Source: Lactobacillus sp. ESL0700
GTDB lineage: Bacteria; Bacillota; Bacilli; Lactobacillales; Lactobacillaceae
DNA: 64,000 nt
Reading direction: 5' to 3'
NCBI RefSeq assembly: GCF_029392095.1
Contig: NZ_CP113930.1
Coordinates: 124,001-188,000, forward strand
The notes under the pieces were generated by a model. That model was given only the letters and a program-made list of their open reading frames with translations, did not search any database and was not told where the DNA came from. Positions 1 to 64,000 of the stretch are shown piece after piece. A program made the translations under genes and the position numbers. Each line of letters begins with the position of its first letter. The stretch's first letter is position 1.

Positions 1-2
1 GA

Positions 3-260
3 ATTGTAACAGATGACGACGACATGCAGGAGCCAATTTCGCCGATAGCGCAAGAAGAGAAGCCACTGACAGCCGCGGAAAAACGGGCACAAGTTGAACG
101 TGATGAAGCAAAGTCTAGTCAGCAGCTTCACGAAGAAATTTTGTCTAAAGCTAAGGAAAATGCGCAAAAGCATGCCGATTCTAACAGTCATCGGACATTG
201 CAGGATATGCAGGTAGAACCAGAAAAAGCACACTGGTGGCAACGATTTATTAATATGTAA
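3..260 (+). CDS. C-terminal end of an unrecognised protein (5' end outside window)
   Basis: The reading frame is open from the first bases of the window through a run of Asp codons into a charged, Ala/Glu/Lys/Gln-rich tail, so this is most likely the C-terminus of a longer protein rather than a 78-aa gene starting at the internal ATG at 24; no ribosome binding site precedes that ATG. The tail is predicted helical and hydrophilic and ends in an aromatic patch (HWWQRFINM). I cannot assign a family from this fragment. A strong terminator follows directly, so it closes its transcription unit. Confidence 0.55.
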   Translation: MVTDDDDMQEPISPIAQEEKPLTAAEKRAQVERDEAKSSQQLHEEILSKAKENAQKHADSNSHRTLQDMQVEPEKAHWWQRFINM

Positions 261-263
261 CAC

Positions 264-299
264 AAAAAACGGCTTTTAGTTAAAAGTCGTTTTTTCTTG
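264..299 (+). terminator. Rho-independent terminator
   Basis: A-rich/T-rich stem of about 15 bp (264-278 with 281-295) followed by T residues, directly after the stop codon at 260. Confidence 0.8.
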
Positions 300-372
300 T
301 TAAATTTAACTAAAATCTACGCCGTAAGTACCAACTTTGCGTTACAGTAGACGAATAGATAGGATGATTAAG

Positions 373-1488
373 TTGAAAAAAATCAAGCGACGCTACTGGA
401 TGGCGTTAATTATAGCAATTATTGGGTTAGTCTTAACAGCTTGCACCTATTTTGCAACTACAATTTATAGTAAAGATGATGTGGCGGTGATTACGGATCG
501 CACAATCAAGGATACCTTAGTGCAGAAAAATCGCGACGTGTACAACAATCACGATGAGACCAGAAAACAAATTTTGCACCTCAAGATTTTATCTGGCAAA
601 TATCGCGGTCGCACGTTTACAACACCTAATATTTATTATCCGTCACAGATGGTGACACAAAAATACCGCGCGGGACAGCGAGTTTTGGTCAGTATTAGGA
701 GCGGCGATCCCGCAATCAAGAACCCCAAGCGTGATTGGGTCTTGGTCTTGGCACTAACGGTAACAGTTGTCTTGATGGTCATCGTTGCAGGGAAGGAATC
801 ACTGGGCTTAGTTGTTTCCATGGCCTTGAGCTGGGTGCTTTTTTACCTTGTGATTATCTGTGATGTGAAGCTAAATGGTTCCTATATTATTCTGCTGTTT
901 GGCTTAGCAGATGTTGTCTTTTCCTTTTTCAGCTTGTTAATCGTTCAAGGACTTAATCGTAAAATGCTGGCAACATGGCTGGCGACTTTACTTGGGGTGT
1001 TTGTTTCCTTTGCACTCTGCTATTTAATTATGCACGTGACGGGAGAGTCAGAAATCAAGTACGAAACTGGCGACTACGCAACGCAAGATCCGCGCGGGAT
1101 TTTCTTAGCGCAAACCTTACTCGGCATCTTGGGTGCGGTCATGGATGAAGCAACGGACATCATTTCTAGTTTGTACGAGTTGGTTCAGACTAAGAAGGAT
1201 TTAACGGCTAAGCAAATGATAATGAGTGGTCGAACAATGGGCCAGGAAATCATGGGTCCACTAATTAATGTTTTGGTATTGATTTTTATGTCAGAGGCGC
1301 TGCCCATGACAATTATCTATTTGCGTGACAATAACAGTCTAAACTCGGCTTTTGGCTTTACCTTGTCGTTAGGGGTAACACAAAGCGTCATTTCCGCAAT
1401 TGGAATTGTATTAACGGTCGTCTTTGCGACCGGCTGCAGCCTACTGTTTTTAGAAGATAAAAAATGGAAGGCGGGGACTGACAAATGA
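373..1488 (+). CDS. YibE/F-like family membrane protein (first of pair)
   Basis: Multi-pass membrane protein of the YibE/F-like family; molecular function is not established. It has an N-terminal membrane segment ending in LTACTYFATTIYS, an extracytoplasmic domain of roughly 90 residues with an OB-like beta pattern, then several membrane helices and the family-typical acidic stretch GAVMDEATDIISS. Start choice: the frame is open back to a TTG at 337 and an ATG at 364, but only the TTG at 373 has a Shine-Dalgarno-like AGGA at proper distance, giving 371 aa. It overlaps the next gene by an ATGA junction, so the two are translationally coupled. The pair probably forms one membrane complex. Confidence 0.75.
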   Translation: MKKIKRRYWMALIIAIIGLVLTACTYFATTIYSKDDVAVITDRTIKDTLVQKNRDVYNNHDETRKQILHLKILSGKYRGRTFTTPNIYYPSQMVTQKYRAGQRVLVSIRSGDPAIKNPKRDWVLVLALTVTVVLMVIVAGKESLGLVVSMALSWVLFYLVIICDVKLNGSYIILLFGLADVVFSFFSLLIVQGLNRKMLATWLATLLGVFVSFALCYLIMHVTGESEIKYETGDYATQDPRGIFLAQTLLGILGAVMDEATDIISSLYELVQTKKDLTAKQMIMSGRTMGQEIMGPLINVLVLIFMSEALPMTIIYLRDNNSLNSAFGFTLSLGVTQSVISAIGIVLTVVFATGCSLLFLEDKKWKAGTDK

Positions 1489-2246
1489 GTACATTAATGG
1501 CACTGATTATCGTGTTGGCAGTCTTAATGACGCTAATTGGTGGTGAAACTGGTATTCGCAGCTTCTTTAGTGTATTAATTAATACACTGCTGCTGATTTT
1601 GCTAGCGATTTTTATTTCGTGGGGGATCAGTATTCCTGTCTTGATTTTGATATTTATTCCGTTAAAATTAGTAACAATTATCTATTTAGGCACTCATGAT
1701 TATCAAGTTGCTAAAAATTCATTTTATTCAGCGTTAATTGTTTGTCTAATTGATAGTTGTCTGATTTTAGGCTTTGAATGGTTGGCGCAAGCTGCAGGAC
1801 TAGGGCCTGAAGCTGGTGAGGTCCTAGTTGGGCTATCACAAATGCCGGGGTTGAGTTACCCGTTGATTGCAGTTGCAGTGGCAATCTTTTCGACATTAGG
1901 TGCGGTCGCGGAAGCCGCGGTGGCAATGAGTTCAGGTCTATTAGAAATCAAAAAGCACAATCCTGATATTAGTCAACACGAGTTATTAACTAGCGGCGGT
2001 AAAATCGGCAGAGATGTATTGGGGACGGCAATGAACACCATTTTGTTTGGGATGTTCGGCAGTTTCCTTTCATTATTCTTATGGTATTTCCGCTTGCATT
2101 ACACGCTGGGTGAAGTGCTAAATGAAAAATTATTCGTCAATGAAGCGTTAATTATTATGTATTCGCTAATTGGTGTCTTATTAACCGTTCCGCTGTCAAC
2201 TGCCTTTTTGGCACGAGGAATGGCAAAACGTGAGGTGAAAAAATGA
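1485..2246 (+). CDS. YibE/F-like family membrane protein (second of pair)
   Basis: 253-aa protein, almost entirely hydrophobic helices, homologous in its C-terminal half to its upstream neighbour: compare LGAVAEAAVAMSSGLLEIKK here with the GAVMDEATDIISS stretch there, and GRDVLGTAMNTILFGMFGS with GQEIMGPLINVLVLIFMSE. Split YibE/YibF pairs encoded side by side are common in lactobacilli and streptococci. The start overlaps the upstream stop (ATGA) and its own end overlaps the hydrolase start, so the three genes form a tight operon. The function is unknown; transport of a small solute is only a guess. Confidence 0.75.
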   Translation: MSTLMALIIVLAVLMTLIGGETGIRSFFSVLINTLLLILLAIFISWGISIPVLILIFIPLKLVTIIYLGTHDYQVAKNSFYSALIVCLIDSCLILGFEWLAQAAGLGPEAGEVLVGLSQMPGLSYPLIAVAVAIFSTLGAVAEAAVAMSSGLLEIKKHNPDISQHELLTSGGKIGRDVLGTAMNTILFGMFGSFLSLFLWYFRLHYTLGEVLNEKLFVNEALIIMYSLIGVLLTVPLSTAFLARGMAKREVKK

Positions 2247-3058
2247 AGATAGAAGATAAAACGTTAACTAACTTTAATGGCCGTGAATTTAAAATTCATA
2301 CTTATACTCTGGGAGATATTGGTGAGTTAGTCACAGCGAAGCGACCACTAGCCGTAGTAATTCCTGGTGGTAGTTTTGACCATTTGTCTAAACGTGAAGG
2401 TGAGCCAGTTGCTTTGGCCTTCAATAACCGCGGCTTCAATAGTGTTGTCATGGATTATAACTTGGTCCAAGATGATGGCGATATTTATCCCGACGCTGGG
2501 CTAGATGTCTTAGCGACGATTAAATATTATCGCGAGCATGCGGCGGAATATCAGATTGATCCAGAAAAAATAGTCACAATTGGCTTTTCTGCTGGTGGTC
2601 ACGTTGCCAGCATTGCCAATGACTTTGCGACTTCAAGTAAGTATCAAGCAAAGTACAACTTTGCTTGTCAGGACGTTGTTCCTAACAAAACAATCTTGGG
2701 TTATCCGTTGATTGACGTTAATAAAATTGGCTTTGATGTCCCTGATGATGAGGAAAGTATGGTGCCAGAGGATAAATATCTTCAGGATAGTGCGTTGAGT
2801 GTTACACGTGAAACGCCAGCAACTTTTATTTTTCATGCGTGGGATGATCCCGTTGTATTAGTCACCAATACCTTGGAATATGCGGCAGCACTGCATGCTC
2901 AAGGTGTGCCATGTGAAGTTCATCTTTTCAATCGGGGTGGGCACGGCTTTTCACTGGCACGAGGCGACATGGTAACCAAGGGTCGTGAATGGCAGGAAAA
3001 TCCGCACGCGGGACATTGGTTTAACTTAGCGCAAGAGTGGCTGACAAGTGAATGGTAA
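2243..3058 (+). CDS. Alpha/beta hydrolase (BD-FAE/esterase-like)
   Basis: 271-aa cytoplasmic alpha/beta hydrolase without signal peptide. The nucleophile elbow GFSAGGH places the catalytic Ser at residue 116; the acid is probably Asp201 in HAWDDP and the His is His234 in GGHGF. An oxyanion-hole segment VVIPGGSF lies near residue 40. The family includes acetyl-xylan/feruloyl-type esterases and small-ester hydrolases; the substrate is not visible. It is coupled by ATGA overlap to the YibE/F-like pair, which suggests that it handles a compound related to that membrane complex, but this is inference. Its last codons overlap, in another frame, the relic of hicA. Confidence 0.85.
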   Translation: MKIEDKTLTNFNGREFKIHTYTLGDIGELVTAKRPLAVVIPGGSFDHLSKREGEPVALAFNNRGFNSVVMDYNLVQDDGDIYPDAGLDVLATIKYYREHAAEYQIDPEKIVTIGFSAGGHVASIANDFATSSKYQAKYNFACQDVVPNKTILGYPLIDVNKIGFDVPDDEESMVPEDKYLQDSALSVTRETPATFIFHAWDDPVVLVTNTLEYAAALHAQGVPCEVHLFNRGGHGFSLARGDMVTKGREWQENPHAGHWFNLAQEWLTSEW

Positions 3059-3122
3059 TCAAGATCTTGGTAATGGACTTGAGCGTAAAATCCTTAAAGA
3101 AGCAGGGCTAAATAAGCCCTAA
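3051..3122 (+). pseudogene. hicA toxin remnant (C-terminal fragment)
   Basis: In the +3 frame relative to the hydrolase the sequence reads NGNQDLGNGLERKILKEAGL followed by NKP and a stop. The GLERKILKEAGL ending after an HGN-like turn is the typical C-terminus of HicA mRNA interferases. Only about 23 codons remain; upstream the frame is closed by a TGA inside the hydrolase gene, so the RNA-binding helix and catalytic His are gone. It lies just upstream of hicB in the usual hicA-hicB order, so the toxin half of the module has been lost, probably by a deletion that joined it to the hydrolase 3' end. Confidence 0.6.
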
Positions 3123-3127
3123 TTTTT

Positions 3128-3162
3128 ACGCAAAGTTGATAATTAATCACTTTGCGTTTTTT
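3128..3162 (+). terminator. Hairpin with T-run between hicA relic and hicB
   Basis: Nine-bp stem ACGCAAAGT (3128-3136) with ACTTTGCGT (3149-3157), followed by TTTTT. It ends about 16 nt before the hicB start and just before its Shine-Dalgarno sequence, so it could terminate readthrough from the hydrolase operon or act as an attenuating structure for hicB. Confidence 0.55.
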
Positions 3163-3178
3163 GAAAGGAGAAGGCTTT

Positions 3179-3583
3179 ATGAGTGAAAAAACTAAGTTAT
3201 TTTTAGTTTATCCTGCAATTTTTACACCAGAAGATAACGGTGGTTACTTAATTGAATTTCCTGACATTCAAGGTGCTTTTACTGGAATCAATACGGATAA
3301 TATTTCTTATGGAATTGAGATGGCTGAGGAAGCTCTAGGATTAACTTTAGCTGACTATATTGAAAGTGGTGATCCGATTAACTCTCCTTCAAAAATAGAG
3401 GAGCTTAAAGTCCCTGATGGTTCTTTTGCGACTTTAATTAGGACAAATGTGTCAATGTACTTAAACAATGATAAGTTAGTAAAAAAGACGTTGACTATTC
3501 CCCAGTGGGCTGATCGTAAAGCTAAAAAATTAAAATTAAATTTTTCATCATTATTGACTAACGCCATTTTGCAAGAAAAATAA
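3179..3583 (+). CDS. hicB: HicB family antitoxin (orphan)
   Basis: 134-aa protein with the HicB fold: a partially degraded RNase H-like N-terminal domain (YPAIFTPEDNGGYLIEFPDI, then GINTDNISYGIEMAEEAL) and a C-terminal DNA-binding part (PQWADRKAKKLKLNFSSLL) resembling a ribbon-helix-helix/HTH. The start at 3179 is chosen because GAAAGGAGAAGG lies 6-8 nt upstream; the frame is open to an earlier codon at 3152 that has no such site. HicB normally neutralises the HicA mRNA interferase and represses the operon. Here the partner survives only as a C-terminal scrap, so this is an orphan antitoxin that may still repress or cross-neutralise another HicA. Confidence 0.85.
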   Translation: MSEKTKLFLVYPAIFTPEDNGGYLIEFPDIQGAFTGINTDNISYGIEMAEEALGLTLADYIESGDPINSPSKIEELKVPDGSFATLIRTNVSMYLNNDKLVKKTLTIPQWADRKAKKLKLNFSSLLTNAILQEK

Positions 3584-3622
3584 TATTCATGTCAATTTAA
3601 TAGTAATAAGTATAATTACACT

Positions 3623-3655
3623 AAAGTAGTGAGCAATTAGCCCACTATTTTTTGT
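3623..3655 (+). terminator. Terminator after hicB
   Basis: Stem AAAGTAGTG/CACTATTTT with a TTTTTTG tail, about 40 nt after the hicB stop. Confidence 0.6.
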
Positions 3656-3659
3656 TTTA

Positions 3660-3798
3660 AGCAAAATCGAAAATTGCAATATTAAGTTGAACACATGTAT
3701 TAATTAATTTGATGGATGCAATCTTGATGTTCAAATAATTCATCTGGTGTGTGATAAGCCAAGATCTTTTGCAATAAGTTAATACACCATTTTTCAAT
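3660..3798 (-). mobile_element. IS30-family insertion sequence remnant (transposase 3' end)
   Basis: On the minus strand one frame (3798 to 3700) reads IEKWCINLL, then QKILAYHTPDELFEHQD, and a stop; the RPRKxLGYxTPxELF signature near the end of IS30-family transposases is recognisable. It is followed by GTGTTCAACTTAATATTGCA, which resembles the terminal repeat region of lactobacillar IS30 elements. The N-terminal and catalytic parts are missing and the flanking sequence up to 3950 shows no transposase. It sits next to the broken hicA, so transposition may have caused that damage. The call rests on motif recall, not a search. The rest of 3800-3950 holds only the promoter region of the next gene. 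Confidence 0.5.
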
Positions 3799-3950
3799 CG
3801 TATAAATTTACGTGTCATCTGTATTCCAGCTGAAAGTGAAATCAAAGTAATCATAATATATTTTCTGGAATTATTTAAGCTAAGGACTTGCAATTTTTGC
3901 CAGAGGGTATATAATGCAAATATTTATATCGAAAGAAAGGACATGATTTT

Positions 3951-4220
3951 TTGAAGTTATTAAAGATAAAACTATTGACAGCAATTAATGGCTTACTGAC
4001 AGTGAGCAGTTTAATCATGTTGTTCTTTGGGTTATGCAATCAAGTTAATGAGTCAAGCAACTTTTTAGCAGACGAGCAAACAATCGCTAATAATGCTAAC
4101 TTAATCATCTGTATGGCAGTAATCGCCATGATGATTTTCGGGTTTGCCTTCTTCGCAAGTTGGATTAAAACGAGAAAAGTTGAGGCTCATTTATTACGGC
4201 ACAGGACGCACAGAGCGTAA
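3951..4220 (+). CDS. Small membrane protein, unknown function
   Basis: 89 aa, with two predicted membrane helices: LLTAINGLLTVSSLIMLFFG near the N-terminus and LIICMAVIAMMIFGFAFFAS near the C-terminus, and a basic tail (KTRKVEAHLLRHRTHRA). The start is a TTG placed about 10 nt after AGAAAGGA; an ATG at 3942 is closed by a TGA after two codons. It is followed by its own terminator and stands alone. I do not recognise a family. Confidence 0.6.
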   Translation: MKLLKIKLLTAINGLLTVSSLIMLFFGLCNQVNESSNFLADEQTIANNANLIICMAVIAMMIFGFAFFASWIKTRKVEAHLLRHRTHRA

Positions 4221-4232
4221 AATGATTAAGCA

Positions 4233-4271
4233 AAAAAGCTGCATTTCCAAGTAGGGAAGTGCAGTTTTTTG
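4233..4271 (+). terminator. Terminator
   Basis: Stem CTGCATTTCC/GGAAGTGCAG with one G-U pair, flanked by A-run and TTTTTTG. Confidence 0.75.
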
Positions 4272-4307
4272 TTTCGTAAAAATAATCAAATATGAATACT
4301 TAGTTAT

Positions 4308-4347
4308 AAAAAAAGCAACCTAGTTAATTGCTAAGTTGCTTTTTATT
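4308..4347 (-). terminator. Terminator, probably bidirectional
   Basis: AAAAAGCAAC/GTTGCTTTTT stem with A-run on one side and T-run on the other; it lies 24 nt beyond the stop codon of the minus-strand secreted protein gene. Confidence 0.75.
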
Positions 4348-4370
4348 GAGGGAATTAATAAAAATTCTAT

Positions 4371-4724
4371 TTAATACCAACTGTGAGCTAACCAAAATCT
4401 TTTAGCGTTAACCCATGAACCATAGCGACTGTAAACATAGTTGTCGGCAGTTTTATCTTGGTTCTTTTTCGAATAATTGCCGTGTAAGTAGCTGATGTTT
4501 AATTGATACTTACCGTAACAAGAACCATTTCTTGCGGAATAGTTACCACCGGACTCTTGCATCGCAATCCAATTTTTAGCTGCTTTTTCAGTTTTGGATA
4601 ATTTGCGAGCAGCTTGAACAGTTTGCGAAGTGTTGCCAGTTGTTGTTTGGATAACGGCAGTAAAGCTGCATGCCAGCGCTAAAGCCGCGATTAATTTGTA
4701 GATAAAAGTTTTTGTTTTTTCCAT
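4371..4724 (-). CDS. Small secreted APF-like protein (lysozyme-fold C-terminal domain)
   Basis: 117-aa exported protein. Residues 1-38 are a signal peptide (KLIAALALACSFTAVIQ..., cleavage near VQAA). The mature part matches the C-terminal domain of aggregation-promoting factors and related surface proteins of lactobacilli: WIAMQESGGNYSARNGSCYG, YQLNISYLHGNYS and a closing YGSWVNAKRFWLAHSWY. In that family the Glu of ESGG is the presumed catalytic acid of a transglycosylase/lysozyme fold. Compared with full-length APF proteins the Ala/Gln-rich linker and LysM region are absent, so this is a minimal form. It is expressed as a single gene between terminators. Confidence 0.8.
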   Translation of the reverse strand: MEKTKTFIYKLIAALALACSFTAVIQTTTGNTSQTVQAARKLSKTEKAAKNWIAMQESGGNYSARNGSCYGKYQLNISYLHGNYSKKNQDKTADNYVYSRYGSWVNAKRFWLAHSWY

Positions 4725-4843
4725 TATAGTTATTCATTCCCCGTAATTCGTTAGTCTTTTTACTATTAGCTATAGTACACTAGCAATATTTCATTGCTGT
4801 TACAGAAATGACACATGGCCCTTACAATCAAGTTTTAATGTTA

Positions 4844-4891
4844 TTTTTGTACATTTTTGGTAGAATTTATAATAATGATTAATTCAGGAGG
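4844..4891 (+). promoter_or_regulatory. pepN promoter and ribosome binding site
   Basis: TATAAT at 4868-4873 with a weak TTTTTG or TTGTAC -35 about 15-18 nt upstream, and CAGGAGG at 4885-4891 ahead of the ATG at 4897. Confidence 0.6.
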
Positions 4892-4896
4892 CAATT

Positions 4897-7425
4897 ATGT
4901 CAGTAAAACATTTTTACGAAACTTTTCACCCAGAACATTACGATTTATTCATTGATGTTGACCGTGAAAAAAAGACAATAACTGGTACTTCAACCATTAC
5001 TGGTGAGGCACTTGAAGATACAATTTTAGTCAACCAAAAGTACATGAAGATTGCGTCAGTTAAAGAAGACGGCAAGGACGTGCCATTTACTGTTGATGAC
5101 GATAAAGAAGCAATTAAGATTGACTTAGGCAAGACAGGAACTGTTACAGTTGCGATTGCTTATAGTGCACCATTAACTGATACTATGATGGGAATTTATC
5201 CGTCATATTACATGCTTGATGGCGTTAAAAAGCAGATTATTGGTACTCAGTTTGAAACAACTGCCGCAAGACAGGCATTCCCATGTGTCGATGAGCCGGA
5301 AGCAAAAGCCACATTTAGCTTAGCAATTAAGTATGATGAACATGAAGGCGAAACAACGATTGCCAACATGCCAGAAATCAAAGTTGAAAATGGCGTGCAC
5401 TACTTTGAAAAGTCAGTGAGAATGTCCAGTTACTTGGTTGCCTTTGCCTTTGGTGAATTGCAATCCAAATTAACGGAAACTAAAGATGGCGTTAAGGTTG
5501 GGGTATTTGCTACTAAGGCCCACAAGGCTAAGGAATTAGACTTTGCCTTGGATATTGCTAAACGTGCAATTGAATTTTACGAAGAATTTTACCAAACCAA
5601 ATATCCGTTGGCACATTCATGGCAGTTGGCTTTGCCTGACTTTTCTGCAGGTGCAATGGAAAACTGGGGCTTAGTTACTTATCGTGAAGCCGCAATTTTA
5701 CTTGATCCAGACAATGCCACAGTTGAACAAAAGGGTTATGTTGCCAGTGTCATCACGCACGAGTTAGCTCACCAATGGTTCGGAGACCTCGTAACGATGA
5801 AATGGTGGGACGATCTATGGTTAAACGAAAGTTTTGCCAACATGATGATGTACTTATCAGTTGATGCAATGGAGCCTAGTTGGGATGTTTGGAACAACAT
5901 GTACCAGACTGGTGAAGTTCCGTTAGCTTTGAACCGGGATGCAACCGATGGTGTCCAATCAGTTCACGTTAATGTAGAACATCCAGCAGATATTGACTCA
6001 TTGTTTGATGGGGCAATTGTGTATGCCAAGGGTTCAAGAATGCTGGTTATGGTGCGTAAGTTATTGGGTGACGATGCTTTGCGTAAGGGCCTCAAGTACT
6101 ACTTTGATAACCATAAATTCGGCAATGCCACAGGTGATGATTTGTGGAACGCCTTGTCAACAGTAACCGATCTTGATATTGGTAAGATTATGCATACTTG
6201 GCTTGATCAGCCGGGTTACCCAGTTGTTAGCGCCCGCGTTGCTGATAACGGTCACTTATTGTTGAGCCAAAAGCAATTCTTTGTTGGTGAGGGTAAGGAA
6301 GTTGGCCGTACTTGGGCAATTCCACTAAATGCTAACTTTAAGGCTCCACAAATTATGACAGAGCAAGAAGTTGATTTGGGTGACTACAAGGCATTGCGCG
6401 CTGAAGCTGGTCATGCTTTACGTTTGAATGTTGGCAACAGTTCACACTTTATCGTTAACTACGATGAAACTCTGATGGCCGACATTATGAATGATTTGAG
6501 CAGCCTTAAGCCAGTTGATGAATTACAATTGTTGCAAGACTTAGGGTTATTGGCAGAAGGTAAGCAAATTTCTTACGCTGAAATTGTGCCATTATTACCA
6601 AAATTTGCAGGTTCTAAGTCAAATATCGTCATTAACTCGTTGTTTAGCTCTGCTAGACAGTTGCGCAAGTTTGTTACACCAAATTCAGCTGAAGAAAAGA
6701 ACTTGAAGTCCTTCTTCAATCAATTGTCAGCTAAGCAAGTTGAGCGTTTGGGCTGGGAAGTTAAGGCAGACGATAGTAGTGCTGACTTGCAAATGCGGCC
6801 AATTGAACTTTCTGCTGCTTTGTATGCAGATAATGAAAATGCAATTGCCACAGGACATGAGATTTTTGAAGCACATCAAGATGATCTGTCAGCTATTGAA
6901 GCATCTGTGCGGCCATACGTTTTGATTAATGAAGTCAAGAATTACAATGAGGCCGGCTTAGTTGCCCGCTTAATTAAGGAATACCAAACAGTAGTTGATC
7001 CTTATTACAAGGCTGACTTGCTTTCAGCAGTTACCAGCACCAAGAATGCTGACGAAATCAAGCAAATTGTTACTGACTTTGAAGATGCTGATGTAATCAA
7101 GCCACAAGATTTGCGGACATGGTACTACAATATCTTGGGTAACCCATTGGGTGAACAAGCTGCTTGGGACTGGCTTCGTGATGAGTGGTCATGGCTGGAG
7201 AAGACAGTTGGCGGCGATATGGAATTTACCACTTACATCACCGTTACCTCGAGAGTATTCCATACACCAGAACGACTTGCCGAGTTTAAAGCCTTCTTTG
7301 AGCCTAAGGTTGACCAACCGGGCTTGGGCCGTGAAATCAACATGGACACTAGAGTAATTGCCACTAAGGCAGACTTAGTTGAAGCAGAAAAAGATGCTGT
7401 CAATCAGGCAATTAAAGAAGCATAG
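4897..7425 (+). CDS. pepN: Aminopeptidase N (M1 family zinc metallopeptidase)
   Basis: 842-aa cytosolic broad-specificity aminopeptidase that removes N-terminal residues from imported peptides. The exopeptidase motif GAMEN is at residues 252-256; the zinc site is HELAH at 288-292 with the third ligand Glu311 in WLNESFA. The N-terminal beta-saddle domain starts at residue 5 and a long alpha-helical C-terminal domain follows residue ~450. Length and lack of signal peptide match lactobacillar PepN. It is monocistronic, with its own promoter and terminator, and sits next to a peptide transporter gene, which fits the proteolytic nutrition of these bacteria. Confidence 0.97.
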   Translation: MSVKHFYETFHPEHYDLFIDVDREKKTITGTSTITGEALEDTILVNQKYMKIASVKEDGKDVPFTVDDDKEAIKIDLGKTGTVTVAIAYSAPLTDTMMGIYPSYYMLDGVKKQIIGTQFETTAARQAFPCVDEPEAKATFSLAIKYDEHEGETTIANMPEIKVENGVHYFEKSVRMSSYLVAFAFGELQSKLTETKDGVKVGVFATKAHKAKELDFALDIAKRAIEFYEEFYQTKYPLAHSWQLALPDFSAGAMENWGLVTYREAAILLDPDNATVEQKGYVASVITHELAHQWFGDLVTMKWWDDLWLNESFANMMMYLSVDAMEPSWDVWNNMYQTGEVPLALNRDATDGVQSVHVNVEHPADIDSLFDGAIVYAKGSRMLVMVRKLLGDDALRKGLKYYFDNHKFGNATGDDLWNALSTVTDLDIGKIMHTWLDQPGYPVVSARVADNGHLLLSQKQFFVGEGKEVGRTWAIPLNANFKAPQIMTEQEVDLGDYKALRAEAGHALRLNVGNSSHFIVNYDETLMADIMNDLSSLKPVDELQLLQDLGLLAEGKQISYAEIVPLLPKFAGSKSNIVINSLFSSARQLRKFVTPNSAEEKNLKSFFNQLSAKQVERLGWEVKADDSSADLQMRPIELSAALYADNENAIATGHEIFEAHQDDLSAIEASVRPYVLINEVKNYNEAGLVARLIKEYQTVVDPYYKADLLSAVTSTKNADEIKQIVTDFEDADVIKPQDLRTWYYNILGNPLGEQAAWDWLRDEWSWLEKTVGGDMEFTTYITVTSRVFHTPERLAEFKAFFEPKVDQPGLGREINMDTRVIATKADLVEAEKDAVNQAIKEA

Positions 7426-7440
7426 GTTTTGATTAAAATT

Positions 7441-7479
7441 AAAGAGCATTACTTTTTTAAGGAGTAATGCTCTTTTTTT
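7441..7479 (+). terminator. Terminator after pepN
   Basis: Perfect 12-bp stem AAAGAGCATTAC/GTAATGCTCTTT followed by T-run. Confidence 0.85.
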
Positions 7480-7569
7480 GCTCATTGTGAGTATAAGATT
7501 TAATTTTTATTAACATTAGCTGTATAATTGTAAGGTACAGCTTAAATTAAAGGGGTTTAATTTTCATTA

Positions 7570-9063
7570 ATGAAGGAAAAAAATATCGATACAGCGTTCT
7601 TTGGCCAACCTAAAGGGTTGTCAACGCTTTTTTTCACTGAAATGTGGGAAAGATTTAGTTATTATGGCATGAGAGCAATTTTATTGTTCTACATGTATTA
7701 TGCAGTAAGCCAGGGCGGTTTGGGCATGAACCAAACCACCGCTGCTTCGGTGATGTCCATTTACGGATCGTTAGTTTACCTGTCCAATATTGTCGGCGGT
7801 TGGTTATCCGACCGGGTCTGGGGTCCGCGTAAGACTGTCTTTATTGGCGGCGTTTTAATTATGCTTGGGCACATCGTGTTGTCCTTGCCGATGGGACTAG
7901 TTGCACTTTATAGTTCAATTGCCTTGATTGTGGCAGGAACGGGATTATTGAAGCCTAATGTTTCTGACATGGTTGGTGGTCTTTACTCTGAAAGCGACCG
8001 TCGCCGTGATGCCGGCTTTAGCATGTTTGTCTTTGGAATTAACTTAGGTTCTGCGATTTCACCAATTTTGGTGCCGTGGGCTGCTAACGGCTTTGGTATG
8101 CACCTATTTGGCAATGAGATGAACTTCCATGCCGGCTTTTCATTAGCCGCAATTGGGATGTTCTTTGGCTTAATGCAGTATTATTTTGGCGGGAAAAAAT
8201 ATCTGTCAAACGATAGCTTATTGCCAACTGACCCAATCGATCATGCCAGCTTAGTTAAAATCTTGCAAAAGTCAGCGCTGGCTGTTGTTGCTGTTGTCGC
8301 ACTATTAGGCATCATGGCAGCTTGCGGTCAATTAAATATTGCCAACATTATCTTATTGATTACAATTGTGGCAATTTTACTACCGATTTATCTGTTTGCA
8401 GTGATGCTCCGTAGTAAAAAGGTAACCAAAGTTGAACATTCACGTGTTCTGGCATACATTCCGCTCTTTATTGCCGCCGCAGTATTCTGGGGGATTGAGG
8501 AGTCCGGTTCAGTTGTCTTGGCCTTGTTTGCGCAAGAGCGGACAGTTCTTCACATTGGCAGCTGGCATTTTGCGGCTGCTAACTTCCAAACACTTAATCC
8601 ACTATTTATCATGATTCTGACGCCATTCTTTGTTTGGCTTTGGAGCAAGTGGAAGAAGCAACCGAGTGCTGCTGGTAAATTTTCATGGGGCTTGATTTTT
8701 GCTGGTTTATCTTATATTGTAATGGCGTTTCCAGGGATGCTCTATGGTACCGCTGGCCGCGTTAGTCCGTTTTGGCTTGTAGGCTCATGGTTTATCGTTG
8801 AAATTGGGGAAATGCTGATTTCACCAATCGGTCTATCAGTTACAACCAAGTTGGCGCCAGCTGCTTACAGCTCACAAATGATGAGTATGTGGTTCTTAGC
8901 CGATGCCGCAGGACAGGCAATTAACTCGCAAATAGTTAAGTACTTCTCTGCTGGTACAGAAATTCAATATTTCTTGATTGTTGGTGGTGTAAGTATCCTG
9001 TTAGGTTTGTTGATGTTCTTTTTAGTTAAGAAAATCGACAGCTTAATGGCCGGTGTTCACTAG
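7570..9063 (+). CDS. dtpT: Di-/tripeptide:proton symporter (POT/PTR family)
   Basis: 497-aa membrane protein of the POT/PTR2 branch of the major facilitator superfamily, which imports di- and tripeptides with protons. The N-terminal ExxER-type motif appears as [15 protein letters not shown] (residues ~19-33), and the second signature [17 protein letters not shown] lies near residue 125. About 14 hydrophobic segments are visible. A TATAAT lies at 7532-7537. The Shine-Dalgarno (AAAGGGG, 7549-7555) is about 14 nt from the ATG, longer than usual, but no better start codon exists. It is next to pepN, so imported peptides are cut by PepN; the two are transcribed separately. Confidence 0.93.
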
Positions 9064-9077
9064 AATTAATCACAAAT

Positions 9078-9117
9078 AAATACCCGTTAGTTCAAATAGC
9101 TAACGGGTATTTTTTTA
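9078..9117 (+). terminator. Terminator after dtpT
   Basis: 13-bp stem AAATACCCGTTAG/CTAACGGGTATTT followed by T-run. Confidence 0.85.
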
Positions 9118-9212
9118 ATTATAAACAATCACGGCTTCATGTTTAATCACGTTGTTTGATCGCACTTGGTTTAATATTGACAAAGCCATGTGAGCAGCCA
9201 CGTAAATATGCC
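9116..9212 (-). pseudogene. L,D-transpeptidase C-terminal relic
   Basis: On the minus strand this 97-nt stretch aligns with the last ~110 nt of the intact L,D-transpeptidase gene (stop at 9997), including the stop codon. It reads AYLRGCSHGFVNIKPSAIKQ, against AYLRGGSHGCVNIKPSEIKQ in the intact copy. The catalytic Cys of SHGC has become Phe, and an 11-nt deletion (after the ACGTTG block) shifts the frame before the final KHEAVIVYN. Similarity stops at about 9212, exactly at the stop codon of the 226-aa gene. It is a decayed paralogue, not a sequencing artefact, because several third-position changes are present. Confidence 0.8.
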
Positions 9213-9892
9213 TAATCTTTGCTTTTGTACTTAATATTAAAGGCAACACGATGAATATTGTTTAATTTGTCTTCAATCGCGTGGATTAGGGACAGCTTTT
9301 GAGTAATTATTTCTTGCTTAGCATCCAAGAATAATTGCTGCTTAGACGTAGCCTGTTCGGCGTATAAATCCGCCAATTCTTGATGTAAATTAGACAACTC
9401 TTGAGCATACGTATTAACATCCTGATAATAACGATTAATAAACACTGAGGTAATGTAATTACGATCAAAGTCATCAAGTTGATAGCTTGCCTTTAACACC
9501 GCGGTTTCCAGGCTATCATACTCTTTAGCATAACGATTATAAGTTAGCGGATAGCATGTAACGCAAGTTCTCTTTTCTTGATCATAAATAATGATTACAG
9601 CGCCACATGTTATCAGCAAATTATTCTTATCATTATCACTCACGGCAAAATCATCGTAATTTTTCAACAAATCGGTTACCCATGACATTACATAAGCATA
9701 ATTGCGTGCTGCATCATGAAAATTTTTCACACCAAAACGTTCTTGGGCTCGATCAATAAAATGATCAGTAATCTTCATATCCTTAGTAAAATCTTCAGCA
9801 ACTGTCTTAATAGCTTGTTCTTGCTTGGCCATTCTTTCTTTGTCTTGATCAAGTAGACGTTGCATTTTTTCAATATTTAAACTTTTAACCAT
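9212..9892 (-). CDS. Unknown 226-aa protein with coiled-coil ends
   Basis: I do not recognise this family. The protein has no signal peptide or membrane segment. Residues ~1-40 and ~165-205 are charged helices with coiled-coil character (LNIEKMQRLLDQDKERMAKQ; LSNLHQELADLYAEQATSKQ). The centre is mixed alpha/beta: KITDHFIDRAQERFGV, then a hydrophobic LLITCGAVIIIYDQ strand pair and TCVTCYPLTYNRY with two Cys. The HFIDRAQERF motif recalls small phage-type or toxin-like proteins, but I cannot support a function. A TATAAT (minus strand, 9929-9924) and GAAAGGGC precede the start. It is monocistronic and wedged between a dead and a live copy of an L,D-transpeptidase 3' end. Confidence 0.75.
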   Translation of the reverse strand: MVKSLNIEKMQRLLDQDKERMAKQEQAIKTVAEDFTKDMKITDHFIDRAQERFGVKNFHDAARNYAYVMSWVTDLLKNYDDFAVSDNDKNNLLITCGAVIIIYDQEKRTCVTCYPLTYNRYAKEYDSLETAVLKASYQLDDFDRNYITSVFINRYYQDVNTYAQELSNLHQELADLYAEQATSKQQLFLDAKQEIITQKLSLIHAIEDKLNNIHRVAFNIKYKSKD

Positions 9893-9996
9893 GAATTAAT
9901 TCAGCCCTTTCTTTTTGGATTTTATTATACCAATTTTACCAATTAAGCAATCCAAATAAATAAAAAGGTTTGCTATAATTATTGATCTTTCAAGGT

Positions 9997-11208
9997 TTAG
10001 TTATAAACAATAACGGCTTCGTGTTTAACAACGTTGTGCCAAACTTGTTTGATCTCACTTGGTTTAATATTGACGCAGCCATGTGAGCCGCCGCGCAAAT
10101 ATGCCTTCTTGCTCCAGTCTGTGCGCCAGCTGGCGTCATGCAAGCCGCAGCCACTTAAAGTAAATGGCATCCAGTACCTAACTTTGGAGGCATACTTAGA
10201 GCCATCATCATTGCGGCCGCGCAGTGTTGCCGGCGACTGCTTATACTGAATGTACCAGACGCCCTGCGGTGTTCTGTTGCCTTTGCCACCGTCTTTAGTT
10301 CCCGTAACAACGTCATTCAGATGGACGGCTAGCTTACCTTTGCGAACAATCCAGACTTCCTGATTTTTAAGAGAAACAACAATATAATTGTCACCAATAC
10401 CGGAATTCTTCTTGCCATAACCAAGGCCGTAAGTGCTGTAACCAAGGCCATAAATGTAATTCTGACCAGCAACTGTCTTAGTCTGATTGAGGTAAGCTTG
10501 CTCAACTGCTGCTTGGGCCTTTTTAACGTAAACACCCCAGCCGTAGCTTTGGTTTTTGACCGTAATCTTGGTGTGGTTAAGTTTATTCTTACTTGGTACG
10601 GCGAACTTGTAGCTCTTGTGAAGAGTGGAAACTTTACTGTCAATTTGGTTAAGTTTGGCCGTTAAATTCTCAACATTAGTAAAGGAATACTTATTATTCT
10701 TGAAAGATAACTGGTTAATCATCTTTTTAGCCGGTAATTTGTAATTTTTGCCAGCGACTTGATAAGTAATGGTTGTCTTACTAATTGCCTTGAACTTTTT
10801 GGCGGCAGCTGATAACTGCTTGAAGTCATAAGTGCGAGTTTGCTTGTCGGGCATTTCTGTATGTTGCTTCTTGAAGTAATCACTTACTGTGTCCGCGTCA
10901 ATTGTGCTGATGCTAGGGTCGCGTTCAATAGTTACCTTGCCGTTTTCAAGTAGCACCATGTTCTTGGCACGAGCATTAATCTTCGTGGTTGCCTTATTGA
11001 CGGTTAAATTGCCAACCTTTACGCCATAAATAGTAACGTTAGGATTAAAGTGGTTGACGGCAAACTCCCGCGCCCGCTTTTGCGAGGCAACATGGTTGTT
11101 ATATAAAACGACACCAAAAATAACACCCAAAATCAAAATAATGCCGACAATAACTAGGTAGAGATTATTGCGGTGATTGTATCTTTTTAAGTTTTTTCGT
11201 GATTGCAT
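9997..11208 (-). CDS. L,D-transpeptidase (YkuD domain, membrane-anchored)
   Basis: 403-aa cell-wall enzyme. A basic N-terminus is followed by one membrane helix (LYLVIVGIILILGVIFGVVL), then a peptidoglycan-binding/PG_binding_4-like domain and a C-terminal YkuD domain. The catalytic region shows the conserved His in SGCGLHDAS, then 20 residues later SHGCVNI with the nucleophilic Cys. L,D-transpeptidases make 3-3 cross-links or attach molecules to meso-DAP-type peptides. The start at 11208 is preferred over an upstream codon at 11265 because GTAGG lies 8 nt before it and the membrane anchor follows at once. A mutated copy of its 3' end lies at 9116-9212. Confidence 0.9.
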   Translation of the reverse strand: MQSRKNLKRYNHRNNLYLVIVGIILILGVIFGVVLYNNHVASQKRAREFAVNHFNPNVTIYGVKVGNLTVNKATTKINARAKNMVLLENGKVTIERDPSISTIDADTVSDYFKKQHTEMPDKQTRTYDFKQLSAAAKKFKAISKTTITYQVAGKNYKLPAKKMINQLSFKNNKYSFTNVENLTAKLNQIDSKVSTLHKSYKFAVPSKNKLNHTKITVKNQSYGWGVYVKKAQAAVEQAYLNQTKTVAGQNYIYGLGYSTYGLGYGKKNSGIGDNYIVVSLKNQEVWIVRKGKLAVHLNDVVTGTKDGGKGNRTPQGVWYIQYKQSPATLRGRNDDGSKYASKVRYWMPFTLSGCGLHDASWRTDWSKKAYLRGGSHGCVNIKPSEIKQVWHNVVKHEAVIVYN

Positions 11209-11352
11209 AAATTTACCTACTATAAATAAAATACTTGTAAGAAGATTGCTGTTACAGTTTATCATCTATTACAAGCATAGTAAAATTCATCAAAAAAGCG
11301 AGTTATCTGCGGTAATAATTCGATGTTTTTTTAATTAATTATAGAATAATTT

Positions 11353-11381
11353 TTGTTAGTTGGGGAAGATTAACTTATAAT
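11353..11381 (+). promoter_or_regulatory. Promoter of the DUF4931 gene
   Basis: TTGTTA (11353-11358), 17-nt spacer, TATAAT (11376-11381). The 158-nt gap between the divergent genes otherwise shows only A/T-rich sequence. Confidence 0.6.
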
Positions 11382-11423
11382 ACATAACATTAGGCCGTAA
11401 ATTATGATTAGAGGAGGAAGAAA

Positions 11424-12227
11424 ATGGAAAATGAACCGTTGGTTTTTGAATTAGGAGTTGCCAAGGGTAAGCCTCATTCATACCGCAAAACACCGCGTAA
11501 GCCGGTTTGTCCATTTTGTGCTGTTGACCAATTAACCGATATTTACGAAAAGCAGGGAGAAATGATCTGGCTGCATAATAAATTTCCGACTTTACGCGAT
11601 ACGGTCCAGACAGTTTTGATTGAGTCGAGCGACCATAATGGCGATATTGCTAACTATGCCCCAGATGATAACCGCAGGCTCATGCGCTTTGCTCTTGCAT
11701 GTTTTAAGCAAATGAATGATAGCGGCGAGTATCAATCTGTCTTGTGGTATAAAAATTACGGCCCGCGCTCCGGCGGTTCTCTTGAGCATCCGCACATGCA
11801 GCTAGTTGGATTAAAGCATCTGGATGGATACAAGTATATTCATCCAGATAATTTTGCTGGGATTTCTGTATTCAATAATCAAGAAGTTGAGGTCAATATT
11901 GCCACACATCCTGTCCAAGGCTATGACGAGTTAAACATTAACTTACTTAGCTCGTCGGGGCTTGACCTGTGGGCAGATTGGATCCAGAGCGGGGTTAAGT
12001 ACATGCTCAACGTGATGTTTAACGGCCGCTGTACGTCGTACAACTTATTCTTTTATCCGCGTGAAGATGGCGGTATTTGTGCCAAATTGATTTCGCGCTT
12101 TGAAGCACCGGCGTATTTTGTTGGCTATAAATTATCTCAAGTTGATGATGAGCAGACGCTGCAGCAGGAGGCTAAGCAATTCCGCCGCTTTTTTGATAAT
12201 GGTTCAAACACAAATTATGAAAAATAA
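11424..12227 (+). CDS. DUF4931 family protein (GalT/HIT-like)
   Basis: 267-aa cytosolic protein related to galactose-1-phosphate uridylyltransferase and HIT hydrolases. It has a zinc-type CPFC motif near residue 30 and an HPHMQ motif (residue ~128, in GGSLEHPHMQLVG), equivalent to the HPH active site of GalT. The rest matches the DUF4931 proteins found next to many lactobacillar genes. Nucleotide transfer or hydrolysis on a small phosphate ester is likely by homology; the substrate is unknown. RBS AGAGGAGGAAG precedes the ATG. The following hydrolase gene starts inside its last codons. Confidence 0.8.
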   Translation: MENEPLVFELGVAKGKPHSYRKTPRKPVCPFCAVDQLTDIYEKQGEMIWLHNKFPTLRDTVQTVLIESSDHNGDIANYAPDDNRRLMRFALACFKQMNDSGEYQSVLWYKNYGPRSGGSLEHPHMQLVGLKHLDGYKYIHPDNFAGISVFNNQEVEVNIATHPVQGYDELNINLLSSSGLDLWADWIQSGVKYMLNVMFNGRCTSYNLFFYPREDGGICAKLISRFEAPAYFVGYKLSQVDDEQTLQQEAKQFRRFFDNGSNTNYEK

Positions 12228-13182
12228 AATAATCAAAATAGTTGGTTCAAGTATAGTTTTAAAGGAAGCAACGCGGTTAGTTTATGGTCGCAGCCTAAGT
12301 AGCTTATTAGTAGAACAGGCATTGCAACTCGTAAAGCCATTTCCTGAAGTAACTGCCGAGAGCTATCAAGTTGCGATGAAGACAGGCAATCTGCCGTACG
12401 AAATACCAGCTTATGCTGTCAAAATGGGTTTTAGGCCCTGGCTGAAGCGTGAGGATGTTGTTAGCCTAACTAAAGATGCGCGTGCACATGATAGGGTTAT
12501 TTTCTACTTGCACGGTGGCGGTTTTTGGCAGCAGCCAACCCTCTTTCATTATCATTTTTTGGCAAAACTTGCCTGTAAATTGCAAGCAGAAATTGTCATG
12601 CCAATTTATCCCAAAATTCCGGTGTTTACAGCGCAAGACATTAATCAAATGGTCTTAGATGTATACCGACTGTTGTGTCAAAAGTATCCTAAAGATACGC
12701 AAATTATTCTGATGGGTGATTCAGCAGGTGGCGGCTTGGCTTTGGCGATGCTTGAGCAACTGACAAAATTGAAATTGCCGCAACCACAACAAGCATTTTT
12801 ATTTTCGCCTTGGCTCGATGTCCGTACTGATGATCCCCAGATGAAATTAATTCAGCCTAATGATCATCTTTTGAAAATAGCTGACTTGCAGTTGCGCGGG
12901 CGGTTATATGCCAGAAAGCTTAGTAATAGTGTGTTGGCTAGACCACTTTTAGGGGATTTAAGTAATTTGCCCCCGATTGTGGCTTTTACCGGGACACATG
13001 ATATTTTAAATGTTGATGCGCAAAAACTACAAAAAAGGGCTACGGAAACAAATTCAAATATTGCAGTTATTACATATGCACAAATGGATCATGATTTTAT
13101 TTTGTTCCCAATACCAGAAGCGCGTCAGGCAACAGCTAAAGTCGTCGATTTGGTTAAAAAACCAATTTGTGTTAATAAATAA
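12217..13182 (+). CDS. Alpha/beta hydrolase fold-3 (hormone-sensitive lipase-like esterase)
   Basis: 321-aa esterase with the HSL-family oxyanion motif HGGGFW and nucleophile elbow GDSAGGGLA (Ser169), an acidic residue in GTHDIL and His in DHDF. It probably hydrolyses short-chain acyl esters in the cytosol. The start is the ATG at 12217, overlapping the end of the preceding gene by 11 nt; no Shine-Dalgarno sequence is visible, so initiation probably depends on translational coupling. An in-frame ATG at 12199 is possible; the much longer open frame back to 12100 is out-of-frame shadow of the DUF4931 gene. Confidence 0.85.
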   Translation: MKNKIIKIVGSSIVLKEATRLVYGRSLSSLLVEQALQLVKPFPEVTAESYQVAMKTGNLPYEIPAYAVKMGFRPWLKREDVVSLTKDARAHDRVIFYLHGGGFWQQPTLFHYHFLAKLACKLQAEIVMPIYPKIPVFTAQDINQMVLDVYRLLCQKYPKDTQIILMGDSAGGGLALAMLEQLTKLKLPQPQQAFLFSPWLDVRTDDPQMKLIQPNDHLLKIADLQLRGRLYARKLSNSVLARPLLGDLSNLPPIVAFTGTHDILNVDAQKLQKRATETNSNIAVITYAQMDHDFILFPIPEARQATAKVVDLVKKPICVNK

Positions 13183-13225
13183 TTATTTTATAATATGCTT
13201 TAAACTGTTTATTAAGGAGAAACAT

Positions 13226-13837
13226 ATGCACAGAAAAGAAACTCGTAATTTAGCGATTACCGCCGTATTTGTTGCAATTTTTTTATTACAAACCTTCGTT
13301 CCTAATATTGGTTATATCCGGATTTTGCCAACATTACCGGCAATCACAACTGTTCCACTGACGGTGGCCGTTTATTCCTTATTAATGGGACCTAAGGCGG
13401 GGACACTCTTTGGCCTTTTCTGGGGATTATTGCGATTATTTCAGGCATACACACAGCCGGGAGATATTGTCAGCTTGATGTTGTTTCAGAATGTCTTTAT
13501 TTCTCTAGTGCCAAGCATTCTAGCAGGACTATTTCCGGGATTAGTTGGCCGCTTATTTGAACATAAGTCGGGTAAGGCGCGCGAACTAGGATACATTTTA
13601 GCTGGGGCAGTCACGTCTTTGACCAACACTGTCGTGGTAATCTTACTGACAAGTATTATTTTTATGGGTAATGGTAAATTGGCAGCAAGCATGGGTCACT
13701 TTGCGCCGGGGACACCATTAATTATGATTTTAATTTTGGCATTAGGGATGAATGGCTTAATTGAAGCCATCTTCACCGCAGTTGTCACGCCGATTATTGT
13801 TACCCCAATGAAGACAGTCATGAAAAAGTTGCGGTAA
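13226..13837 (+). CDS. ECF transporter S-component (possibly pantothenate-type, PanT)
   Basis: 203-aa, six-helix membrane protein of the energy-coupling-factor substrate-binding family. It starts with HRKETRNLAITAVFVAIFLL and carries GPKAGTLFGLFWGLLRLFQA, in which the Gly-rich helix packs against EcfT. The shared EcfA/A'/T module is not in this window. The pattern is closest to what I recall for PanT-like proteins importing pantothenate, and a pantothenate kinase gene (coaA) lies 20 kb downstream, but the vitamin cannot be proven from sequence. AAGGAG lies 7 nt before the ATG at 13226; the open frame further upstream is a shadow. Confidence 0.75.
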   Translation: MHRKETRNLAITAVFVAIFLLQTFVPNIGYIRILPTLPAITTVPLTVAVYSLLMGPKAGTLFGLFWGLLRLFQAYTQPGDIVSLMLFQNVFISLVPSILAGLFPGLVGRLFEHKSGKARELGYILAGAVTSLTNTVVVILLTSIIFMGNGKLAASMGHFAPGTPLIMILILALGMNGLIEAIFTAVVTPIIVTPMKTVMKKLR

Positions 13838-13884
13838 CAAAGGTGCAATCTTGCAAGATGACGATGATGATTAAATAATTACTA

Positions 13885-13931
13885 AAAAAGATAAGTCTTT
13901 CTAAAGAAATTGAAGGATTTGTCTTTTTTTT
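13885..13931 (+). terminator. Imperfect terminator
   Basis: Stem of AAAGATAAGTCTTTC with GAAGGATTTGTCTTT (several wobble/mismatch pairs) followed by a T-run. Confidence 0.6.
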
Positions 13932-13940
13932 GATTATTAT

Positions 13941-13985
13941 TTGACATTTTGTTGGTCGACATACTATTGTATTAGTCAGATAGTA
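13941..13985 (+). promoter_or_regulatory. Promoter and inverted repeat upstream of BceAB-like operon
   Basis: TTGACA (13941-13946), 18-nt spacer and TATTGT (13965-13970). An inverted repeat TACTAT (13962-13967) / ATAGTA (13980-13985) with a 12-nt spacer overlaps the -10 and start region and is a candidate operator. No regulator gene for it is adjacent. Confidence 0.5.
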
Positions 13986-14012
13986 CAGACAAATTTTTAA
14001 AGAGGATGAATT

Positions 14013-14762
14013 ATGACTGAAATTTTACGGGTAGATCAAGCTACTAAAACCTACGGTAAACGTGGTGAAAAGCAATATCAAGCACTAAAGGGGATTAACT
14101 TTGGTGTTGATGCCGGTGAGTTTGTTGCAATCATGGGTGCGTCAGGTTCTGGTAAGACGACGCTGCTGAATATTTTGTCGACCTTGGACAAGCCAACCAC
14201 GGGTCATGTGTTTATTAACCACGAAGATATCAGCACCTTAAATGCAAATCAGATGGCAGACTTTAGAAGTAAGCAGATTGGGTTTATTTTTCAAGATTTT
14301 AACTTATTGGAGAACTTGACTAACCGCGAAAATATTGCATTGCCGTTAACTTTACAAGGGATGTCAGCACGTAAAATCGACCCGCTAGTTGATAAGATTG
14401 CTGCAAGATTGGGTATTAAAGAAATTTTAGCCAAATATCCAGCGCAATTATCTGGTGGTCAAAAGCAGAGAGTTGCTTCAGCGCGGGCCTTAGTCCATGA
14501 ACCAGCAATCTTACTAGCTGATGAACCAACTGGGGCCCTGGATTCAAGTAGCGCGCGTGAATTGCTCGACACGATGGCCGATTTGAACCAAAAAGACGGT
14601 GTAACCACGTTGATGGTAACTCACGACCCGTTTTCTGCTAGTTTTGCTAACCGGATTTTATTTATTAAAGACGGTAAAATCGGCGAGCAAATCTTGAAGG
14701 GTGAGATGTCACGGCAGGACTTTTATCATATGTTAATTGATCATTTGGGCACCGAAGAATAG
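14013..14762 (+). CDS. ABC transporter ATP-binding protein (BceA/MacB-like)
   Basis: 249-aa ATPase with Walker A GASGSGKTT (residue ~44), Q-loop in FIFQDFNLLENL, signature LSGGQKQR and Walker B ILLADEPTGALD. The insertion after the Q-loop and the overall match place it in the BceA type, which drives antimicrobial-peptide sensing and resistance transporters. It is followed 10 nt later by two permease genes. No histidine kinase or response regulator of BceRS type is adjacent, so sensing would have to be encoded elsewhere. Confidence 0.9.
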   Translation: MTEILRVDQATKTYGKRGEKQYQALKGINFGVDAGEFVAIMGASGSGKTTLLNILSTLDKPTTGHVFINHEDISTLNANQMADFRSKQIGFIFQDFNLLENLTNRENIALPLTLQGMSARKIDPLVDKIAARLGIKEILAKYPAQLSGGQKQRVASARALVHEPAILLADEPTGALDSSSARELLDTMADLNQKDGVTTLMVTHDPFSASFANRILFIKDGKIGEQILKGEMSRQDFYHMLIDHLGTEE

Positions 14763-14772
14763 GGAGCAAAAC

Positions 14773-16581
14773 ATGATTTGGAAATTATCTTTAACGGGGA
14801 TTAAGAGCCGGTTTAAAGACTATCTTGTTTTGTTTTCGGGATTAGTTGTTGCCAGCATGATCTTTTACATGTTCTTGACTTTAGCAATTAATCCTGCTTT
14901 TTTAAAAAATAATGCTGGGATATTAGAAGACAATTTACTTACTTATATTTTTGGCTTTGGCATTGTTCTGCTCTTGATTATTACTGTTGTGTATCTAGTT
15001 TATGCAAACATGTTTTTGCTTAGTATGCGTAAGCATGATTACGGCATGTTTCTGACTTTAGGAGCTAAAAGTTCCCGCATTGGTCTGCTCATTTTTTGTG
15101 AAACGATTATTACGGGAATGCTAGCAGCCGCACTAGGTATAATACTTGGCTTTGGCTTAACCGCAATAGTTGGGCACTTATTAATTGGCAAGATGGGCTT
15201 AGTAATTACACATTTTCAAGTAGTTTTACCAAGTGCAATTTTGTGGACGCTAGTTTTCTTTGTCATTGTTTTCCTTTTAGGAGCATTGCGAAACGTATTT
15301 AAGCTGACACATACGAAAGTAATTGACTTGCTGCATGAGGATCAAGAACCGGTAAAGTTTAGTCATCGTCCAGTTTTGCATTTAATTGAGGCAGTTTTAG
15401 GGTTACTGCTTCTGGCAATTGGCTACTGGATTATGCAAAAACATGGTGTAGATCCGTTTAATGTAATTCCTATTGCCTTAGTGACGATTGTTGCGGGATC
15501 ATATTTTGTTTTAAATTCTTTGTTTACGGCAATTATTAGTTCGCTGATTAAGCGGCACAGTTTTTCTTATCATGGCTTGCGCATGTTCACTCTGGGACAG
15601 CTTAAGTTTCGCTTGCATGATTATACTAAAATTCTAACGGTAATTTCGCTGCTGTTTGCTTTAGCCCTAGGTGCAATTACTGTCGGGCTGAACTTTAATT
15701 CGGAAAAAGAAATGGCTAAGTCGATTGCTTACTACGACGTCACTGTAAGCAGTAAATCTTCAGCTGTTCAGAAAGAGTTAGCCAAGGTATCAATCAAGTC
15801 TGAGCAAACTTATCATTATACAGAAACTAAACATGATCTGTATTTTAACCAAGCAGAATTTGAAAATAAGCAAATTAAAACTGTCGAGCCGAAAGAGCAG
15901 AGTGATAATATCGCTTGGACTGAAAAGACACTGCCAACAAGTCAGCTTGATCGACCAGGTACTGAGGCCAACAATAAATTTGGTAATTTAGTTCCTAATG
16001 GTGTTGAAAAAAAGATCCGTTTGGTGTCGCAAGCTACTTTAGCTAAAGTTAAGGGCCAACAAAAGTTTGTGTCTTTAATTAAGGTCAAAGATTTTGACAA
16101 AGATTTTCCGATTTTACTTAAAATTGAGCAGCTGGAAAAGAAAGAAACACCTGCATATAGCATGATTTCTAATAATAGTAAGTCGCATTACTATCAAGGA
16201 ATACTAGGAATGGTCAGCGGCTTTGAGTTCATGGGCTTTTTCTTAGGCTTAGCGTTCTTAACGATGCTTGCTTCAACCTTGATGTTTAAGGTTTTGAGCA
16301 GTGCTGCTAGTGACAAATTGCGATATCAGATGCTCTTTAAGATAGGTGCACGTCGGCGAATTTTAAAGCGGTCGGTTGCTGAAGAAATTGGCACGCTGTT
16401 CTTGATACCTGGTGTTCTAGGCGTTATTGATGTTCTGTTTGGATTACAGTTATTTAGAACAATTTTATACCACCCGTATGCCGGAATTTGGCTGCCATTC
16501 ACTATTTTTATTGTTTTGTATTTCTTCTATTATGTTTTGACAGTTCACCTTTATGAAAAAATCGTGCTGGCAAAAAATTAG
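14773..16581 (+). CDS. BceB-like FtsX-family ABC permease (copy 1)
   Basis: 602-aa permease with about ten membrane segments and a large extracytoplasmic domain (residues ~310-480) between helices 7 and 8, the BceB architecture. The start at 14773 follows AGGGAGC; the frame is open to 14737 inside the ATPase gene, but that part is shadow. It is paralogous to the next gene: the first 35 residues are nearly identical and the C-terminal FtsX domain (GFEFMGFFLG) is conserved, whereas the extracytoplasmic domain is more diverged. The extracytoplasmic domain is where ligands are contacted in this family. Confidence 0.9.
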   Translation: MIWKLSLTGIKSRFKDYLVLFSGLVVASMIFYMFLTLAINPAFLKNNAGILEDNLLTYIFGFGIVLLLIITVVYLVYANMFLLSMRKHDYGMFLTLGAKSSRIGLLIFCETIITGMLAAALGIILGFGLTAIVGHLLIGKMGLVITHFQVVLPSAILWTLVFFVIVFLLGALRNVFKLTHTKVIDLLHEDQEPVKFSHRPVLHLIEAVLGLLLLAIGYWIMQKHGVDPFNVIPIALVTIVAGSYFVLNSLFTAIISSLIKRHSFSYHGLRMFTLGQLKFRLHDYTKILTVISLLFALALGAITVGLNFNSEKEMAKSIAYYDVTVSSKSSAVQKELAKVSIKSEQTYHYTETKHDLYFNQAEFENKQIKTVEPKEQSDNIAWTEKTLPTSQLDRPGTEANNKFGNLVPNGVEKKIRLVSQATLAKVKGQQKFVSLIKVKDFDKDFPILLKIEQLEKKETPAYSMISNNSKSHYYQGILGMVSGFEFMGFFLGLAFLTMLASTLMFKVLSSAASDKLRYQMLFKIGARRRILKRSVAEEIGTLFLIPGVLGVIDVLFGLQLFRTILYHPYAGIWLPFTIFIVLYFFYYVLTVHLYEKIVLAKN

Positions 16582-16599
16582 GGAGAGGATAAAGGTTTT

Positions 16600-18408
16600 A
16601 TGATTTGGAAATTATCTTTAACGGGAATTAAGAGCCGCTTTAAAGACTATCTTGTCTTGTTTTCTGGATTAGTTGTTGCCAGCATGATCTTTTACATGTT
16701 CTTGACGATTGCGATTAATCCATCTTTTATGACTCATGATGTAAACGCGCCATACCAGTACCTGAGCTTCATTTTTGGTTTAGGGATTGTGCTATTAGCA
16801 ATCATCACATTAGTGTATTTAATGTATGCTAATTCGTTCTTGCTTAATATGCGCCAGCATGATTACGGGATGTTCATGATGCTTGGGGCAAGAAGTTCAC
16901 GTGTGGGTCTGCTGATTTTTTGTGAAACCCTAATTACGGGAACGTTAGCTGCAGTTGTCGGAATTGTGATTGGCTTTGGTCTGACGGCGTTAGTTTCACA
17001 ACTGCTTATTCATAATTTGGGATTAAGTATTACGCACTTTCAGGTTGTTTTGCCTAATGCCATTTTATGGACGTTAGTTTTCTTCGTTGTCTTGTTCTTT
17101 ATTGGTGCGCTGCACAATGTACGTAAGCTCACTCGCAGCAAGGTAATCGACCTGTTGCATGAGCAGCAGGAGCCAGCAAGATTGGGTCATCATTCAGTCT
17201 GGCATGCAATCGAAGCTGTTTTAGGGCTTGTATTATTAGCTGCCGGCTATTACGTATTGAGTTTGCCACCGACAGCGATTTTTACGACAATGCCCGTAGC
17301 ACTAGTAACAATTGTTGCTGGGTCATATTGCATCTTTAACGCCCTGCTCACGACCGTTATTAACATGTTGTTAAAGAAAAAGAGCTTCTCCTATCGTGGG
17401 TTGCGGCTATTTACCTTAGGTCAATTGAAGTTTCGCCTGCATGATTACACCAAGATTTTAACGGTGATTTCGTTATTGTTTGCTTTAGCTTTAGGAGCAA
17501 TTACCGTTGGCTTAAACTTCAATACTTTAAAAGATCAGGTGCAAATGAGCACTTATTATGACGGCACAATTGTCAGCGATTCACCGCAGGTTAGGCGTGA
17601 AACGGCCAAGCTAGATGTGAAGTCTGAGCAAACTTATCATTATAAGGAAACTGCTAAGTATTTATACTTTAACCAAGCAGAATTTAAGCATCATCCGGTT
17701 AAAACGATGCATTTTGAGCAAAAAAACGGTCAGGCAACGTATCATTTACAACAATTGCCGACAAACAAATTGTCGAAGCCGGGAACAGATGCCAATGAGA
17801 TTTTTGGTGGGATGGTGCCTAATGGTACACCTAAAATTATTCAGTTAGTTTCACCAAAACAGTGGCAGACTTTAGCTGGAAAGCAAAAGTTTGTTCAATT
17901 CATTCGGGTAAAAGACTTTGACAAGGATTATCCGATTTTACTCAAGATTGGTGAAGAGCAGGTTAAAGAAAATAAGAGCTTCAGTGATGTTAACAATATT
18001 AGCAAGGCCTCAGCCTACAAAATGATGTTAGGCATGGCCAGCGGATTTGAATTCATGGGCTTTTTCTTGGGGATTGCCTTTTTGACAATGCTAGCTTCAA
18101 CATTAATGTTCAAGGTGTTAAGTGGCGCAGCTAGTGACAAGATTCGTTACAAGATGCTCTTCAAGATTGGGGCACGTGAGCGAGTCTTGCGGCGCTCGAT
18201 TAGCAGCGAGATAGGAATTCTGTTTCTTGTACCGGGGATTTTGGGCGTGATTGATGTATTATTCGGCCTGAAATTATTTAAGGCATTATTACCTAATCCA
18301 TATGCCAATATCTGGTTGCCATTCTTGATTTTTATCGTTTTGTACTTCTTGTATTACGAATTAACAGTTAAACTTTACGAGCGGATCGTATTGACAAAAG
18401 AATTATAG
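16600..18408 (+). CDS. BceB-like FtsX-family ABC permease (copy 2)
   Basis: 602 aa, the same length as its upstream paralogue, with the N-terminus MIWKLSLTGIKSRF in common. The tandem pair follows one ATPase gene and is probably co-transcribed. BceB acts as one large permease with two ATPase subunits; a two-permease set suggests either a heteromeric complex or two ligand specificities sharing one ATPase. The extracytoplasmic parts differ most (for example SKSSAVQKELAKVSIKSEQT in copy 1 against SDSPQVRRETAKLDVKSEQT here). RBS AGGGAGAGG lies about 10 nt before the ATG. A terminator ends the operon. Confidence 0.9.
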   Translation: MIWKLSLTGIKSRFKDYLVLFSGLVVASMIFYMFLTIAINPSFMTHDVNAPYQYLSFIFGLGIVLLAIITLVYLMYANSFLLNMRQHDYGMFMMLGARSSRVGLLIFCETLITGTLAAVVGIVIGFGLTALVSQLLIHNLGLSITHFQVVLPNAILWTLVFFVVLFFIGALHNVRKLTRSKVIDLLHEQQEPARLGHHSVWHAIEAVLGLVLLAAGYYVLSLPPTAIFTTMPVALVTIVAGSYCIFNALLTTVINMLLKKKSFSYRGLRLFTLGQLKFRLHDYTKILTVISLLFALALGAITVGLNFNTLKDQVQMSTYYDGTIVSDSPQVRRETAKLDVKSEQTYHYKETAKYLYFNQAEFKHHPVKTMHFEQKNGQATYHLQQLPTNKLSKPGTDANEIFGGMVPNGTPKIIQLVSPKQWQTLAGKQKFVQFIRVKDFDKDYPILLKIGEEQVKENKSFSDVNNISKASAYKMMLGMASGFEFMGFFLGIAFLTMLASTLMFKVLSGAASDKIRYKMLFKIGARERVLRRSISSEIGILFLVPGILGVIDVLFGLKLFKALLPNPYANIWLPFLIFIVLYFLYYELTVKLYERIVLTKEL

Positions 18409-18410
18409 AT

Positions 18411-18441
18411 AAAAGACTGCGAGTGATTGCAGTCTTTTTTA
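18411..18441 (+). terminator. Terminator after permease operon
   Basis: AAAAGACTGC/GCAGTCTTTT stem with T-run. Confidence 0.85.
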
Positions 18442-18566
18442 ATTTTTTTATTAGATTGATGGTTGATTGGTATCTAACCTAAATAATTATGGTAATATGG
18501 AATGCAAGTTGTATATTTGTTTTTGATTAAATATATAATTTAGTTTTAATTTTGGGAGCGAAGTTT

Positions 18567-20708
18567 ATGCACAAAAGATTGCAAAAAAGCTTTTTTGGGA
18601 TGTTAATCCTAGGAATAATGCTGACGTGCTTTAGCATTTTTGCGACAAAAGCAGATGCTAAAACCTATGAAATTGGGACGGATGTGACTTATCCGCCATT
18701 TGAATTTGCTAATGATAATAACAAATATGTTGGTATTGATATTGACATTATTAATGCCGTGGCTAAAGAAGAGGGCTTCAAAGTTGAAACTAAACAAGTT
18801 GGTTTCAATGGGGCAGTACAATCTGTGCAGTCTGGTCAGCTGGACGGAATTATTGCCGGAATGACGATTACTAAGGAGCGGCAAGCTAAGTTTGACTTTG
18901 GGACGCCGTACTTTAAGACCGGTGTCGTCATGGCCGTTGGTAAAAACAGTAAGATTAAGGGTTTTGCCGATTTAAAGGGTAAGCGGGTTGCCATTAAGAC
19001 TGGTACCGCAGCTGCACAATATGCAACTAGCTTGAAGAAGAAGTACGGCTTTAAGACAGTTACCTTTGATGATTCTGATAATATGTATCAGGATGTTTTG
19101 ACTGGTAATTCAGTTGCCTGTTTTGAAGATCAGCCGGTAATGCAGTATGCCATTAATCAAGGCATGAAGTTGAAGATTGTTACTAAGGCAGCTAATACTG
19201 GCTGGTATGGTTTTGCCGTTAAAAAGGGTACACACCAAGAATTAATTAAGATGTTTAATGCTGGTTTTGCCAAGATTAAGGCTAACGGCACTTACAACAA
19301 GATTGTTGGCAAGTACCTTGGTAGTAAATTGAATCCAGCACTGAAGGGTAAAACTTTCACGATTGGGACCGATGTAACTTTCCCACCGTTTGAATTTGCT
19401 AACGCGAATAATCAGTACATCGGCATTGATATTGACATTTTGAAGAATATTGCGCAAGAGCAGGGCTTCAAGGTTAATATCAAGCCGATGGGCTTTAATG
19501 GTTCGCTGCAGGCACTGGAATCCGGTCAGATTGACGGGATGATTGCAGGGATGTCTATTACTCCGGCACGTGAAAAGAAAATTGACTTCTCTGATCCGTA
19601 CTTTATGTCGGGAGTTGTCATGGCAACGTCTGCTAAGGGCAAGATTACTAAATTATCGCAATTGCGTGGTAAAAAGGTTGCCATTAAGACGGGAACAGCT
19701 GGCGCGCAATACGCTAATAGTATTAAGAAAAAATATGGTTTTAAGACCACAACATTTGATGATTCTAACAACATGTATCAAGATGTACTGACTGGTAACT
19801 CTGCCGCTTGTTTTGAGGACCAACCAGTAATGCAATATGCGATCAAAAAGGGTACAAAATTACAAATTGTGACTAAGCCGGCTGTTAGAGCACCGTATGC
19901 TTTTGCCGTTAAAAAGGGCCAAAATGCCGCTTTATTGGCAGCCTTTAATGCTGGACTAAAAGACTTGAAGGCCAGTGGTACTTACGATGATATTACTGCT
20001 AAGTATTTGGGCACTGAGAATAAAAAGGTTGCTGATAATGGTAAGGACACTGAAGACCGCAGCTTTATTGGTCTGCTCAAGCAGAATAAGGATGCATTAG
20101 TATCCGGATTTGCGGAAACGATGTGGCTAACAGTTGTTGCTATCATCTTTGCAACAATTTTTGGTGTTTTGGTTGGCCTGCTCGGTGTTGTGCCTAACAA
20201 GTTCTGCAACGGTCTTTCTAGCACTTTGATTTATATTTTCCGGGGCATGCCACTACTAGTTTTGGCTTTGTTCATTTACACTGGAATTCCAAGTTTAACT
20301 GGACAAAAGATTCCTGCCTTTGTTGCTGGGGTCTTAACGTTGACCTTAAACGAAGGAGCTTATATTGCTGCCTTTGTTAAAGGTGGAATTGAGGCCGTTG
20401 ATTCCGGTCAAATGGAAGCCGCGCGTTCGCTAGGGTTACCGTTTGGTAAAGCAATGCGGAAAGTTATCTTGCCGCAAGGAATTAAGATAATGGTGCCGTC
20501 ATTTATCAACCAATTTATTATCACTCTGAAGGATACGTCGATTTTATCCATTATCGGTATTTTGGAATTGACGCAAACAGGTAAAATTATTATCGCACGG
20601 AACCTAGAGGGCTTTAAGGTCTGGACAATTATTGCGGTGATCTACCTAATTATTATTACATTGCTGACTTGGTTATCGAATTGGGTACAAAAGAGGACAA
20701 ATGTATGA
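18567..20708 (+). CDS. glnP: Glutamine-type ABC transporter: two fused substrate-binding domains plus permease
   Basis: 713-aa fusion. Residues 1-32 are a signal peptide/anchor. Substrate-binding domain 1 starts near residue 33 ([15 protein letters not shown]) and domain 2 near 263 ([15 protein letters not shown]); they are close paralogues. The permease domain begins near 505 ([14 protein letters not shown]) and carries the [20 protein letters not shown] coupling helix. This is the GlnP layout known from Lactococcus, which imports glutamine, glutamate or asparagine. The ATG at 18567 is preferred over a TTG at 18552 because GGGAG lies 8 nt upstream. It overlaps glnQ by ATGA. Confidence 0.93.
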
Positions 20709-21442
20709 GTGCGAAAATAGAAGTAAAGAATTTAGTTAAAAACTTTGGCAGTAACAAGGTTTTAAAAAATATTGACTTAACTGTTGACGATAATGAGGTT
20801 GTCGTTATTATCGGGCCGTCTGGTTCGGGTAAGAGTACCCTGTTGCGGACACTTAACAAGCTTGAGGAGCCAACTTCGGGTACGGTCATTGTTGACGGGA
20901 TTAATATTGCTGATCCGAAAACGGACATGAACAAGGTGCGCGAGAATATCGGCATGGTGTTCCAGCACTTTAACCTGTTTAATAATTTGTCGGTTGGCGC
21001 CAATATTATGCTAGCTCCTGTTGAATTAAAAAAGTTAGATAAGGACGCTGCTGATAAGCAGGCTAAAAAGTTGCTCGAAACCGTTGGTTTAGCAGATAAA
21101 TTTGACGCCACAGTCCAATCGTTGTCTGGTGGTCAGCAGCAACGGGTGGCAATTGCTCGGGCACTGGCAATGAATCCTGACGTAATGCTTTTTGACGAGC
21201 CGACGTCGGCACTTGATCCAGAAATGGTTGGCGATGTTTTAGCCGTAATGAAGAAGCTGGCTAAACAGGGGATGACAATGGTTGTTGTTACTCACGAAAT
21301 GGGCTTTGCCAAGGAAGTTGCTGATCGTGTCGTCTTTGTCGCTGATGGGAAAATTTTGGAGCAAGGTACGCCAGAAGCAATGTTTGACCATCCGCAAAAT
21401 CCGCGGTTGCAGGACTTCTTAGATAAGGTACTGAACGTTTAA
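20705..21442 (+). CDS. glnQ: Glutamine-type ABC transporter ATPase
   Basis: 245-aa ATPase with Walker [10 protein letters not shown], signature LSGGQQQR, Walker [13 protein letters not shown] and H-loop TH. It matches polar amino-acid importers and is translated from an ATG overlapping the glnP stop by four bases, so it powers that permease. Two ATPases serve a GlnP dimer. A terminator follows. Confidence 0.93.
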
Positions 21443-21458
21443 TTAATTTAATAAATAT

Positions 21459-21492
21459 AAAAGGCAAATCTCGTATAGAGGTTTGCCTTTTT
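21459..21492 (+). terminator. Terminator after glnQ
   Basis: AAAAGGCAAATCTC/GAGGTTTGCCTTTTT stem (one G-U pair) with T-tail. Confidence 0.85.
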
Positions 21493-21546
21493 GTAATGCT
21501 TATAATCTAGATAAAAATAGGATACTCAAACGCTCATTAAGAGTGT

Positions 21547-21628
21547 AAAAAAAAGCATTATCAAGCTCCACCTTGATAATGCTTTTTGAGTTGTGAGTAC
21601 AATGGATACTCACTATTATAATACTTAT
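21547..21628 (-). ncRNA. Candidate small RNA with two hairpins
   Basis: In the 290-nt gap before the liv promoter there is a perfect 16-bp hairpin (21550-21565 with 21572-21587). The U-tract is stronger on the minus strand (eight U) than on the plus strand. Next to it lies a 7-bp hairpin GTGAGTA/TACTCAC (21593-21599, 21607-21613). An extended -10, TGATATACT, lies on the minus strand at 21643-21635 with a weak GTTTCA -35. This would give an ~80-nt transcript of hairpin plus terminator. The structure is plain; transcription is inference. Confidence 0.35.
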
Positions 21629-21710
21629 AAAGCCAGTATATCATAATTTTCTCAAGGTGAAACTAATTATTACTATTTTTGTGTCTTTAGTTTATTTAAT
21701 TAAATTAGCC

Positions 21711-21739
21711 TTGACACCTGCTACTATGTTTCATATAAT
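21711..21739 (+). promoter_or_regulatory. liv operon promoter
   Basis: Consensus TTGACA (21711-21716), 17-nt spacer, TATAAT (21734-21739). The transcript would start near 21746, about 270 nt before livJ, leaving room for the leader below. Confidence 0.8.
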
Positions 21740-21781
21740 ACTAATTATTAAATATAAATGAATTTTAAGGAGGTATTTTTA

Positions 21782-21877
21782 ATGAAAATCGAAAACTTTA
21801 TTAAGCAAAACATTAAGATAAATGCCGCTCAAAATTTGTTTGCCTTGTTGTTGCGCGGGAGGACTCAACTTAAGTAA
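21782..21877 (+). CDS. Leucine-rich leader peptide of the liv operon
   Basis: 31-codon ORF with a very strong Shine-Dalgarno (AAGGAGGT, 21770-21777). It encodes a peptide ending LFALLLRGRTQLK. Four Leu codons (all TTG) fall within six codons, 21836-21853, including three in a row, and a fifth Leu lies two codons before the stop. It ends 137 nt before livJ, inside an RNA region with mutually exclusive hairpins. The function is therefore probably ribosome stalling under leucine shortage, not a stable protein. It is too short for most gene callers. Confidence 0.75.
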   Translation: MKIENFIKQNIKINAAQNLFALLLRGRTQLK

Positions 21878-21982
21878 TTACTTTCTCAGTAATTTTATAA
21901 GTTAAGCCCTAGTTTGCGTCTTAATGAATGGGGCTTAACTAATCAGGATAAACCTCATTCATTAAGTTGAATGAGGTTTTTA
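21867..21982 (+). promoter_or_regulatory. Transcription attenuator (four-segment) of the liv operon
   Basis: Segments: 1 (21867-21881) pairs with 2 (21889-21903); 2 extended (AGTTAAGCCC, 21900-21909) pairs perfectly with GGGCTTAACT (21931-21940); CTTAATGAATG (21920-21930) pairs perfectly over 11 bp with CATTCATTAAG (21956-21966); AACCTCATTC (21951-21960) pairs perfectly with GAATGAGGTT (21969-21978), followed by TTT, as terminator. A ribosome stalled at the Leu codons leaves 1:2 free to form and exposes the antiterminator. A ribosome at the stop codon covers segment 1, lets the 21900/21940 stem form, and the terminator follows. The pairings are seen; the logic is inferred by analogy with amino-acid operon attenuation. 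Confidence 0.7.
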
Positions 21983-22014
21983 AGTTGGTAATTTTAGAAA
22001 AAGGAGCGAGAAAA

Positions 22015-23208
22015 ATGAAACGAGTTACTAAACGAATAATGGGCGCCATATCAGCGGGCGCAATTGCCTTAATGATGGCTGGTTGTGGTGCTGCTAAGAA
22101 TACAAGCAAGGGCACACACCAAGACAATAAAACGGTCAAGATTGGGGTTAACATGGAATTGTCTGGGACAGCAGCTGGTTATGGTAATGCCCAAAAGCAA
22201 GGGATTCAGCTGGCAGCCGAGCAGATTAATGGTGCTGGTGGTATTAATGTCAATGGTCATAAGAAAAAGATTAAGCTAATTATTCGTGATAATAAGACAA
22301 CAATCGCAACGTCGGCCTCGGTAGCGGCACAATTGACCACTAAGGATAAGGTGGCCGCAATTGTGGGGCCGGCTACAACTAATGCTGGGACAGCGGAAAT
22401 TCCTAATTTGACTAAAGCGAGCGTACCGAGTGTTAGTCCGTCAGCGACCGATCCGGGTTATACGCTGCAGAAGAATGGCAAGGTGCAACCGTTTGTGTTC
22501 CGGGCATGTTTTCAGAATAATTTCCAAGGACGCAGTGCCGCTCGCTTTGCAGAAAATAAGTTAAAGGCGCAACGTGTGGCGGTATATGCCGATAACTCAA
22601 GTGATTATGGTACAGGACTAGCTAAGGCATTCAAGCAAACTTTCAAAGGCAAGATTGTCGATAGTCAGACTTATTCCGAAGGTGATAAAGACTTTAATGC
22701 AGTGTTGACTTCATTTAAAGGAAAGAAAATTGACGCGATTTATGTTCCAGGCTATTACACCGAAGTTGGTTTAATTGTTAAGCAAGCACGGCAAATGGGC
22801 ATTAAGGTACCAATTATCGGTAGTGATGGTATGGCTGACCCGAAGCTCGCACAAATTGCCGGTGCCAAGAACGCAACTAACGTTTACTACACCACACCAT
22901 TTTCAGTTCATGTTGCAGCTAAAAACCCAACAGCCGTTAAATTTATGAATGCTTACAAGGCACGTTACCACACAACAGCGCCAACGTTCTCGGCTTTAGC
23001 TTATGATTCGGTTTATATGGTTAAGAAGGCAATTGAGGACGAAAAGTCCGATGATTCTGTCAAAATTGCAGCTGGTCTTGCTAAGATCAAAGACTTTGAT
23101 GGGGTTACCGGTAAAATCACCGTTAACAAGACTCATGATCCAGAGATGCCAATTGCAATTGAACAAATGACCGATGGCAAAGTAAGCAATTCATTTAGTA
23201 TCGAATAA
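22015..23208 (+). CDS. livJ: Branched-chain amino acid ABC transporter substrate-binding lipoprotein
   Basis: 397-aa lipoprotein of the type I periplasmic-binding fold (Leu/Ile/Val-binding family). The signal ends in the lipobox MAGC, so the mature protein is lipid-anchored outside the membrane. The ligand-binding core shows KIGVNMELSGTAAGYGNAQK and the hinge-region SATDPGYT. RBS AAAGGAGCGAG precedes the ATG at 22015; the frame is open to 21967 within the attenuator. It is the first gene of livJHMGF, and expression is probably set by the upstream leucine attenuator. Confidence 0.93.
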   Translation: MKRVTKRIMGAISAGAIALMMAGCGAAKNTSKGTHQDNKTVKIGVNMELSGTAAGYGNAQKQGIQLAAEQINGAGGINVNGHKKKIKLIIRDNKTTIATSASVAAQLTTKDKVAAIVGPATTNAGTAEIPNLTKASVPSVSPSATDPGYTLQKNGKVQPFVFRACFQNNFQGRSAARFAENKLKAQRVAVYADNSSDYGTGLAKAFKQTFKGKIVDSQTYSEGDKDFNAVLTSFKGKKIDAIYVPGYYTEVGLIVKQARQMGIKVPIIGSDGMADPKLAQIAGAKNATNVYYTTPFSVHVAAKNPTAVKFMNAYKARYHTTAPTFSALAYDSVYMVKKAIEDEKSDDSVKIAAGLAKIKDFDGVTGKITVNKTHDPEMPIAIEQMTDGKVSNSFSIE

Positions 23209-23237
23209 TTTATTATCTTTAGAAAGGGCGATCCAAT

Positions 23238-24116
23238 TTGCAAACAGTCTTACAGCAGATTATCAATGCCTTATCACTCGGGTCGATTTATGCTCTATTA
23301 GCGCTCGGCTACAGTATGGTTTACGGTATTATCAAGTTAATCAATTTCGCTCACGGTGACATATACATGCTTGGCGCTTTTGCGGCCTACTATGTAATCA
23401 GTCTTTGGCATTTTAATTTTATTACGGCGCTGCTCACGGCAATGATTGTTGGTGCGCTATCTGGTGTTGTGATTGAATACTTTGCTTATCGGCCATTACG
23501 CAAGTCGCCGCGGATTGCGGTTTTAATTACGGCAATTGGGGTGTCGTTTTTGTTAGAAAACGGCATGTCCTACTTGGTAGGGTCAAATGCACGTAGCTTT
23601 CCCCAAGTGATTGAGCAGGTCAACTACAATTTGGGCGGGGTATTAATTTCAAATATTCAGATATTGATTTTGGTAACAGCCCTGATTTTGATGGTTTTAC
23701 TGCAATTAATTATTAAGAAAACCAAAATGGGTCGCGCTATGCGGGCAGTCTCGGTTGATCCAGAAGCAGCCGAATTAGTTGGTGTTAATGTTAATCACAC
23801 GATTTCGTTTACCTTTGCTTTGGGTTCGGCTCTAGCGGGTGCTGCCGGAATTTTAATTGGCATGTATTACAACCAGATTGACCCGTTAATGGGGATGACA
23901 CCGGGCATTAAGGCCTTTGTTGCCGCTGTTTTAGGTGGTATTGGGTCAGTTCCAGGAGCAAGTCTAGGGGGCTTCTTGATTGGTATTTTGGAAACCTTCT
24001 TCCAGTCAATTGGCCTGTCAGCTTACAAAGATGCGGTTGTTTACCTTGTCTTGATTGTAATTTTACTCTTCTTACCAGCTGGTATTTTTGGTAAAAATAC
24101 TGAAGAAAAGGTTTAG
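23238..24116 (+). CDS. livH: Branched-chain amino acid ABC transporter permease LivH
   Basis: 292-aa integral membrane protein with the LivH signature INFAHGDIYMLGAFAAYY near residue 35 and the coupling region GRAMRAVSVDPEAAELVGVN. The start is TTG (23238) with AAAGGG 9 nt upstream; no ATG is available at the N-terminus. It forms the channel with LivM. Confidence 0.92.
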   Translation: MQTVLQQIINALSLGSIYALLALGYSMVYGIIKLINFAHGDIYMLGAFAAYYVISLWHFNFITALLTAMIVGALSGVVIEYFAYRPLRKSPRIAVLITAIGVSFLLENGMSYLVGSNARSFPQVIEQVNYNLGGVLISNIQILILVTALILMVLLQLIIKKTKMGRAMRAVSVDPEAAELVGVNVNHTISFTFALGSALAGAAGILIGMYYNQIDPLMGMTPGIKAFVAAVLGGIGSVPGASLGGFLIGILETFFQSIGLSAYKDAVVYLVLIVILLFLPAGIFGKNTEEKV

Positions 24117-24124
24117 GTGGCAGT

Positions 24125-25087
24125 ATGAAAGCTAATTTAAAATATATCTTATCGTGGCTGGCTGTGATGGTCTTGGGCTTTGCCCTAATTGATGTCCTGA
24201 TTTTAGGCGGCGTGATTGATACCTTTATTGAAAACATGTTGGTTACAATCGGCATTAACATTATTTTGGCAACAGGTCTGAATCTGATTATAGGCTTTAG
24301 TGGGCAATTTTCATTAGGGCATGCCGGCTTTATGGCAATTGGCGCGTATGCCACCGCAATTATTACACAATATTGGAGTACAGAAATGGGCTTCATTATT
24401 TCCTTGTTTGTTGGGATAGCTTTAGCTGCGATTATTGCCGCAATTATTGGGACAGCAACGTTTATCAGGCTAAAGGGCGACTACTTGGCAATTGCAACTT
24501 TAGGCGCTGCCGAGATCATTCGCAATGTCATTAACAATTTAAAAATCACGGGTGGTTCTAGTGGGATGTTTAATATCCCCCAGCTGTGTTCATGGCCAAC
24601 AGTATACGTTTTGGTCTGCATCACGACCGTTATTTTACTGAACTTTATTCGCTCACGTGATGGCCGAGCCATTAAGGCAGTGCGTGAGGATGAAATTGCG
24701 GCCTCCGCAATGGGAATTAATACAACTAAGTGGAAGCTAGCTGCCTTTGTCTTAGGTGGTGCGACGGCCGCAATTGCTGGCAGTCTGCACGCTTCTTATT
24801 TACAAACTATTGCACCAAGTGACTTTGGCATTATGGAATCAATCTCGATTTTAGTAATTGTTGTTTTGGGTGGTGTTGGCAGTATGACAGGCACCTTCTT
24901 GGCAGCGACTGTTTTAGGTGTTTTAGACACAGTCTTACAGAATTTTGGTTCGTTAAGAATGGTTATTTATGCGATTGCTCTGATTTTAATTATGATTTTT
25001 AAACCGTCGGGGCTGCTGGGCAACTGGGAATTTTCCTTTAAAAACTTGTTTGCTCGGTTTACGAAAAAGAAAGAGGCAAGATCATGA
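24125..25087 (+). CDS. livM: Branched-chain amino acid ABC transporter permease LivM
   Basis: 320-aa membrane protein paired with LivH. It carries the family signatures GFSGQFSLGHAGFMAIGAYA and GRAIKAVREDEIAASAMGIN (coupling helix). AGGTGG lies 5-8 nt before the ATG, and its stop overlaps the livG start. Confidence 0.92.
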   Translation: MKANLKYILSWLAVMVLGFALIDVLILGGVIDTFIENMLVTIGINIILATGLNLIIGFSGQFSLGHAGFMAIGAYATAIITQYWSTEMGFIISLFVGIALAAIIAAIIGTATFIRLKGDYLAIATLGAAEIIRNVINNLKITGGSSGMFNIPQLCSWPTVYVLVCITTVILLNFIRSRDGRAIKAVREDEIAASAMGINTTKWKLAAFVLGGATAAIAGSLHASYLQTIAPSDFGIMESISILVIVVLGGVGSMTGTFLAATVLGVLDTVLQNFGSLRMVIYAIALILIMIFKPSGLLGNWEFSFKNLFARFTKKKEARS

Positions 25088-25866
25088 TGCACTTATTACA
25101 AGTAGACCATGTTGTCCGCAAGTTTGGCGGTTTGACGGCGGTTAACGATGTTTCGCTGCATCTTGATGATCAAGAGTTAGTGGCCTTGATCGGACCAAAT
25201 GGTGCTGGTAAAACGACACTGTTTAATCTTTTAACGGGGATGATTCCGGTAACTAGTGGAAAAATCGCACTGAATAAAAGCTCGCAGAACTATGATTTAA
25301 CCAAGGCAAGTGCCACGAAGATTGCAGACTTGGGTTTGTCGCGAACTTTTCAAAATATTCGCCTGTTTAAAGATTTAACGGTAATGGATAACGTCTTAAC
25401 GGCGATGACCAATAAGTATCATGAAGGCTTTATGACAGCTATTCTGCGACTGCCCAATTTTTATCAAACAGAGCGCGAAATGCGAGTAGCAGCAGAAAAG
25501 CTGCTGGCAATCTTTGACTTAACAGAAAATGCTAATACGCTGGCTAAAAATTTGCCGTATGGAACTCAAAGACGGCTGGAAATTGTGCGGGCATTAGCTA
25601 CTAGACCACAAATTTTATTCTTAGATGAGCCGGCTGCGGGGATGAACCCAGAAGAAACGGCGGATTTAACCCAATTAATTAAGCATATCCAAACAGAATT
25701 TAAAATTACGGTTTTGCTAATTGAACATGATATGTCGCTAGTGATGAATTTGGCGCAGCGAATTTATGTTTTGGACCAAGGGCAGATTTTGGCAACTGGG
25801 ACACCAGAAGAAATTAAGGCTAATCCAAAGGTAATCGAGGCCTACTTGGGAGAAGGTGACGAGTAA
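25084..25866 (+). CDS. livG: Branched-chain amino acid ABC transporter ATPase LivG
   Basis: 260-aa ATPase with Walker A GPNGAGKTT, the LivG-type motif GLSRTFQNIRLFKDLTVMDN, and Walker B ILFLDEPAAGMNPEE. The signature motif is NLPYGTQRRLEI, the degenerate form typical of LivG. Two ATGs stand in tandem (25084, 25087); the first overlaps the livM stop by four bases. Confidence 0.92.
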   Translation: MMHLLQVDHVVRKFGGLTAVNDVSLHLDDQELVALIGPNGAGKTTLFNLLTGMIPVTSGKIALNKSSQNYDLTKASATKIADLGLSRTFQNIRLFKDLTVMDNVLTAMTNKYHEGFMTAILRLPNFYQTEREMRVAAEKLLAIFDLTENANTLAKNLPYGTQRRLEIVRALATRPQILFLDEPAAGMNPEETADLTQLIKHIQTEFKITVLLIEHDMSLVMNLAQRIYVLDQGQILATGTPEEIKANPKVIEAYLGEGDE

Positions 25867-26576
25867 TGGCAATGCTAGAAGTGAAAAATTTAGTGGTTAA
25901 TTACGGCGTCATTCAAGCGGTCAAAGGCGTCAGCTTTAAAATTGAAAAGGGTGAAATTGTAACCTTAATTGGTGCCAATGGTGCTGGTAAATCAACCATT
26001 GTTAAAACAATTTCTGGTCTGTTAAAACCCAAGGATGGTGAAATTATTTACCAAGGTGCGGCGATTGAACACCAGAAGGCACCACAAATTGTGGCCGCTG
26101 GAATTTCACAGGTTGCCGAAGGTCGACATATTTTTGCAGGAATGACAGTCATGGAAAATTTGCAAATGGGTGCTTTTTTAGCCCGTGACAGGTCGCAAAC
26201 AAAGCAGAGTTACGATGAGGTGTTTGCTCGTTTTCCTATTTTAAAGAAACGAAAAAATCAAGATGCGGCTACCCTTTCCGGTGGTGAGCAGCAAATGCTG
26301 GCAATGGGGCGAGCATTGATGGCAAGGCCCAAATTACTCTTGCTAGATGAGCCGTCAATGGGTTTATCACCGCTGTTTATCCAAGAGATTTTTACAATTA
26401 TTAAGGAATTAAACCAAAGAGGAACGACAATTTTATTGATTGAACAAAATGCCAAGCAGGCACTAGCCATTGCTAATCGCGGATATGTATTGGCAACTGG
26501 CAATGTCCAATTATCTGGTACAGGTGCAGAATTATTGGCTAATCCTGATGTTCAACGAGTTTACTTTGGCGGTTAA
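25866..26576 (+). CDS. livF: Branched-chain amino acid ABC transporter ATPase LivF
   Basis: 236-aa second ATPase of the LivGF pair, with Walker A GANGAGKST, signature LSGGEQQML and Walker B LLLLDEPSMGLSP. It starts in a TAATG overlap with livG; a second ATG at 25872 is possible. A terminator follows, closing a five-gene unit. Confidence 0.92.
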   Translation: MAMLEVKNLVVNYGVIQAVKGVSFKIEKGEIVTLIGANGAGKSTIVKTISGLLKPKDGEIIYQGAAIEHQKAPQIVAAGISQVAEGRHIFAGMTVMENLQMGAFLARDRSQTKQSYDEVFARFPILKKRKNQDAATLSGGEQQMLAMGRALMARPKLLLLDEPSMGLSPLFIQEIFTIIKELNQRGTTILLIEQNAKQALAIANRGYVLATGNVQLSGTGAELLANPDVQRVYFGG

Positions 26577-26588
26577 GTTAGCAGATGA

Positions 26589-26625
26589 AAATAGGCATTC
26601 AACCGTAATGGTGAATGCCTATTTG
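26589..26625 (+). terminator. Terminator after livF
   Basis: 13-bp perfect stem AAATAGGCATTCA/TGAATGCCTATTT. Confidence 0.8.
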
Positions 26626-26751
26626 TATGCAATGTAACACTATATTTTAATATATTTGTTAATTTTAAGCAGGATTATGGTAAAATTATCAAGCCGAATA
26701 AACTTGAATTTATTAACTGCAATGATAGTAAATATAATAATGGAGAATTAT

Positions 26752-27702
26752 ATGGCTGATAAATATAATAAAAAGAAACTGGCACAGAGTGCGGCCATTG
26801 CCAGACTTTATTATGAAGAAGATTTAGGCCAATCCGAGATCGCACACCAGGTTGGGCTTTCAAGGCCGACAGTTTCACGACTATTGAAATTGGCCCGTGA
26901 AACAGGCATCGTCGAGATTAAAATTTCTAATCCATTAATTAATAGTAATCGTTTAAGTGAACAATTATCGAAAAAGTTTAATTGTAAAATTTCAGTTGTT
27001 CCCAGCAATTTTAATGGTGAACTAACGGCGCTCAAAGGTGTGGGGGTATATACTGCGCAATATTTGCAGCAGCTAATTAAACCACATGATATTGTTTGCT
27101 TGGACTGGGGCAGGACAATTCATATGGTAACAAGTAGCTTGGAAAAGCAAGTTGTTCCCGACGTGCAGGTTGTCCAACTCCAGGGCGGCGTAAATATCAA
27201 TAACGAGGAGACGTATGCAGATGAGAGTGTGTCTGAGTTTGCTGCTGCTCTTGGTGCAACTGCCCACTTCTTGCCGCTGCCGCCGTTTTTTGATAATAAA
27301 ACTACTAAGGAAATCGTGGAAAAAGATCACTTTATTAATCAGGCATTGCAGTTAGGCCGCGCTGCTAATATTGCCGTTTATAGTGTCGGCGCGGTGCGCA
27401 AGGACTTATTGCTGTTTCAGCTAGGGTATTTTAATAAATCACAGAAAAAGCAGCTGCAAGAAAAGGCAGTGGGCGAAGTCATCTCGCACTTTATTGATTC
27501 TAATGGCGACATTGTTAGCCGCGAGCTTGATGAACGGACTGTCGGCATAGGATTAAAGGACTTAAAATCAAAGGACCACTCGATTTTAGTTGCCAGTGGA
27601 ATTTTAAAGACGCCAGTCGTTTACGCCGCGATTAAGGCTGGCTATCCCAACGAACTTATTTTAGACCAGGCAATTGGGCAGGAATTACTTACCTATCAAT
27701 GA
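26752..27702 (+). CDS. SorC/DeoR-type sugar-binding transcriptional regulator
   Basis: 316-aa regulator. The N-terminal HTH (AQSAAIARLYYEEDLGQSEI, GLSRPTVSRLLKLARETGIV) is followed by a SorC/CggR-like effector domain that binds phosphorylated sugars (GVGVYTAQYL, VQLQGGVN, VGAVRKDLLL). It resembles B. subtilis DeoR, which controls deoxyribonucleoside use, but no deo gene is adjacent, so the target is open. GGAG lies 6 nt before the ATG at 26752; an in-frame ATG at 26740 and codons further up have no such site. It is a single-gene unit. Confidence 0.85.
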   Translation: MADKYNKKKLAQSAAIARLYYEEDLGQSEIAHQVGLSRPTVSRLLKLARETGIVEIKISNPLINSNRLSEQLSKKFNCKISVVPSNFNGELTALKGVGVYTAQYLQQLIKPHDIVCLDWGRTIHMVTSSLEKQVVPDVQVVQLQGGVNINNEETYADESVSEFAAALGATAHFLPLPPFFDNKTTKEIVEKDHFINQALQLGRAANIAVYSVGAVRKDLLLFQLGYFNKSQKKQLQEKAVGEVISHFIDSNGDIVSRELDERTVGIGLKDLKSKDHSILVASGILKTPVVYAAIKAGYPNELILDQAIGQELLTYQ

Positions 27703-27742
27703 TCAGGCGTTAAATAGTGGGTCAATAACTTATTTTTATAGC

Positions 27743-27780
27743 CCAAAAACGACAGTTCTGTTAAAGAACTGCCGTTTTAA
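27743..27780. terminator. Bidirectional terminator between convergent genes
   Basis: AAAACGACAGTTCT/AGAACTGCCGTTTT stem flanked by A and T runs, shared by the SorC-type gene and thiW. Confidence 0.75.
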
Positions 27781-27781
27781 T

Positions 27782-28294
27782 TTATTTGAAAAATAGTTGC
27801 TGGATTTTTTGAAATTGCTTTACCTTGATTAATTTTAATAAAACAATGCTGGCAACAATTGAGCCGATAATGGCAGCGCCAATAAAGCGCGGCGTGTAAA
27901 CAAACCAGTAAAGATTGTTAGTGCTGCCGGTAAACAAGACCATCACCGGATAAGAAAGGAGCGACCCGATGATTCCAGTACCGATGATTTCACCGAGGCA
28001 AGCTGCCCAGACTTTGCCGGTTATTTTGTAAAAAATTCCAGCTAATACTGCACCGAAGATGGCACCAGTTAAAGCCAGCGGCGGAATGCCCATGATTAAC
28101 ATTCTGATAATCCCGCACAAAGTGGCCATGATGGTTACATAAACTGGCCCTAGCATCGTGGCACCAATCACGTTGATTACGCTAGACATCGGTGCCATCC
28201 CTTCCACGCGAAAGATTGGGGACAATACCACATCCAGCGCAATCATAATTGCCAAAATAGTAAGTTTTTCCGTTTGTTTCCCTTTGTTAGTCAT
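27782..28294 (-). CDS. thiW: ThiW: ECF S-component for thiazole (thiamine precursor) uptake
   Basis: 170-aa membrane protein with about six helices. It matches ThiW: VLSPIFRVEGMAPMSSVINV near the N-terminus and GIIRMLIMGIPPLALTGAI in the middle. ThiW binds hydroxyethylthiazole and uses the shared EcfAA'T module, which is elsewhere. The gene is preceded by a TPP riboswitch and terminator, which confirms a thiamine link. The start is ATG 28294 with GGGAG five nt upstream; a TTG at 28306 is less likely. Confidence 0.92.
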   Translation of the reverse strand: MTNKGKQTEKLTILAIMIALDVVLSPIFRVEGMAPMSSVINVIGATMLGPVYVTIMATLCGIIRMLIMGIPPLALTGAIFGAVLAGIFYKITGKVWAACLGEIIGTGIIGSLLSYPVMVLFTGSTNNLYWFVYTPRFIGAAIIGSIVASIVLLKLIKVKQFQKIQQLFFK

Positions 28295-28314
28295 TTTAAC
28301 TCCCAACTAGCCAT

Positions 28315-28350
28315 ACAAAAAATCCCATTCGCACCATAGCGAACGGGATT
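28315..28350 (-). terminator. Riboswitch expression-platform terminator
   Basis: 12-bp stem (28350-28339 with 28332-28321; one mismatch or wobble) followed by U-rich sequence, between the TPP aptamer and thiW. Bound TPP should favour this terminator. Confidence 0.85.
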
Positions 28351-28363
28351 TAGCTTAATTAGC

Positions 28364-28432
28364 CTATTCCTTGCGCTGGTATTGTCCAGATCAGGTTCAT
28401 GGGTTTAATCTCAGCTCAAACGCACCCCATAG
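28364..28432 (-). promoter_or_regulatory. TPP riboswitch (THI element)
   Basis: Minus strand: CTAT..GGGGTGCG, then GCTGAGATTAAACCC, then TGAACCTGATCTGGACAATA, then CCAGCGCAAGGAATAG. CTGAGA, ACCTGATC and GCGCAAGGAA are the conserved thi-box elements; CTAT/ATAG and TGCG/CGCA close the P1 stem. Confidence 0.97.
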
Positions 28433-28494
28433 ACTTTATTAATAAATATTAATCTTGATTATACGCTTTCAACAATATAAAAGAAAGCGGTAAA

Positions 28495-29139
28495 TTATAG
28501 TTTCATTTTATTGTATGAAGTAACTTTTCTTTGCTTGTCACTCATGGTCATGATGGTAATTGACGCGTTACGTGGCCCCTCACTAACATCAAAATCACCA
28601 AAACGGTCAGCGATACTACGAATGGTAAAGCCGTGCGTTACTAGCAGAATATTTTCGGCCCCATCAAGCTGGCTGATTAAGTCGAAGCCCTGGTCAACGC
28701 GGTGCCAATATTCCTTGGCGTTTTCGGCATCGTGAAACGGATCGGCTTCCTTAATCCAATCGGTTGCCGTATCGATTGATTCATTCTTGAATAAGTCATA
28801 GTGGTTCTTATAACCGTGAGGCCCGCCAATCATTTGCCAAGCCATGTCACTGTCCATTCCTTCGAAGTAGCCGTAAAAGTGTTCGCGAAACAGCGGCGTT
28901 GCAATATGTTGGATTTCATCACGGTTAACATTGTGCTTGATGATAATGTCGCAGGTGTCGCTTGCCCGTTTCAAATCACTGGATAAGGCGATGTCAAACG
29001 GCACATTTTTCAGTGCTTCTCCTGCCTTATCAGCACCGGCAATTCCGTCCTCAGTTAAAGGGGTGTCACACCAGCCCTGCATCTTGTTGTACCGGTTAAT
29101 ATAAGTTTGTCCGTGACGGACGATATAAATTCGCTTCAT
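28495..29139 (-). CDS. Histidine phosphatase family protein (phosphoglycerate mutase-like)
   Basis: 214-aa cytosolic enzyme with the catalytic RHGQTY motif at residues 7-12, followed by the second conserved block LSSDLKRASDTCDII and a C-terminal THGFTIR. These supply the phospho-His and the partner His. The family includes cofactor-dependent phosphoglycerate mutases and broad acid phosphatases; the divergence and length (214) favour a phosphatase rather than glycolytic GpmA. It is monocistronic with RBS AAGGAGTAAAAAGT upstream. Confidence 0.85.
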   Translation of the reverse strand: MKRIYIVRHGQTYINRYNKMQGWCDTPLTEDGIAGADKAGEALKNVPFDIALSSDLKRASDTCDIIIKHNVNRDEIQHIATPLFREHFYGYFEGMDSDMAWQMIGGPHGYKNHYDLFKNESIDTATDWIKEADPFHDAENAKEYWHRVDQGFDLISQLDGAENILLVTHGFTIRSIADRFGDFDVSEGPRNASITIMTMSDKQRKVTSYNKMKL

Positions 29140-29162
29140 TACTTTTTACTCCTTCAATTTAA

Positions 29163-29774
29163 TTATCTATGATGATAAATTTGCTTAACTTTAGCGACAT
29201 CTTGCGGCTCAATTGGGTAAATGGAGCCGGCAGGATACATAACGGACTTGCCCTTATTGTGGTTAAGACCAATCGCGTGGCCTAACTCGTGTTCGACAGT
29301 GTTGATAATCCGCTGATAAGTATAATCATACATAGGATTTAATAGATAATAAACATTTAATTTTATTTTAGCCTTGTAAAGCTGCTTAGTCTTGGGATTG
29401 TAAGTAATACCTGTCAAGCCTGTAGCTTTAGTGTCTGGGTCAAACGATGGCCCAATTGTAATTTGCGCCTGTTTCTTTTTACTAGTTTGGGTAAAAGTGA
29501 AACTACCGGTATCGTTCCAAGCACTAATGGCATCTTGAGTAGCCTGCGTTAATTCGGGATTATTGCCTAAGTTAATGTATACTTTGGCAGTCCTTTTTGG
29601 CCAATGGCAGTTTTTGCCCGAGTTTTTGGCGGTTTTTCGAGTTGGATGTTTAGCTAACACCACTTGACTTGGCGTGTTAACAGGACTAATAGCCGATACA
29701 TAAAGGCTGCCTAGGGAAATAACAACCACTAATGCACAAGATAATTTACGTAAAAAATGTAAAAACTTTTCCAT
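29163..29774 (-). CDS. Secreted matrixin-like zinc metalloprotease
   Basis: 203-aa exported protein. The N-terminus (LRKLSCALVVVISLGSLYVS) is a signal peptide or anchor. The zinc site is HELGHAIGLNH at residues 162-172, the extended metzincin motif HExxHxxGxxH, and the following VMYPAG supplies the Met-turn of peptidase family M10A. There is no visible Cys-switch prodomain. ATG 29774 is chosen because the signal peptide starts there and GGGGATGA lies about 11 nt upstream; the frame is open to 29831. The substrate is unknown; surface-protein processing is possible. Confidence 0.85.
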   Translation of the reverse strand: MEKFLHFLRKLSCALVVVISLGSLYVSAISPVNTPSQVVLAKHPTRKTAKNSGKNCHWPKRTAKVYINLGNNPELTQATQDAISAWNDTGSFTFTQTSKKKQAQITIGPSFDPDTKATGLTGITYNPKTKQLYKAKIKLNVYYLLNPMYDYTYQRIINTVEHELGHAIGLNHNKGKSVMYPAGSIYPIEPQDVAKVKQIYHHR

Positions 29775-29925
29775 GATAAAATCATCCCCAATACAGATGA
29801 TTATAGAAGTAAATTCATCATTTTTCACCACTTTTTAATAATCTTAGTAAATGAGCCCCAAGAATTATATATTAAGTTCATTTCGTGTTAAAATAGTATG
29901 CAAGTTTTGAAGAATAGGTGACTTT

Positions 29926-32220
29926 ATGGTAAAAGCGATGGATGAAAAACAGTTTGAACAGAAGCATCTCGATGTCATCTTGAAGATGATTAAAGAGCGG
30001 CGGGCAGAATTAACTGCGGCGATTAAGTCGGCTGAAGGTGAAGCGCGTAACTTAAACTCGCATTTCTTCGATGATGTTCGGTTAGATTATGATGGTTATT
30101 CGACCTCAATGGAAACGGCCCTTTCTATTCACCAGCAGCAGCAACTGCTTGATGAACGTGAGAATGCTTGGCAACATTCTGCTAAGCAGCTCAGTACTGT
30201 TCAGCGACTGGAAAAAAAGCCTTACTTTGCCCGGGTAGATTTTAAAGAAGGCAATGAAAAGCCGGAAACGATTTATATTGGCTTAGGTTCGTTTGCGGAT
30301 AAGGATAATCACTTTTTAATTTATGATTGGCGGGCGCCGATTTCTTCCATTTATTATGATGGCAAATTGGGGCAAGTTTCGTATCTGTCACCAGATGGTG
30401 AGATTACCGTTGATATGACAAAGAAGCGCCAGTTTATGATTGAAGATGGTCAGATTGTAAACATGTTTGATACCAATGAGTCAATCGGCGATCAGATGCT
30501 CTTAGAGGTGCTGGGAGAAAAGTCCAGCACGCAAATGAAGTCAATTGTGACGACAATTCAGCGTGAGCAAAATAAGATCATTAGAAATACTAGTGCTGAT
30601 TTGTTGTTTGTCCAAGGGGCTGCTGGGTCAGGTAAGACTTCCGCAATTTTACAGCGGATTGCGTATTTGCTCTATCGCTATCGTGGAAATTTGACCAGTA
30701 GCGATGTAATTATGTTTAGTCCTAACCAATTATTTAATGACTATATTAAAAATGTCCTTCCAGAAATGGGTGAACAAAATATGGTCCAAATGACTTATTG
30801 GCAGTTTGTGGCTCGGCGGTTGCCGGGAATGAACGTGGAAAACCTATTTGATCAATTTGAGGATCAAAATGCGGATACGGCAATCGGTAAGTTTAAGGAT
30901 TCGACGGCTTTCTTTAAATTGGTAACGCGTTATGCCAAGCACTTGAATAAGCGCGGCGTTGTCTTTAAGGACATCTTTTTCCGGAACAAGAAGCGGCCGT
31001 TTTTTGCTAAAGATAAAATAAATGAGATTTACTATTCATACAATTCTAACTATAATTTAAGTAATCGAATTGACGCAACGCGTGAAGAACTGATTAAGAC
31101 GCTTAACCGCAAGATTAATGCGGAAACTAAAAAGGCCTGGGTGTCAGAAACAATTGAAAGCTTGAGTAAGGAGCAGTTGAATGCTCTTTATGACCGCCCA
31201 GACCAAGAATTTGATTCCGAAGAAAAAGAAGAAAAATTCTTGGGCCGCAAGATTGTAATTAAGGCCTTAGGCAAGGTTTACCAGCAAATTCGACACAATA
31301 ATTTTATCAATATGCGTGCACAATACCTGAGCTTTTTGCGGGCAGTTCCAAAGATGACCGACCTTAATAAGTGGCAGATTAGTGCCACTGATTGGGCGAA
31401 GCACGTAGAAGACGTGAAGGCCAGCTTTATGAAGCATTACATTCACATGAATGATGTTTCGGCATATTTATATCTGTATGATTTAATTACCGGCCGCCAC
31501 GTTAATTATGAGATGCGTTACACCTTTATTGATGAAATTCAGGATTATACGCCATTTCAATTGTGTTATTTGAAGTATAACTTCCCGCGGGCAAAATTCA
31601 CGATGCTCGGCGATTTGAACCAGGCGATTTTTACTAAAGATGAAAGTCGCAGTCTGTTAAAGCAGATAAGTGGCTTGTTTGACCCAGAAAAGACGGCGGT
31701 GGTGCAACTAACCAAGTCATACCGGTCAACTAAGCAGTTAACCGACTTTACCAAGCAGATTTTACGGCAAGGCGAAAAGATTGAATCATTCAACCGTCAG
31801 GGACCAAAGCCGGCATTGTGGGGCCGCAAGGATGATACTGAAGCAATTGCGGTTTTAGAGCAAGTTCTGGAAGCTAATACTGCTGGCAAAATGACAACAG
31901 CAGTTATCACTAAGGATTTGGCAAGTGCCAAGTTTGTCAGTCAAAAGCTGAAAGAAGATGGCATCAAGGCAACACTGATTGCGACTGCTAACCAGCGGTT
32001 GGTTGACGGCACGCTGGTTATCCCGTCATACTTGGCTAAAGGACTGGAATTTGATGCCGTTGTCATGTGGGATGCCTCTAAGGCGAGTTACAATCAGGCA
32101 GATGAAATTCAACTGGTCTACACGATTACTTCACGCGCAATGTACAAGCTCGATTTGATTTATACAGGGGAGAAGAGTCCGCTATTAGCGGTTGACCCGC
32201 AAACATATGAAGAAAAATAG
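29926..32220 (+). CDS. helD: HelD-type RNA polymerase-recycling ATPase (UvrD/Rep superfamily)
   Basis: 764-aa superfamily 1 motor. A helical N-terminal arm (coiled coil, residues 1-100) is followed by a first ATPase half with Walker A GAAGSGKTS at 231-239, motif II DEIQDY, and C-terminal motifs LTKSYRST and ITSRAMYKL. This fits HelD, which binds RNA polymerase, pries off nucleic acid and recycles stalled enzyme in Firmicutes. It does not carry the UvrD accessory domains needed for a long-range helicase. RBS AGGTGAC precedes the ATG. The GNAT gene follows with 8-14 nt spacing. Confidence 0.9.
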   Translation: MVKAMDEKQFEQKHLDVILKMIKERRAELTAAIKSAEGEARNLNSHFFDDVRLDYDGYSTSMETALSIHQQQQLLDERENAWQHSAKQLSTVQRLEKKPYFARVDFKEGNEKPETIYIGLGSFADKDNHFLIYDWRAPISSIYYDGKLGQVSYLSPDGEITVDMTKKRQFMIEDGQIVNMFDTNESIGDQMLLEVLGEKSSTQMKSIVTTIQREQNKIIRNTSADLLFVQGAAGSGKTSAILQRIAYLLYRYRGNLTSSDVIMFSPNQLFNDYIKNVLPEMGEQNMVQMTYWQFVARRLPGMNVENLFDQFEDQNADTAIGKFKDSTAFFKLVTRYAKHLNKRGVVFKDIFFRNKKRPFFAKDKINEIYYSYNSNYNLSNRIDATREELIKTLNRKINAETKKAWVSETIESLSKEQLNALYDRPDQEFDSEEKEEKFLGRKIVIKALGKVYQQIRHNNFINMRAQYLSFLRAVPKMTDLNKWQISATDWAKHVEDVKASFMKHYIHMNDVSAYLYLYDLITGRHVNYEMRYTFIDEIQDYTPFQLCYLKYNFPRAKFTMLGDLNQAIFTKDESRSLLKQISGLFDPEKTAVVQLTKSYRSTKQLTDFTKQILRQGEKIESFNRQGPKPALWGRKDDTEAIAVLEQVLEANTAGKMTTAVITKDLASAKFVSQKLKEDGIKATLIATANQRLVDGTLVIPSYLAKGLEFDAVVMWDASKASYNQADEIQLVYTITSRAMYKLDLIYTGEKSPLLAVDPQTYEEK

Positions 32221-32234
32221 GAGGCAGATTGCTC

Positions 32235-32681
32235 GTGGAGAAGGAAAAATTCACTTTTAAAAGAATTGATGACATGTCGGGTCGCGACATGTTTTGTATT
32301 GCTCGCTTACGGATTAACACTTTCGTAACCGAACAAGAGATTACGGTGCCGGAATTAGACGATGAAGACTTAACGGCTATCCAAGTTTACTTATTAAATG
32401 AGGACAAGACGATGGCACTAGCTGTCTGCCGGATTTTTCTAGAAGATGGCAAGTGGATGTTGGGCCGAGTTGCAGTTGCCAAGGCGGCACGTGGACAAAA
32501 GCTAGGCAGTCAAATGATGGCCCAGGTGCATGATTTCCTGAAAAAGCGTGGCGCTGACCACTTGTATTGTCATGCTCAGTGGCAAGCTAAGCCATTTTAT
32601 GATTATTTGGGTTATCAAGTGGTGGGCGAGCCCTTTACTGAGGCTGGCATTAAGCACGTAATGATGTCTTACGAATTATAA
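32235..32681 (+). CDS. GNAT family acetyltransferase (ElaA-like)
   Basis: 148-150 aa, single GNAT domain. The acetyl-CoA binding loop is RVAVAKAARGQKLGSQMM (Q/RxxGxG/A form), and FVTEQEI matches the ElaA subgroup. The substrate is unknown. The start is uncertain: GTG at 32235 is 10 nt from AGGAGG (32219-32224); TTG at 32229 is only 4 nt away. It is probably co-transcribed with helD. Confidence 0.8.
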   Translation: MEKEKFTFKRIDDMSGRDMFCIARLRINTFVTEQEITVPELDDEDLTAIQVYLLNEDKTMALAVCRIFLEDGKWMLGRVAVAKAARGQKLGSQMMAQVHDFLKKRGADHLYCHAQWQAKPFYDYLGYQVVGEPFTEAGIKHVMMSYEL

Positions 32682-32685
32682 TAGA

Positions 32686-32718
32686 AAAAAACTCACGTGG
32701 ATTAACGTGAGTTTTTGT
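32686..32718 (+). terminator. Terminator
   Basis: Perfect 12-bp stem AAAAACTCACGT/ACGTGAGTTTTT. Confidence 0.85.
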
Positions 32719-32722
32719 GTGC

Positions 32723-33283
32723 TTATTTTTCTTTAATTGCGTTAACTACCAGATTAATTAGAAGGTCGTTACCTAAGTCGGAAAAGTGCTGCCCATCAGC
32801 TTGGTAATAAGAAGCAAGCTGGGGTAAGTTGCGTAAGTTAGCAATTAAATCGATAAACGGGATGCTGTGCTGCAGTGCCTGCTTTTGTGCAATTTCATTG
32901 TAGCGAGCTAGGCTAGCTGCAGTGTAAAACTGCATGATGTTCTTGTTATCAGGGTTAGGATAAGAAGGTCCGACTAGTACGCAGCGACTAGCGTCAATTG
33001 CCGTAATCATTTTTTCTAAATTATGCTCGTAACGACTGCTTGATATGCCCCAATCTGATGCTGCATCATTAGTGCCAAATTCTAAGACAACTAGGTCGGC
33101 ATTGTCGTCAATCAGTGGCAGCCGCATTAAGCCATCGGCAGTCGTCGCCCCACTCTGGGAAAAATTGGTTACGTGGAAGCCGCTACCAAGAGCTTTTTGT
33201 AAGCCATTAGTAATTAAGTTAGTGTCGTGACCATTGCGGTAGCCGTTGAATAAGGAATCGCCGAATAAAATAATATTTTTCAT
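32723..33283 (-). CDS. SGNH/GDSL hydrolase
   Basis: 186-aa cytosolic esterase-type protein. The four SGNH blocks are visible: GDSLFNG (Ser10), SGATTADG (Gly), EFGTND (Asn) and DGQHFSDLGN (Asp/His). It probably deacylates a small ester or a sugar acetate. No signal peptide is present. It converges with helD-GNAT and shares the intervening terminator. Confidence 0.88.
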   Translation of the reverse strand: MKNIILFGDSLFNGYRNGHDTNLITNGLQKALGSGFHVTNFSQSGATTADGLMRLPLIDDNADLVVLEFGTNDAASDWGISSSRYEHNLEKMITAIDASRCVLVGPSYPNPDNKNIMQFYTAASLARYNEIAQKQALQHSIPFIDLIANLRNLPQLASYYQADGQHFSDLGNDLLINLVVNAIKEK

Positions 33284-33378
33284 ATAGTTTCTCTTTTCAT
33301 TTTGATTAAAGCCAAAATATTTTGGTGCTAATATTTATTTACTTTATAATAGAAGAAAACGAATTGAAGGACAATTAA

Positions 33379-34293
33379 ATGAAAAATTATTTGCAGTTTA
33401 ATCGGGATCAGTGGGCGTCGTTTTCCGCGGGTAACCAGGTCAAAATTAGCCAGGATGAGCTGGCAAAAATCAAATCTTTGGGCGACGTTGTTAATTTAAC
33501 TGATGTGCGTGAAATCTATGGCAGCTTAACAAAATATTTGTATTTAGTTTACCAAGAAAAGCGCGCTCTGCAGGATCGGCAGTGCGAATTTTTACACCAA
33601 AAAGTAACAGCGGCGCCGTTTATTATTGGGATTTCGGGATCAGTAGCCGTTGGTAAATCAACGACGGCACGGCTATTGCAGGTGCTCTTAAGTCGAACTT
33701 ATCCCGAGTTGCGGGTGCACTTGATGACGACCGACGGCTTTATTTATTCTAATCAGGAACTGAAGCGGCGGAATATTTTTGATCGCAAAGGCTTCCCTGA
33801 AAGTTACAACATGAGTCTGTTGACTAACTTTTTGCAGGATGTCCTATCTGGTAAAGATGATATTGTTTATCCGCTCTACTCACAAGAGTTGAGTGATATT
33901 GTGCCGGGCCAATACGGCCATGTTAAAAAGCCAGATATTTTGATTATTGAGGGGATTAACACGTTGCAATTGCCGACCAACGGCCAAATTGTAACCAGTG
34001 ATTTTTTTGATTTTTCAATTTATATCGATGCCGCAGAAGAACTGATTGAAAAGTGGTTCATGCAGCGCTTTGTTAGGGTGCTGGAACTAAATAAAAATAA
34101 CCCCAATAACTTTTATTATGAAATGGCTAATGGCCCTCGCGAAGCGGCCTTGCAATTAGCTCAAGAAACTTGGCAGATGGTGAATCTGGTTAATTTACGT
34201 GAATATATTGCCCCAACTAAGCAGCGTGCAAGTTTGATTTTGCATAAAACTGCTGGACATTTAATCGATCAAATCTACCTTAGACACTTTTAA
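33379..34293 (+). CDS. coaA: Type I pantothenate kinase
   Basis: 304-aa P-loop kinase that phosphorylates pantothenate, the first and regulated step of CoA synthesis. Walker A GISGSVAVGKST is at residues 84-95; FLHQKV, LMTTDGFIYSN and RKGFPESYN are the substrate-binding blocks known from CoaA. The length matches the bacterial type I enzyme. It is a single gene, with AAGGACAATTAA before the start. The ECF S-component at 13226 could supply its substrate. Confidence 0.96.
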   Translation: MKNYLQFNRDQWASFSAGNQVKISQDELAKIKSLGDVVNLTDVREIYGSLTKYLYLVYQEKRALQDRQCEFLHQKVTAAPFIIGISGSVAVGKSTTARLLQVLLSRTYPELRVHLMTTDGFIYSNQELKRRNIFDRKGFPESYNMSLLTNFLQDVLSGKDDIVYPLYSQELSDIVPGQYGHVKKPDILIIEGINTLQLPTNGQIVTSDFFDFSIYIDAAEELIEKWFMQRFVRVLELNKNNPNNFYYEMANGPREAALQLAQETWQMVNLVNLREYIAPTKQRASLILHKTAGHLIDQIYLRHF

Positions 34294-34413
34294 TTTGCTA
34301 TACTAAGAATATGAAGATTTATTTACAATTAATTGAAAAATTCGCTTTGCCTCCAGCGTGAATGACTTTGAATTTAGGCATTAAATATTTTTGAAATTTA
34401 AAGGAGTATAAAC

Positions 34414-34986
34414 ATGGTACAAGCAATTAATTTGAAAAAAGGTATGGTTTTTAGTCAAGATGGCAAACTGATTCGCGTATTGAAGGCTAACCACCACAAG
34501 CCCGGCAAAGGTAATACAGTTATGCAAATGGACTTGCGTAATGTCGAAAGTGGTGCAGTGGTCCACAAGACAATGCGGCCAACGGAAAAGGTTGACCTAG
34601 TTGATATTACGAAGAAAAATGCCCAATATTTGTATAATGAAGGTGATATTTATACCTTTATGGATACTGAAACTTACGAGCAATACGAAGTTTCCAGCGA
34701 CCAATTGGGTGATGACAAGCTCTACTTAATTCCTAATATTGAAGTTCAGCTAGAATTCGCTAACGGCAGTAAGCTGTTGGGAGTTGAATTACCATCAACA
34801 GTTGTTATGAAGGTTACGCAGACTGAGCCGGGAATTAAAGGCGCAACTGTTACTGGCTCGGGTAAACCAGCCACAATGGAAACAGGCTTGGTTGTTCAAG
34901 TGCCTGACTTTATCACCGAAGGCGAGGACTTAGTAATTAACACTGATGGTGGAATTTACAAGTCAAGAGCCGAAGGCGGCAAGTAA
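34414..34986 (+). CDS. efp: Translation elongation factor P
   Basis: 190-aa, three-domain tRNA-mimic that relieves ribosome stalling at polyproline stretches. The loop that reaches the peptidyl-transferase centre reads HHKPGKGNT, with Lys32 at the position modified in other bacteria. Firmicutes use a non-lysyl modification (5-aminopentanol in B. subtilis); no modifying enzyme gene is in the window. AAAGGAG lies 8-10 nt before the ATG. Preceded by a 120-nt promoter gap and followed by two terminators. Confidence 0.97.
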   Translation: MVQAINLKKGMVFSQDGKLIRVLKANHHKPGKGNTVMQMDLRNVESGAVVHKTMRPTEKVDLVDITKKNAQYLYNEGDIYTFMDTETYEQYEVSSDQLGDDKLYLIPNIEVQLEFANGSKLLGVELPSTVVMKVTQTEPGIKGATVTGSGKPATMETGLVVQVPDFITEGEDLVINTDGGIYKSRAEGGK

Positions 34987-35001
34987 AATAATATAACTAT
35001 T

Positions 35002-35034
35002 AAGCTATGGTCAAGTTGACTGTAGCTTTTTACT
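35002..35034 (+). terminator. Terminator after efp
   Basis: AAGCTATGGTCA with TGACTGTAGCTT (two G-U pairs), then T-run. Confidence 0.7.
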
Positions 35035-35053
35035 TTTTTTGAATTAAATATAC

Positions 35054-35090
35054 AAAAAACGATAACTTTTTGAGTTATCGCTTTTTTCGT
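35054..35090. terminator. Bidirectional terminator between convergent genes
   Basis: AAAAAACGATAAC/GTTATCGCTTTTTT stem, centred between efp and the minus-strand secreted protein. Confidence 0.75.
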
Positions 35091-35097
35091 TATAAAT

Positions 35098-35421
35098 TTA
35101 ATAACAAACTTTGCAAGGCGTGTAGCCTAATTTTTTCGCACGACTAAGAGAAATCTTTTTAATATGTCCGCGAGACCTTTTCAAAGTACGGCAATTACGT
35201 GAAGAATGATATTTTTTGCCATGCATAGTAGCAATATAAACAGTATAAGTTTTGCGATTGCTTCGTTTAGCTGTACGGTGGCTGGCTGCTTTAACAATCG
35301 TTGCACTGTTAGATTGGTTTACTTGAGTAGAATTGCCAGCATTAACTGTGCCGCTACTTAGTGCAAAAATGGTTAAAAAGGTAGTAATTGCTGCTAGTAA
35401 CTTTTTGTAAAATTTATTCAT
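35098..35421 (-). CDS. Small secreted Cys-rich-tail protein (Ada-like metal-binding motif)
   Basis: 107-aa exported protein. A signal peptide (KLLAAITTFLTIFALSSGTV, cleavage near VNAG) is followed by a basic Ser/Asn/Arg-rich linker and a C-terminal motif YTVYIATMHGKKYHSSRNCR, RTLKRS and GYTPCKVCY. The pattern Y-H-x-x-x-C...L...A...GY-x-P-C-x-x-C resembles the short zinc-binding tail found in some secreted nucleases and Ada-like domains. Here it occurs without a catalytic partner. The role is unknown. Confidence 0.75.
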   Translation of the reverse strand: MNKFYKKLLAAITTFLTIFALSSGTVNAGNSTQVNQSNSATIVKAASHRTAKRSNRKTYTVYIATMHGKKYHSSRNCRTLKRSRGHIKKISLSRAKKLGYTPCKVCY

Positions 35422-35604
35422 GTCTCTATTCCTTTTAATTAATAGTTTTAAATAAATATTTAGTTATTTAGCTACAGTTTAGCACTTTTGTAGTATATCT
35501 AAAAATTAGTAATTGACAATTGACTTATACGATAGATACTTCTTAGCAATTATTTATAATATTTTTTTATCTATTCGTGACCTTAAAGACTTTTTAAAAA
35601 GAAA

Positions 35605-35704
35605 CAAAAAAAGCAGTCAATTAAGGCTGCTCCCGGTACCTTACAAGTGGTCAAACTTGCATGCACACTCTACTTCGTACATGACGAAATATATTACTTA
35701 TTCT
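35605..35704 (-). ncRNA. Candidate ~100-nt structured small RNA
   Basis: The 400-nt region 35422-35823 has no convincing gene. On the minus strand an extended -10 (TATGGTATAAT, at 35720-35711) would start a transcript near 35704 with three hairpins: TTCGT/ACGAA, CAAGT/ACTTG, and the terminator AGCAG/CTGCT followed by seven T. The layout (5' hairpin, short middle hairpin, terminator) is like antitoxin RNAs of Fst/par loci. The opposing strand has TTGACA (35513-35518) and an ORF-like remnant but no clear Fst peptide. Function unknown. Confidence 0.45.
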
Positions 35705-35785
35705 GCTAAAATTATACCATAAATAAAATTTTAGCATGATAATTGTTATTGGTCTTGTTCATACGTTTTATGATTAATTGACAAC

Positions 35786-35822
35786 AAAAAAACTGCAGTT
35801 TCAATAACTACAGCTTTTTGCT
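35786..35822 (-). terminator. Imperfect terminator after the Ntn-hydrolase gene
   Basis: AAAAACTGCAGTT opposite AACTACAGCTTTTT with one bulge, directly beyond the minus-strand stop codon. Confidence 0.55.
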
Positions 35823-35823
35823 A

Positions 35824-36831
35824 TTAATTTTGATATTCAATATCTTCTTTAGGATTGACTTTGAACTCCTTGTAATCAGTCTCTTGTAACAAGTCTGGTG
35901 TTAAGCGCACGCATCTAATCCGTTGGTTGTTATAAGTTGAATAATAGTAACTTCTGGATTCGGCGCAAATATAAGCACTGTAACAGGTATAGTCAAAGGT
36001 TGAATTTGGTGTGACAACGATGCCGCGCGGGATGCTAACAGGTTCCAGCATATGATGAGCAAGGCTAACAGCTGCGAGTTCATCAGCTGGCTGCTCCACA
36101 TTGTTTTTCATAAAGGCAGTTCTGACAAAGCGAGAAACTGGGGTGTAGTCACCGGGCAAGCCAAAAGTTCCAGAACCTTGGCTGAATGGCTTTAAGGTTT
36201 TACCTAAAAAGTTAACGTCGTCATGTTGATGAGGCGTTACAGACAGGTAATTACGTAAATTAGTTTCGTGCCAATGATAATCAGGGCTGTTGGTCATGAC
36301 ACCAATTGAATCCTTGATGATATGAACACCATCTTCTTCAGGCTCAATAATCAGGCTTGCACCAGTTGTGTCTGAAAAGATGAAGTGTAGTGGCGAGACA
36401 GCCTTAAGTGTTGGGTTAGCGTCATTAACGATGGTGATTTGCTTTTGGAAAAGCTCGGCAACATCGTCTAAGTTGCTAGCTTGTGACAAAATAACAGAAA
36501 TTATCTTGTCGGGTGATACTGCCCAGGTTCCAGCTTGAGCCTTTTCATGGTAGCTGGCATAGCCGGGGAAGTAAAGGGTCGCGCCCATGACGCCTTGGTC
36601 GTTAACACCATCAAAAGTTACAGGTGCATGATCGTAATCTTGAATTTGTCCTAAACCAAGAAAGGCTCTTTTACTGGTGATTTCTTGATTAGCGCTGTAA
36701 GCAACGCTAAAAGTTTTATTAATGGGGGTGTAGATGACTTGTTCAGCCATTTCCATCATAAAGTCCATTGTTCGTGACAAAAAGTGCTTTTTGTCCTTCG
36801 TTTCTAATGTAAAACTACTGCAACCAATCAT
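35824..36831 (-). CDS. Linear amide C-N hydrolase (choloylglycine hydrolase/penicillin V acylase family)
   Basis: 335-aa Ntn-hydrolase. The N-terminus reads MIGCSSFTLET, so the nucleophilic Cys would become residue 1 only after removal of Met-Ile-Gly; most bile-salt hydrolases start MC. SRTMDF supplies the conserved Arg and Asp, GVNDQGVMGATLYF the substrate loop, and LPGDYTPVSRFVR the C-terminal Arg region. Bile-salt, penicillin V or N-acyl-homoserine-type amides are all possible; which is cut cannot be told. GGAGGAAAATCA precedes ATG 36831; the open frame to 36897 has no RBS. Confidence 0.85.
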   Translation of the reverse strand: MIGCSSFTLETKDKKHFLSRTMDFMMEMAEQVIYTPINKTFSVAYSANQEITSKRAFLGLGQIQDYDHAPVTFDGVNDQGVMGATLYFPGYASYHEKAQAGTWAVSPDKIISVILSQASNLDDVAELFQKQITIVNDANPTLKAVSPLHFIFSDTTGASLIIEPEEDGVHIIKDSIGVMTNSPDYHWHETNLRNYLSVTPHQHDDVNFLGKTLKPFSQGSGTFGLPGDYTPVSRFVRTAFMKNNVEQPADELAAVSLAHHMLEPVSIPRGIVVTPNSTFDYTCYSAYICAESRSYYYSTYNNQRIRCVRLTPDLLQETDYKEFKVNPKEDIEYQN

Positions 36832-36922
36832 TGATTTTCCTCCGTAAATTAATTGATGTATTTCCAAGATTATATAAGCTTTAGGGGGACAATTCAAGCA
36901 GTGGTTGTAAAATAATAGCTTA

Positions 36923-36974
36923 TTGACATTTATTGTTGAATGATTATATTATTAATGTAATCAACTAGTTACAT
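36923..36974 (+). promoter_or_regulatory. Promoter and palindromic operator of XRE operon
   Basis: TTGACA (36923-36928), 16-nt spacer, TATATT (36945-36950). An inverted repeat ATGTAA (36955-36960)/TTACAT (36969-36974), 8-nt spacer, overlaps the expected start site, a typical autorepression site for an XRE regulator. Confidence 0.6.
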
Positions 36975-36994
36975 TTTGTAAAGGAGAGGTTACT

Positions 36995-37198
36995 TTGATC
37001 AAAAATAATCTTAAAATGTTACGAGCACAAAAGAATTGGACCCAAGCAGAATTGGCGGATAAAGTTGGTATTTCACGGCAAGCAGTGATTTCGATTGAGC
37101 GCTATAAATACATGCCCTCATTAGAATTAGCGTTTAAATTGGCAGGTGCTTTTGAATTATCAATTACTGATGTTTTTTATCAGGAGGAGCAAAAATGA
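36995..37198 (+). CDS. Short XRE-family transcriptional regulator
   Basis: 67-aa single HTH domain (LRAQKNWTQAELADKVGISR, QAVISIERYKYMPSLELAFK). The last bases overlap the next gene (ATGA). Such minimal XRE proteins paired with a small membrane protein are common in Firmicutes; the XRE protein usually represses its own operon. RBS AAAGGAGAGG. Confidence 0.9.
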   Translation: MIKNNLKMLRAQKNWTQAELADKVGISRQAVISIERYKYMPSLELAFKLAGAFELSITDVFYQEEQK

Positions 37199-37506
37199 AT
37201 ATTATGCTTAAAGATATTTTATGGGGAGTTTTTTCTTTAATTGGTGTTAGCTTTTTGGTGTATTTTACGTGTATTACTAAGAAGCGCAAAAATGATGAGC
37301 GCTGGCAGTTAATTGTGGCTAAGGCTAACAGTTTGACTTTGAATGTGGTATTGGCAGTTTCCATTGCAATGGTCTTTGTTATCTTAAATATTCCGCTTGA
37401 TGGCCAGCAACTTAGAAGAATACTGGTAGGTTATTGCGTTGCATTGCCCTTTGTAATTTACGTATTGAAATTAGTTTTACTGATAATGTATGACCATCAA
37501 TTATAA
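37195..37506 (+). CDS. Small membrane protein paired with XRE regulator
   Basis: 103 aa with three or four membrane helices (LWGVFSLIGVSFLVYFTCI; SLTLNVVLAVSIAMVFVILN; GYCVALPFVIYVLKLVLLIM) and a charged loop KKRKNDERWQ after the first helix. It resembles the DUF2178-like partners of XRE regulators. Coupled by ATGA overlap. Role unknown; signal input to the regulator is a guess. Confidence 0.75.
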   Translation: MNIMLKDILWGVFSLIGVSFLVYFTCITKKRKNDERWQLIVAKANSLTLNVVLAVSIAMVFVILNIPLDGQQLRRILVGYCVALPFVIYVLKLVLLIMYDHQL

Positions 37507-37536
37507 ATAAAAATGTACTGATTAATTAATTTTTTC

Positions 37537-37566
37537 TTGTCTTAATAATTATCATTAAGATATAAT
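37537..37566 (+). promoter_or_regulatory. Promoter of toxin-like transcript
   Basis: TTGTCT (37537-37542), 18-nt spacer, TATAAT (37561-37566). Transcription would start near 37573 at the first arm of the long inverted repeat. Confidence 0.6.
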
Positions 37567-37573
37567 CATATAG

Positions 37574-37608
37574 AACATGTAGTAAAGTCCTAAGGGCGGT
37601 GACTGCTT
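37574..37608 (+). repeat. 5' arm of long-range inverted repeat
   Basis: AACATGTAGT (37574-37583) is perfectly complementary to 37923-37932, and GCGGTGACTGCTT (37596-37608) to 37897-37909 with two G-U pairs on the plus RNA only. It would tie the mRNA 5' end to its 3' end. Confidence 0.75.
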
Positions 37609-37632
37609 GCTTTCTGAAAGAAGATGATGCCT

Positions 37633-37737
37633 ATGGTATTAATGGATCCATATTCCAATCTCTTAAAGGAAAGGAGTAGTCGGGTATTCTATGAATATCT
37701 TTATTGTGATTTATTCTATTGTTGCTTTAATTTTTAG
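37633..37737 (+). CDS. Short upstream ORF overlapping the toxin-like ORF
   Basis: 34 codons starting MVLMDPYSNL, with AAAGAAGATGATG upstream, running in another frame through the toxin ribosome binding site and 47 nt into the toxin ORF. The peptide is not recognised. By position it could couple or hinder translation of the downstream ORF. Confidence 0.4.
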   Translation: MVLMDPYSNLLKERSSRVFYEYLYCDLFYCCFNF

Positions 37738-37852
37738 AGTATTAATCAATTTGCTTAATGAGTTAACTCAATTTGTTAATTCATTAACTAATTTAATTAC
37801 TGCAATCAATAGTTTAATTACAGCTTGGAAAAAATTCCTTGCAAAAAAATAA
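37691..37852 (+). CDS. Candidate type I toxin, 53-aa amphipathic/hydrophobic peptide
   Basis: Starts MNIFIVIYSIVALIFRVLIN and continues as an Asn/Leu/Ile-rich amphipathic helix to a KK-rich end (AWKKFLAKK). AAAGGAAAGGAG lies 8-20 nt upstream. The mRNA has a long structured leader, a 5'-3' closing repeat, and an antisense RNA candidate overlapping its 3' end. These are the hallmarks of type I toxin loci such as txpA/ratA or bsrG/SR4. No closely similar named toxin comes to mind, and the 5' leader recalls lactobacillar 'holin-like toxin' genes. A small bacteriocin-like peptide is the alternative. Confidence 0.6.
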   Translation: MNIFIVIYSIVALIFRVLINLLNELTQFVNSLTNLITAINSLITAWKKFLAKK

Positions 37853-37896
37853 TCCGTCCAGAGCTGAAAACTGACGGATTTATTAAAAAATATCTT

Positions 37897-37932
37897 AAGT
37901 AGTTACCGCTCTTATAGCGAAAACTACATGTT
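37897..37932 (+). repeat. 3' arm of long-range inverted repeat
   Basis: Partner of 37574-37608: 10-bp and 13-bp helices separated by short internal loops. Located between the toxin-like ORF and its terminator. Confidence 0.75.
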
Positions 37933-37938
37933 TATATT

Positions 37939-37967
37939 AAGAGTCGTGTTTACGCGACTCTTTTTAT
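37939..37967 (+). terminator. Terminator of toxin-like mRNA
   Basis: AAGAGTCG/CGACTCTT stem followed by TTTATT on the plus strand. Confidence 0.7.
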
Positions 37968-38023
37968 TCGTAATTATTTTAACATGCAATAGTTTAAAGC
38001 TCAATACTTTAACTAGAGCTTGA

Positions 38024-38485
38024 CTACTTATTTTCTTTAATTACTTCATTCAACCTAGCGATTTGCTTTTTAGCTTTAAGCATTGATGTATACCAGATAA
38101 GTGCATAAACAATGATAAAAGTAATAGTATAAAGGCTCAGCCACAGGAAGTTTAATGGGAACCAGCCTGCTAAAATGGCTAAAGGTGTGAATAGACCAAA
38201 CATCACAATGAAGTGAATGACCGTTTGCTTAGTGATGCTCCACTTTTCCTGCACGAAGACTAGGGAGGATGCGCCACCTAGAAAGCCCATCAGTGCCCAG
38301 AAAATTGCGGAAATTAGTGTGGCAAGAGTAACGGAATGAAAATGGTCGATAAATGGCGTACTTGACGGGATGAAATCGGTGGTTTGGTATGCGAGATTAA
38401 ATGAGAGAGCCACAAGGAAGCCAATGGCAATTCCTGATAGTATTCCTGAGCAACCATAACGTAAAATCTTTTTAAATAACTTCAT
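38024..38485 (-). CDS. DUF3021 family membrane protein
   Basis: 153 aa with four membrane helices (ILSGIAIGFLVALSFNLAYQ; LATLISAIFWALMGFLGGAS; VIHFIVMFGLFTPLAILAGW; LYTITFIIVYALIWYTSML). DUF3021 proteins are encoded directly after LytTR regulators, as here (ATGA overlap), and are thought to act with them, possibly as sensors or inhibitors. Biochemistry is unknown. Confidence 0.85.
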   Translation of the reverse strand: MKLFKKILRYGCSGILSGIAIGFLVALSFNLAYQTTDFIPSSTPFIDHFHSVTLATLISAIFWALMGFLGGASSLVFVQEKWSITKQTVIHFIVMFGLFTPLAILAGWFPLNFLWLSLYTITFIIVYALIWYTSMLKAKKQIARLNEVIKENK

Positions 38486-38925
38486 TTTAAAAATTCCTTT
38501 CTTAATTTTTGCATGTACCTTCTGGAAGTAAAGGTCGTTTCACCATTGGTCAGGTTAACTTGATAGCTTCCAGTTTTAGTTAAGGCTAAACTATCAATGC
38601 TTGCGATGCTGACAATTTCGGAGCTAGAGATTTGGATAAAAGTGTCGGGTGGCAATCTTTCGCTCAGTTCATATATTCTGGATTTAATCCGATAAACCTG
38701 CTGGCCGACTTCACAGACAACATGCTTATTTTGGGTGTAAAAGCGAGTGATTTCGTAAAGTGAAATCATTTTGATTTTGCCCGCAGCAGTTCCTTGAATT
38801 TGCCAGTCGTTGACAAGATGGGCAATTGCATCAGCCATTCTCTCTGATTTTGCGGTTTTTTCAGTTGTATTGATAGCAATCCAAGTTGGTTGAAATTTAG
38901 GATTTAGGTTAAATTTTACAAGCAT
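38482..38925 (-). CDS. LytTR-domain transcriptional regulator
   Basis: 147-aa protein whose C-terminal ~95 residues are a LytTR DNA-binding domain (KIKMISLYEITRFYTQNKHV, RLPPDTFIQISSSEIVSIAS, TSRRYMQKLRKEFLK). The N-terminal 45 residues lack a receiver domain, so it is not a phosphorylation-controlled regulator. Likely controls its own operon through direct repeats upstream; the 179-nt gap 38926-39104 holds its promoter and that of the trp leader. Confidence 0.88.
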   Translation of the reverse strand: MLVKFNLNPKFQPTWIAINTTEKTAKSERMADAIAHLVNDWQIQGTAAGKIKMISLYEITRFYTQNKHVVCEVGQQVYRIKSRIYELSERLPPDTFIQISSSEIVSIASIDSLALTKTGSYQVNLTNGETTFTSRRYMQKLRKEFLK

Positions 38926-39044
38926 GGCATTACTTCCTTTCTGTTAGTATTTTAAATATATTCGTTTTTGACTAAAATTGCTATCACTTGGAGATAAATG
39001 GTTGTTTTGGAAGGTTAAATGGTTAAATCATTTAGAAAATTTTC

Positions 39045-39072
39045 TTGACATTAACGCAAAATAAGATAAACT
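39045..39072 (+). promoter_or_regulatory. trpXYZ promoter
   Basis: TTGACA (39045-39050), 16-nt spacer, TAAACT (39067-39072), 33 nt before the leader ORF. Confidence 0.6.
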
Positions 39073-39104
39073 TAAGATAATTTAATTGGAGAAAGGAAAT
39101 AATT

Positions 39105-39161
39105 ATGATTCAATCGATTTCATTAAACATGAATAAGAGTTGGCAAAGCCGGCAGGATTGA
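39105..39161 (+). CDS. Leader peptide with single Trp codon (trpXYZ)
   Basis: 18-codon ORF MIQSISLNMNKSWQSRQD with a good Shine-Dalgarno (GGAGAAAGGA, 39088-39097). The only Trp codon is at 39141-39143. The stop codon (39159-39161) lies in the 5' arm of the first hairpin of the attenuator. It is followed by about 150 nt of hairpins ending in a terminator before trpX. Probably a regulatory peptide sensing tryptophan, not a functional protein. Confidence 0.65.
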   Translation: MIQSISLNMNKSWQSRQD

Positions 39162-39313
39162 TCGTAATCGTCTAGAACGGGTACGATCTGGCAAACAGTT
39201 TGTATCCGTGCTGACTACTTTTTAACTTGACGAAGTTTGTCTGCATGGTAAAACGTGCAGCAGGCTTTGTGTCCTTAGGGCAGACCAGAGCAAATGCTGG
39301 TTTGCCTTTTTTT
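39160..39313 (+). promoter_or_regulatory. Attenuator region with terminator upstream of trpX
   Basis: Hairpin GATCGTA (39160-39166)/TACGATC (39182-39188) overlaps the leader stop codon. The terminator is GGCAGACCAG (39279-39288)/CTGGTTTGCC (39297-39306) plus seven T. Competing pairings exist: GGCAAAC (39190-39196) with GTTTGCC of the terminator 3' arm, and GTCTGC (39239-39244) with GCAGAC of its 5' arm. No T-box motif is present. Pairings are seen; the switching is inferred. Confidence 0.65.
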
Positions 39314-39356
39314 GTTATCAAAATGCCCCCGCTTAACAAAAAATAAGGAGAGAAAA

Positions 39357-40367
39357 ATGAAGCGAATGCTCGCATTTATAAGTGCTATCTTACTGTTTCT
39401 TGGGGTTGACTTAGTTGTAGCTCCCAAGGCAGCTAGTCAAACTAACCAAACTGCACCTAAGACGGAAGTTGTGCATGTCGGTATTTTACAGATGATGACC
39501 CACCCAGCACTTGATCAGATTCATCAAGGTGTTGTTGCCGGTCTGAAGGAAGAGGGACTAACTACTGGCAAGAATTTGAAAATTGATTTTCTAAACGCTC
39601 AGGGTGACCAAAGTAACTTGAAGACAATGTCCCAGCAGCTAGCCAATAAGGACTCGCTGCTGGTCGGGATTGCCACACCAGCGGCACAGGCGCTAGCAAA
39701 TAGTGCACCGAAAACGACACCAATCATTTTGGCAGGTATTTCTACCCCAGCAACTAGTGGCTTAGTCAAGAGTGAAGCCCATCCTGGCGGCAACATTACG
39801 GGTACCTCGGGCCTCAACCCAGTTACCAAACAGTTTGAATTAATGCACGCGGTTATGCCACATGCAAAGAAAATCGGTATCATCTACACGTCATCCGATC
39901 ATGGCGGTCAAACTAACGCTCATGCTTTTGCCCGTGTTGTGAAACAAGCAGGCCTCATTCCAAAACTGTATACAATTTCTAACACCAATGATCTCCAGCA
40001 AGTAGCCAGCCAGATGGTAAGCCAAGTCGATATGGTTTATGCCCCACAAGATAATGGCGTGGCTTCGGCAATGAAGACACTGGTAAACGTTGCTAACAAC
40101 GTCAATATTCCGGTCTTTCCGTGTGCGGAAACAATGGTGCCGGATGGCGGGTTAGCCTCTTACGTTATCAGTCAAAAAGAGATGGGCAGAGTTGCCGGCG
40201 TAATGGCAGCGAAAGTTTTGCGTGGTAAAAATCCGGCAACGTATCCGGTTGCGACGGTTAAGAGCGGCTATTACATGATTAATAAAAAAGAAATGCGTAA
40301 ATTACATATTAAAATTCCAGCAGCGATTATGCGCGCTGCTAGTCAACATGGGAAGGTGATCAAATGA
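39357..40367 (+). CDS. trpX: ABC transporter substrate-binding protein, TrpX-like
   Basis: 336-aa exported protein of the ABC_sub_bind family (PF04392-type, type I periplasmic fold), e.g. VGILQMMTHPALDQIHQGVV and GGNITGTSGLNPVTKQFELM. The tryptophan-uptake genes trpXYZ of streptococci belong here. The specificity is supported by the Trp-codon leader upstream, not by the sequence alone. The signal peptide (MLAFISAILLFLGVDLVV) lacks a lipobox Cys, unusual for a Gram-positive binding protein. Start 39357 after TAAGGAG; the open frame to 39294 lies in the terminator. Confidence 0.85.
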   Translation: MKRMLAFISAILLFLGVDLVVAPKAASQTNQTAPKTEVVHVGILQMMTHPALDQIHQGVVAGLKEEGLTTGKNLKIDFLNAQGDQSNLKTMSQQLANKDSLLVGIATPAAQALANSAPKTTPIILAGISTPATSGLVKSEAHPGGNITGTSGLNPVTKQFELMHAVMPHAKKIGIIYTSSDHGGQTNAHAFARVVKQAGLIPKLYTISNTNDLQQVASQMVSQVDMVYAPQDNGVASAMKTLVNVANNVNIPVFPCAETMVPDGGLASYVISQKEMGRVAGVMAAKVLRGKNPATYPVATVKSGYYMINKKEMRKLHIKIPAAIMRAASQHGKVIK

Positions 40368-41266
40368 ATTTAATAACTTCAAGCATTGGGCAAGGACTAT
40401 TATGGGCTCTCTTAGGTATCGCCTTGTTTTTAACATTTCGGATTCTAAACTTTGCTGATATGACGGTTGAAGGAACATTCCCGTTGGGCGCAGCGATTAC
40501 GGTAACGGCGATTACTAAGGGTGTTTCGCCACTTGTAGCTACTCTTTTAGGCTTCTTAGGTGGTGCTGCTGGCGGGTTAATCACCGGTTTGCTTTATACT
40601 AAAGGTAAAATTCCAATTTTGTTGGCAGGAATCTTGGTAATGACCGGCTGCTTGTCAGTTAACTTGCGAATTATGGGTGGGTCAAACGTCTCTTTGTTAG
40701 GACAAAAGACCTTCTTCTCAGCTAAAATCTTCCAATCACTGCCCCGGTATTTTGATAGTGTCCTAATTGGTGGTGGCACGATTATTCTAATCACTATTTT
40801 AATTGCCCTGTTTTTAGAAACTGATTTAGGGCAGGCATTTATTGTAACTGGTGATAACCAAATGATGGCGCGGTCTTTGGGCATTAACACCGATAACATG
40901 ACAATTCTTGGGTTGTCCTTGTCGAACGGTCTAGTCGGTCTAGCTGGTGCCTTAATTGCGCAAAGTAATGGTTATGCGGACGCCAACATGGGAATTGGGA
41001 TTATCGTAATTGCCTTGGCCTCAATCATTATTGGTGAAGTAGTCTTTGGCTATTTGACCCTTAATCAGCGGTTAATCGCGGTTATCTTAGGTAGTATTAT
41101 TTATCGGTTTGTCTTATTAATTGTTTTGCAACTAGGCTTTTCAACTAATGACCTGAATTTGATTTCCGCAATTATCTTAGCGGTTTGCTTAATGCTACCG
41201 ACATTGCGGCACGCGTTGAAATTAGACGGAATTTTACGTAAAGGAGTGAGCCAATATGGAAAATAA
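40364..41266 (+). CDS. trpY: ABC transporter permease, TrpY-like
   Basis: 300-aa membrane protein of the branched-chain-permease superfamily, with LNFADMTVEGTFPLGAAITV near the N-terminus and LGINTDNMTILGLSLSNGLV as coupling region. It overlaps trpX by ATGA and trpZ by 11 nt, so one operon. Confidence 0.87.
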   Translation: MNLITSSIGQGLLWALLGIALFLTFRILNFADMTVEGTFPLGAAITVTAITKGVSPLVATLLGFLGGAAGGLITGLLYTKGKIPILLAGILVMTGCLSVNLRIMGGSNVSLLGQKTFFSAKIFQSLPRYFDSVLIGGGTIILITILIALFLETDLGQAFIVTGDNQMMARSLGINTDNMTILGLSLSNGLVGLAGALIAQSNGYADANMGIGIIVIALASIIIGEVVFGYLTLNQRLIAVILGSIIYRFVLLIVLQLGFSTNDLNLISAIILAVCLMLPTLRHALKLDGILRKGVSQYGK

Positions 41267-42032
41267 ACAGGCAGTTCTGACTTTAGACAAGGTGACAACA
41301 GTTGTTAATCAACACACTCCGGCGGCTGCGAAAATTTTGCGCGAGCTATCGCTGACAATTAATCAAGGCGATTTTATTACGATTGTGGGTGCCAATGGTG
41401 CTGGTAAATCAACTTTGTTTAATACGATTAGCGGGTTGATTACGCCGACAACAGGCAAGATATTGCATCAGGGTCAGGAAATTACCCACCAGTCAGTTGA
41501 AAAAAGGACCAGTTTTATCAGTCGCGTTTTCCAAGATCCTAAGATGGGAACCGCACCAAGAATGACCGTTGCCGAAAATATCGTGCTTGCTAAAAAGCGG
41601 GGCGAGCGCCGCAGGCTGCACTTGCGCAAGTTAGGAGCGCATAAAGCACAGCTGCAAAAGATCGCGGCCCAGATGGGTAATTCACTAGCTGAAAAATTGG
41701 ATACACCAACAGAACACCTATCAGGTGGGCAAAGGCAGACATTAAGTTTTTTAATGGCAACCATCAAGCGTCCAGACATTCTGTTATTAGATGAGCACAC
41801 GGCAGCGCTGGATCCGAAAACCAGTCGCGAGTTGATGGCACAGACCAGCCAAATTGTGACCGAGCAAAAGTTAACCTGCTTAATGATTACGCACAGTATG
41901 GAAGATGCTCTTAAATACGGTAATCGTCTGTTAGTGCTGCGAGCTGGCCAAATTGTCGCTGACCTTAACCAAGAACAAAAGTCAAAGCTAACTTTAGAAG
42001 AGCTAATGGCAACCTTCGTTGTTGATGAATAA
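41256..42032 (+). CDS. trpZ: ABC transporter ATPase, TrpZ-like
   Basis: 258-aa ATPase with Walker A GANGAGKST, signature LSGGQRQTL, and DILLLDEHTAALDP at Walker B, with His in place of the usual Pro after DE. The DEHTAALDP variant is characteristic of this transporter group. The H-loop is THSMEDAL. Completes the TrpXYZ-type importer. Confidence 0.88.
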   Translation: MENKQAVLTLDKVTTVVNQHTPAAAKILRELSLTINQGDFITIVGANGAGKSTLFNTISGLITPTTGKILHQGQEITHQSVEKRTSFISRVFQDPKMGTAPRMTVAENIVLAKKRGERRRLHLRKLGAHKAQLQKIAAQMGNSLAEKLDTPTEHLSGGQRQTLSFLMATIKRPDILLLDEHTAALDPKTSRELMAQTSQIVTEQKLTCLMITHSMEDALKYGNRLLVLRAGQIVADLNQEQKSKLTLEELMATFVVDE

Positions 42033-42091
42033 TATTGAAGAAAATGTGGTTTTCACTTGATATATTTGTATAATAATACAGAGGTGAAATC

Positions 42092-42433
42092 ATGGAATTA
42101 GGTTCGATATCGGGATGGGTAACCGCATTTGCCGAGATTGCAGCTGTGTGTGTAGCGCTGTTCTTGCCTTATTACGAGAATAATCAGGAACGCAATAAAC
42201 GTTCACGCAACTTACGGTTAATTTTTAAGGCTTTTATCAAAGATGCGCTGGAAGAAGACGATACTAAAAAGCTGGAATCATATTTTAAAATTAGTTATTT
42301 GATTAATGACAATGAGGATGATGAGCAGATTTTTTCATTAATCCAGCAGGCAATTATGGTAATTAACGACCACCAAATTACTGCTGAACAAAAAGAAAAA
42401 GAAGTTCAAGAAATTGTTGATTGCATTGATTAA
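42092..42433 (+). CDS. Small protein with N-terminal membrane helix, unknown
   Basis: 113 aa: one membrane helix (WVTAFAEIAAVCVALFLPYY) followed by a basic patch (NNQERNKRSRN) and an acidic, helical cytosolic tail. The start follows AGAGGTGAAATC. I do not recognise the family; the layout recalls small membrane proteins of phage islands or restriction loci, which is only resemblance. It is flanked by its own terminator. Confidence 0.65.
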   Translation: MELGSISGWVTAFAEIAAVCVALFLPYYENNQERNKRSRNLRLIFKAFIKDALEEDDTKKLESYFKISYLINDNEDDEQIFSLIQQAIMVINDHQITAEQKEKEVQEIVDCID

Positions 42434-42434
42434 T

Positions 42435-42468
42435 AAAACCACGTCTAGTGTTTAGGCGTGGTTTTTTA
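42435..42468 (+). terminator. Terminator
   Basis: AAAACCACG/CGTGGTTTT stem with T-run. Confidence 0.8.
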
Positions 42469-42540
42469 CTTGAAAATGGTTAATTTTAAAAATATTAGTT
42501 TATTAGTAGTAAACTAGGGATTAACAACGGAGGTTTAATA

Positions 42541-43506
42541 ATGAAAAAGATTGATGGACACTTGCATTTAGTGCGCTCACTTGCCGGCTTTAATGGGAAA
42601 GGCAGCCTAACAGCTCTGGGCAATGGCCGGGCGATTTGGGATAATGATCAAACCGTGATTAAGCTGCTCCCAGATGGGTGGGGCGATGATACCTTTACTG
42701 CTGAATCGGCGCTAAAAGTCTTGGCAGCTAACGATGTTGCTAAAGCTGTTTTATTGCAGGGCAGTCTATATGGCTTTCAAAATTATTATTCTTATCAGGC
42801 AGTTAAAAAATATCCTGATCACTTTATTGGTGCCTTTTCGGTAGACCCGTTTAGCGAATTTTACATGCAAATTGTTAAGCGGCATGTTGAAAAATTGGGC
42901 TTTAGGGCGATGAAGTTTGAAATTAGTCAGGGTGGTGGCATGACTGGGTATCACGTGACCACGCCGTTTCGGTTGGATACCGATCCGCGCATTGGTCGCA
43001 TTTTTCATTATCTTAGTGATTATCCCGGCTTTGTGGTTACTGTGGATTACGGTGATTATTCACAAGTTAGCTATCAGCCGGAGGCAATTGTCAACTTGGC
43101 TAAAATGTACCCTCAACTAGACTTTGTGGTTTGCCACTTGTCTTTTCCAAATGCTGATCATTTAGATCGCCTGCAAAATGCACTAGAGCAGTGGCAGCCT
43201 TATCACAATATCTATACTGATATTGCGGCAATTCAAGATATTGAAGGTGAAACTGCTGAACCATTTACGCGCTGTCAAAAAGATGTCACACTTGCTAAAC
43301 AAATCTTAGGTGCTAAGCGGATTATTTGGGGCAGTGATGCACCGTGGTCAGCCACCTTTAATTCTTATCAAAGTTTGGCAACTTGGTTAGAGCGGACTAC
43401 GATTTTTACTCCAGATGAACTGGCGGATGTGATGTATAACAATGCGGAGCGAATTTATTTTAAAAAAGCGGCAATCGCGGCTGTTAAGGCGGCTAATGAA
43501 GGTTAG
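42541..43506 (+). CDS. Amidohydrolase family protein (amidohydro_2)
   Basis: 321-aa TIM-barrel metal-dependent hydrolase or decarboxylase. The metal motif DGHLHLV is at residues 5-11; the C-terminal Asp is in WGSDAPWS. The middle holds KFEISQGGGMTGYHVTTPFR and VVCHLSF with the metal His. The family includes o-pyrocatechuate-type decarboxylases and lactonases; the substrate is not visible. It is followed after 20 nt by a 2-hydroxyacid dehydrogenase gene, so the two may process the same sugar- or organic-acid. Confidence 0.8.
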   Translation: MKKIDGHLHLVRSLAGFNGKGSLTALGNGRAIWDNDQTVIKLLPDGWGDDTFTAESALKVLAANDVAKAVLLQGSLYGFQNYYSYQAVKKYPDHFIGAFSVDPFSEFYMQIVKRHVEKLGFRAMKFEISQGGGMTGYHVTTPFRLDTDPRIGRIFHYLSDYPGFVVTVDYGDYSQVSYQPEAIVNLAKMYPQLDFVVCHLSFPNADHLDRLQNALEQWQPYHNIYTDIAAIQDIEGETAEPFTRCQKDVTLAKQILGAKRIIWGSDAPWSATFNSYQSLATWLERTTIFTPDELADVMYNNAERIYFKKAAIAAVKAANEG

Positions 43507-43526
43507 TCACTAGAAAGGAAAGTTTA

Positions 43527-44498
43527 ATGAAACAAAAAGTATTGGTAACTGGGAAGGCTCCCGAGCCAGGAATTAAAAAGCTGCAGGCAGAATTTGATGT
43601 TACTTATCCACTAGATAAGCCATTTTCACGTGGAGAAGTATTACGAATGCTGCCCGAATATGATGGTTTGCTTCTGATGGGGCTAAAAGGCGATCGCGAG
43701 TTAATTGATGCCGGTACTAATCTGAAAATTATTGCTACAAGCGGTGTGGGATTTGACCATATTGATATTGATTACGCCCAAGCTAAGGGGATTGTGGTCG
43801 CTAATACTCCGCAAGCAGTACGGATGCCAACAGCGGAAATGACCATTGCATTATTATTGGCAACTGTGCGCAAGTTACATGTGTATGATCAGAATTTACG
43901 CTCGGGTAACTGGCTTGATGTTGGTCAGCCCCAGAATATGGGGATGAGCCTGGAAGGTAAGACCTTGGGTATTTACGGCATGGGACGAATTGGCAGTACT
44001 GTCGGTCAATTTGCCCAAGTGTTGGGGATGAATGTCATTTATAATAAACGGCACCGCTTAAGTCCCGCTAAGGAGCAGGAACTTAATGTTAAATATGCGG
44101 ATTTTTCAACGTTGATTAAGAAGGCGGATATCATTACCTTGCATGCTCCATTAACGCCGCAAACTGCCGGAGTTTTTGACAGTAATGTTTTTAACCAAAT
44201 GAAACCTACGGCCTATATTATTAATACGGCGCGGGGCAAGTTAATTAACCAAGCGGATTTAATTACTGCTTTAAAAAATAAAACAATTGCTGGTGCGGGA
44301 CTTGATGTGTTTGAAACTGAACCCGAAGTCCCAGAAGCTTTACGGGCATTAGATAATGTAGTGCTATCGCCGCATGCGGGTACTGGAACCTTGCAAGCGC
44401 GGACGGCGATTGCTGCAGAAGCAGCGACAAATATCATTGCTCTATTGCGAGATGGCCAAGCTAAAAATATGGTTAATCAGGTTGCGCAATATTTATAA
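43527..44498 (+). CDS. D-isomer-specific 2-hydroxyacid dehydrogenase
   Basis: 323-aa NAD(P)-dependent enzyme. The Rossmann motif is GIYGMGRIGSTVGQ near residue 150; the catalytic Arg is in NTARGKLI, Glu in FETEPEVP and His in SPHAGTGT. Closest in pattern to the glyoxylate/hydroxypyruvate or phosphoglycerate dehydrogenase branch rather than D-lactate dehydrogenase LdhA. AGAAAGGAAAG precedes the ATG. Probably one operon with the amidohydrolase. Confidence 0.88.
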   Translation: MKQKVLVTGKAPEPGIKKLQAEFDVTYPLDKPFSRGEVLRMLPEYDGLLLMGLKGDRELIDAGTNLKIIATSGVGFDHIDIDYAQAKGIVVANTPQAVRMPTAEMTIALLLATVRKLHVYDQNLRSGNWLDVGQPQNMGMSLEGKTLGIYGMGRIGSTVGQFAQVLGMNVIYNKRHRLSPAKEQELNVKYADFSTLIKKADIITLHAPLTPQTAGVFDSNVFNQMKPTAYIINTARGKLINQADLITALKNKTIAGAGLDVFETEPEVPEALRALDNVVLSPHAGTGTLQARTAIAAEAATNIIALLRDGQAKNMVNQVAQYL

Positions 44499-44512
44499 GG
44501 AAGAAATAAGAC

Positions 44513-44553
44513 AAAACAGGCTGAAAAGTAGTTGCTTTCCAGCCTGTTTTATT
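44513..44553. terminator. Bidirectional terminator between convergent genes
   Basis: AAAACAGGCTGAAAAG/CTTTCCAGCCTGTTTT stem, shared by the dehydrogenase and the DeoR-type gene. Confidence 0.8.
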
Positions 44554-44556
44554 TGG

Positions 44557-45318
44557 TTAAAGTTGAACCTGAATGACTTGTATCCCAGCTTTAATAAAGC
44601 CATCAATAATCTTCTTTGGTGTAAAAGAGTCGGTTATTAGTAAATCAATGTCGGTTGCTTGGCAAATTGTGAAGTTAGAGAATTGCTTAAACTTACTATA
44701 ATCAGCAACCACAATTAATTTTCGAGCATGTTTAATAATTGCTTCGTTGACTTTGGCTTCCTCAATAAATGGCGTAGAAACGCCACGATTTAAACTAAGC
44801 CCAGCACAGCCAATGATTGCCCAATCGGCATAAATTTTTAAAAATGGTTCAATTGCTAAATCACCACTCATAATCATTTTGCGGCTGATATTGCCACCAC
44901 TTAAAATAATTTTGCTATTGCTGGCACGCATATCTAAATTTCCGGCATAACCATTATTAGTTAAGATATTAACGTCCTTTTTTAATAAATATGGGATGGC
45001 TTCAAAGGCGGTTGTACTTGAATTAACAAAGACCCAATTATGTTTTTCAACGTGAGATGAAGCCTCCTTACCAATTCGTTGCTTGATGTAACTTACAGAG
45101 TCTGTAAACGGAATTTCTTCAGGCTTAACTAAGGAAATAATCCCTTTTTCTTGTTCGATTTGCCCCTGATTGGCTAAATTACTGCAATCACGGCGAACTG
45201 TCATTATTGATACGCCTAGTTTTTTACTAAGGTCATCTAACGAAATGTTTTTTTGATGATTTAGCAAGTCGATAATTTTTTTTCTTCTATTTTTTATTTC
45301 TTGGTATGAATTTTTCAT
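44557..45318 (-). CDS. DeoR-family transcriptional regulator of the ula operon
   Basis: 253 aa. The N-terminal DeoR HTH (KKIIDLLNHQKNISLDDLSK, KLGVSIMTVRRDCSNLANQG) is followed by the DeoRC sensor domain (VFVNSSTTAFEAIPYLL, NILTNNGYAG, GCAGLSLNRGVSTPFIEEAK). The family binds a sugar phosphate; UlaR of E. coli binds L-ascorbate 6-phosphate. Divergent placement to ulaG and repeated TATCATAAAA boxes between the genes support the same role here. Confidence 0.85.
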   Translation of the reverse strand: MKNSYQEIKNRRKKIIDLLNHQKNISLDDLSKKLGVSIMTVRRDCSNLANQGQIEQEKGIISLVKPEEIPFTDSVSYIKQRIGKEASSHVEKHNWVFVNSSTTAFEAIPYLLKKDVNILTNNGYAGNLDMRASNSKIILSGGNISRKMIMSGDLAIEPFLKIYADWAIIGCAGLSLNRGVSTPFIEEAKVNEAIIKHARKLIVVADYSKFKQFSNFTICQATDIDLLITDSFTPKKIIDGFIKAGIQVIQVQL

Positions 45319-45366
45319 TTTAATTCCCTAGTTAATAATAATTCCCAACGTTTTCTATCAAAAAAA

Positions 45367-45452
45367 TATCATAAAATCGTGATAAATTCTAGAATTAAGA
45401 TACATCACACCGTAAAGTATCATAAAAATATCAAATTATCATAAAATATGAT
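45367..45452 (+). promoter_or_regulatory. Repeated operator boxes between DeoR-type gene and ulaG
   Basis: Three related sites: TATCA-8-TGATA (45367-45384), TATCATAAAAATATCA (45418-45433), and the palindrome ATCATAAAATATGAT (45438-45452). The last abuts the -35. Probably UlaR-like binding sites; seen as repeats, binding inferred. Confidence 0.65.
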
Positions 45453-45480
45453 TGAAAGCGATAACACAAAACAATATAAT
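45452..45480 (+). promoter_or_regulatory. ula promoter with overlapping cre site
   Basis: TTGAAA (45452-45457), 17-nt spacer, TATAAT (45475-45480). TGAAAGCGATAACA (45453-45466) fits the CcpA cre consensus and covers the -35 region, so glucose repression by steric block is expected. Confidence 0.8.
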
Positions 45481-45521
45481 CTGTTATGAAAACAAATAAA
45501 GATACTTTTTAGGAGGAAAAA

Positions 45522-46595
45522 ATGTCAAAACCTACAAATATTAATGAAGTTACACCTGCAGTTTTTGCAGAAAACAATTTCCCTGAATGGGGCACATATT
45601 TAAATGAACAGATTGCAGATAAACAAGTACCCGAAAAGTCATTCTCAATTTGGTGGCTAGGATGTATGGGAATGTGGCTTAAGACACATGAAGGGACCAA
45701 CATCGCTATTGATATGTGGAACGGCACAGGTAAGCACACACATGGTGACGGTAAAATGCGTAAAGGTCACCAAATGATGCGGATGACCGGTGGGGAAGCC
45801 TTACAGCCAAACATGCGTAACAAGCCATACGTAATTGATCCATTTGCAATTAGAGATTTGGATGCATTGTGCGTTACTCATACTCACCACGATCACTTAG
45901 ATATTTATACTGCAGCTTGTGTAAATAAGTTCTGTCCAGATGCTAAGTTTATTGGGCCTCAAGGAGTTGCCGATGAATGGAAGTCATGGGGCGTTCCTGA
46001 AGAAAAAATCATCGTTGTAAAACCAGGTGACGAAGTCAAAGTAGGCTCTGTAACGATTAAGGCTCTAGAAGCTTTTGATAGAACCGAATTAGTAACTGAA
46101 GACGATCCTAATGTTAAATTGGCTGGCACTAAGCCAAAGGAAATGGCAAAGTTGGCCGTAAATTATCTTCTTGAAACTTCAGGCGGTAATTTATATCATT
46201 CAGGTGATTCTCATTATTCTAACACTTATGTTAAGCACGGTAATGAAAATAAAATTGATGTTACATTGTGTGCTTATGGTGAAAATCCCCGTGGTATTAC
46301 TGACAAATTGGATGATTCACAAGTTTTACGAATGGGTGAAGCTTTGAATACTAAAGTAATCATTCCAATGCACTACGATATTTGGTCAAATATTTACAGT
46401 GATCCTAAAGATATTTTAGCTTTGTGGAGTAGAAAAAAGTACCGCTTACAATACAAGTTTAAACCATATATTTGGCAAGTTGGCGGCGAATTCAATTATC
46501 CACAAGATAAAGATAATTTTGAATACATGTATGATCGTGGCTTCCATGATGCATTTAAGAATGACCCAGACTTACCATTCCCAGAATTATTATAA
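45522..46595 (+). CDS. ulaG: L-ascorbate-6-phosphate lactonase
   Basis: 357-aa metallo-beta-lactamase-fold enzyme that opens the lactone of L-ascorbate 6-phosphate to 3-keto-L-gulonate 6-phosphate. The metal motif is THTHHDHLD; IWWLGCMGMWLKT near residue 45 and CAYGENPRGITDKLDD are UlaG-typical. First gene of the operon, right behind a strong AGGAGG. Confidence 0.95.
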   Translation: MSKPTNINEVTPAVFAENNFPEWGTYLNEQIADKQVPEKSFSIWWLGCMGMWLKTHEGTNIAIDMWNGTGKHTHGDGKMRKGHQMMRMTGGEALQPNMRNKPYVIDPFAIRDLDALCVTHTHHDHLDIYTAACVNKFCPDAKFIGPQGVADEWKSWGVPEEKIIVVKPGDEVKVGSVTIKALEAFDRTELVTEDDPNVKLAGTKPKEMAKLAVNYLLETSGGNLYHSGDSHYSNTYVKHGNENKIDVTLCAYGENPRGITDKLDDSQVLRMGEALNTKVIIPMHYDIWSNIYSDPKDILALWSRKKYRLQYKFKPYIWQVGGEFNYPQDKDNFEYMYDRGFHDAFKNDPDLPFPELL

Positions 46596-46631
46596 TTATT
46601 TTTTTAGATAATTATATGGTAGGAGGGAATT

Positions 46632-47108
46632 ATGCTACGTTATTTTTTAGAAAATCATTTGATTAATATCAGTACAGAGCATCCGCAAAATTGGGAAGAT
46701 GCAATCAGAGTTTCTGGTGAAATTATGAAGTCAAATAATCTTGTTACTGATAAGTATATTGATCAAGTAATTGCTGATGTTAAAAAGTATGGTCCGTATA
46801 TTGTAATTGTGCCTGGGGTTGCTATGCCTCACTCACAAGCGGATAGTTCAGGTGTTTTGGGTACTGGTATTGGTCTGACAATTTTTCCAGAAGCAGTTTC
46901 CTTCGACAAAGATGATTCTGAAAAGGATGCTCAGTTGTTCTTTATGCTAGCTGCCAAGGATAACAAGCAGCACATGGAGAATATTGCTAACTTGTCCAAT
47001 ATGCTGATGGAAGATGGCTTGATTGAAGACTTACGAAAAGTTAAAAATTTAGAAGATTATCATCAGGTGATGGACAAGTACGAATTAAGCACAAAAGAGA
47101 GTAGGTAA
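46632..47108 (+). CDS. ulaC: Ascorbate PTS EIIA component
   Basis: 158-aa PTS EIIA type-2 domain. The phosphorylated His is His67 in GVAMPHSQA. It receives phosphate from HPr and passes it to the EIIB encoded two genes on. It lies directly before the EIIC gene. Confidence 0.92.
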   Translation: MLRYFLENHLINISTEHPQNWEDAIRVSGEIMKSNNLVTDKYIDQVIADVKKYGPYIVIVPGVAMPHSQADSSGVLGTGIGLTIFPEAVSFDKDDSEKDAQLFFMLAAKDNKQHMENIANLSNMLMEDGLIEDLRKVKNLEDYHQVMDKYELSTKESR

Positions 47109-47112
47109 GCAA

Positions 47113-48609
47113 ATGCAAAATGTTTTAAATGTTTTACTAGCCATTTGGAGCTACTTTGCCACTAATGTTTTAGGACAACCTGCATTTATGATCGGTTTTA
47201 TTGTTTTGATCGGTTATATTTTGGAACGTAAAAAGTGGTACGAGGTCTTGTCTGGCTTTTTAAAGGCCACAGTCGGCTACTTTATTTTGTCAGCTGGATC
47301 AGGTGGACTGGTTAATACTTTCCGACCAATTTTGGTTGGGCTAAAAGATCGTTTCCATTTAAGTGCGATGATTATTGATCCATATTTTGGACAAAATGCC
47401 GTTAATGCAGGGATTATGCAACGCTTTGGTCGCTCTTTTGCAGATACGATGCTGTTACTCTTATTTGCATATATTATCAATATTTTATTGGTGCGCTTTT
47501 CTAAATACACTAAATTAAGAGCGGTTTTTACAACTGGTAATGTTCAAGTTCAACAAGCTGCTACGGCTTTTTGGCTAATCCTGTTTTGTTTTCCAACTTT
47601 AAATAGATTATCAATTTTAGCAATTATGAGTTTGATCCTAGGTCTTTATTGGGCCGTTGGTTCTAACTTAACTGTTGGGATTACGCAAGAATTAACCGAT
47701 GGTGCTGGTTTTGCTGTTGCTCACCAACAAATGTTTGGTATTTATTTCTTTGCTAAAATTTCTGAAATGCTTGAAAAGCATTCCATGAAAAAGGGCAAGG
47801 AAAATAAAAATAAGCGACTTGAAGACATTGAATTGCCTAGCTTTATGTCAATTTTTAATGACAACATGGTTTCAACTTCTTTGTTAATGCTGGTATTCAT
47901 TGGTGCGATTTTAATTGTATTAGGTCCAGATTACTTAACTAAGGCTCATTTTATGCAAAAGGGTCAAAGCTTCATCTTTTACATTTTGCAAACAGCACTA
48001 CAATTCTCAGTTTATCTTGCCATTTTACAGTTAGGTGTTAGAACGTTCGTTAATGAATTGACAGAATCCTTCACGGGTATTTCTGATAGATGGTTGCCTG
48101 GTGCCGTTCCTGGTATCGATGTTGCTGCAACCTTAGGTTTTGGCTCACAAAATGCACAAACGATTGGCTTTATGTTTGGTGCATTAGGTCAATTTACAAT
48201 GATCTTTTTGTTACTGATCTTCCATTCGCCTACTTTGGTAATTGCAGGTTTTATCCCATTATTCTTTGATAATGCAGCAATTGGTTTGTACTCTAACGAT
48301 CGTGGTGGTTACAAGTGTGCCATGATAATGCCGTTTATTTCTGGCTTAATTCAAGTTGCTGGGTCAGCCTTAATTGCTACTTGGGTTGGTATGGCTCGTT
48401 ATGGTGGCTACCTTGGTATGTTCGACTGGGCTACTATTTGGCCATTCTTCACTGTAATTATGAAGTACTTAGGTTACTTTGGTGTTGCAATTATCATTAT
48501 TGCCTTGCTGGCAATTCCGCAATTGCAGTACCGCGCAGACCCAGAAGGTTACTTCTTAATTACTGAGGATTACTCAGCTTGGGAAAAGCTAAATCATAAG
48601 GAAGAATAA
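47113..48609 (+). CDS. ulaA: Ascorbate PTS EIIC component
   Basis: 498-aa membrane transporter of the UlaA/SgaT family with about eleven helices. It carries the family blocks GQPAFMIGFIVLIGYILERK, TELTDGAGFAVAHQQMFGIY-like (residue ~195) and DRWLPGAVPGIDVAATLGFG. It moves L-ascorbate in while EIIB phosphorylates it. Confidence 0.95.
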   Translation: MQNVLNVLLAIWSYFATNVLGQPAFMIGFIVLIGYILERKKWYEVLSGFLKATVGYFILSAGSGGLVNTFRPILVGLKDRFHLSAMIIDPYFGQNAVNAGIMQRFGRSFADTMLLLLFAYIINILLVRFSKYTKLRAVFTTGNVQVQQAATAFWLILFCFPTLNRLSILAIMSLILGLYWAVGSNLTVGITQELTDGAGFAVAHQQMFGIYFFAKISEMLEKHSMKKGKENKNKRLEDIELPSFMSIFNDNMVSTSLLMLVFIGAILIVLGPDYLTKAHFMQKGQSFIFYILQTALQFSVYLAILQLGVRTFVNELTESFTGISDRWLPGAVPGIDVAATLGFGSQNAQTIGFMFGALGQFTMIFLLLIFHSPTLVIAGFIPLFFDNAAIGLYSNDRGGYKCAMIMPFISGLIQVAGSALIATWVGMARYGGYLGMFDWATIWPFFTVIMKYLGYFGVAIIIIALLAIPQLQYRADPEGYFLITEDYSAWEKLNHKEE

Positions 48610-48639
48610 TATTTGTTTTAGGTTAAAGGAACGAGAATT

Positions 48640-48945
48640 ATGAAAATTTTAACTGCATGTGCTAACGGTTCAGGTACTAGCTTAATGTTGATGAGAACCG
48701 TTAAAAAGACAATGGAAAAAATGGGTTATCAGATTACGCAAGCTGACCATACTTCAATTTCAGAAGCTAAAGGAATTGCCCGTAATTATGACGTTGTTTT
48801 TACTTCAATTCCGTTTATTAAAATGTTTGACGAAGTAAAAAAACGTGGTGGCGAGGTAATCGGCATTAAGAATGTTATCTCAGCTAAAGAAGTTGAAGAT
48901 AAGATTAACGAATCCGATATTCCAACAAAATTCAAGAAAAATTAA
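48640..48945 (+). CDS. ulaB: Ascorbate PTS EIIB component
   Basis: 101-aa EIIB of the lactose/ascorbate type. The phosphocysteine is Cys7 in the P-loop MKILTACANGSGTS. It is located right after EIIC. Confidence 0.94.
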   Translation: MKILTACANGSGTSLMLMRTVKKTMEKMGYQITQADHTSISEAKGIARNYDVVFTSIPFIKMFDEVKKRGGEVIGIKNVISAKEVEDKINESDIPTKFKKN

Positions 48946-48956
48946 AGGAGATAATA

Positions 48957-49595
48957 ATGACGATACCTAAATTACAAGTTGCCTTAGACAGTGATAATAC
49001 TGCTCAAGCAATTAGCGTTTTACGCAAAGTTGAAGATTTAATTGATGTTGTTGAAGCTGGGACTATTTTGGTCTACCGCGATGGTTTAAGTGCCGTAAGA
49101 AATTTACGTGCGATGGCTCCCGATAAAATTGTTTTGGCAGATGTGAAGTGTGCTGATGCCGGAACAAAATGTGGTAAGTCTTGCAAGGATGCCGGTGCTG
49201 ATTGGATGACCTGTATTAATGCGGCAACAGTTCCAACGATGAGCAATGCTCAAAAAGAAATTGAAGTTCAGGTTGAGCTTTATGAAGGCTGGGATGATAA
49301 AGACAGAATGCAACAATGGCTTGACAATGGGATTCATCAAGTTGTTTATCACCAAAGCCGTGATGCCAAGTTTGCTGGTCAAAAATGGTCTGAAAAAGAT
49401 GTTGAAAACGTTAAGAATTTGATCAAGATGGGCTTCAAGGTATCTGTTACTGGTGGTGTTCATCCAGAAATTCTGAAGTTATTTAAGGGTGTACCTGTTT
49501 ATACCTTTATTGCTGGTCGGGCAATTAGAGAAGCCGACGATCCTCGTGCTGTTGCACAACAGTTCAAGGACGAAATTAATAAAATTTGGGGTTAA
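48957..49595 (+). CDS. ulaD: 3-keto-L-gulonate-6-phosphate decarboxylase
   Basis: 212-aa TIM-barrel of the OMP-decarboxylase superfamily, giving L-xylulose 5-phosphate and CO2. LQVALDSDNTAQAI at the N-terminus, VLADVKCADAG with the conserved D-x-K-x-x-D, and VTGGVHPE near the end match KGPDC. AAAGGAGATAAT precedes the ATG. Confidence 0.94.
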   Translation: MTIPKLQVALDSDNTAQAISVLRKVEDLIDVVEAGTILVYRDGLSAVRNLRAMAPDKIVLADVKCADAGTKCGKSCKDAGADWMTCINAATVPTMSNAQKEIEVQVELYEGWDDKDRMQQWLDNGIHQVVYHQSRDAKFAGQKWSEKDVENVKNLIKMGFKVSVTGGVHPEILKLFKGVPVYTFIAGRAIREADDPRAVAQQFKDEINKIWG

Positions 49596-49669
49596 TTAAT
49601 GATTGGGAAAACTATTGGGTTTAAATTCATGGCTTTCCCTTTTATTTTAAATTAGAAAGGAAGGATAAC

Positions 49670-50551
49670 ATGACAGTAAATTCGTTAGGCATTTATGAAA
49701 AAGCCTTGCCGCAGAATTTATCTTGGGAAGAAACCTTTAATTTAGTTCATCAATTAGGCTTTAATTTCTTGGAGTTTTCAATTGATGAAAGTGACAAACG
49801 ATTAGCGCGTTTGGATTGGACACATGATGAACGCAAAAAGTTTCGTGACCTGATGTGGTCGACTAACACAAGGATTAACAACTTAATGTTGTCAGGACAT
49901 CGCCGCTTTCCGTTAGGGTCTGCTGACCCCGATGTACGTAAGAAATCATTAGAAATGATGTCAAAGGCGGTTGATTTATGTGTTGACTTAGGCATTCATA
50001 ATATTCAGATGGCTGGCTATGATGTCTATTATGAAAAAAAGACAGATCTATCTCGTGAGTATTACGTGGAAAATCTGATTAAATGTGTCCATATGGCAGC
50101 TAAGAAAAATATTATGTTATCGATCGAAACAATGGATGATCCATTTATTAATAATTTGTCTAAGATTGCTCAATATCACCAACTAACTCAAAGTCCGTGG
50201 CTGCAAGCTTATCCAGACTTAGGCAATTTAAGTGCATGGCCTGAAAATGATGTGCCCGCTGAAATTGAAAACTATATTGATACGATCTGTGCAATTCATC
50301 TAAAAGATAGTAAAAAAGTAACGCCAGATTTTAAAGGTCAATTTAAAAATGTACCTTTTGGCACAGGGTGTGTTGATTTTGTGGGCTTATTGCGAGAATT
50401 AGTTCGTCTTAATTATAATGGTAGTTTTACGATTGAAATGTGGTCAGGCGATAACGGCGATGAGAATGCACTGGAAGAAGTTGAGGCTGCGAAGACTTTC
50501 TTTGATAAAATTTTTGCTCAAGTTGGAATTACACAGGAAGCAGTTGAATAA
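49670..50551 (+). CDS. ulaE: L-xylulose-5-phosphate 3-epimerase
   Basis: 293-aa xylose isomerase-like TIM barrel that makes L-ribulose 5-phosphate. Metal-site residues appear in LSIETMDDPF, AYPDLGNLSAW and GSFTIEMWSGD. The gap before it (49596-49669) holds only the RBS AGAAAGGAAGG. Confidence 0.93.
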   Translation: MTVNSLGIYEKALPQNLSWEETFNLVHQLGFNFLEFSIDESDKRLARLDWTHDERKKFRDLMWSTNTRINNLMLSGHRRFPLGSADPDVRKKSLEMMSKAVDLCVDLGIHNIQMAGYDVYYEKKTDLSREYYVENLIKCVHMAAKKNIMLSIETMDDPFINNLSKIAQYHQLTQSPWLQAYPDLGNLSAWPENDVPAEIENYIDTICAIHLKDSKKVTPDFKGQFKNVPFGTGCVDFVGLLRELVRLNYNGSFTIEMWSGDNGDENALEEVEAAKTFFDKIFAQVGITQEAVE

Positions 50552-50564
50552 TGGGGAGGTTATC

Positions 50565-51260
50565 ATGCTTGAAAAGTTAAAAGAAGAAGTATATGAGGCC
50601 AACATGTCGCTGCCTAGATTGGATTTGGTAACTTTTACTTGGGGAAATGTATCTGGCATTGATCGTGATGCGGGATTATATGTTATCAAGCCGTCAGGTG
50701 TACCATATGAGGAACTTAAGCCGGAAGATTTAGTAGTTGTTAATTTAAAGGGTGAGGTAGTTGAAGGCGATAAAAATCCTTCTTCAGATACGCCAACTCA
50801 TACGTATTTATATAATCATTTTCCTAATATTGGTGGCATTGTTCATACACATTCACCTTGGGCGGTATCTTTTGCGGCAGCTAAAATGGATATTCCGGCG
50901 TTAAACACTACCCATGCCGATACATTTTATACCGATGTTCCGGCAGCTGATGCGTTAACTAAGGAAGAGATTGAAGAAGATTATGAGGGCAATACTGGTA
51001 AGACAATTGTTAGAACTTTTAAGGAGCGACATTTAGATTATGAAGCAACTCCAGCAGCTTTAGTGAGTCAACACGGACCGTTTGCATGGGGAGAAACTCC
51101 TGAAAAGGCAGTTTATAATGCTAAAGTTTTAGAAGTTGTTGCAGAAGAAGATTTTCATACCTTAGAATTGACCCATCAAAGTTCTGAATTGCCGCAATAC
51201 TTACTTGATAAGCATTATTATCGTAAGCATGGTCCCAACGCTTACTATGGACAAAAATAG
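50565..51260 (+). CDS. ulaF: L-ribulose-5-phosphate 4-epimerase
   Basis: 231-aa class II aldolase-fold enzyme that produces D-xylulose 5-phosphate for the phosphoketolase or pentose phosphate route. The zinc His residues are in THSPWA and STHGP-like SQHGPFAWG; TWGNVSGIDRD and VIKPSGVPYEEL are the substrate loops. The start at 50565 follows GGGGAGG; the frame is open further back inside ulaE, which is shadow. Confidence 0.94.
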   Translation: MLEKLKEEVYEANMSLPRLDLVTFTWGNVSGIDRDAGLYVIKPSGVPYEELKPEDLVVVNLKGEVVEGDKNPSSDTPTHTYLYNHFPNIGGIVHTHSPWAVSFAAAKMDIPALNTTHADTFYTDVPAADALTKEEIEEDYEGNTGKTIVRTFKERHLDYEATPAALVSQHGPFAWGETPEKAVYNAKVLEVVAEEDFHTLELTHQSSELPQYLLDKHYYRKHGPNAYYGQK

Positions 51261-51325
51261 TAAAAAAAGTTAAAGTTAAGTTATTTTAAAGTGTGTTATT
51301 TAGATTTAATATAATTGTTTTTTAG

Positions 51326-54629
<3,304 letters not shown>

Positions 54630-54631
54630 AT

Positions 54632-54671
54632 AAAAATTCCACATTTGCGAGTCACAAATGTGGAATTTTTC
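54632..54671 (+). terminator. Terminator
   Basis: Perfect 16-bp stem AAAAATTCCACATTTG/CAAATGTGGAATTTTT. Confidence 0.85.
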
Positions 54672-54685
54672 AGTTATTCAGTTAT

Positions 54686-55342
54686 TTAGAATTTAGTTTC
54701 AAGAATGTCATCTTCTGGGCGGTGTTCTTGAATACGTAAGACTTGCCACGGGAAGACTTCAACTGGTTCTGCTACTTCGATTTCTAGTTTGTTATCTTCA
54801 TAAGCGAACTTTAAATCAACGCGTTTTTCAATCCATTCAACCCGGTTGGGTTCATGAGTTAAACCAGTAACGGTAATTTTAGCAGGAAGCGGCTTTTTAA
54901 CGAAAACATATTTCTGGTAATGCATGTGGCGGTTTTGCAGGACAAAACTCTCGCCGTCAGCAGCAAGATTGCAAGGCTCGCTTTCATTAAAAGCATGGCC
55001 AAACATGTGCATCCAGTCGTTGATTGGCGCTAACAGTTGTTGACTCTCGTCGGTTAGCTCGCCGTTTTCATCGACCGCTAAATCAATAATCGTCGCTTTA
55101 CCAGCTTTACGTTGTGTCACCATTTCGTTAATTACGTTATCTGGGGTATAGCTTTGTCCGGACTGCTCGTTAATTAAAGCGATGGTGTACTTAGTGCAGG
55201 CAGCTTGAAAGGCAGTCTGGTCACCATTAGTTGAGACAGCGCGGGCGCCAATATCCCGAGCAGTTTTAACAAGTAAGTCAGCATTGGCTTTTTTAGTGTC
55301 AGATAGTTTAAAATTTAAGACAATTGCAAAATCAGGATTCAT
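54686..55342 (-). CDS. Unknown 218-aa protein (alpha-L-fucosidase C-terminal-like region)
   Basis: No signal peptide or membrane segment. The N-terminal half (FAIVLNFKLSDTKKANADLL, STNGDQTAFQAAC) suggests an alpha/beta fold; the C-terminal half is all-beta (KITVTGLTHEPNRVEW, EVAEPVEVFPWQVLRIQEHR), resembling the C-terminal domain of GH29 alpha-L-fucosidases. The catalytic barrel is missing, so enzyme activity is doubtful. ATG 55342 with AAGGAGAG upstream; a TTG at 55345 is adjacent. Function not assigned. Confidence 0.65.
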   Translation of the reverse strand: MNPDFAIVLNFKLSDTKKANADLLVKTARDIGARAVSTNGDQTAFQAACTKYTIALINEQSGQSYTPDNVINEMVTQRKAGKATIIDLAVDENGELTDESQQLLAPINDWMHMFGHAFNESEPCNLAADGESFVLQNRHMHYQKYVFVKKPLPAKITVTGLTHEPNRVEWIEKRVDLKFAYEDNKLEIEVAEPVEVFPWQVLRIQEHRPEDDILETKF

Positions 55343-55403
55343 CAAATCTCTCCTTAGATATAATAATATTAAGTTTAACTCTAAAAGGAGGAAAATACGA
55401 AAA

Positions 55404-56171
55404 ATGAAAATTATTATTTCCCCAGCAATGAAGATGAAAGTTGACCGTGAAGCCTTTAAGGTAAGGTCAACGCCGCAGTTCTTACCGCAGGCTGAGCAAT
55501 TAGCAGATTATTTAAAAGGTTGTGACTTATCGCAGTTAAAGGCTATTTGGCAAGCAAGCGAGCGAACAGCTAAGGAAGGTCAGAGCCAGCTTGCCCAACT
55601 TGATTTAACGCAGACCAGCAATTTAACGCCGGCGGTTATTTCTTATTCCGGCATTCAGTACCAATACATGGCCGCAGACTTGTTTACTGCACCAGCGCTT
55701 GATTACTTACAGGACAAGGTGCGGATTTTGTCTGGCCTATATGGTGTCTTACGTCCGTTTGACGGCGTCTGGCCATATCGCTTGGAGATGAAGAACAAGG
55801 TTACCGGCTTTAAAGAACCAAATTTATATCGCTTCTGGGGTTCAACAATTGCGGATAATTTATTTAATGACGAATCGGTTCTGATTAACTTGGCGTCCAA
55901 GGAATATTCCAAGAATATCAGTCCGTATTTATCGGCCAAGCGGCGCATGATTAATATTGATTTTCAAGAATACAAGAACGGCCAATGGAAGACTGTTGGC
56001 GTGCATGCCAAGATGGCGCGGGGAGAAATGACGCGCTTTATTGCGGAAAATCAGCTGGCTAAGCCCGAAGAATTGCAGAATTTTAATGATTTTGGCTTTC
56101 AATTTATGCCCGAAGAAAGCACCGCCGATACCTATGTCTTTCGCACCGAATTTGACTTTAAGAGACGATAA
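55404..56171 (+). CDS. yaaA: Peroxide stress protein YaaA (DUF328)
   Basis: 255-aa cytosolic protein. Starts MKIIISPAMKMKVDREAF and contains RILSGLYGVLRPFDGVWPYR, YRFWGSTIADN and KMARGEMTRFI, the conserved blocks of YaaA. In E. coli it protects from H2O2 by lowering free iron. RBS AAAGGAGGAAAATA. The frame is open upstream to 55284, overlapping the divergent gene, but there is no start signal there. Confidence 0.92.
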   Translation: MKIIISPAMKMKVDREAFKVRSTPQFLPQAEQLADYLKGCDLSQLKAIWQASERTAKEGQSQLAQLDLTQTSNLTPAVISYSGIQYQYMAADLFTAPALDYLQDKVRILSGLYGVLRPFDGVWPYRLEMKNKVTGFKEPNLYRFWGSTIADNLFNDESVLINLASKEYSKNISPYLSAKRRMINIDFQEYKNGQWKTVGVHAKMARGEMTRFIAENQLAKPEELQNFNDFGFQFMPEESTADTYVFRTEFDFKRR

Positions 56172-56232
56172 AAATGTGTCAACTGTTCCAACTAATAGTA
56201 AAATATACCTATTGAAAAAGTGAGGTTTAAGT

Positions 56233-56835
56233 ATGGAAATTGTTTTTGTTCGTCACGGTCAAACTGATTTAAATAAAACGGGTTGTATTCAGGGGTCGCG
56301 TTTTGATCATGACCTAAATGAGACTGGTCGCGCTTATGCCGAAAAGGCTGCCGCTAATTTTGACCCGTCAAGTTTTGATGTTGTGTTTTCTAGTCCAATG
56401 AAACGCGCACTGGAAACGGCGCGGATTTTTACTAAAGGACAAAAAGAAATTAAAATTGATAACCGGTTGATTGAGTTTAACTTTGGCGAGTGGGACGGTC
56501 AGCTATTAACAGAGTTGGGCCAAAAATATCCCGATGCGATTGATCCTTGGGGCAAGGCCAATGCCAACTACATTAAGTACGCTCCACATGGCGAGAGCAA
56601 CGAGGAGTTAAATGAGCGTTGCGGACAATTTTTAGATGATATTACCCAAAATTATGCTGGTAAAAAAGTTTTGGTAGTTTGTCATGGTACATTAATTCGG
56701 ATGATGTTTGCCCATTACTTTACTAATGGTGATTTTAACTATTTTGACACGATGAAGAATTGTGCTTTAGCAAAAATTTCGTACCGCGATCACACGCCGC
56801 GAATTAACTATTATAACCAAGTGTTAGCGTTTTAA
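56233..56835 (+). CDS. Histidine phosphatase family protein
   Basis: 200-aa phosphoglycerate mutase-like enzyme with RHGQTD at residues 7-12, SSPMKRALETARIF, and CHGTLIRMMFA. Phosphatase rather than glycolytic mutase is likely. It is the second family member here, about 30% alike by eye to the 28495 protein. RBS GAGGTTTAAGT. Confidence 0.87.
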   Translation: MEIVFVRHGQTDLNKTGCIQGSRFDHDLNETGRAYAEKAAANFDPSSFDVVFSSPMKRALETARIFTKGQKEIKIDNRLIEFNFGEWDGQLLTELGQKYPDAIDPWGKANANYIKYAPHGESNEELNERCGQFLDDITQNYAGKKVLVVCHGTLIRMMFAHYFTNGDFNYFDTMKNCALAKISYRDHTPRINYYNQVLAF

Positions 56836-56844
56836 TAAATGATG

Positions 56845-56871
56845 AAAGATTCCTCGTGAATCTTTTTTTGT
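56845..56871 (+). terminator. Terminator
   Basis: AAAGATTC/GAATCTTT stem with T-run. Confidence 0.75.
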
Positions 56872-56882
56872 TGGCATAATAT

Positions 56883-56936
56883 TTGACTATACAAGTTAGC
56901 TAATGATATTATTTTACAAAAGTGACACGGTGTCAC
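56883..56936 (+). promoter_or_regulatory. hrt promoter and HrtR-type palindromic operator
   Basis: TTGACT (56883-56888), 18-nt spacer, TATTAT (56907-56912). GTGACACGGTGTCAC (56922-56936) is a perfect 15-nt palindrome around a central G, matching the ATGACACAGTGTCAT site of Lactococcus HrtR at 12 of 15 positions. Confidence 0.85.
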
Positions 56937-56963
56937 CCCTGTATAGAAAAGGGTGGTAGCAGA

Positions 56964-57485
56964 ATGGTCAAGGCAACTTTTATTAACTTGCCGCAGGTAA
57001 AGAGGGACCTCATCACGCAGGCTCTACTGAACGAGTTTAGTCATTATCCGCTCCAAAAGGCGCAGGTGGCAAGAATTGTTAAAGAAGCGCAAATTGCGCG
57101 TGGGGCCTTTTATAAGTATTTTACGGATTTGCTTGATGCTTATAGTTATCTATATGGCGTGGCAATGCGAGAAATTCACGCCGATATTAAGGTTACACCT
57201 GAGTTTGAACCGCAGATTTTTTATCTAAATGTGGTCAACTTTGTCGAAAAAACGCACGCTAGTAAGTATGCACTTTTAATTAAAATGCATGTCCTGTATA
57301 ACGAGAGCTTGCTAGCTAAGCCCGGCCAAAGTGCCAGTCAAGCAGATTTAAGTCCGCAAAACTGGAGCGCGATGGTCTTGAGCCACGCGTCAATCCGGGC
57401 TGTACTCACGAATCCAAGCCAAAAAGACGAGATTTTACTTCGCTTTAAGGCGAGTTTAGAACTATTACAAAAGAGGTCAAATTAA
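56964..57485 (+). CDS. hrtR: TetR-family heme-responsive repressor (HrtR-like)
   Basis: 173-aa TetR/AcrR regulator. The HTH is ALLNEFSHYPLQKAQVARIV followed by AQIARGAFYKYFTDLLDAYS. In Lactococcus, HrtR binds heme and leaves its operator, opening hrtRBA. The same order (R, B, A) and operator are found here. The start at 56964 has GGGTGG upstream; an open frame to 56922 overlaps the operator. TAATG overlap with the permease. Confidence 0.85.
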   Translation: MVKATFINLPQVKRDLITQALLNEFSHYPLQKAQVARIVKEAQIARGAFYKYFTDLLDAYSYLYGVAMREIHADIKVTPEFEPQIFYLNVVNFVEKTHASKYALLIKMHVLYNESLLAKPGQSASQADLSPQNWSAMVLSHASIRAVLTNPSQKDEILLRFKASLELLQKRSN

Positions 57486-58546
57486 TGTTTTTAGCAATTA
57501 AAGAAATTAAACGGGAAAAATTGCGTTACGGCCTAATTGTGTTGATGATTTTTTTAATTAGTTATCTGATTTTTATTTTATCGTCATTATCAATTGGTTT
57601 AGCCAGTGAAAATACGCAGGCATTGAAGTCATGGGACGCACAAGCAGTGGTCTTGAATAAAAATGCCAATGTCAGTATGAACCAGTCGGTCTTGACCAAG
57701 TCCGACTTGAAAAAGGCTACGATTGGTAAGGACGAGGCACTGGTTGGGCAAACAGCGGTGGTTGTGAAAAATAAAAAGCGGCCACAGATTTCCGCACAAT
57801 TTATTGGCCTTAAAAAGTCACAGTTTATCTATGATGCCCAAGAGATAATTGCCGGTCGCAAAGCTAAAACCAAAAAGGAAGTAGTTGCTGACCAAGCCTT
57901 TAAGATTAAGGGCTACAAGCTTGGTGACAAGTTAGAACTAAACGGCTCTAAACAAAAATATACGATAGTAGGTTTTGCTAAGAATGCCAAAATTAATATC
58001 GCGCCGATTGTTTATGGCTCGCTTAGTGCTTGGAAATTACTTCGCCAGGGGATGCCTGACATGCAGGCATCGGCAATTATTTCACGTAATGCCAATTACA
58101 AGTATCATTATGACCAAAGCAAGACTTATCCGATTAAAACATTTATTAATAAATTGCCGGGTTACACTGCTCAAAACATGACTTTTGAATTAATGATCGG
58201 CTTTCTATTCGTAATTTCTCTAATTATTATTGCTGTCTTTATGTATATTTTAACGATGCAAAAGATGCACAACTTCGCGGTTATGCGTGCCCAAGGGATT
58301 CCTAGTGGCACCTTAGTTAGAGCAACCGTTAGTCAAGCAATTATTCTAGTTGTTGTTGGGGTAATAATTGGCTTGTTAGCAATGATCTTGACTGCTAAAG
58401 CCTTGCCAGCCGCCGTACCGATGAGTTTTACTCCGGTAATTATGCTGAGTGGTGCTGGTGGCATGCTATTAACGGGAATTATCGGCAGCTTAATTCCAAT
58501 TAGATCAATTTTGAAAGTAGATCCAGCAAAGGCAATAGGTGAATAA
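57485..58546 (+). CDS. hrtB: Heme efflux ABC permease HrtB
   Basis: 353-aa FtsX-type permease with four membrane helices (one at residues ~17-39, three after ~235) and an extracytoplasmic domain between, the HrtB/MacB architecture. The C-terminal block MQKMHNFAVMRAQGIPSGTL is typical. It exports heme when intracellular heme is toxic. Confidence 0.88.
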   Translation: MFLAIKEIKREKLRYGLIVLMIFLISYLIFILSSLSIGLASENTQALKSWDAQAVVLNKNANVSMNQSVLTKSDLKKATIGKDEALVGQTAVVVKNKKRPQISAQFIGLKKSQFIYDAQEIIAGRKAKTKKEVVADQAFKIKGYKLGDKLELNGSKQKYTIVGFAKNAKINIAPIVYGSLSAWKLLRQGMPDMQASAIISRNANYKYHYDQSKTYPIKTFINKLPGYTAQNMTFELMIGFLFVISLIIIAVFMYILTMQKMHNFAVMRAQGIPSGTLVRATVSQAIILVVVGVIIGLLAMILTAKALPAAVPMSFTPVIMLSGAGGMLLTGIIGSLIPIRSILKVDPAKAIGE

Positions 58547-58547
58547 G

Positions 58548-59222
58548 ATGGCAGTCATTGAATTAAAGAACGTCCAAAAAGTTTATGGTAAGGGTGCTGC
58601 CGAAGTTAAGGCACTTAAAAATATTAATTTTACGGCTAATAAAGGTGAAGTTGTCCTCATTATGGGGCCATCTGGTGCTGGTAAAAGTACCTTCTTAACC
58701 ATCGCTGGTTCATTGCAGAAGCCAACATCTGGTCAAGTTTTAATCGATGGCAAGGATATTGCGAATTTGACAACTAAGCAGAGTAACCACTTACGACTTA
58801 ATCAAATTGGCTTTGTCTTGCAAGCCTATAACCTAGTGCCATTTTTAACAGTTAAGGAACAATTTGAATTAGTTGACCGAGTAAAAAAGCAGGGCAACAT
58901 TGATCACGCAACCTTGACCAAATTATTAGGTCAGTTAGGAATTACTGCTTTGGTTAATAAGTACCCCGGTGAATTATCCGGTGGTCAGCAGCAGCGCGCT
59001 GCAATCGCGCGGGCTCTGTATGCCAATCCAGAAATCTTGCTGGCAGATGAACCAACGGCATCCTTAGATAGTAAGAATGTTGATGAGGTTGGTCAATTAT
59101 TTAAAAATTTGGCGAAGAATTATGCTAAAGCTGTTCTATTAGTAACTCATGATCCGCGTTTGGAACAATATGCCGATCATATTTACGAAATGATGGATGG
59201 CGAAATGACGCAAACAAAATAA
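58548..59222 (+). CDS. hrtA: Heme efflux ABC ATPase HrtA
   Basis: 224-aa LolD/MacB-type ATPase: Walker A GPSGAGKST, signature LSGGQQQR, Walker B ILLADEPTASLD. ATG 58548 is used; a GTG at 58539 overlaps the preceding stop. It pairs with HrtB. A terminator follows at 59255. Confidence 0.9.
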   Translation: MAVIELKNVQKVYGKGAAEVKALKNINFTANKGEVVLIMGPSGAGKSTFLTIAGSLQKPTSGQVLIDGKDIANLTTKQSNHLRLNQIGFVLQAYNLVPFLTVKEQFELVDRVKKQGNIDHATLTKLLGQLGITALVNKYPGELSGGQQQRAAIARALYANPEILLADEPTASLDSKNVDEVGQLFKNLAKNYAKAVLLVTHDPRLEQYADHIYEMMDGEMTQTK

Positions 59223-59254
59223 AAAATAGCTACTATTTTAATATTTAGCGGAAG

Positions 59255-59294
59255 TACACAATGCTTTAATTAATAAAGGATTGTGTATTTTTTC
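59255..59294 (+). terminator. Terminator after hrt operon
   Basis: TACACAATgCTTTA/TAAAGgATTGTGTA stem with T-run. Confidence 0.75.
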
Positions 59295-59298
59295 GCCC

Positions 59299-59640
59299 AA
59301 AAAAGCATGAAGATATTTAATAAATTGCTTATTAATAATTTTGTCTTTTATTTATCTTTTAGAAAGCGATTTCTCCTTGACAAAGGACTTTCAAATTTAC
59401 TATTCTAGGTGTTAGATAATTACTTTGTTATTTTTAATGTGATAAAAAAACGAGCTGGCTTTAAACGGTATTTTAAGGCTAACGTTGAAAATGTTGCTGC
59501 TATTGAGAGAAATTGAATACTTAATAGTTATAAAATAACAAGCAATTTGTAATTGAATATGTATCAAAGTGTTATGTAATTATGCATTTATTTAGTTAAG
59601 TATTAATAATTATATTTAAGTAGATAGGCAGCTAATTTGT
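59299..59640. other. Gene-poor stretch with promoter-like signal and ORF scrap
   Basis: No gene is supported. TTGACA at 59377-59382 with TACTAT or TATTCT at the right distance looks like a promoter. Downstream is a 25-codon scrap (GTG 59439 to TGA 59514; VIKKRAGFKRYFKANVEN) without a ribosome binding site, perhaps the relic of a lost gene. The rest is A/T-rich. Confidence 0.3.
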
Positions 59641-59653
59641 AATGAGGTAAGAA

Positions 59654-59884
59654 ATGAACGAAGTACCAACAGATAAATCAATTGTGTTAGCAACAGATTA
59701 TCAAAATCAAAGCATCAATATTAAGTTTTCGGATGATCTAACAGATGATCGCGAGCGCGGTTATATTTTATCGGCAGCTTTCTTTTCCTTTTGTGCTTCT
59801 CAAGGGTTAAGCAAGTCCGAAGTTAGTGAGATGGTTTCATCATCTTACGATCAATTTTTGGAAAGTAATAACAATAATAATTAG
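59654..59884 (+). CDS. Small unknown protein
   Basis: 76 aa, acidic, cytosolic, ending in a run of Asn. SDDLTDDRERGYILSAAFFS and CASQGLSKSEVSEMVSSSYD suggest a small helical domain. GAGGTAAG precedes the ATG. It is followed by a TetR gene and may be co-transcribed with it. No family recognised. Confidence 0.6.
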   Translation: MNEVPTDKSIVLATDYQNQSINIKFSDDLTDDRERGYILSAAFFSFCASQGLSKSEVSEMVSSSYDQFLESNNNNN

Positions 59885-59974
59885 TCGGCAACTGATTAGC
59901 ACTGCTAATTAATTGACCAGCAGATCGCAAGCATTCGAATGTACAATTACGAAAGTTAGTTAAGGGAAAACCGA

Positions 59975-60616
59975 ATGGCGAGAAGAAAAGAAATAGGTAG
60001 AGAAAAAATTTTAAACGTTGCTTATAAAATGGTGATGAGAGATGGCGTTGAATGTCTGACTGCACGTAATATTGCCAAAGAAGGACATTTTTCGACGCAA
60101 CCCCTATATCTTGAATTTAGCAGTATGGATGAGCTTCGGGATGAAGTTTTAGATAAAATTGCGGAGAATTTAAAAGGTAATGTTTTGCAAAAAGAATATA
60201 CAGGTAAACCCCTAATTGATATGGATTTATCTTATATTGATTATGCAAAAGAACACGAAAATCTGTTTCGAGCAATGTTTGTGGATGGTAAGTTAGGCAG
60301 CAAGCGTATTTCTAATACGTTAATTGATTTTGGTATCCAAAAGTTTAACGAGGAATATGAAGATACTGATTATAGTGAAGAAAAAATCATGAATATTGTT
60401 GTGGCAAATTGGATCACTACAATCGGCATTGCTTCACTAATTATTAATGAAATTGCGACTTTTTCGGAAACGCAGATTATTAACGTGTTGACGGCGCAAA
60501 TTAATGATGCGATTTTAAATGATTGGCTCAGTAAGAACAAGAAGATACCGCTGTTTGATGTGAAAGACTATAAAAAGCAAAAAAACGCGATCGATGAAAA
60601 CACGATCGATGAGTAA
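59975..60616 (+). CDS. TetR-family transcriptional regulator
   Basis: 213 aa. The TetR HTH lies at residues ~8-55 (KILNVAYKMVMRDGVECLTA, RNIAKEGHFSTQPLYLEF); the effector domain is not assignable. It is transcribed towards the two flavin reductase genes, which it probably controls; a quinone or electrophile ligand is a guess. RBS AAGGGA. Confidence 0.85.
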   Translation: MARRKEIGREKILNVAYKMVMRDGVECLTARNIAKEGHFSTQPLYLEFSSMDELRDEVLDKIAENLKGNVLQKEYTGKPLIDMDLSYIDYAKEHENLFRAMFVDGKLGSKRISNTLIDFGIQKFNEEYEDTDYSEEKIMNIVVANWITTIGIASLIINEIATFSETQIINVLTAQINDAILNDWLSKNKKIPLFDVKDYKKQKNAIDENTIDE

Positions 60617-60744
60617 GATTATTAGGTGCAAAATTAGAGTGTTTATTTAATTTATGTAAAAACATGAAAGCAGAGTTATGTTCAAAAAATTGTATATAGG
60701 TTATAATAATCTGTAGAAATTAGTTTTTTGAAAGGTGGGTTTTT

Positions 60745-61284
60745 ATGAAAATCCTTGCATTATCTGGCTCAAATGCCAATAATTCGTTTAATGAAGCTTT
60801 GCTTAAGTTTATCTCTAAGCACTTCGCCGACAGATATGATTTTAAACTGGCAACAGTTAAGGGGTTACCAATGTTTAAAGAGGGTGAAGATGCACCCGAA
60901 TCAGTTACTGCTTTAAGTAAAGAAATTGAAGCTGCTGATTTAGTATTGATTGGTTCACCTGAACAACAACACTCAGTAACAAGTGCCTTGAGTAGTGCTC
61001 TTGAATGGTTATCAAGCACTTCTCACCCATTTAAGAACAAGCCAGTTGTTATGGTATCAACTTCACCAATGCCACAAGGTGCTTCACGTTCACAAAGTCG
61101 TTTAAGAAGCTTGTTAATGGCTCCTGGCTTTGGTGCAGATGTTTTTGCTGGTGATGAATTCATGATGGGCAACGGTCCTAGTCAATTTGATGATAACGGT
61201 GACCTGACTGATGAAGGTACTGTTAAATTCTTAGGTCAATTCTTTGACGAAGTTGACGAATGGTACGCACAAGTTACTAAGTAA
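60745..61284 (+). CDS. NADPH-dependent FMN reductase-like protein (first)
   Basis: 179-aa flavodoxin-fold protein. [20 protein letters not shown] is the FMN phosphate loop, and [20 protein letters not shown] the isoalloxazine loop. The family reduces quinones, azo dyes or flavins. The canonical PEY at the second loop is PEQ here. RBS GAAAGGTGGG; TATAAT near 60704. Confidence 0.85.
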
Positions 61285-61296
61285 GGAGGACCAAGA

Positions 61297-61845
61297 ATGA
61301 AAATTTTATCAATCGTTGGTACAAACGCAGATTTTTCATATAACCGCTTTTTAGCACAATTTATCGCTAAGCGTTACGCTGACAAGGCTGATATCGAAGT
61401 AAAAGAAATCGATAAGTTAACACCTTTCTGCAGAACGCAAATGGCTGATGACACAATTAAAGCTTGGATTGAAGACATTAAAGCTGCTGATGGTATTGTA
61501 ATTACCACGCCAGAATATGACCACACTATTCCTGCACCATTAAAGAGTGCTTTAGAATGGTTAGGTTCACATGCTGGTCCTAACGTTATGAAGAACAAGC
61601 CAGTTGCTATTGCTGGTGCTTCATACGGTAGTCAAGGTTCAGGTCGTGCTCAAGAAGATATGCGTGAAATTTTACTTTCACCAGATATGAGTGCTAATGT
61701 TTTGCCAGGTAACGAAGTTTTAATCGGCGGTGCCGCAGGTAAATTTAATAAAGAAACTGGCGAATTAACTGATGAAGCTACTATTAAATCATTAGATGGT
61801 ATGATGGATAACTTCTTCAATTTTGTTAAGCAAGCAACTAAATAA
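61297..61845 (+). CDS. NADPH-dependent FMN reductase-like protein (second)
   Basis: 182-aa paralogue of its neighbour, 12 nt downstream. KILSIVGTNADFSYNRFLAQ and TTPEYDHTIPAPLKSALEWL carry the full TPEYDxxxP signature of the family. The pair may form a heterodimer, as in some quinone-reductase pairs of lactobacilli that make H2O2 (HPOR-type systems); that is inference. Codon use (many GGT, GCT, CCA) suggests high expression. Confidence 0.87.
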   Translation: MKILSIVGTNADFSYNRFLAQFIAKRYADKADIEVKEIDKLTPFCRTQMADDTIKAWIEDIKAADGIVITTPEYDHTIPAPLKSALEWLGSHAGPNVMKNKPVAIAGASYGSQGSGRAQEDMREILLSPDMSANVLPGNEVLIGGAAGKFNKETGELTDEATIKSLDGMMDNFFNFVKQATK

Positions 61846-61873
61846 AGTTTTGCTAGAATGCTTGGCATAGAGT

Positions 61874-61912
61874 AAAATAACCGGATAGGAGTACTATCCG
61901 GTTATTTTTATG
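61874..61912 (+). terminator. Terminator
   Basis: Perfect 15-bp stem AAAATAACCGGATAG/CTATCCGGTTATTTT. Confidence 0.85.
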
Positions 61913-61929
61913 CTAGAAAGTGTATTTAC

Positions 61930-62721
61930 ATGTCTGATCCTGTAGTTTTACCAGTGTCATCTGTTCGCAATCCCCGAGATTTAGGCGGTTATCGCGGCTT
62001 TGAAAATCGTAAAATAAAAAAGCACCGTTTGCTTAGAACTGGCAATATTAGTAAAGTTACGGTACAAGACCAACAGTTTTTGCTTGATTATGGCCTGAAA
62101 AAAATCATTGATTTGCGTTCACCAGCAGAGTGCGAAATTAATCCTGATAAAACACTCGCTGGCGTTGAACATTATCAATTGCCATTAGGAGTTGAAGATA
62201 ATACTTCTGGTGGTGGTAGCCATATCGAAGAAAACAAGGCCAAGTATCGCCTGGATCAGTATGCAGGATTAAAAATGATGTGTGCGCGTTATCGTAAGCA
62301 CATTTTAAATAAGAGTAGCCAAGATAGTTTTCATCAAATTTTGCAATTGATTGCTAGCCAAGACCAAGGCGCAATTTTGTATCATTGTTCAGAAGGCAAG
62401 GACAGAACTGGCTTAGTGACGCTGCTGATTTTGCATGTTTTAGGGGTCGACCCTGAAACAATTCGGCAAGATTATTTATATTCAAATTACATGTTAAATG
62501 AATATCGCGCTGTCCGCGATCGTCGGTTTAAACGCAATGGCGAAAACGACAAGTTTCGCGCTAATATGCGTGTTTTGGGCTCAGTCAGCGATGCGTTCTT
62601 GGATACTAGCCTGATTACAATTAATGAAGAATATGGCGGTTTGGACGCTTACCTTGAACAAGCAGTAGGAATTACAGCGCAAGTTCAAGATGATATTAGA
62701 AATAAATATTTGGAAAAGTAG
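61930..62721 (+). CDS. Tyrosine-protein phosphatase (atypical, Y_phosphatase3)
   Basis: 263-aa enzyme with the CX5R loop HCSEGKDRTG (Cys153, Arg159). SSVRNPRDLGGYRG at the N-terminus and RTGNISKVTVQD match the LptA/Y_phosphatase3 group, which acts on phosphotyrosine and phosphoinositides. The ATG has weak SD (AGAAAGTG). ApbE follows 8 nt later. Confidence 0.9.
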   Translation: MSDPVVLPVSSVRNPRDLGGYRGFENRKIKKHRLLRTGNISKVTVQDQQFLLDYGLKKIIDLRSPAECEINPDKTLAGVEHYQLPLGVEDNTSGGGSHIEENKAKYRLDQYAGLKMMCARYRKHILNKSSQDSFHQILQLIASQDQGAILYHCSEGKDRTGLVTLLILHVLGVDPETIRQDYLYSNYMLNEYRAVRDRRFKRNGENDKFRANMRVLGSVSDAFLDTSLITINEEYGGLDAYLEQAVGITAQVQDDIRNKYLEK

Positions 62722-62729
62722 GTATAGCA

Positions 62730-63659
62730 ATGATTGATGATTTAGCATTAGAACAAGCAGTTGGTCAACATCACGCCTTAGGGACGTCAATTACGTTACA
62801 GATTTTTGGCACGCAAGATCAAGACGTCATTAATAAGTCCTTTGACTTAATCGATCATTATGAAGACTTATTGACGGTTAACCGTGATCAATCTGAGGTA
62901 ATGAGTGTTAACCATGCTGCTGGAAAGCACCCAGTGCAAGTATCCAGTGGCACTTACAGCTTGATTAAGTTAGCTGTAAAAGAAAGCCGAGCCAACTTTG
63001 GCTTTAACGCATTGATTGGGCCAGTGGTTAAGCTGTGGGCAATTGGGTTTAAGGGTGCGCACGTGCCAACTGACGCCCAAATTAAAGAAAAAATGAAATT
63101 AATCGACCCGTTCAATGTCGAACTTGACGATAATAATCAATCTGTCTTTTTGACTAAAGAAGGAATGGAACTTGACCTTGGCGGGATTGCCAAGGGCTGG
63201 ATTGCTGACAGAATTCGGGACTTCTGGCATGCTTATGGCGTTAATGCCGGGATTATTAACCTTGGCGGCAACATTCTGCTGGTTGGTGATTCGCCTAAAA
63301 GAGTTAGCGGGCAGTGGTCAGTAGGTGTTCAAGACCCCAAAGAAAAGCGTGGTAAAAATATTACTTCGGTAATGGTACCTAAATGTTCAGCAGTTACTAG
63401 TGGCACGTATGAGCGCTACTTAGTTGTTGATGGGCATAAGTATCACCACTTAATTGACCCGCGGACTGGTTATCCAGTAGAAACTGATTTGGCTGGGGTG
63501 ACTACCTTTACCAAGGATTCAGTTGAAGCCGAAATTGAATGTAAACGACTATTTTTTGCTGGACATCCAATTGAGGGTTGGCATGATGATCCCGATCGTG
63601 TTGGGGCAATTTTTGTTTATAATGACGAACATGTCGAGTATGACAATTTTAATAATTAA
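62730..63659 (+). CDS. apbE: FAD:protein FMN transferase (ApbE)
   Basis: 309-aa flavin transferase that links FMN covalently to Thr/Ser of target proteins. GLGTSITLQIF-type start, GGIAKGWIADRI and TSGTYERY are conserved blocks; the metal-binding HHLIDPRTGYP is complete. No signal peptide or lipobox, so it acts inside the cell. The nearby flavin reductases are not known targets; fumarate reductase-like or extracellular electron transfer flavoproteins are usual ones. Confidence 0.92.
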   Translation: MIDDLALEQAVGQHHALGTSITLQIFGTQDQDVINKSFDLIDHYEDLLTVNRDQSEVMSVNHAAGKHPVQVSSGTYSLIKLAVKESRANFGFNALIGPVVKLWAIGFKGAHVPTDAQIKEKMKLIDPFNVELDDNNQSVFLTKEGMELDLGGIAKGWIADRIRDFWHAYGVNAGIINLGGNILLVGDSPKRVSGQWSVGVQDPKEKRGKNITSVMVPKCSAVTSGTYERYLVVDGHKYHHLIDPRTGYPVETDLAGVTTFTKDSVEAEIECKRLFFAGHPIEGWHDDPDRVGAIFVYNDEHVEYDNFNN

Positions 63660-63662
63660 TTT

Positions 63663-63708
63663 AAACAGCTATCACACAATTTTTACCAATTGTGTAATAG
63701 CTGTTTTT
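63663..63708 (+). terminator. Terminator after apbE
   Basis: AAACAGCTAT..ACACAATT / AATTGTGT..ATAGCTGTTT stem with T-run. Confidence 0.85.
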
Positions 63709-63834
63709 GTATAGCTCTAAGAGTAATTGGATTTTAGAAATTATTCTGGTTCTTTATGTTTCTTGTACATAAATTAACAATATACTTTTAAAAAGTAAGC
63801 ATTAAACTTGCCAAAAATAGTTATTAGTCAGTAA

Positions 63835-63883
63835 ACTTGTAAATGCTGCATGCAGAAATTTTATTTAATCGAATTTTACAAGT
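63835..63883 (+). promoter_or_regulatory. 5' untranslated hairpin before secreted protein gene
   Basis: ACTTGTAAA (63835-63843)/TTTACAAGT (63875-63883), 9 bp, with the palindrome CTGCATGCAG in the loop. It ends just before the RBS AGAAAGGGAAA. It may stabilise the mRNA, as leader hairpins of surface-layer genes do. Confidence 0.45.
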
Positions 63884-63898
63884 AAGAAAGGGAAACTT

Positions 63899-64000
63899 AT
63901 GAAGAAGAGTGTAATTTTAACAGCCGCAATGACATTAATAGCTAGTCTCGGTGTATCAACCGGTGTAGTTAAAGCTGCTGACAATCCAACTAAAGATAGT
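63899..64000 (+). CDS. Start of a secreted protein (truncated by window end)
   Basis: Only 34 codons are visible: KKSVILTAAMTLIASLGVST is a signal peptide with likely cleavage at VKAAD. A strong RBS (AAGAAAGGGAAA) and leader hairpin suggest high expression, as for cell-surface or aggregation-type proteins. No family can be given. Confidence 0.8.
   Translation, partial: MKKSVILTAAMTLIASLGVSTGVVKAADNPTKDS

Follow-up and report, generated by a model that had tools for sequence, protein, structure and literature searches.

Upstream of an operon for the import of branched-chain amino acids, Lactobacillus sp. ESL0700 carries a short open reading frame (ORF) with clustered leucine codons, followed by RNA segments that can pair in more than one way, which raises the question whether the operon is controlled by the ribosome that translates this ORF. 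The locus lies within a stretch of 64,000 nucleotides (contig NZ_CP113930.1, positions 124,001 to 188,000) that is called the window here and whose own numbering is used throughout. We consider it highly likely that the leader is a ribosome-mediated attenuator on livJHMGF, which senses charged leucyl-tRNA and belongs to a homologous, order-wide class of elements in which the codons and the target genes have been exchanged.

Leader, RNA segments and operon in the window

The features of the locus are listed below. Segments A to D were assigned by pair counts and a comparison of cognate with swapped pairing partners; for each liv gene the best NCBIfam match is given, which in every case lies under the curated cut-off.

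21711..21739, plus strand: sigma-70 type promoter TTGACA-17-TATAAT, matching the consensus at 12/12 positions with a spacer of 17 nt
21767..21774, plus strand: Shine-Dalgarno sequence of the leader ORF, AAGGAGGT; an AGGAGG-like sequence also precedes the leaders of relatives
21782..21877, plus strand: leader ORF MKIENFIKQNIKINAAQNLFALLLRGRTQLK, 31 codons, with ATG at 21782 and stop codon at 21875-21877
21836-21838 and 21845-21853, plus strand: control codons, Leu TTG at codons 19, 22, 23 and 24
21860..21881, plus strand: segment A, the conserved AGGACT core (21860-21869) and the 5' arm of an inner hairpin
21889..21910, plus strand: segment B, partner of A or C
21913..21918, plus strand: TTTGCG, a conserved unpaired motif, mostly invariant or nearly so in 31 aligned rows
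21920..21940, plus strand: segment C, pairing with B through its 3' part and with D through its 5' part
21951..21966, plus strand: segment D, forming either the antiterminator with C or the terminator with E
21969..21981, plus strand: segment E with the T-run, making up the 3' arm of the predicted intrinsic terminator (D:E paired in 99.6% of cells)
22015..23208, plus strand: livJ, branched-chain amino acid binding protein (NF011933)
23238-24116, plus strand: livH (LivH)
24125-25087, plus strand: livM (LivM)
25084-25866, plus strand: livG (LivG)
25866-26576, plus strand: livF (LivF)

A first-pass annotation, made from the sequence, had described a consensus promoter, a 31-codon ORF with a strong Shine-Dalgarno sequence and four Leu TTG codons within six codons, and a livJHMGF import operon behind them. 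Promoter and ORF came out the same on recounting, and the operon agrees with the best NCBIfam matches, weak as these are against their cut-offs. A scan listed 3 promoter-like sites compared with a mean of 3.2 in shuffled sequences, so that the perfect match alone makes this promoter notable. With the Leu share taken from nine window genes (0.103), four or more Leu within 6 of 31 codons would arise by chance with P ~0.02, and TTG is not a rare codon in the window (share among Leu codons 0.29, against 0.34 for TTA and 0.08 for CTA). As expected of a ribosome-mediated attenuator, the leader thus combines a translatable ORF and its ribosome-binding site with control codons that match the substrate of the operon, four Leu in six codons ahead of a branched-chain importer.

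The proposal that the host is a leucine auxotroph agrees with its genome, in which LeuA, the one leu/ilv gene searched for, had no match, the same search being positive in 14/14 control genomes. CodY likewise had no match in the host; this search was positive in 2/14 controls, Bacillus subtilis and Lactococcus lactis. When the host genome was searched at the DNA level with the leader, the leader itself was the sole match. Adjoining livF, the window contains a gene for a DeoR/LsrR-like sugar-type regulator (26752-27702, plus strand; best model below its curated cut-off), and a TPP riboswitch (28350-28439, minus strand, 61.5 bits) lies upstream of a minus-strand ORF at 27782-28306.

Of four RNA pairings that the first-pass annotation had called exact, three are so: 21900-21909 with 21931-21940 (10/10), 21920-21930 with 21956-21966 (11/11, or 14/14 including one GU when extended to 21933 and 21953) and the terminator stem 21951-21960 with 21969-21978 (10/10 pairs). 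The remaining one, 21867-21881 with 21889-21903, has 12 Watson-Crick pairs and one GU in 15 positions, and the A:B pairing that is conserved among relatives consists of 21860-21869 with 21901-21910 (8/10 in the window strain) together with the inner hairpin. As first written, pairings two and three have no base in common; once extended they have four (21930-21933). Since B:C and C:D overlap so little, they should exclude each other mainly because the 5' part of C is enclosed in the hairpin loop that B:C forms. The leader fold was more stable than 200/200 shuffles (z -3.86). The leader therefore contains mutually exclusive pairings that end in an intrinsic terminator, the T-run of which is short in the window (approximately five T, 21977-21981), and this predicted terminator was absent from the output of a simple terminator scan.

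Conservation of control codons and coevolution of pairings

LivJ searches yielded 36 copies of livJ in 27/75 genomes of the same genus, and a leader ORF of like layout was found upstream of all 36, 31 of these being homologous to that of the window and 5 differing in sequence. Most of the 31 homologous peptides consist of a Leu run, two or three further residues, Arg-Thr and the stop. Deviating runs were Val-Ala-Val-Leu-Ile-Ile in L018 and Ile runs followed by two Leu in L019-L022, and one leader (L037) stops directly after its run. Since Ile or Val replaces some of the Leu codons in L018-L022 and L027 retains a single Leu, these leaders may respond to branched-chain amino acids as a group. 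The type II leaders L023-L027, whose LivJ proteins are 52-54% identical, differ in sequence and have one to three Leu, and their five segments are able to pair in the same order (AB, BC, CD and DE duplexes of -8.9 to -23.9 kcal/mol).

In nine genomes of the genus, two livJ copies are separated by about 5 kb (by 1.5 kb in G053), and each copy has its own leader, the two leaders differing in sequence (L009/L037, L011/L030, L012/L032, L013/L033, L014/L036, L015/L034, L016/L029, L017/L035 and L019/L028). Among named genomes, 17 of 19 livJ loci had a leader by a simple rule, including Lactobacillus helsingborgensis, L. bombicola, L. apis, Lentilactobacillus hilgardii, Levilactobacillus parabrevis, Secundilactobacillus silagei and Pediococcus stilesii; by the same rule none was found at two Levilactobacillus loci (L274 and L275), the contigs of which are as long as those of L175 and L176, two loci with a leader. 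The closest named LivJ, from Lactobacillus sp. ESL0679, is 99% identical.

For the control codons, 197 leaders from all searches were compared, that is, the collected loci minus ten family-level rejects, L254, L257 and L212, with near relatives kept and at least one element present twice (L121 = L208). In 181/197 leaders, three or more of the last 12 codons before an AGG(A/G)(C/T) motif encode Leu, Ile or Val; among the 16 misses are L004, L009 and L095, which do have a leader but whose motif starts with another base, as well as L220 and L223, in which no leader ORF was found. The gap between the last branched-chain codon and the AGGAC-type motif is 6 or 7 nt in 149/181 leaders. Of 125 LLL runs, 54 are written as three TTA, 38 as three TTG, 15 as three CTA and 18 as mixtures, so that one codon is used thrice in 107. 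The amino acid is kept while the codon changes, which argues for decoding as the conserved property. Leaders from beyond the family often have an Ile run, such as MQLLSQQNIIIIINNRT ahead of an aminotransferase gene, or a mixed one, such as MKFRQLKAVILIIRFRT ahead of ilvD.

The first-pass annotation had proposed to align relatives and to look for conserved Leu codons and covariation of the pairings; in this comparison the Leu codons and all pairings were conserved, and the paired segments coevolve. In alignment A1 (31 rows, 28 distinct), the paired share of cells is 98.2% for B:C and D:E, which exceeded 500/500 shuffles in all five measures. For A:B together with C:D the share is 87.8%; three measures, covariation included, were above 500/500 shuffles, and the count of double-change pairs and the pair types were not (reached by 53 and 52 of 500 shuffles). 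A:B contains a conserved mismatch, at which the pair is open in 25/28 rows. In alignment A5, which is more diverse and the model of which contained neither A:B nor C:D pairs, paired cells, double-change cells and the covariation score for A:B and C:D were above all shuffles, the double-change pairs were not (186/500) and the pair types were so barely (7/500).

The clearest test, which assumes no fixed pairs, was the comparison of cognate with swapped partners among 48 diverse leaders. Cognate partners were superior for AB (z -6.1), BC (-8.9), CD (-10.8) and DE (-16.9), with 0/2000 permutations reaching the observed value in each case, whereas the control pairs AC, BD, CE and AD showed no cognate advantage (z 0.2, -0.3, 1.7 and -0.7). 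Because these four controls have equal relatedness, relatedness alone does not explain the signal of the predicted pairs.

Distribution of the element and genes behind it

The element was searched for with iteratively built covariance models for the genus (R1), the family (R2) and the order (R3), the two wider scans covering a genome sample under stricter filters. All three models miss the type II leaders L023-L027, so that the counts are lower bounds. R1 detected the element in 26/75 genomes of the genus at E <=0.01, a tally in which four genomes besides G000 carry extra weak matches judged to be false, or such matches only. Weak R1 matches (L100-L104, E 3e-4 to 0.0084, one of them in the host) were rejected, as none has a leader ORF that contains a run of branched-chain codons. 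Six genus matches, in six genomes, precede a gene for an oligopeptide-type solute-binding protein of 588-602 residues (oppA; assigned by PF00496 for L094, the other five being alike by sequence), and two of these genomes (G050 and G054) had no LivJ match. At L096, L097, L098 and L099, an amidohydrolase-like gene of approximately 394 residues, named by eye, follows 53 nt behind the oppA-type gene.

R2 gave 116 matches in 98/397 family genomes and 18/40 sampled genera (E <=0.001), and R3 matches in 75/395 order genomes and 33/80 genera, with five leaders from outside the family in its training set; both tallies include matches that were rejected later. Of the R2 loci, 110/116 were examined, five known genus matches and one antisense duplicate being excluded. 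Target genes were assigned by tblastn to one representative each, with Pfam names taken from the representatives, and their counts are inflated by close relatives. Behind the 110 family loci we found 65 livJ, 26 leuA, 6 leuB, one gene for an amino-acid binding protein and 12 without assignment. The first-pass annotation had taken the placement ahead of an importer for unusual, which does not hold, as this is the commonest placement in the family. Ten family loci (L115, L122, L124, L127, L187, L189, L192, L200, L202 and L203) were discarded on the same ground as the weak R1 matches, the lack of such a leader ORF. L086 has a leader on a contig that ends ahead of the gene, and L191 one without assigned target.

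Sixty order loci, 56 of them outside the family, precede 19 ilvD, 10 livJ, 8 PTS_EIIC_2, 6 SBF-type, 5 dppB-like, 4 branched-chain aminotransferase and 2 leuA genes, one gene each for CstA, an oppA-like and an amino-acid binding protein, and 3 without assignment. Two of the examined loci (L254 and L257) were rejected, L225 has a leader and no assigned gene, and at L220 and L223, both ahead of livJ, there is no leader ORF by the rule used. Every assignable target is a branched-chain amino acid gene, a peptide gene or a transporter. The PTS_EIIC_2 membrane proteins (PF13303) stand behind branched-chain leaders at L117, L206, L207, L216, L219, L231, L234 and L253 in families f2 and f7; branched-chain amino acids or compounds related to them may be their substrates. 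SBF-type proteins (sodium/bile acid symporter family) stand behind Ile-rich or mixed leaders at L230, L233, L241, L242, L244 and L256 in families f2, f5 and f7, and in genus g4 (L186 and L212) a mixed leader ending in LAVILI lies ahead of a family 3 amino-acid binding protein.

Proposed mechanism, alternatives and known systems

Judged from its sequence, the leader very probably switches the operon on when leucine runs short. If leucine is scarce, the leading ribosome would stall at the Leu codons, a few bases short of segment A; A would then take B and leave C free for D, so that the terminator D:E would be blocked and transcription would read through into livJ. If leucine is plentiful, the ribosome would reach the stop codon just behind A and mask A; B would then close on C, D would be free for E, and termination would occur near 21980. 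Readthrough would also be expected from an untranslated leader. The leading edge of a ribosome lies approximately 11 nt past the A-site codon; a ribosome at Leu 22 should therefore leave A free and one at the stop codon should cover it, and with this footprint the codon run is positioned so that a stalled ribosome exposes other segments than a free one does. The analysis itself shows the ORF, its codons, the pairings with their conservation and coevolution, and the target genes; we infer which way the switch works, that leucyl-tRNA is its signal, that the polymerase pauses and that transcripts terminate in vivo. TTTGCG at 21913-21918 is conserved and unpaired, and judged by this and by the pause consensus of RNA polymerase, our guess is that it could be a pause site.

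Equilibrium folding of 48 leaders before E is available gave 9.3 expected C:D pairs with A free compared with 4.9 with A masked, C:D being increased in 28/48, equal in 18/48 and decreased in 2/48 leaders. In the window leader, C:D was favoured before E in both states of A, and once E was included the terminator fold won at 5/5 ribosome positions tried. As equilibrium always favours the terminator in the complete leader, the switch would have to be kinetic and dependent on the order of folding. A crude greedy simulation of co-transcriptional folding gave 10, 8 and 15 of 48 leaders behaving as predicted and 13, 5 and 2 reversed at three barrier settings.

A T-box or a small-molecule riboswitch could also drive the terminator, with the short ORF being incidental, and this would fit the terminator/antiterminator pair as well as the common occurrence of branched-chain T-boxes in related bacteria (accessible part of PMC2494555). 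We regard this reading as hardly credible, because the ORF and its Leu codons are kept through synonymous changes, for which a T-box has no need, and because no family in Rfam 15 reached its gathering score over the leader, which also has no T-box or riboswitch match up to E 10; nor did the T-box model match anywhere in the window at its gathering score. In 19 related loci, gathering scores returned no T-box or riboswitch and a single match altogether, a tRNA elsewhere in L117. It is quite unlikely, too, that the leader peptide reports a stalling nascent chain or translation in general instead of leucine supply. The residues following the Leu run are indeed conserved, as a terminal RT within the genus and as KDPT elsewhere among the genera, but they are encoded by segment A, so that RNA pairing explains their conservation; moreover, leuA-type leaders end directly after LLL, and in other lineages the run becomes Ile ahead of branched-chain genes.

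Two mismatches in the conserved A:B core, a stop codon three codons further downstream and the short T-run might indicate that the element is functional in relatives and has decayed in the window strain. Against this, the Leu codons remain intact, as do B:C, C:D and D:E, an alternative A:B extension provides 13/15 pairs, A:B forms when A is free, and the relative L003 has the same moved stop with the rest kept; decay of the element is accordingly improbable in our view.

Under the preferred reading, a leucine-sensing attenuator, leader-peptide control, which is best known from biosynthetic operons, would act mainly on importers and here in a host without LeuA match, so that the cell would meter the entry of leucine via its own translation. 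A wider proposal, which we hold to be rather more probable than its opposite, is that a single RNA class absent from Rfam 15 serves lactic acid bacteria as a movable branched-chain attenuator, in which a fixed relay core is combined with an evolving Leu, Ile or mixed run before genes for importers, peptide uptake and leu/ilv biosynthesis. It would be the main leucine control in hosts that, like the present one, have neither CodY nor LeuA, and would mark PTS_EIIC_2 and SBF-type proteins as transporters of branched-chain amino acids, keto acids or peptides. Membership in the class thereby offers substrate hypotheses for transporters with uninformative Pfam names.

The type of mechanism is classical. 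The enterobacterial leu, ilv, his and trp leaders have control codons in a leader ORF, a chain of mutually exclusive hairpins and a terminator. The window leader differs from them in having five segments, its codon run upstream of A and its stop at A. The readthrough expected of the untranslated window leader is also the opposite of the behaviour of the trp leader without translation. The leu leader and the isoacceptor theory are treated in PMC1183508, as far as its accessible part goes. In bacilli, histidine leader peptides precede hisS and hisZ (accessible part of PMC2965389), so that Firmicutes use a leader peptide for attenuation at sites where one might have expected a T-box, although for another amino acid and other genes; the main text of that paper contains none of the words livJ, leucine and branched. 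Branched-chain leader attenuators are described for biosynthesis in Staphylococcus, Listeria and Corynebacterium. A Lactobacillus importer under a leader-peptide attenuator was not found in the open-licence literature, including the accessible parts of PMC5794164, PMC6123439, PMC2965389, PMC2494555 and PMC1183508, and within this literature the RNA class, its placement before importers and the exchange of the sensor codons appear to be undescribed.

The closest parallel is the ilvD (ilv-leu) attenuator of Staphylococcus aureus, which, in the accessible text of PMC5794164, likewise combines a leader peptide rich in Leu and Ile with alternative folds and a terminator in a Gram-positive bacterium, and for which readthrough on Leu shortage was proposed. 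That attenuator controls biosynthesis and acts together with CodY, whereas the window leader precedes an importer in a host without CodY match. Compared by description, the S. aureus antiterminator pairs with the U tail and leaves the terminator stem intact, whereas in the window D is taken from the terminator. Leaders of ilv/leu operons in Lactococcus lactis and Streptococcus, members of the same order as the window host, are predictions (refs 62 and 65 of PMC5794164) with a branched-chain leader peptide and, in the accessible part of that source, are described for biosynthesis. R3 leaders with an AGGACT-type core occur before ilvD in families f3, f5 and f8 and before leuA in f3, and some of these leaders may be the elements predicted in Lactococcus and Streptococcus.
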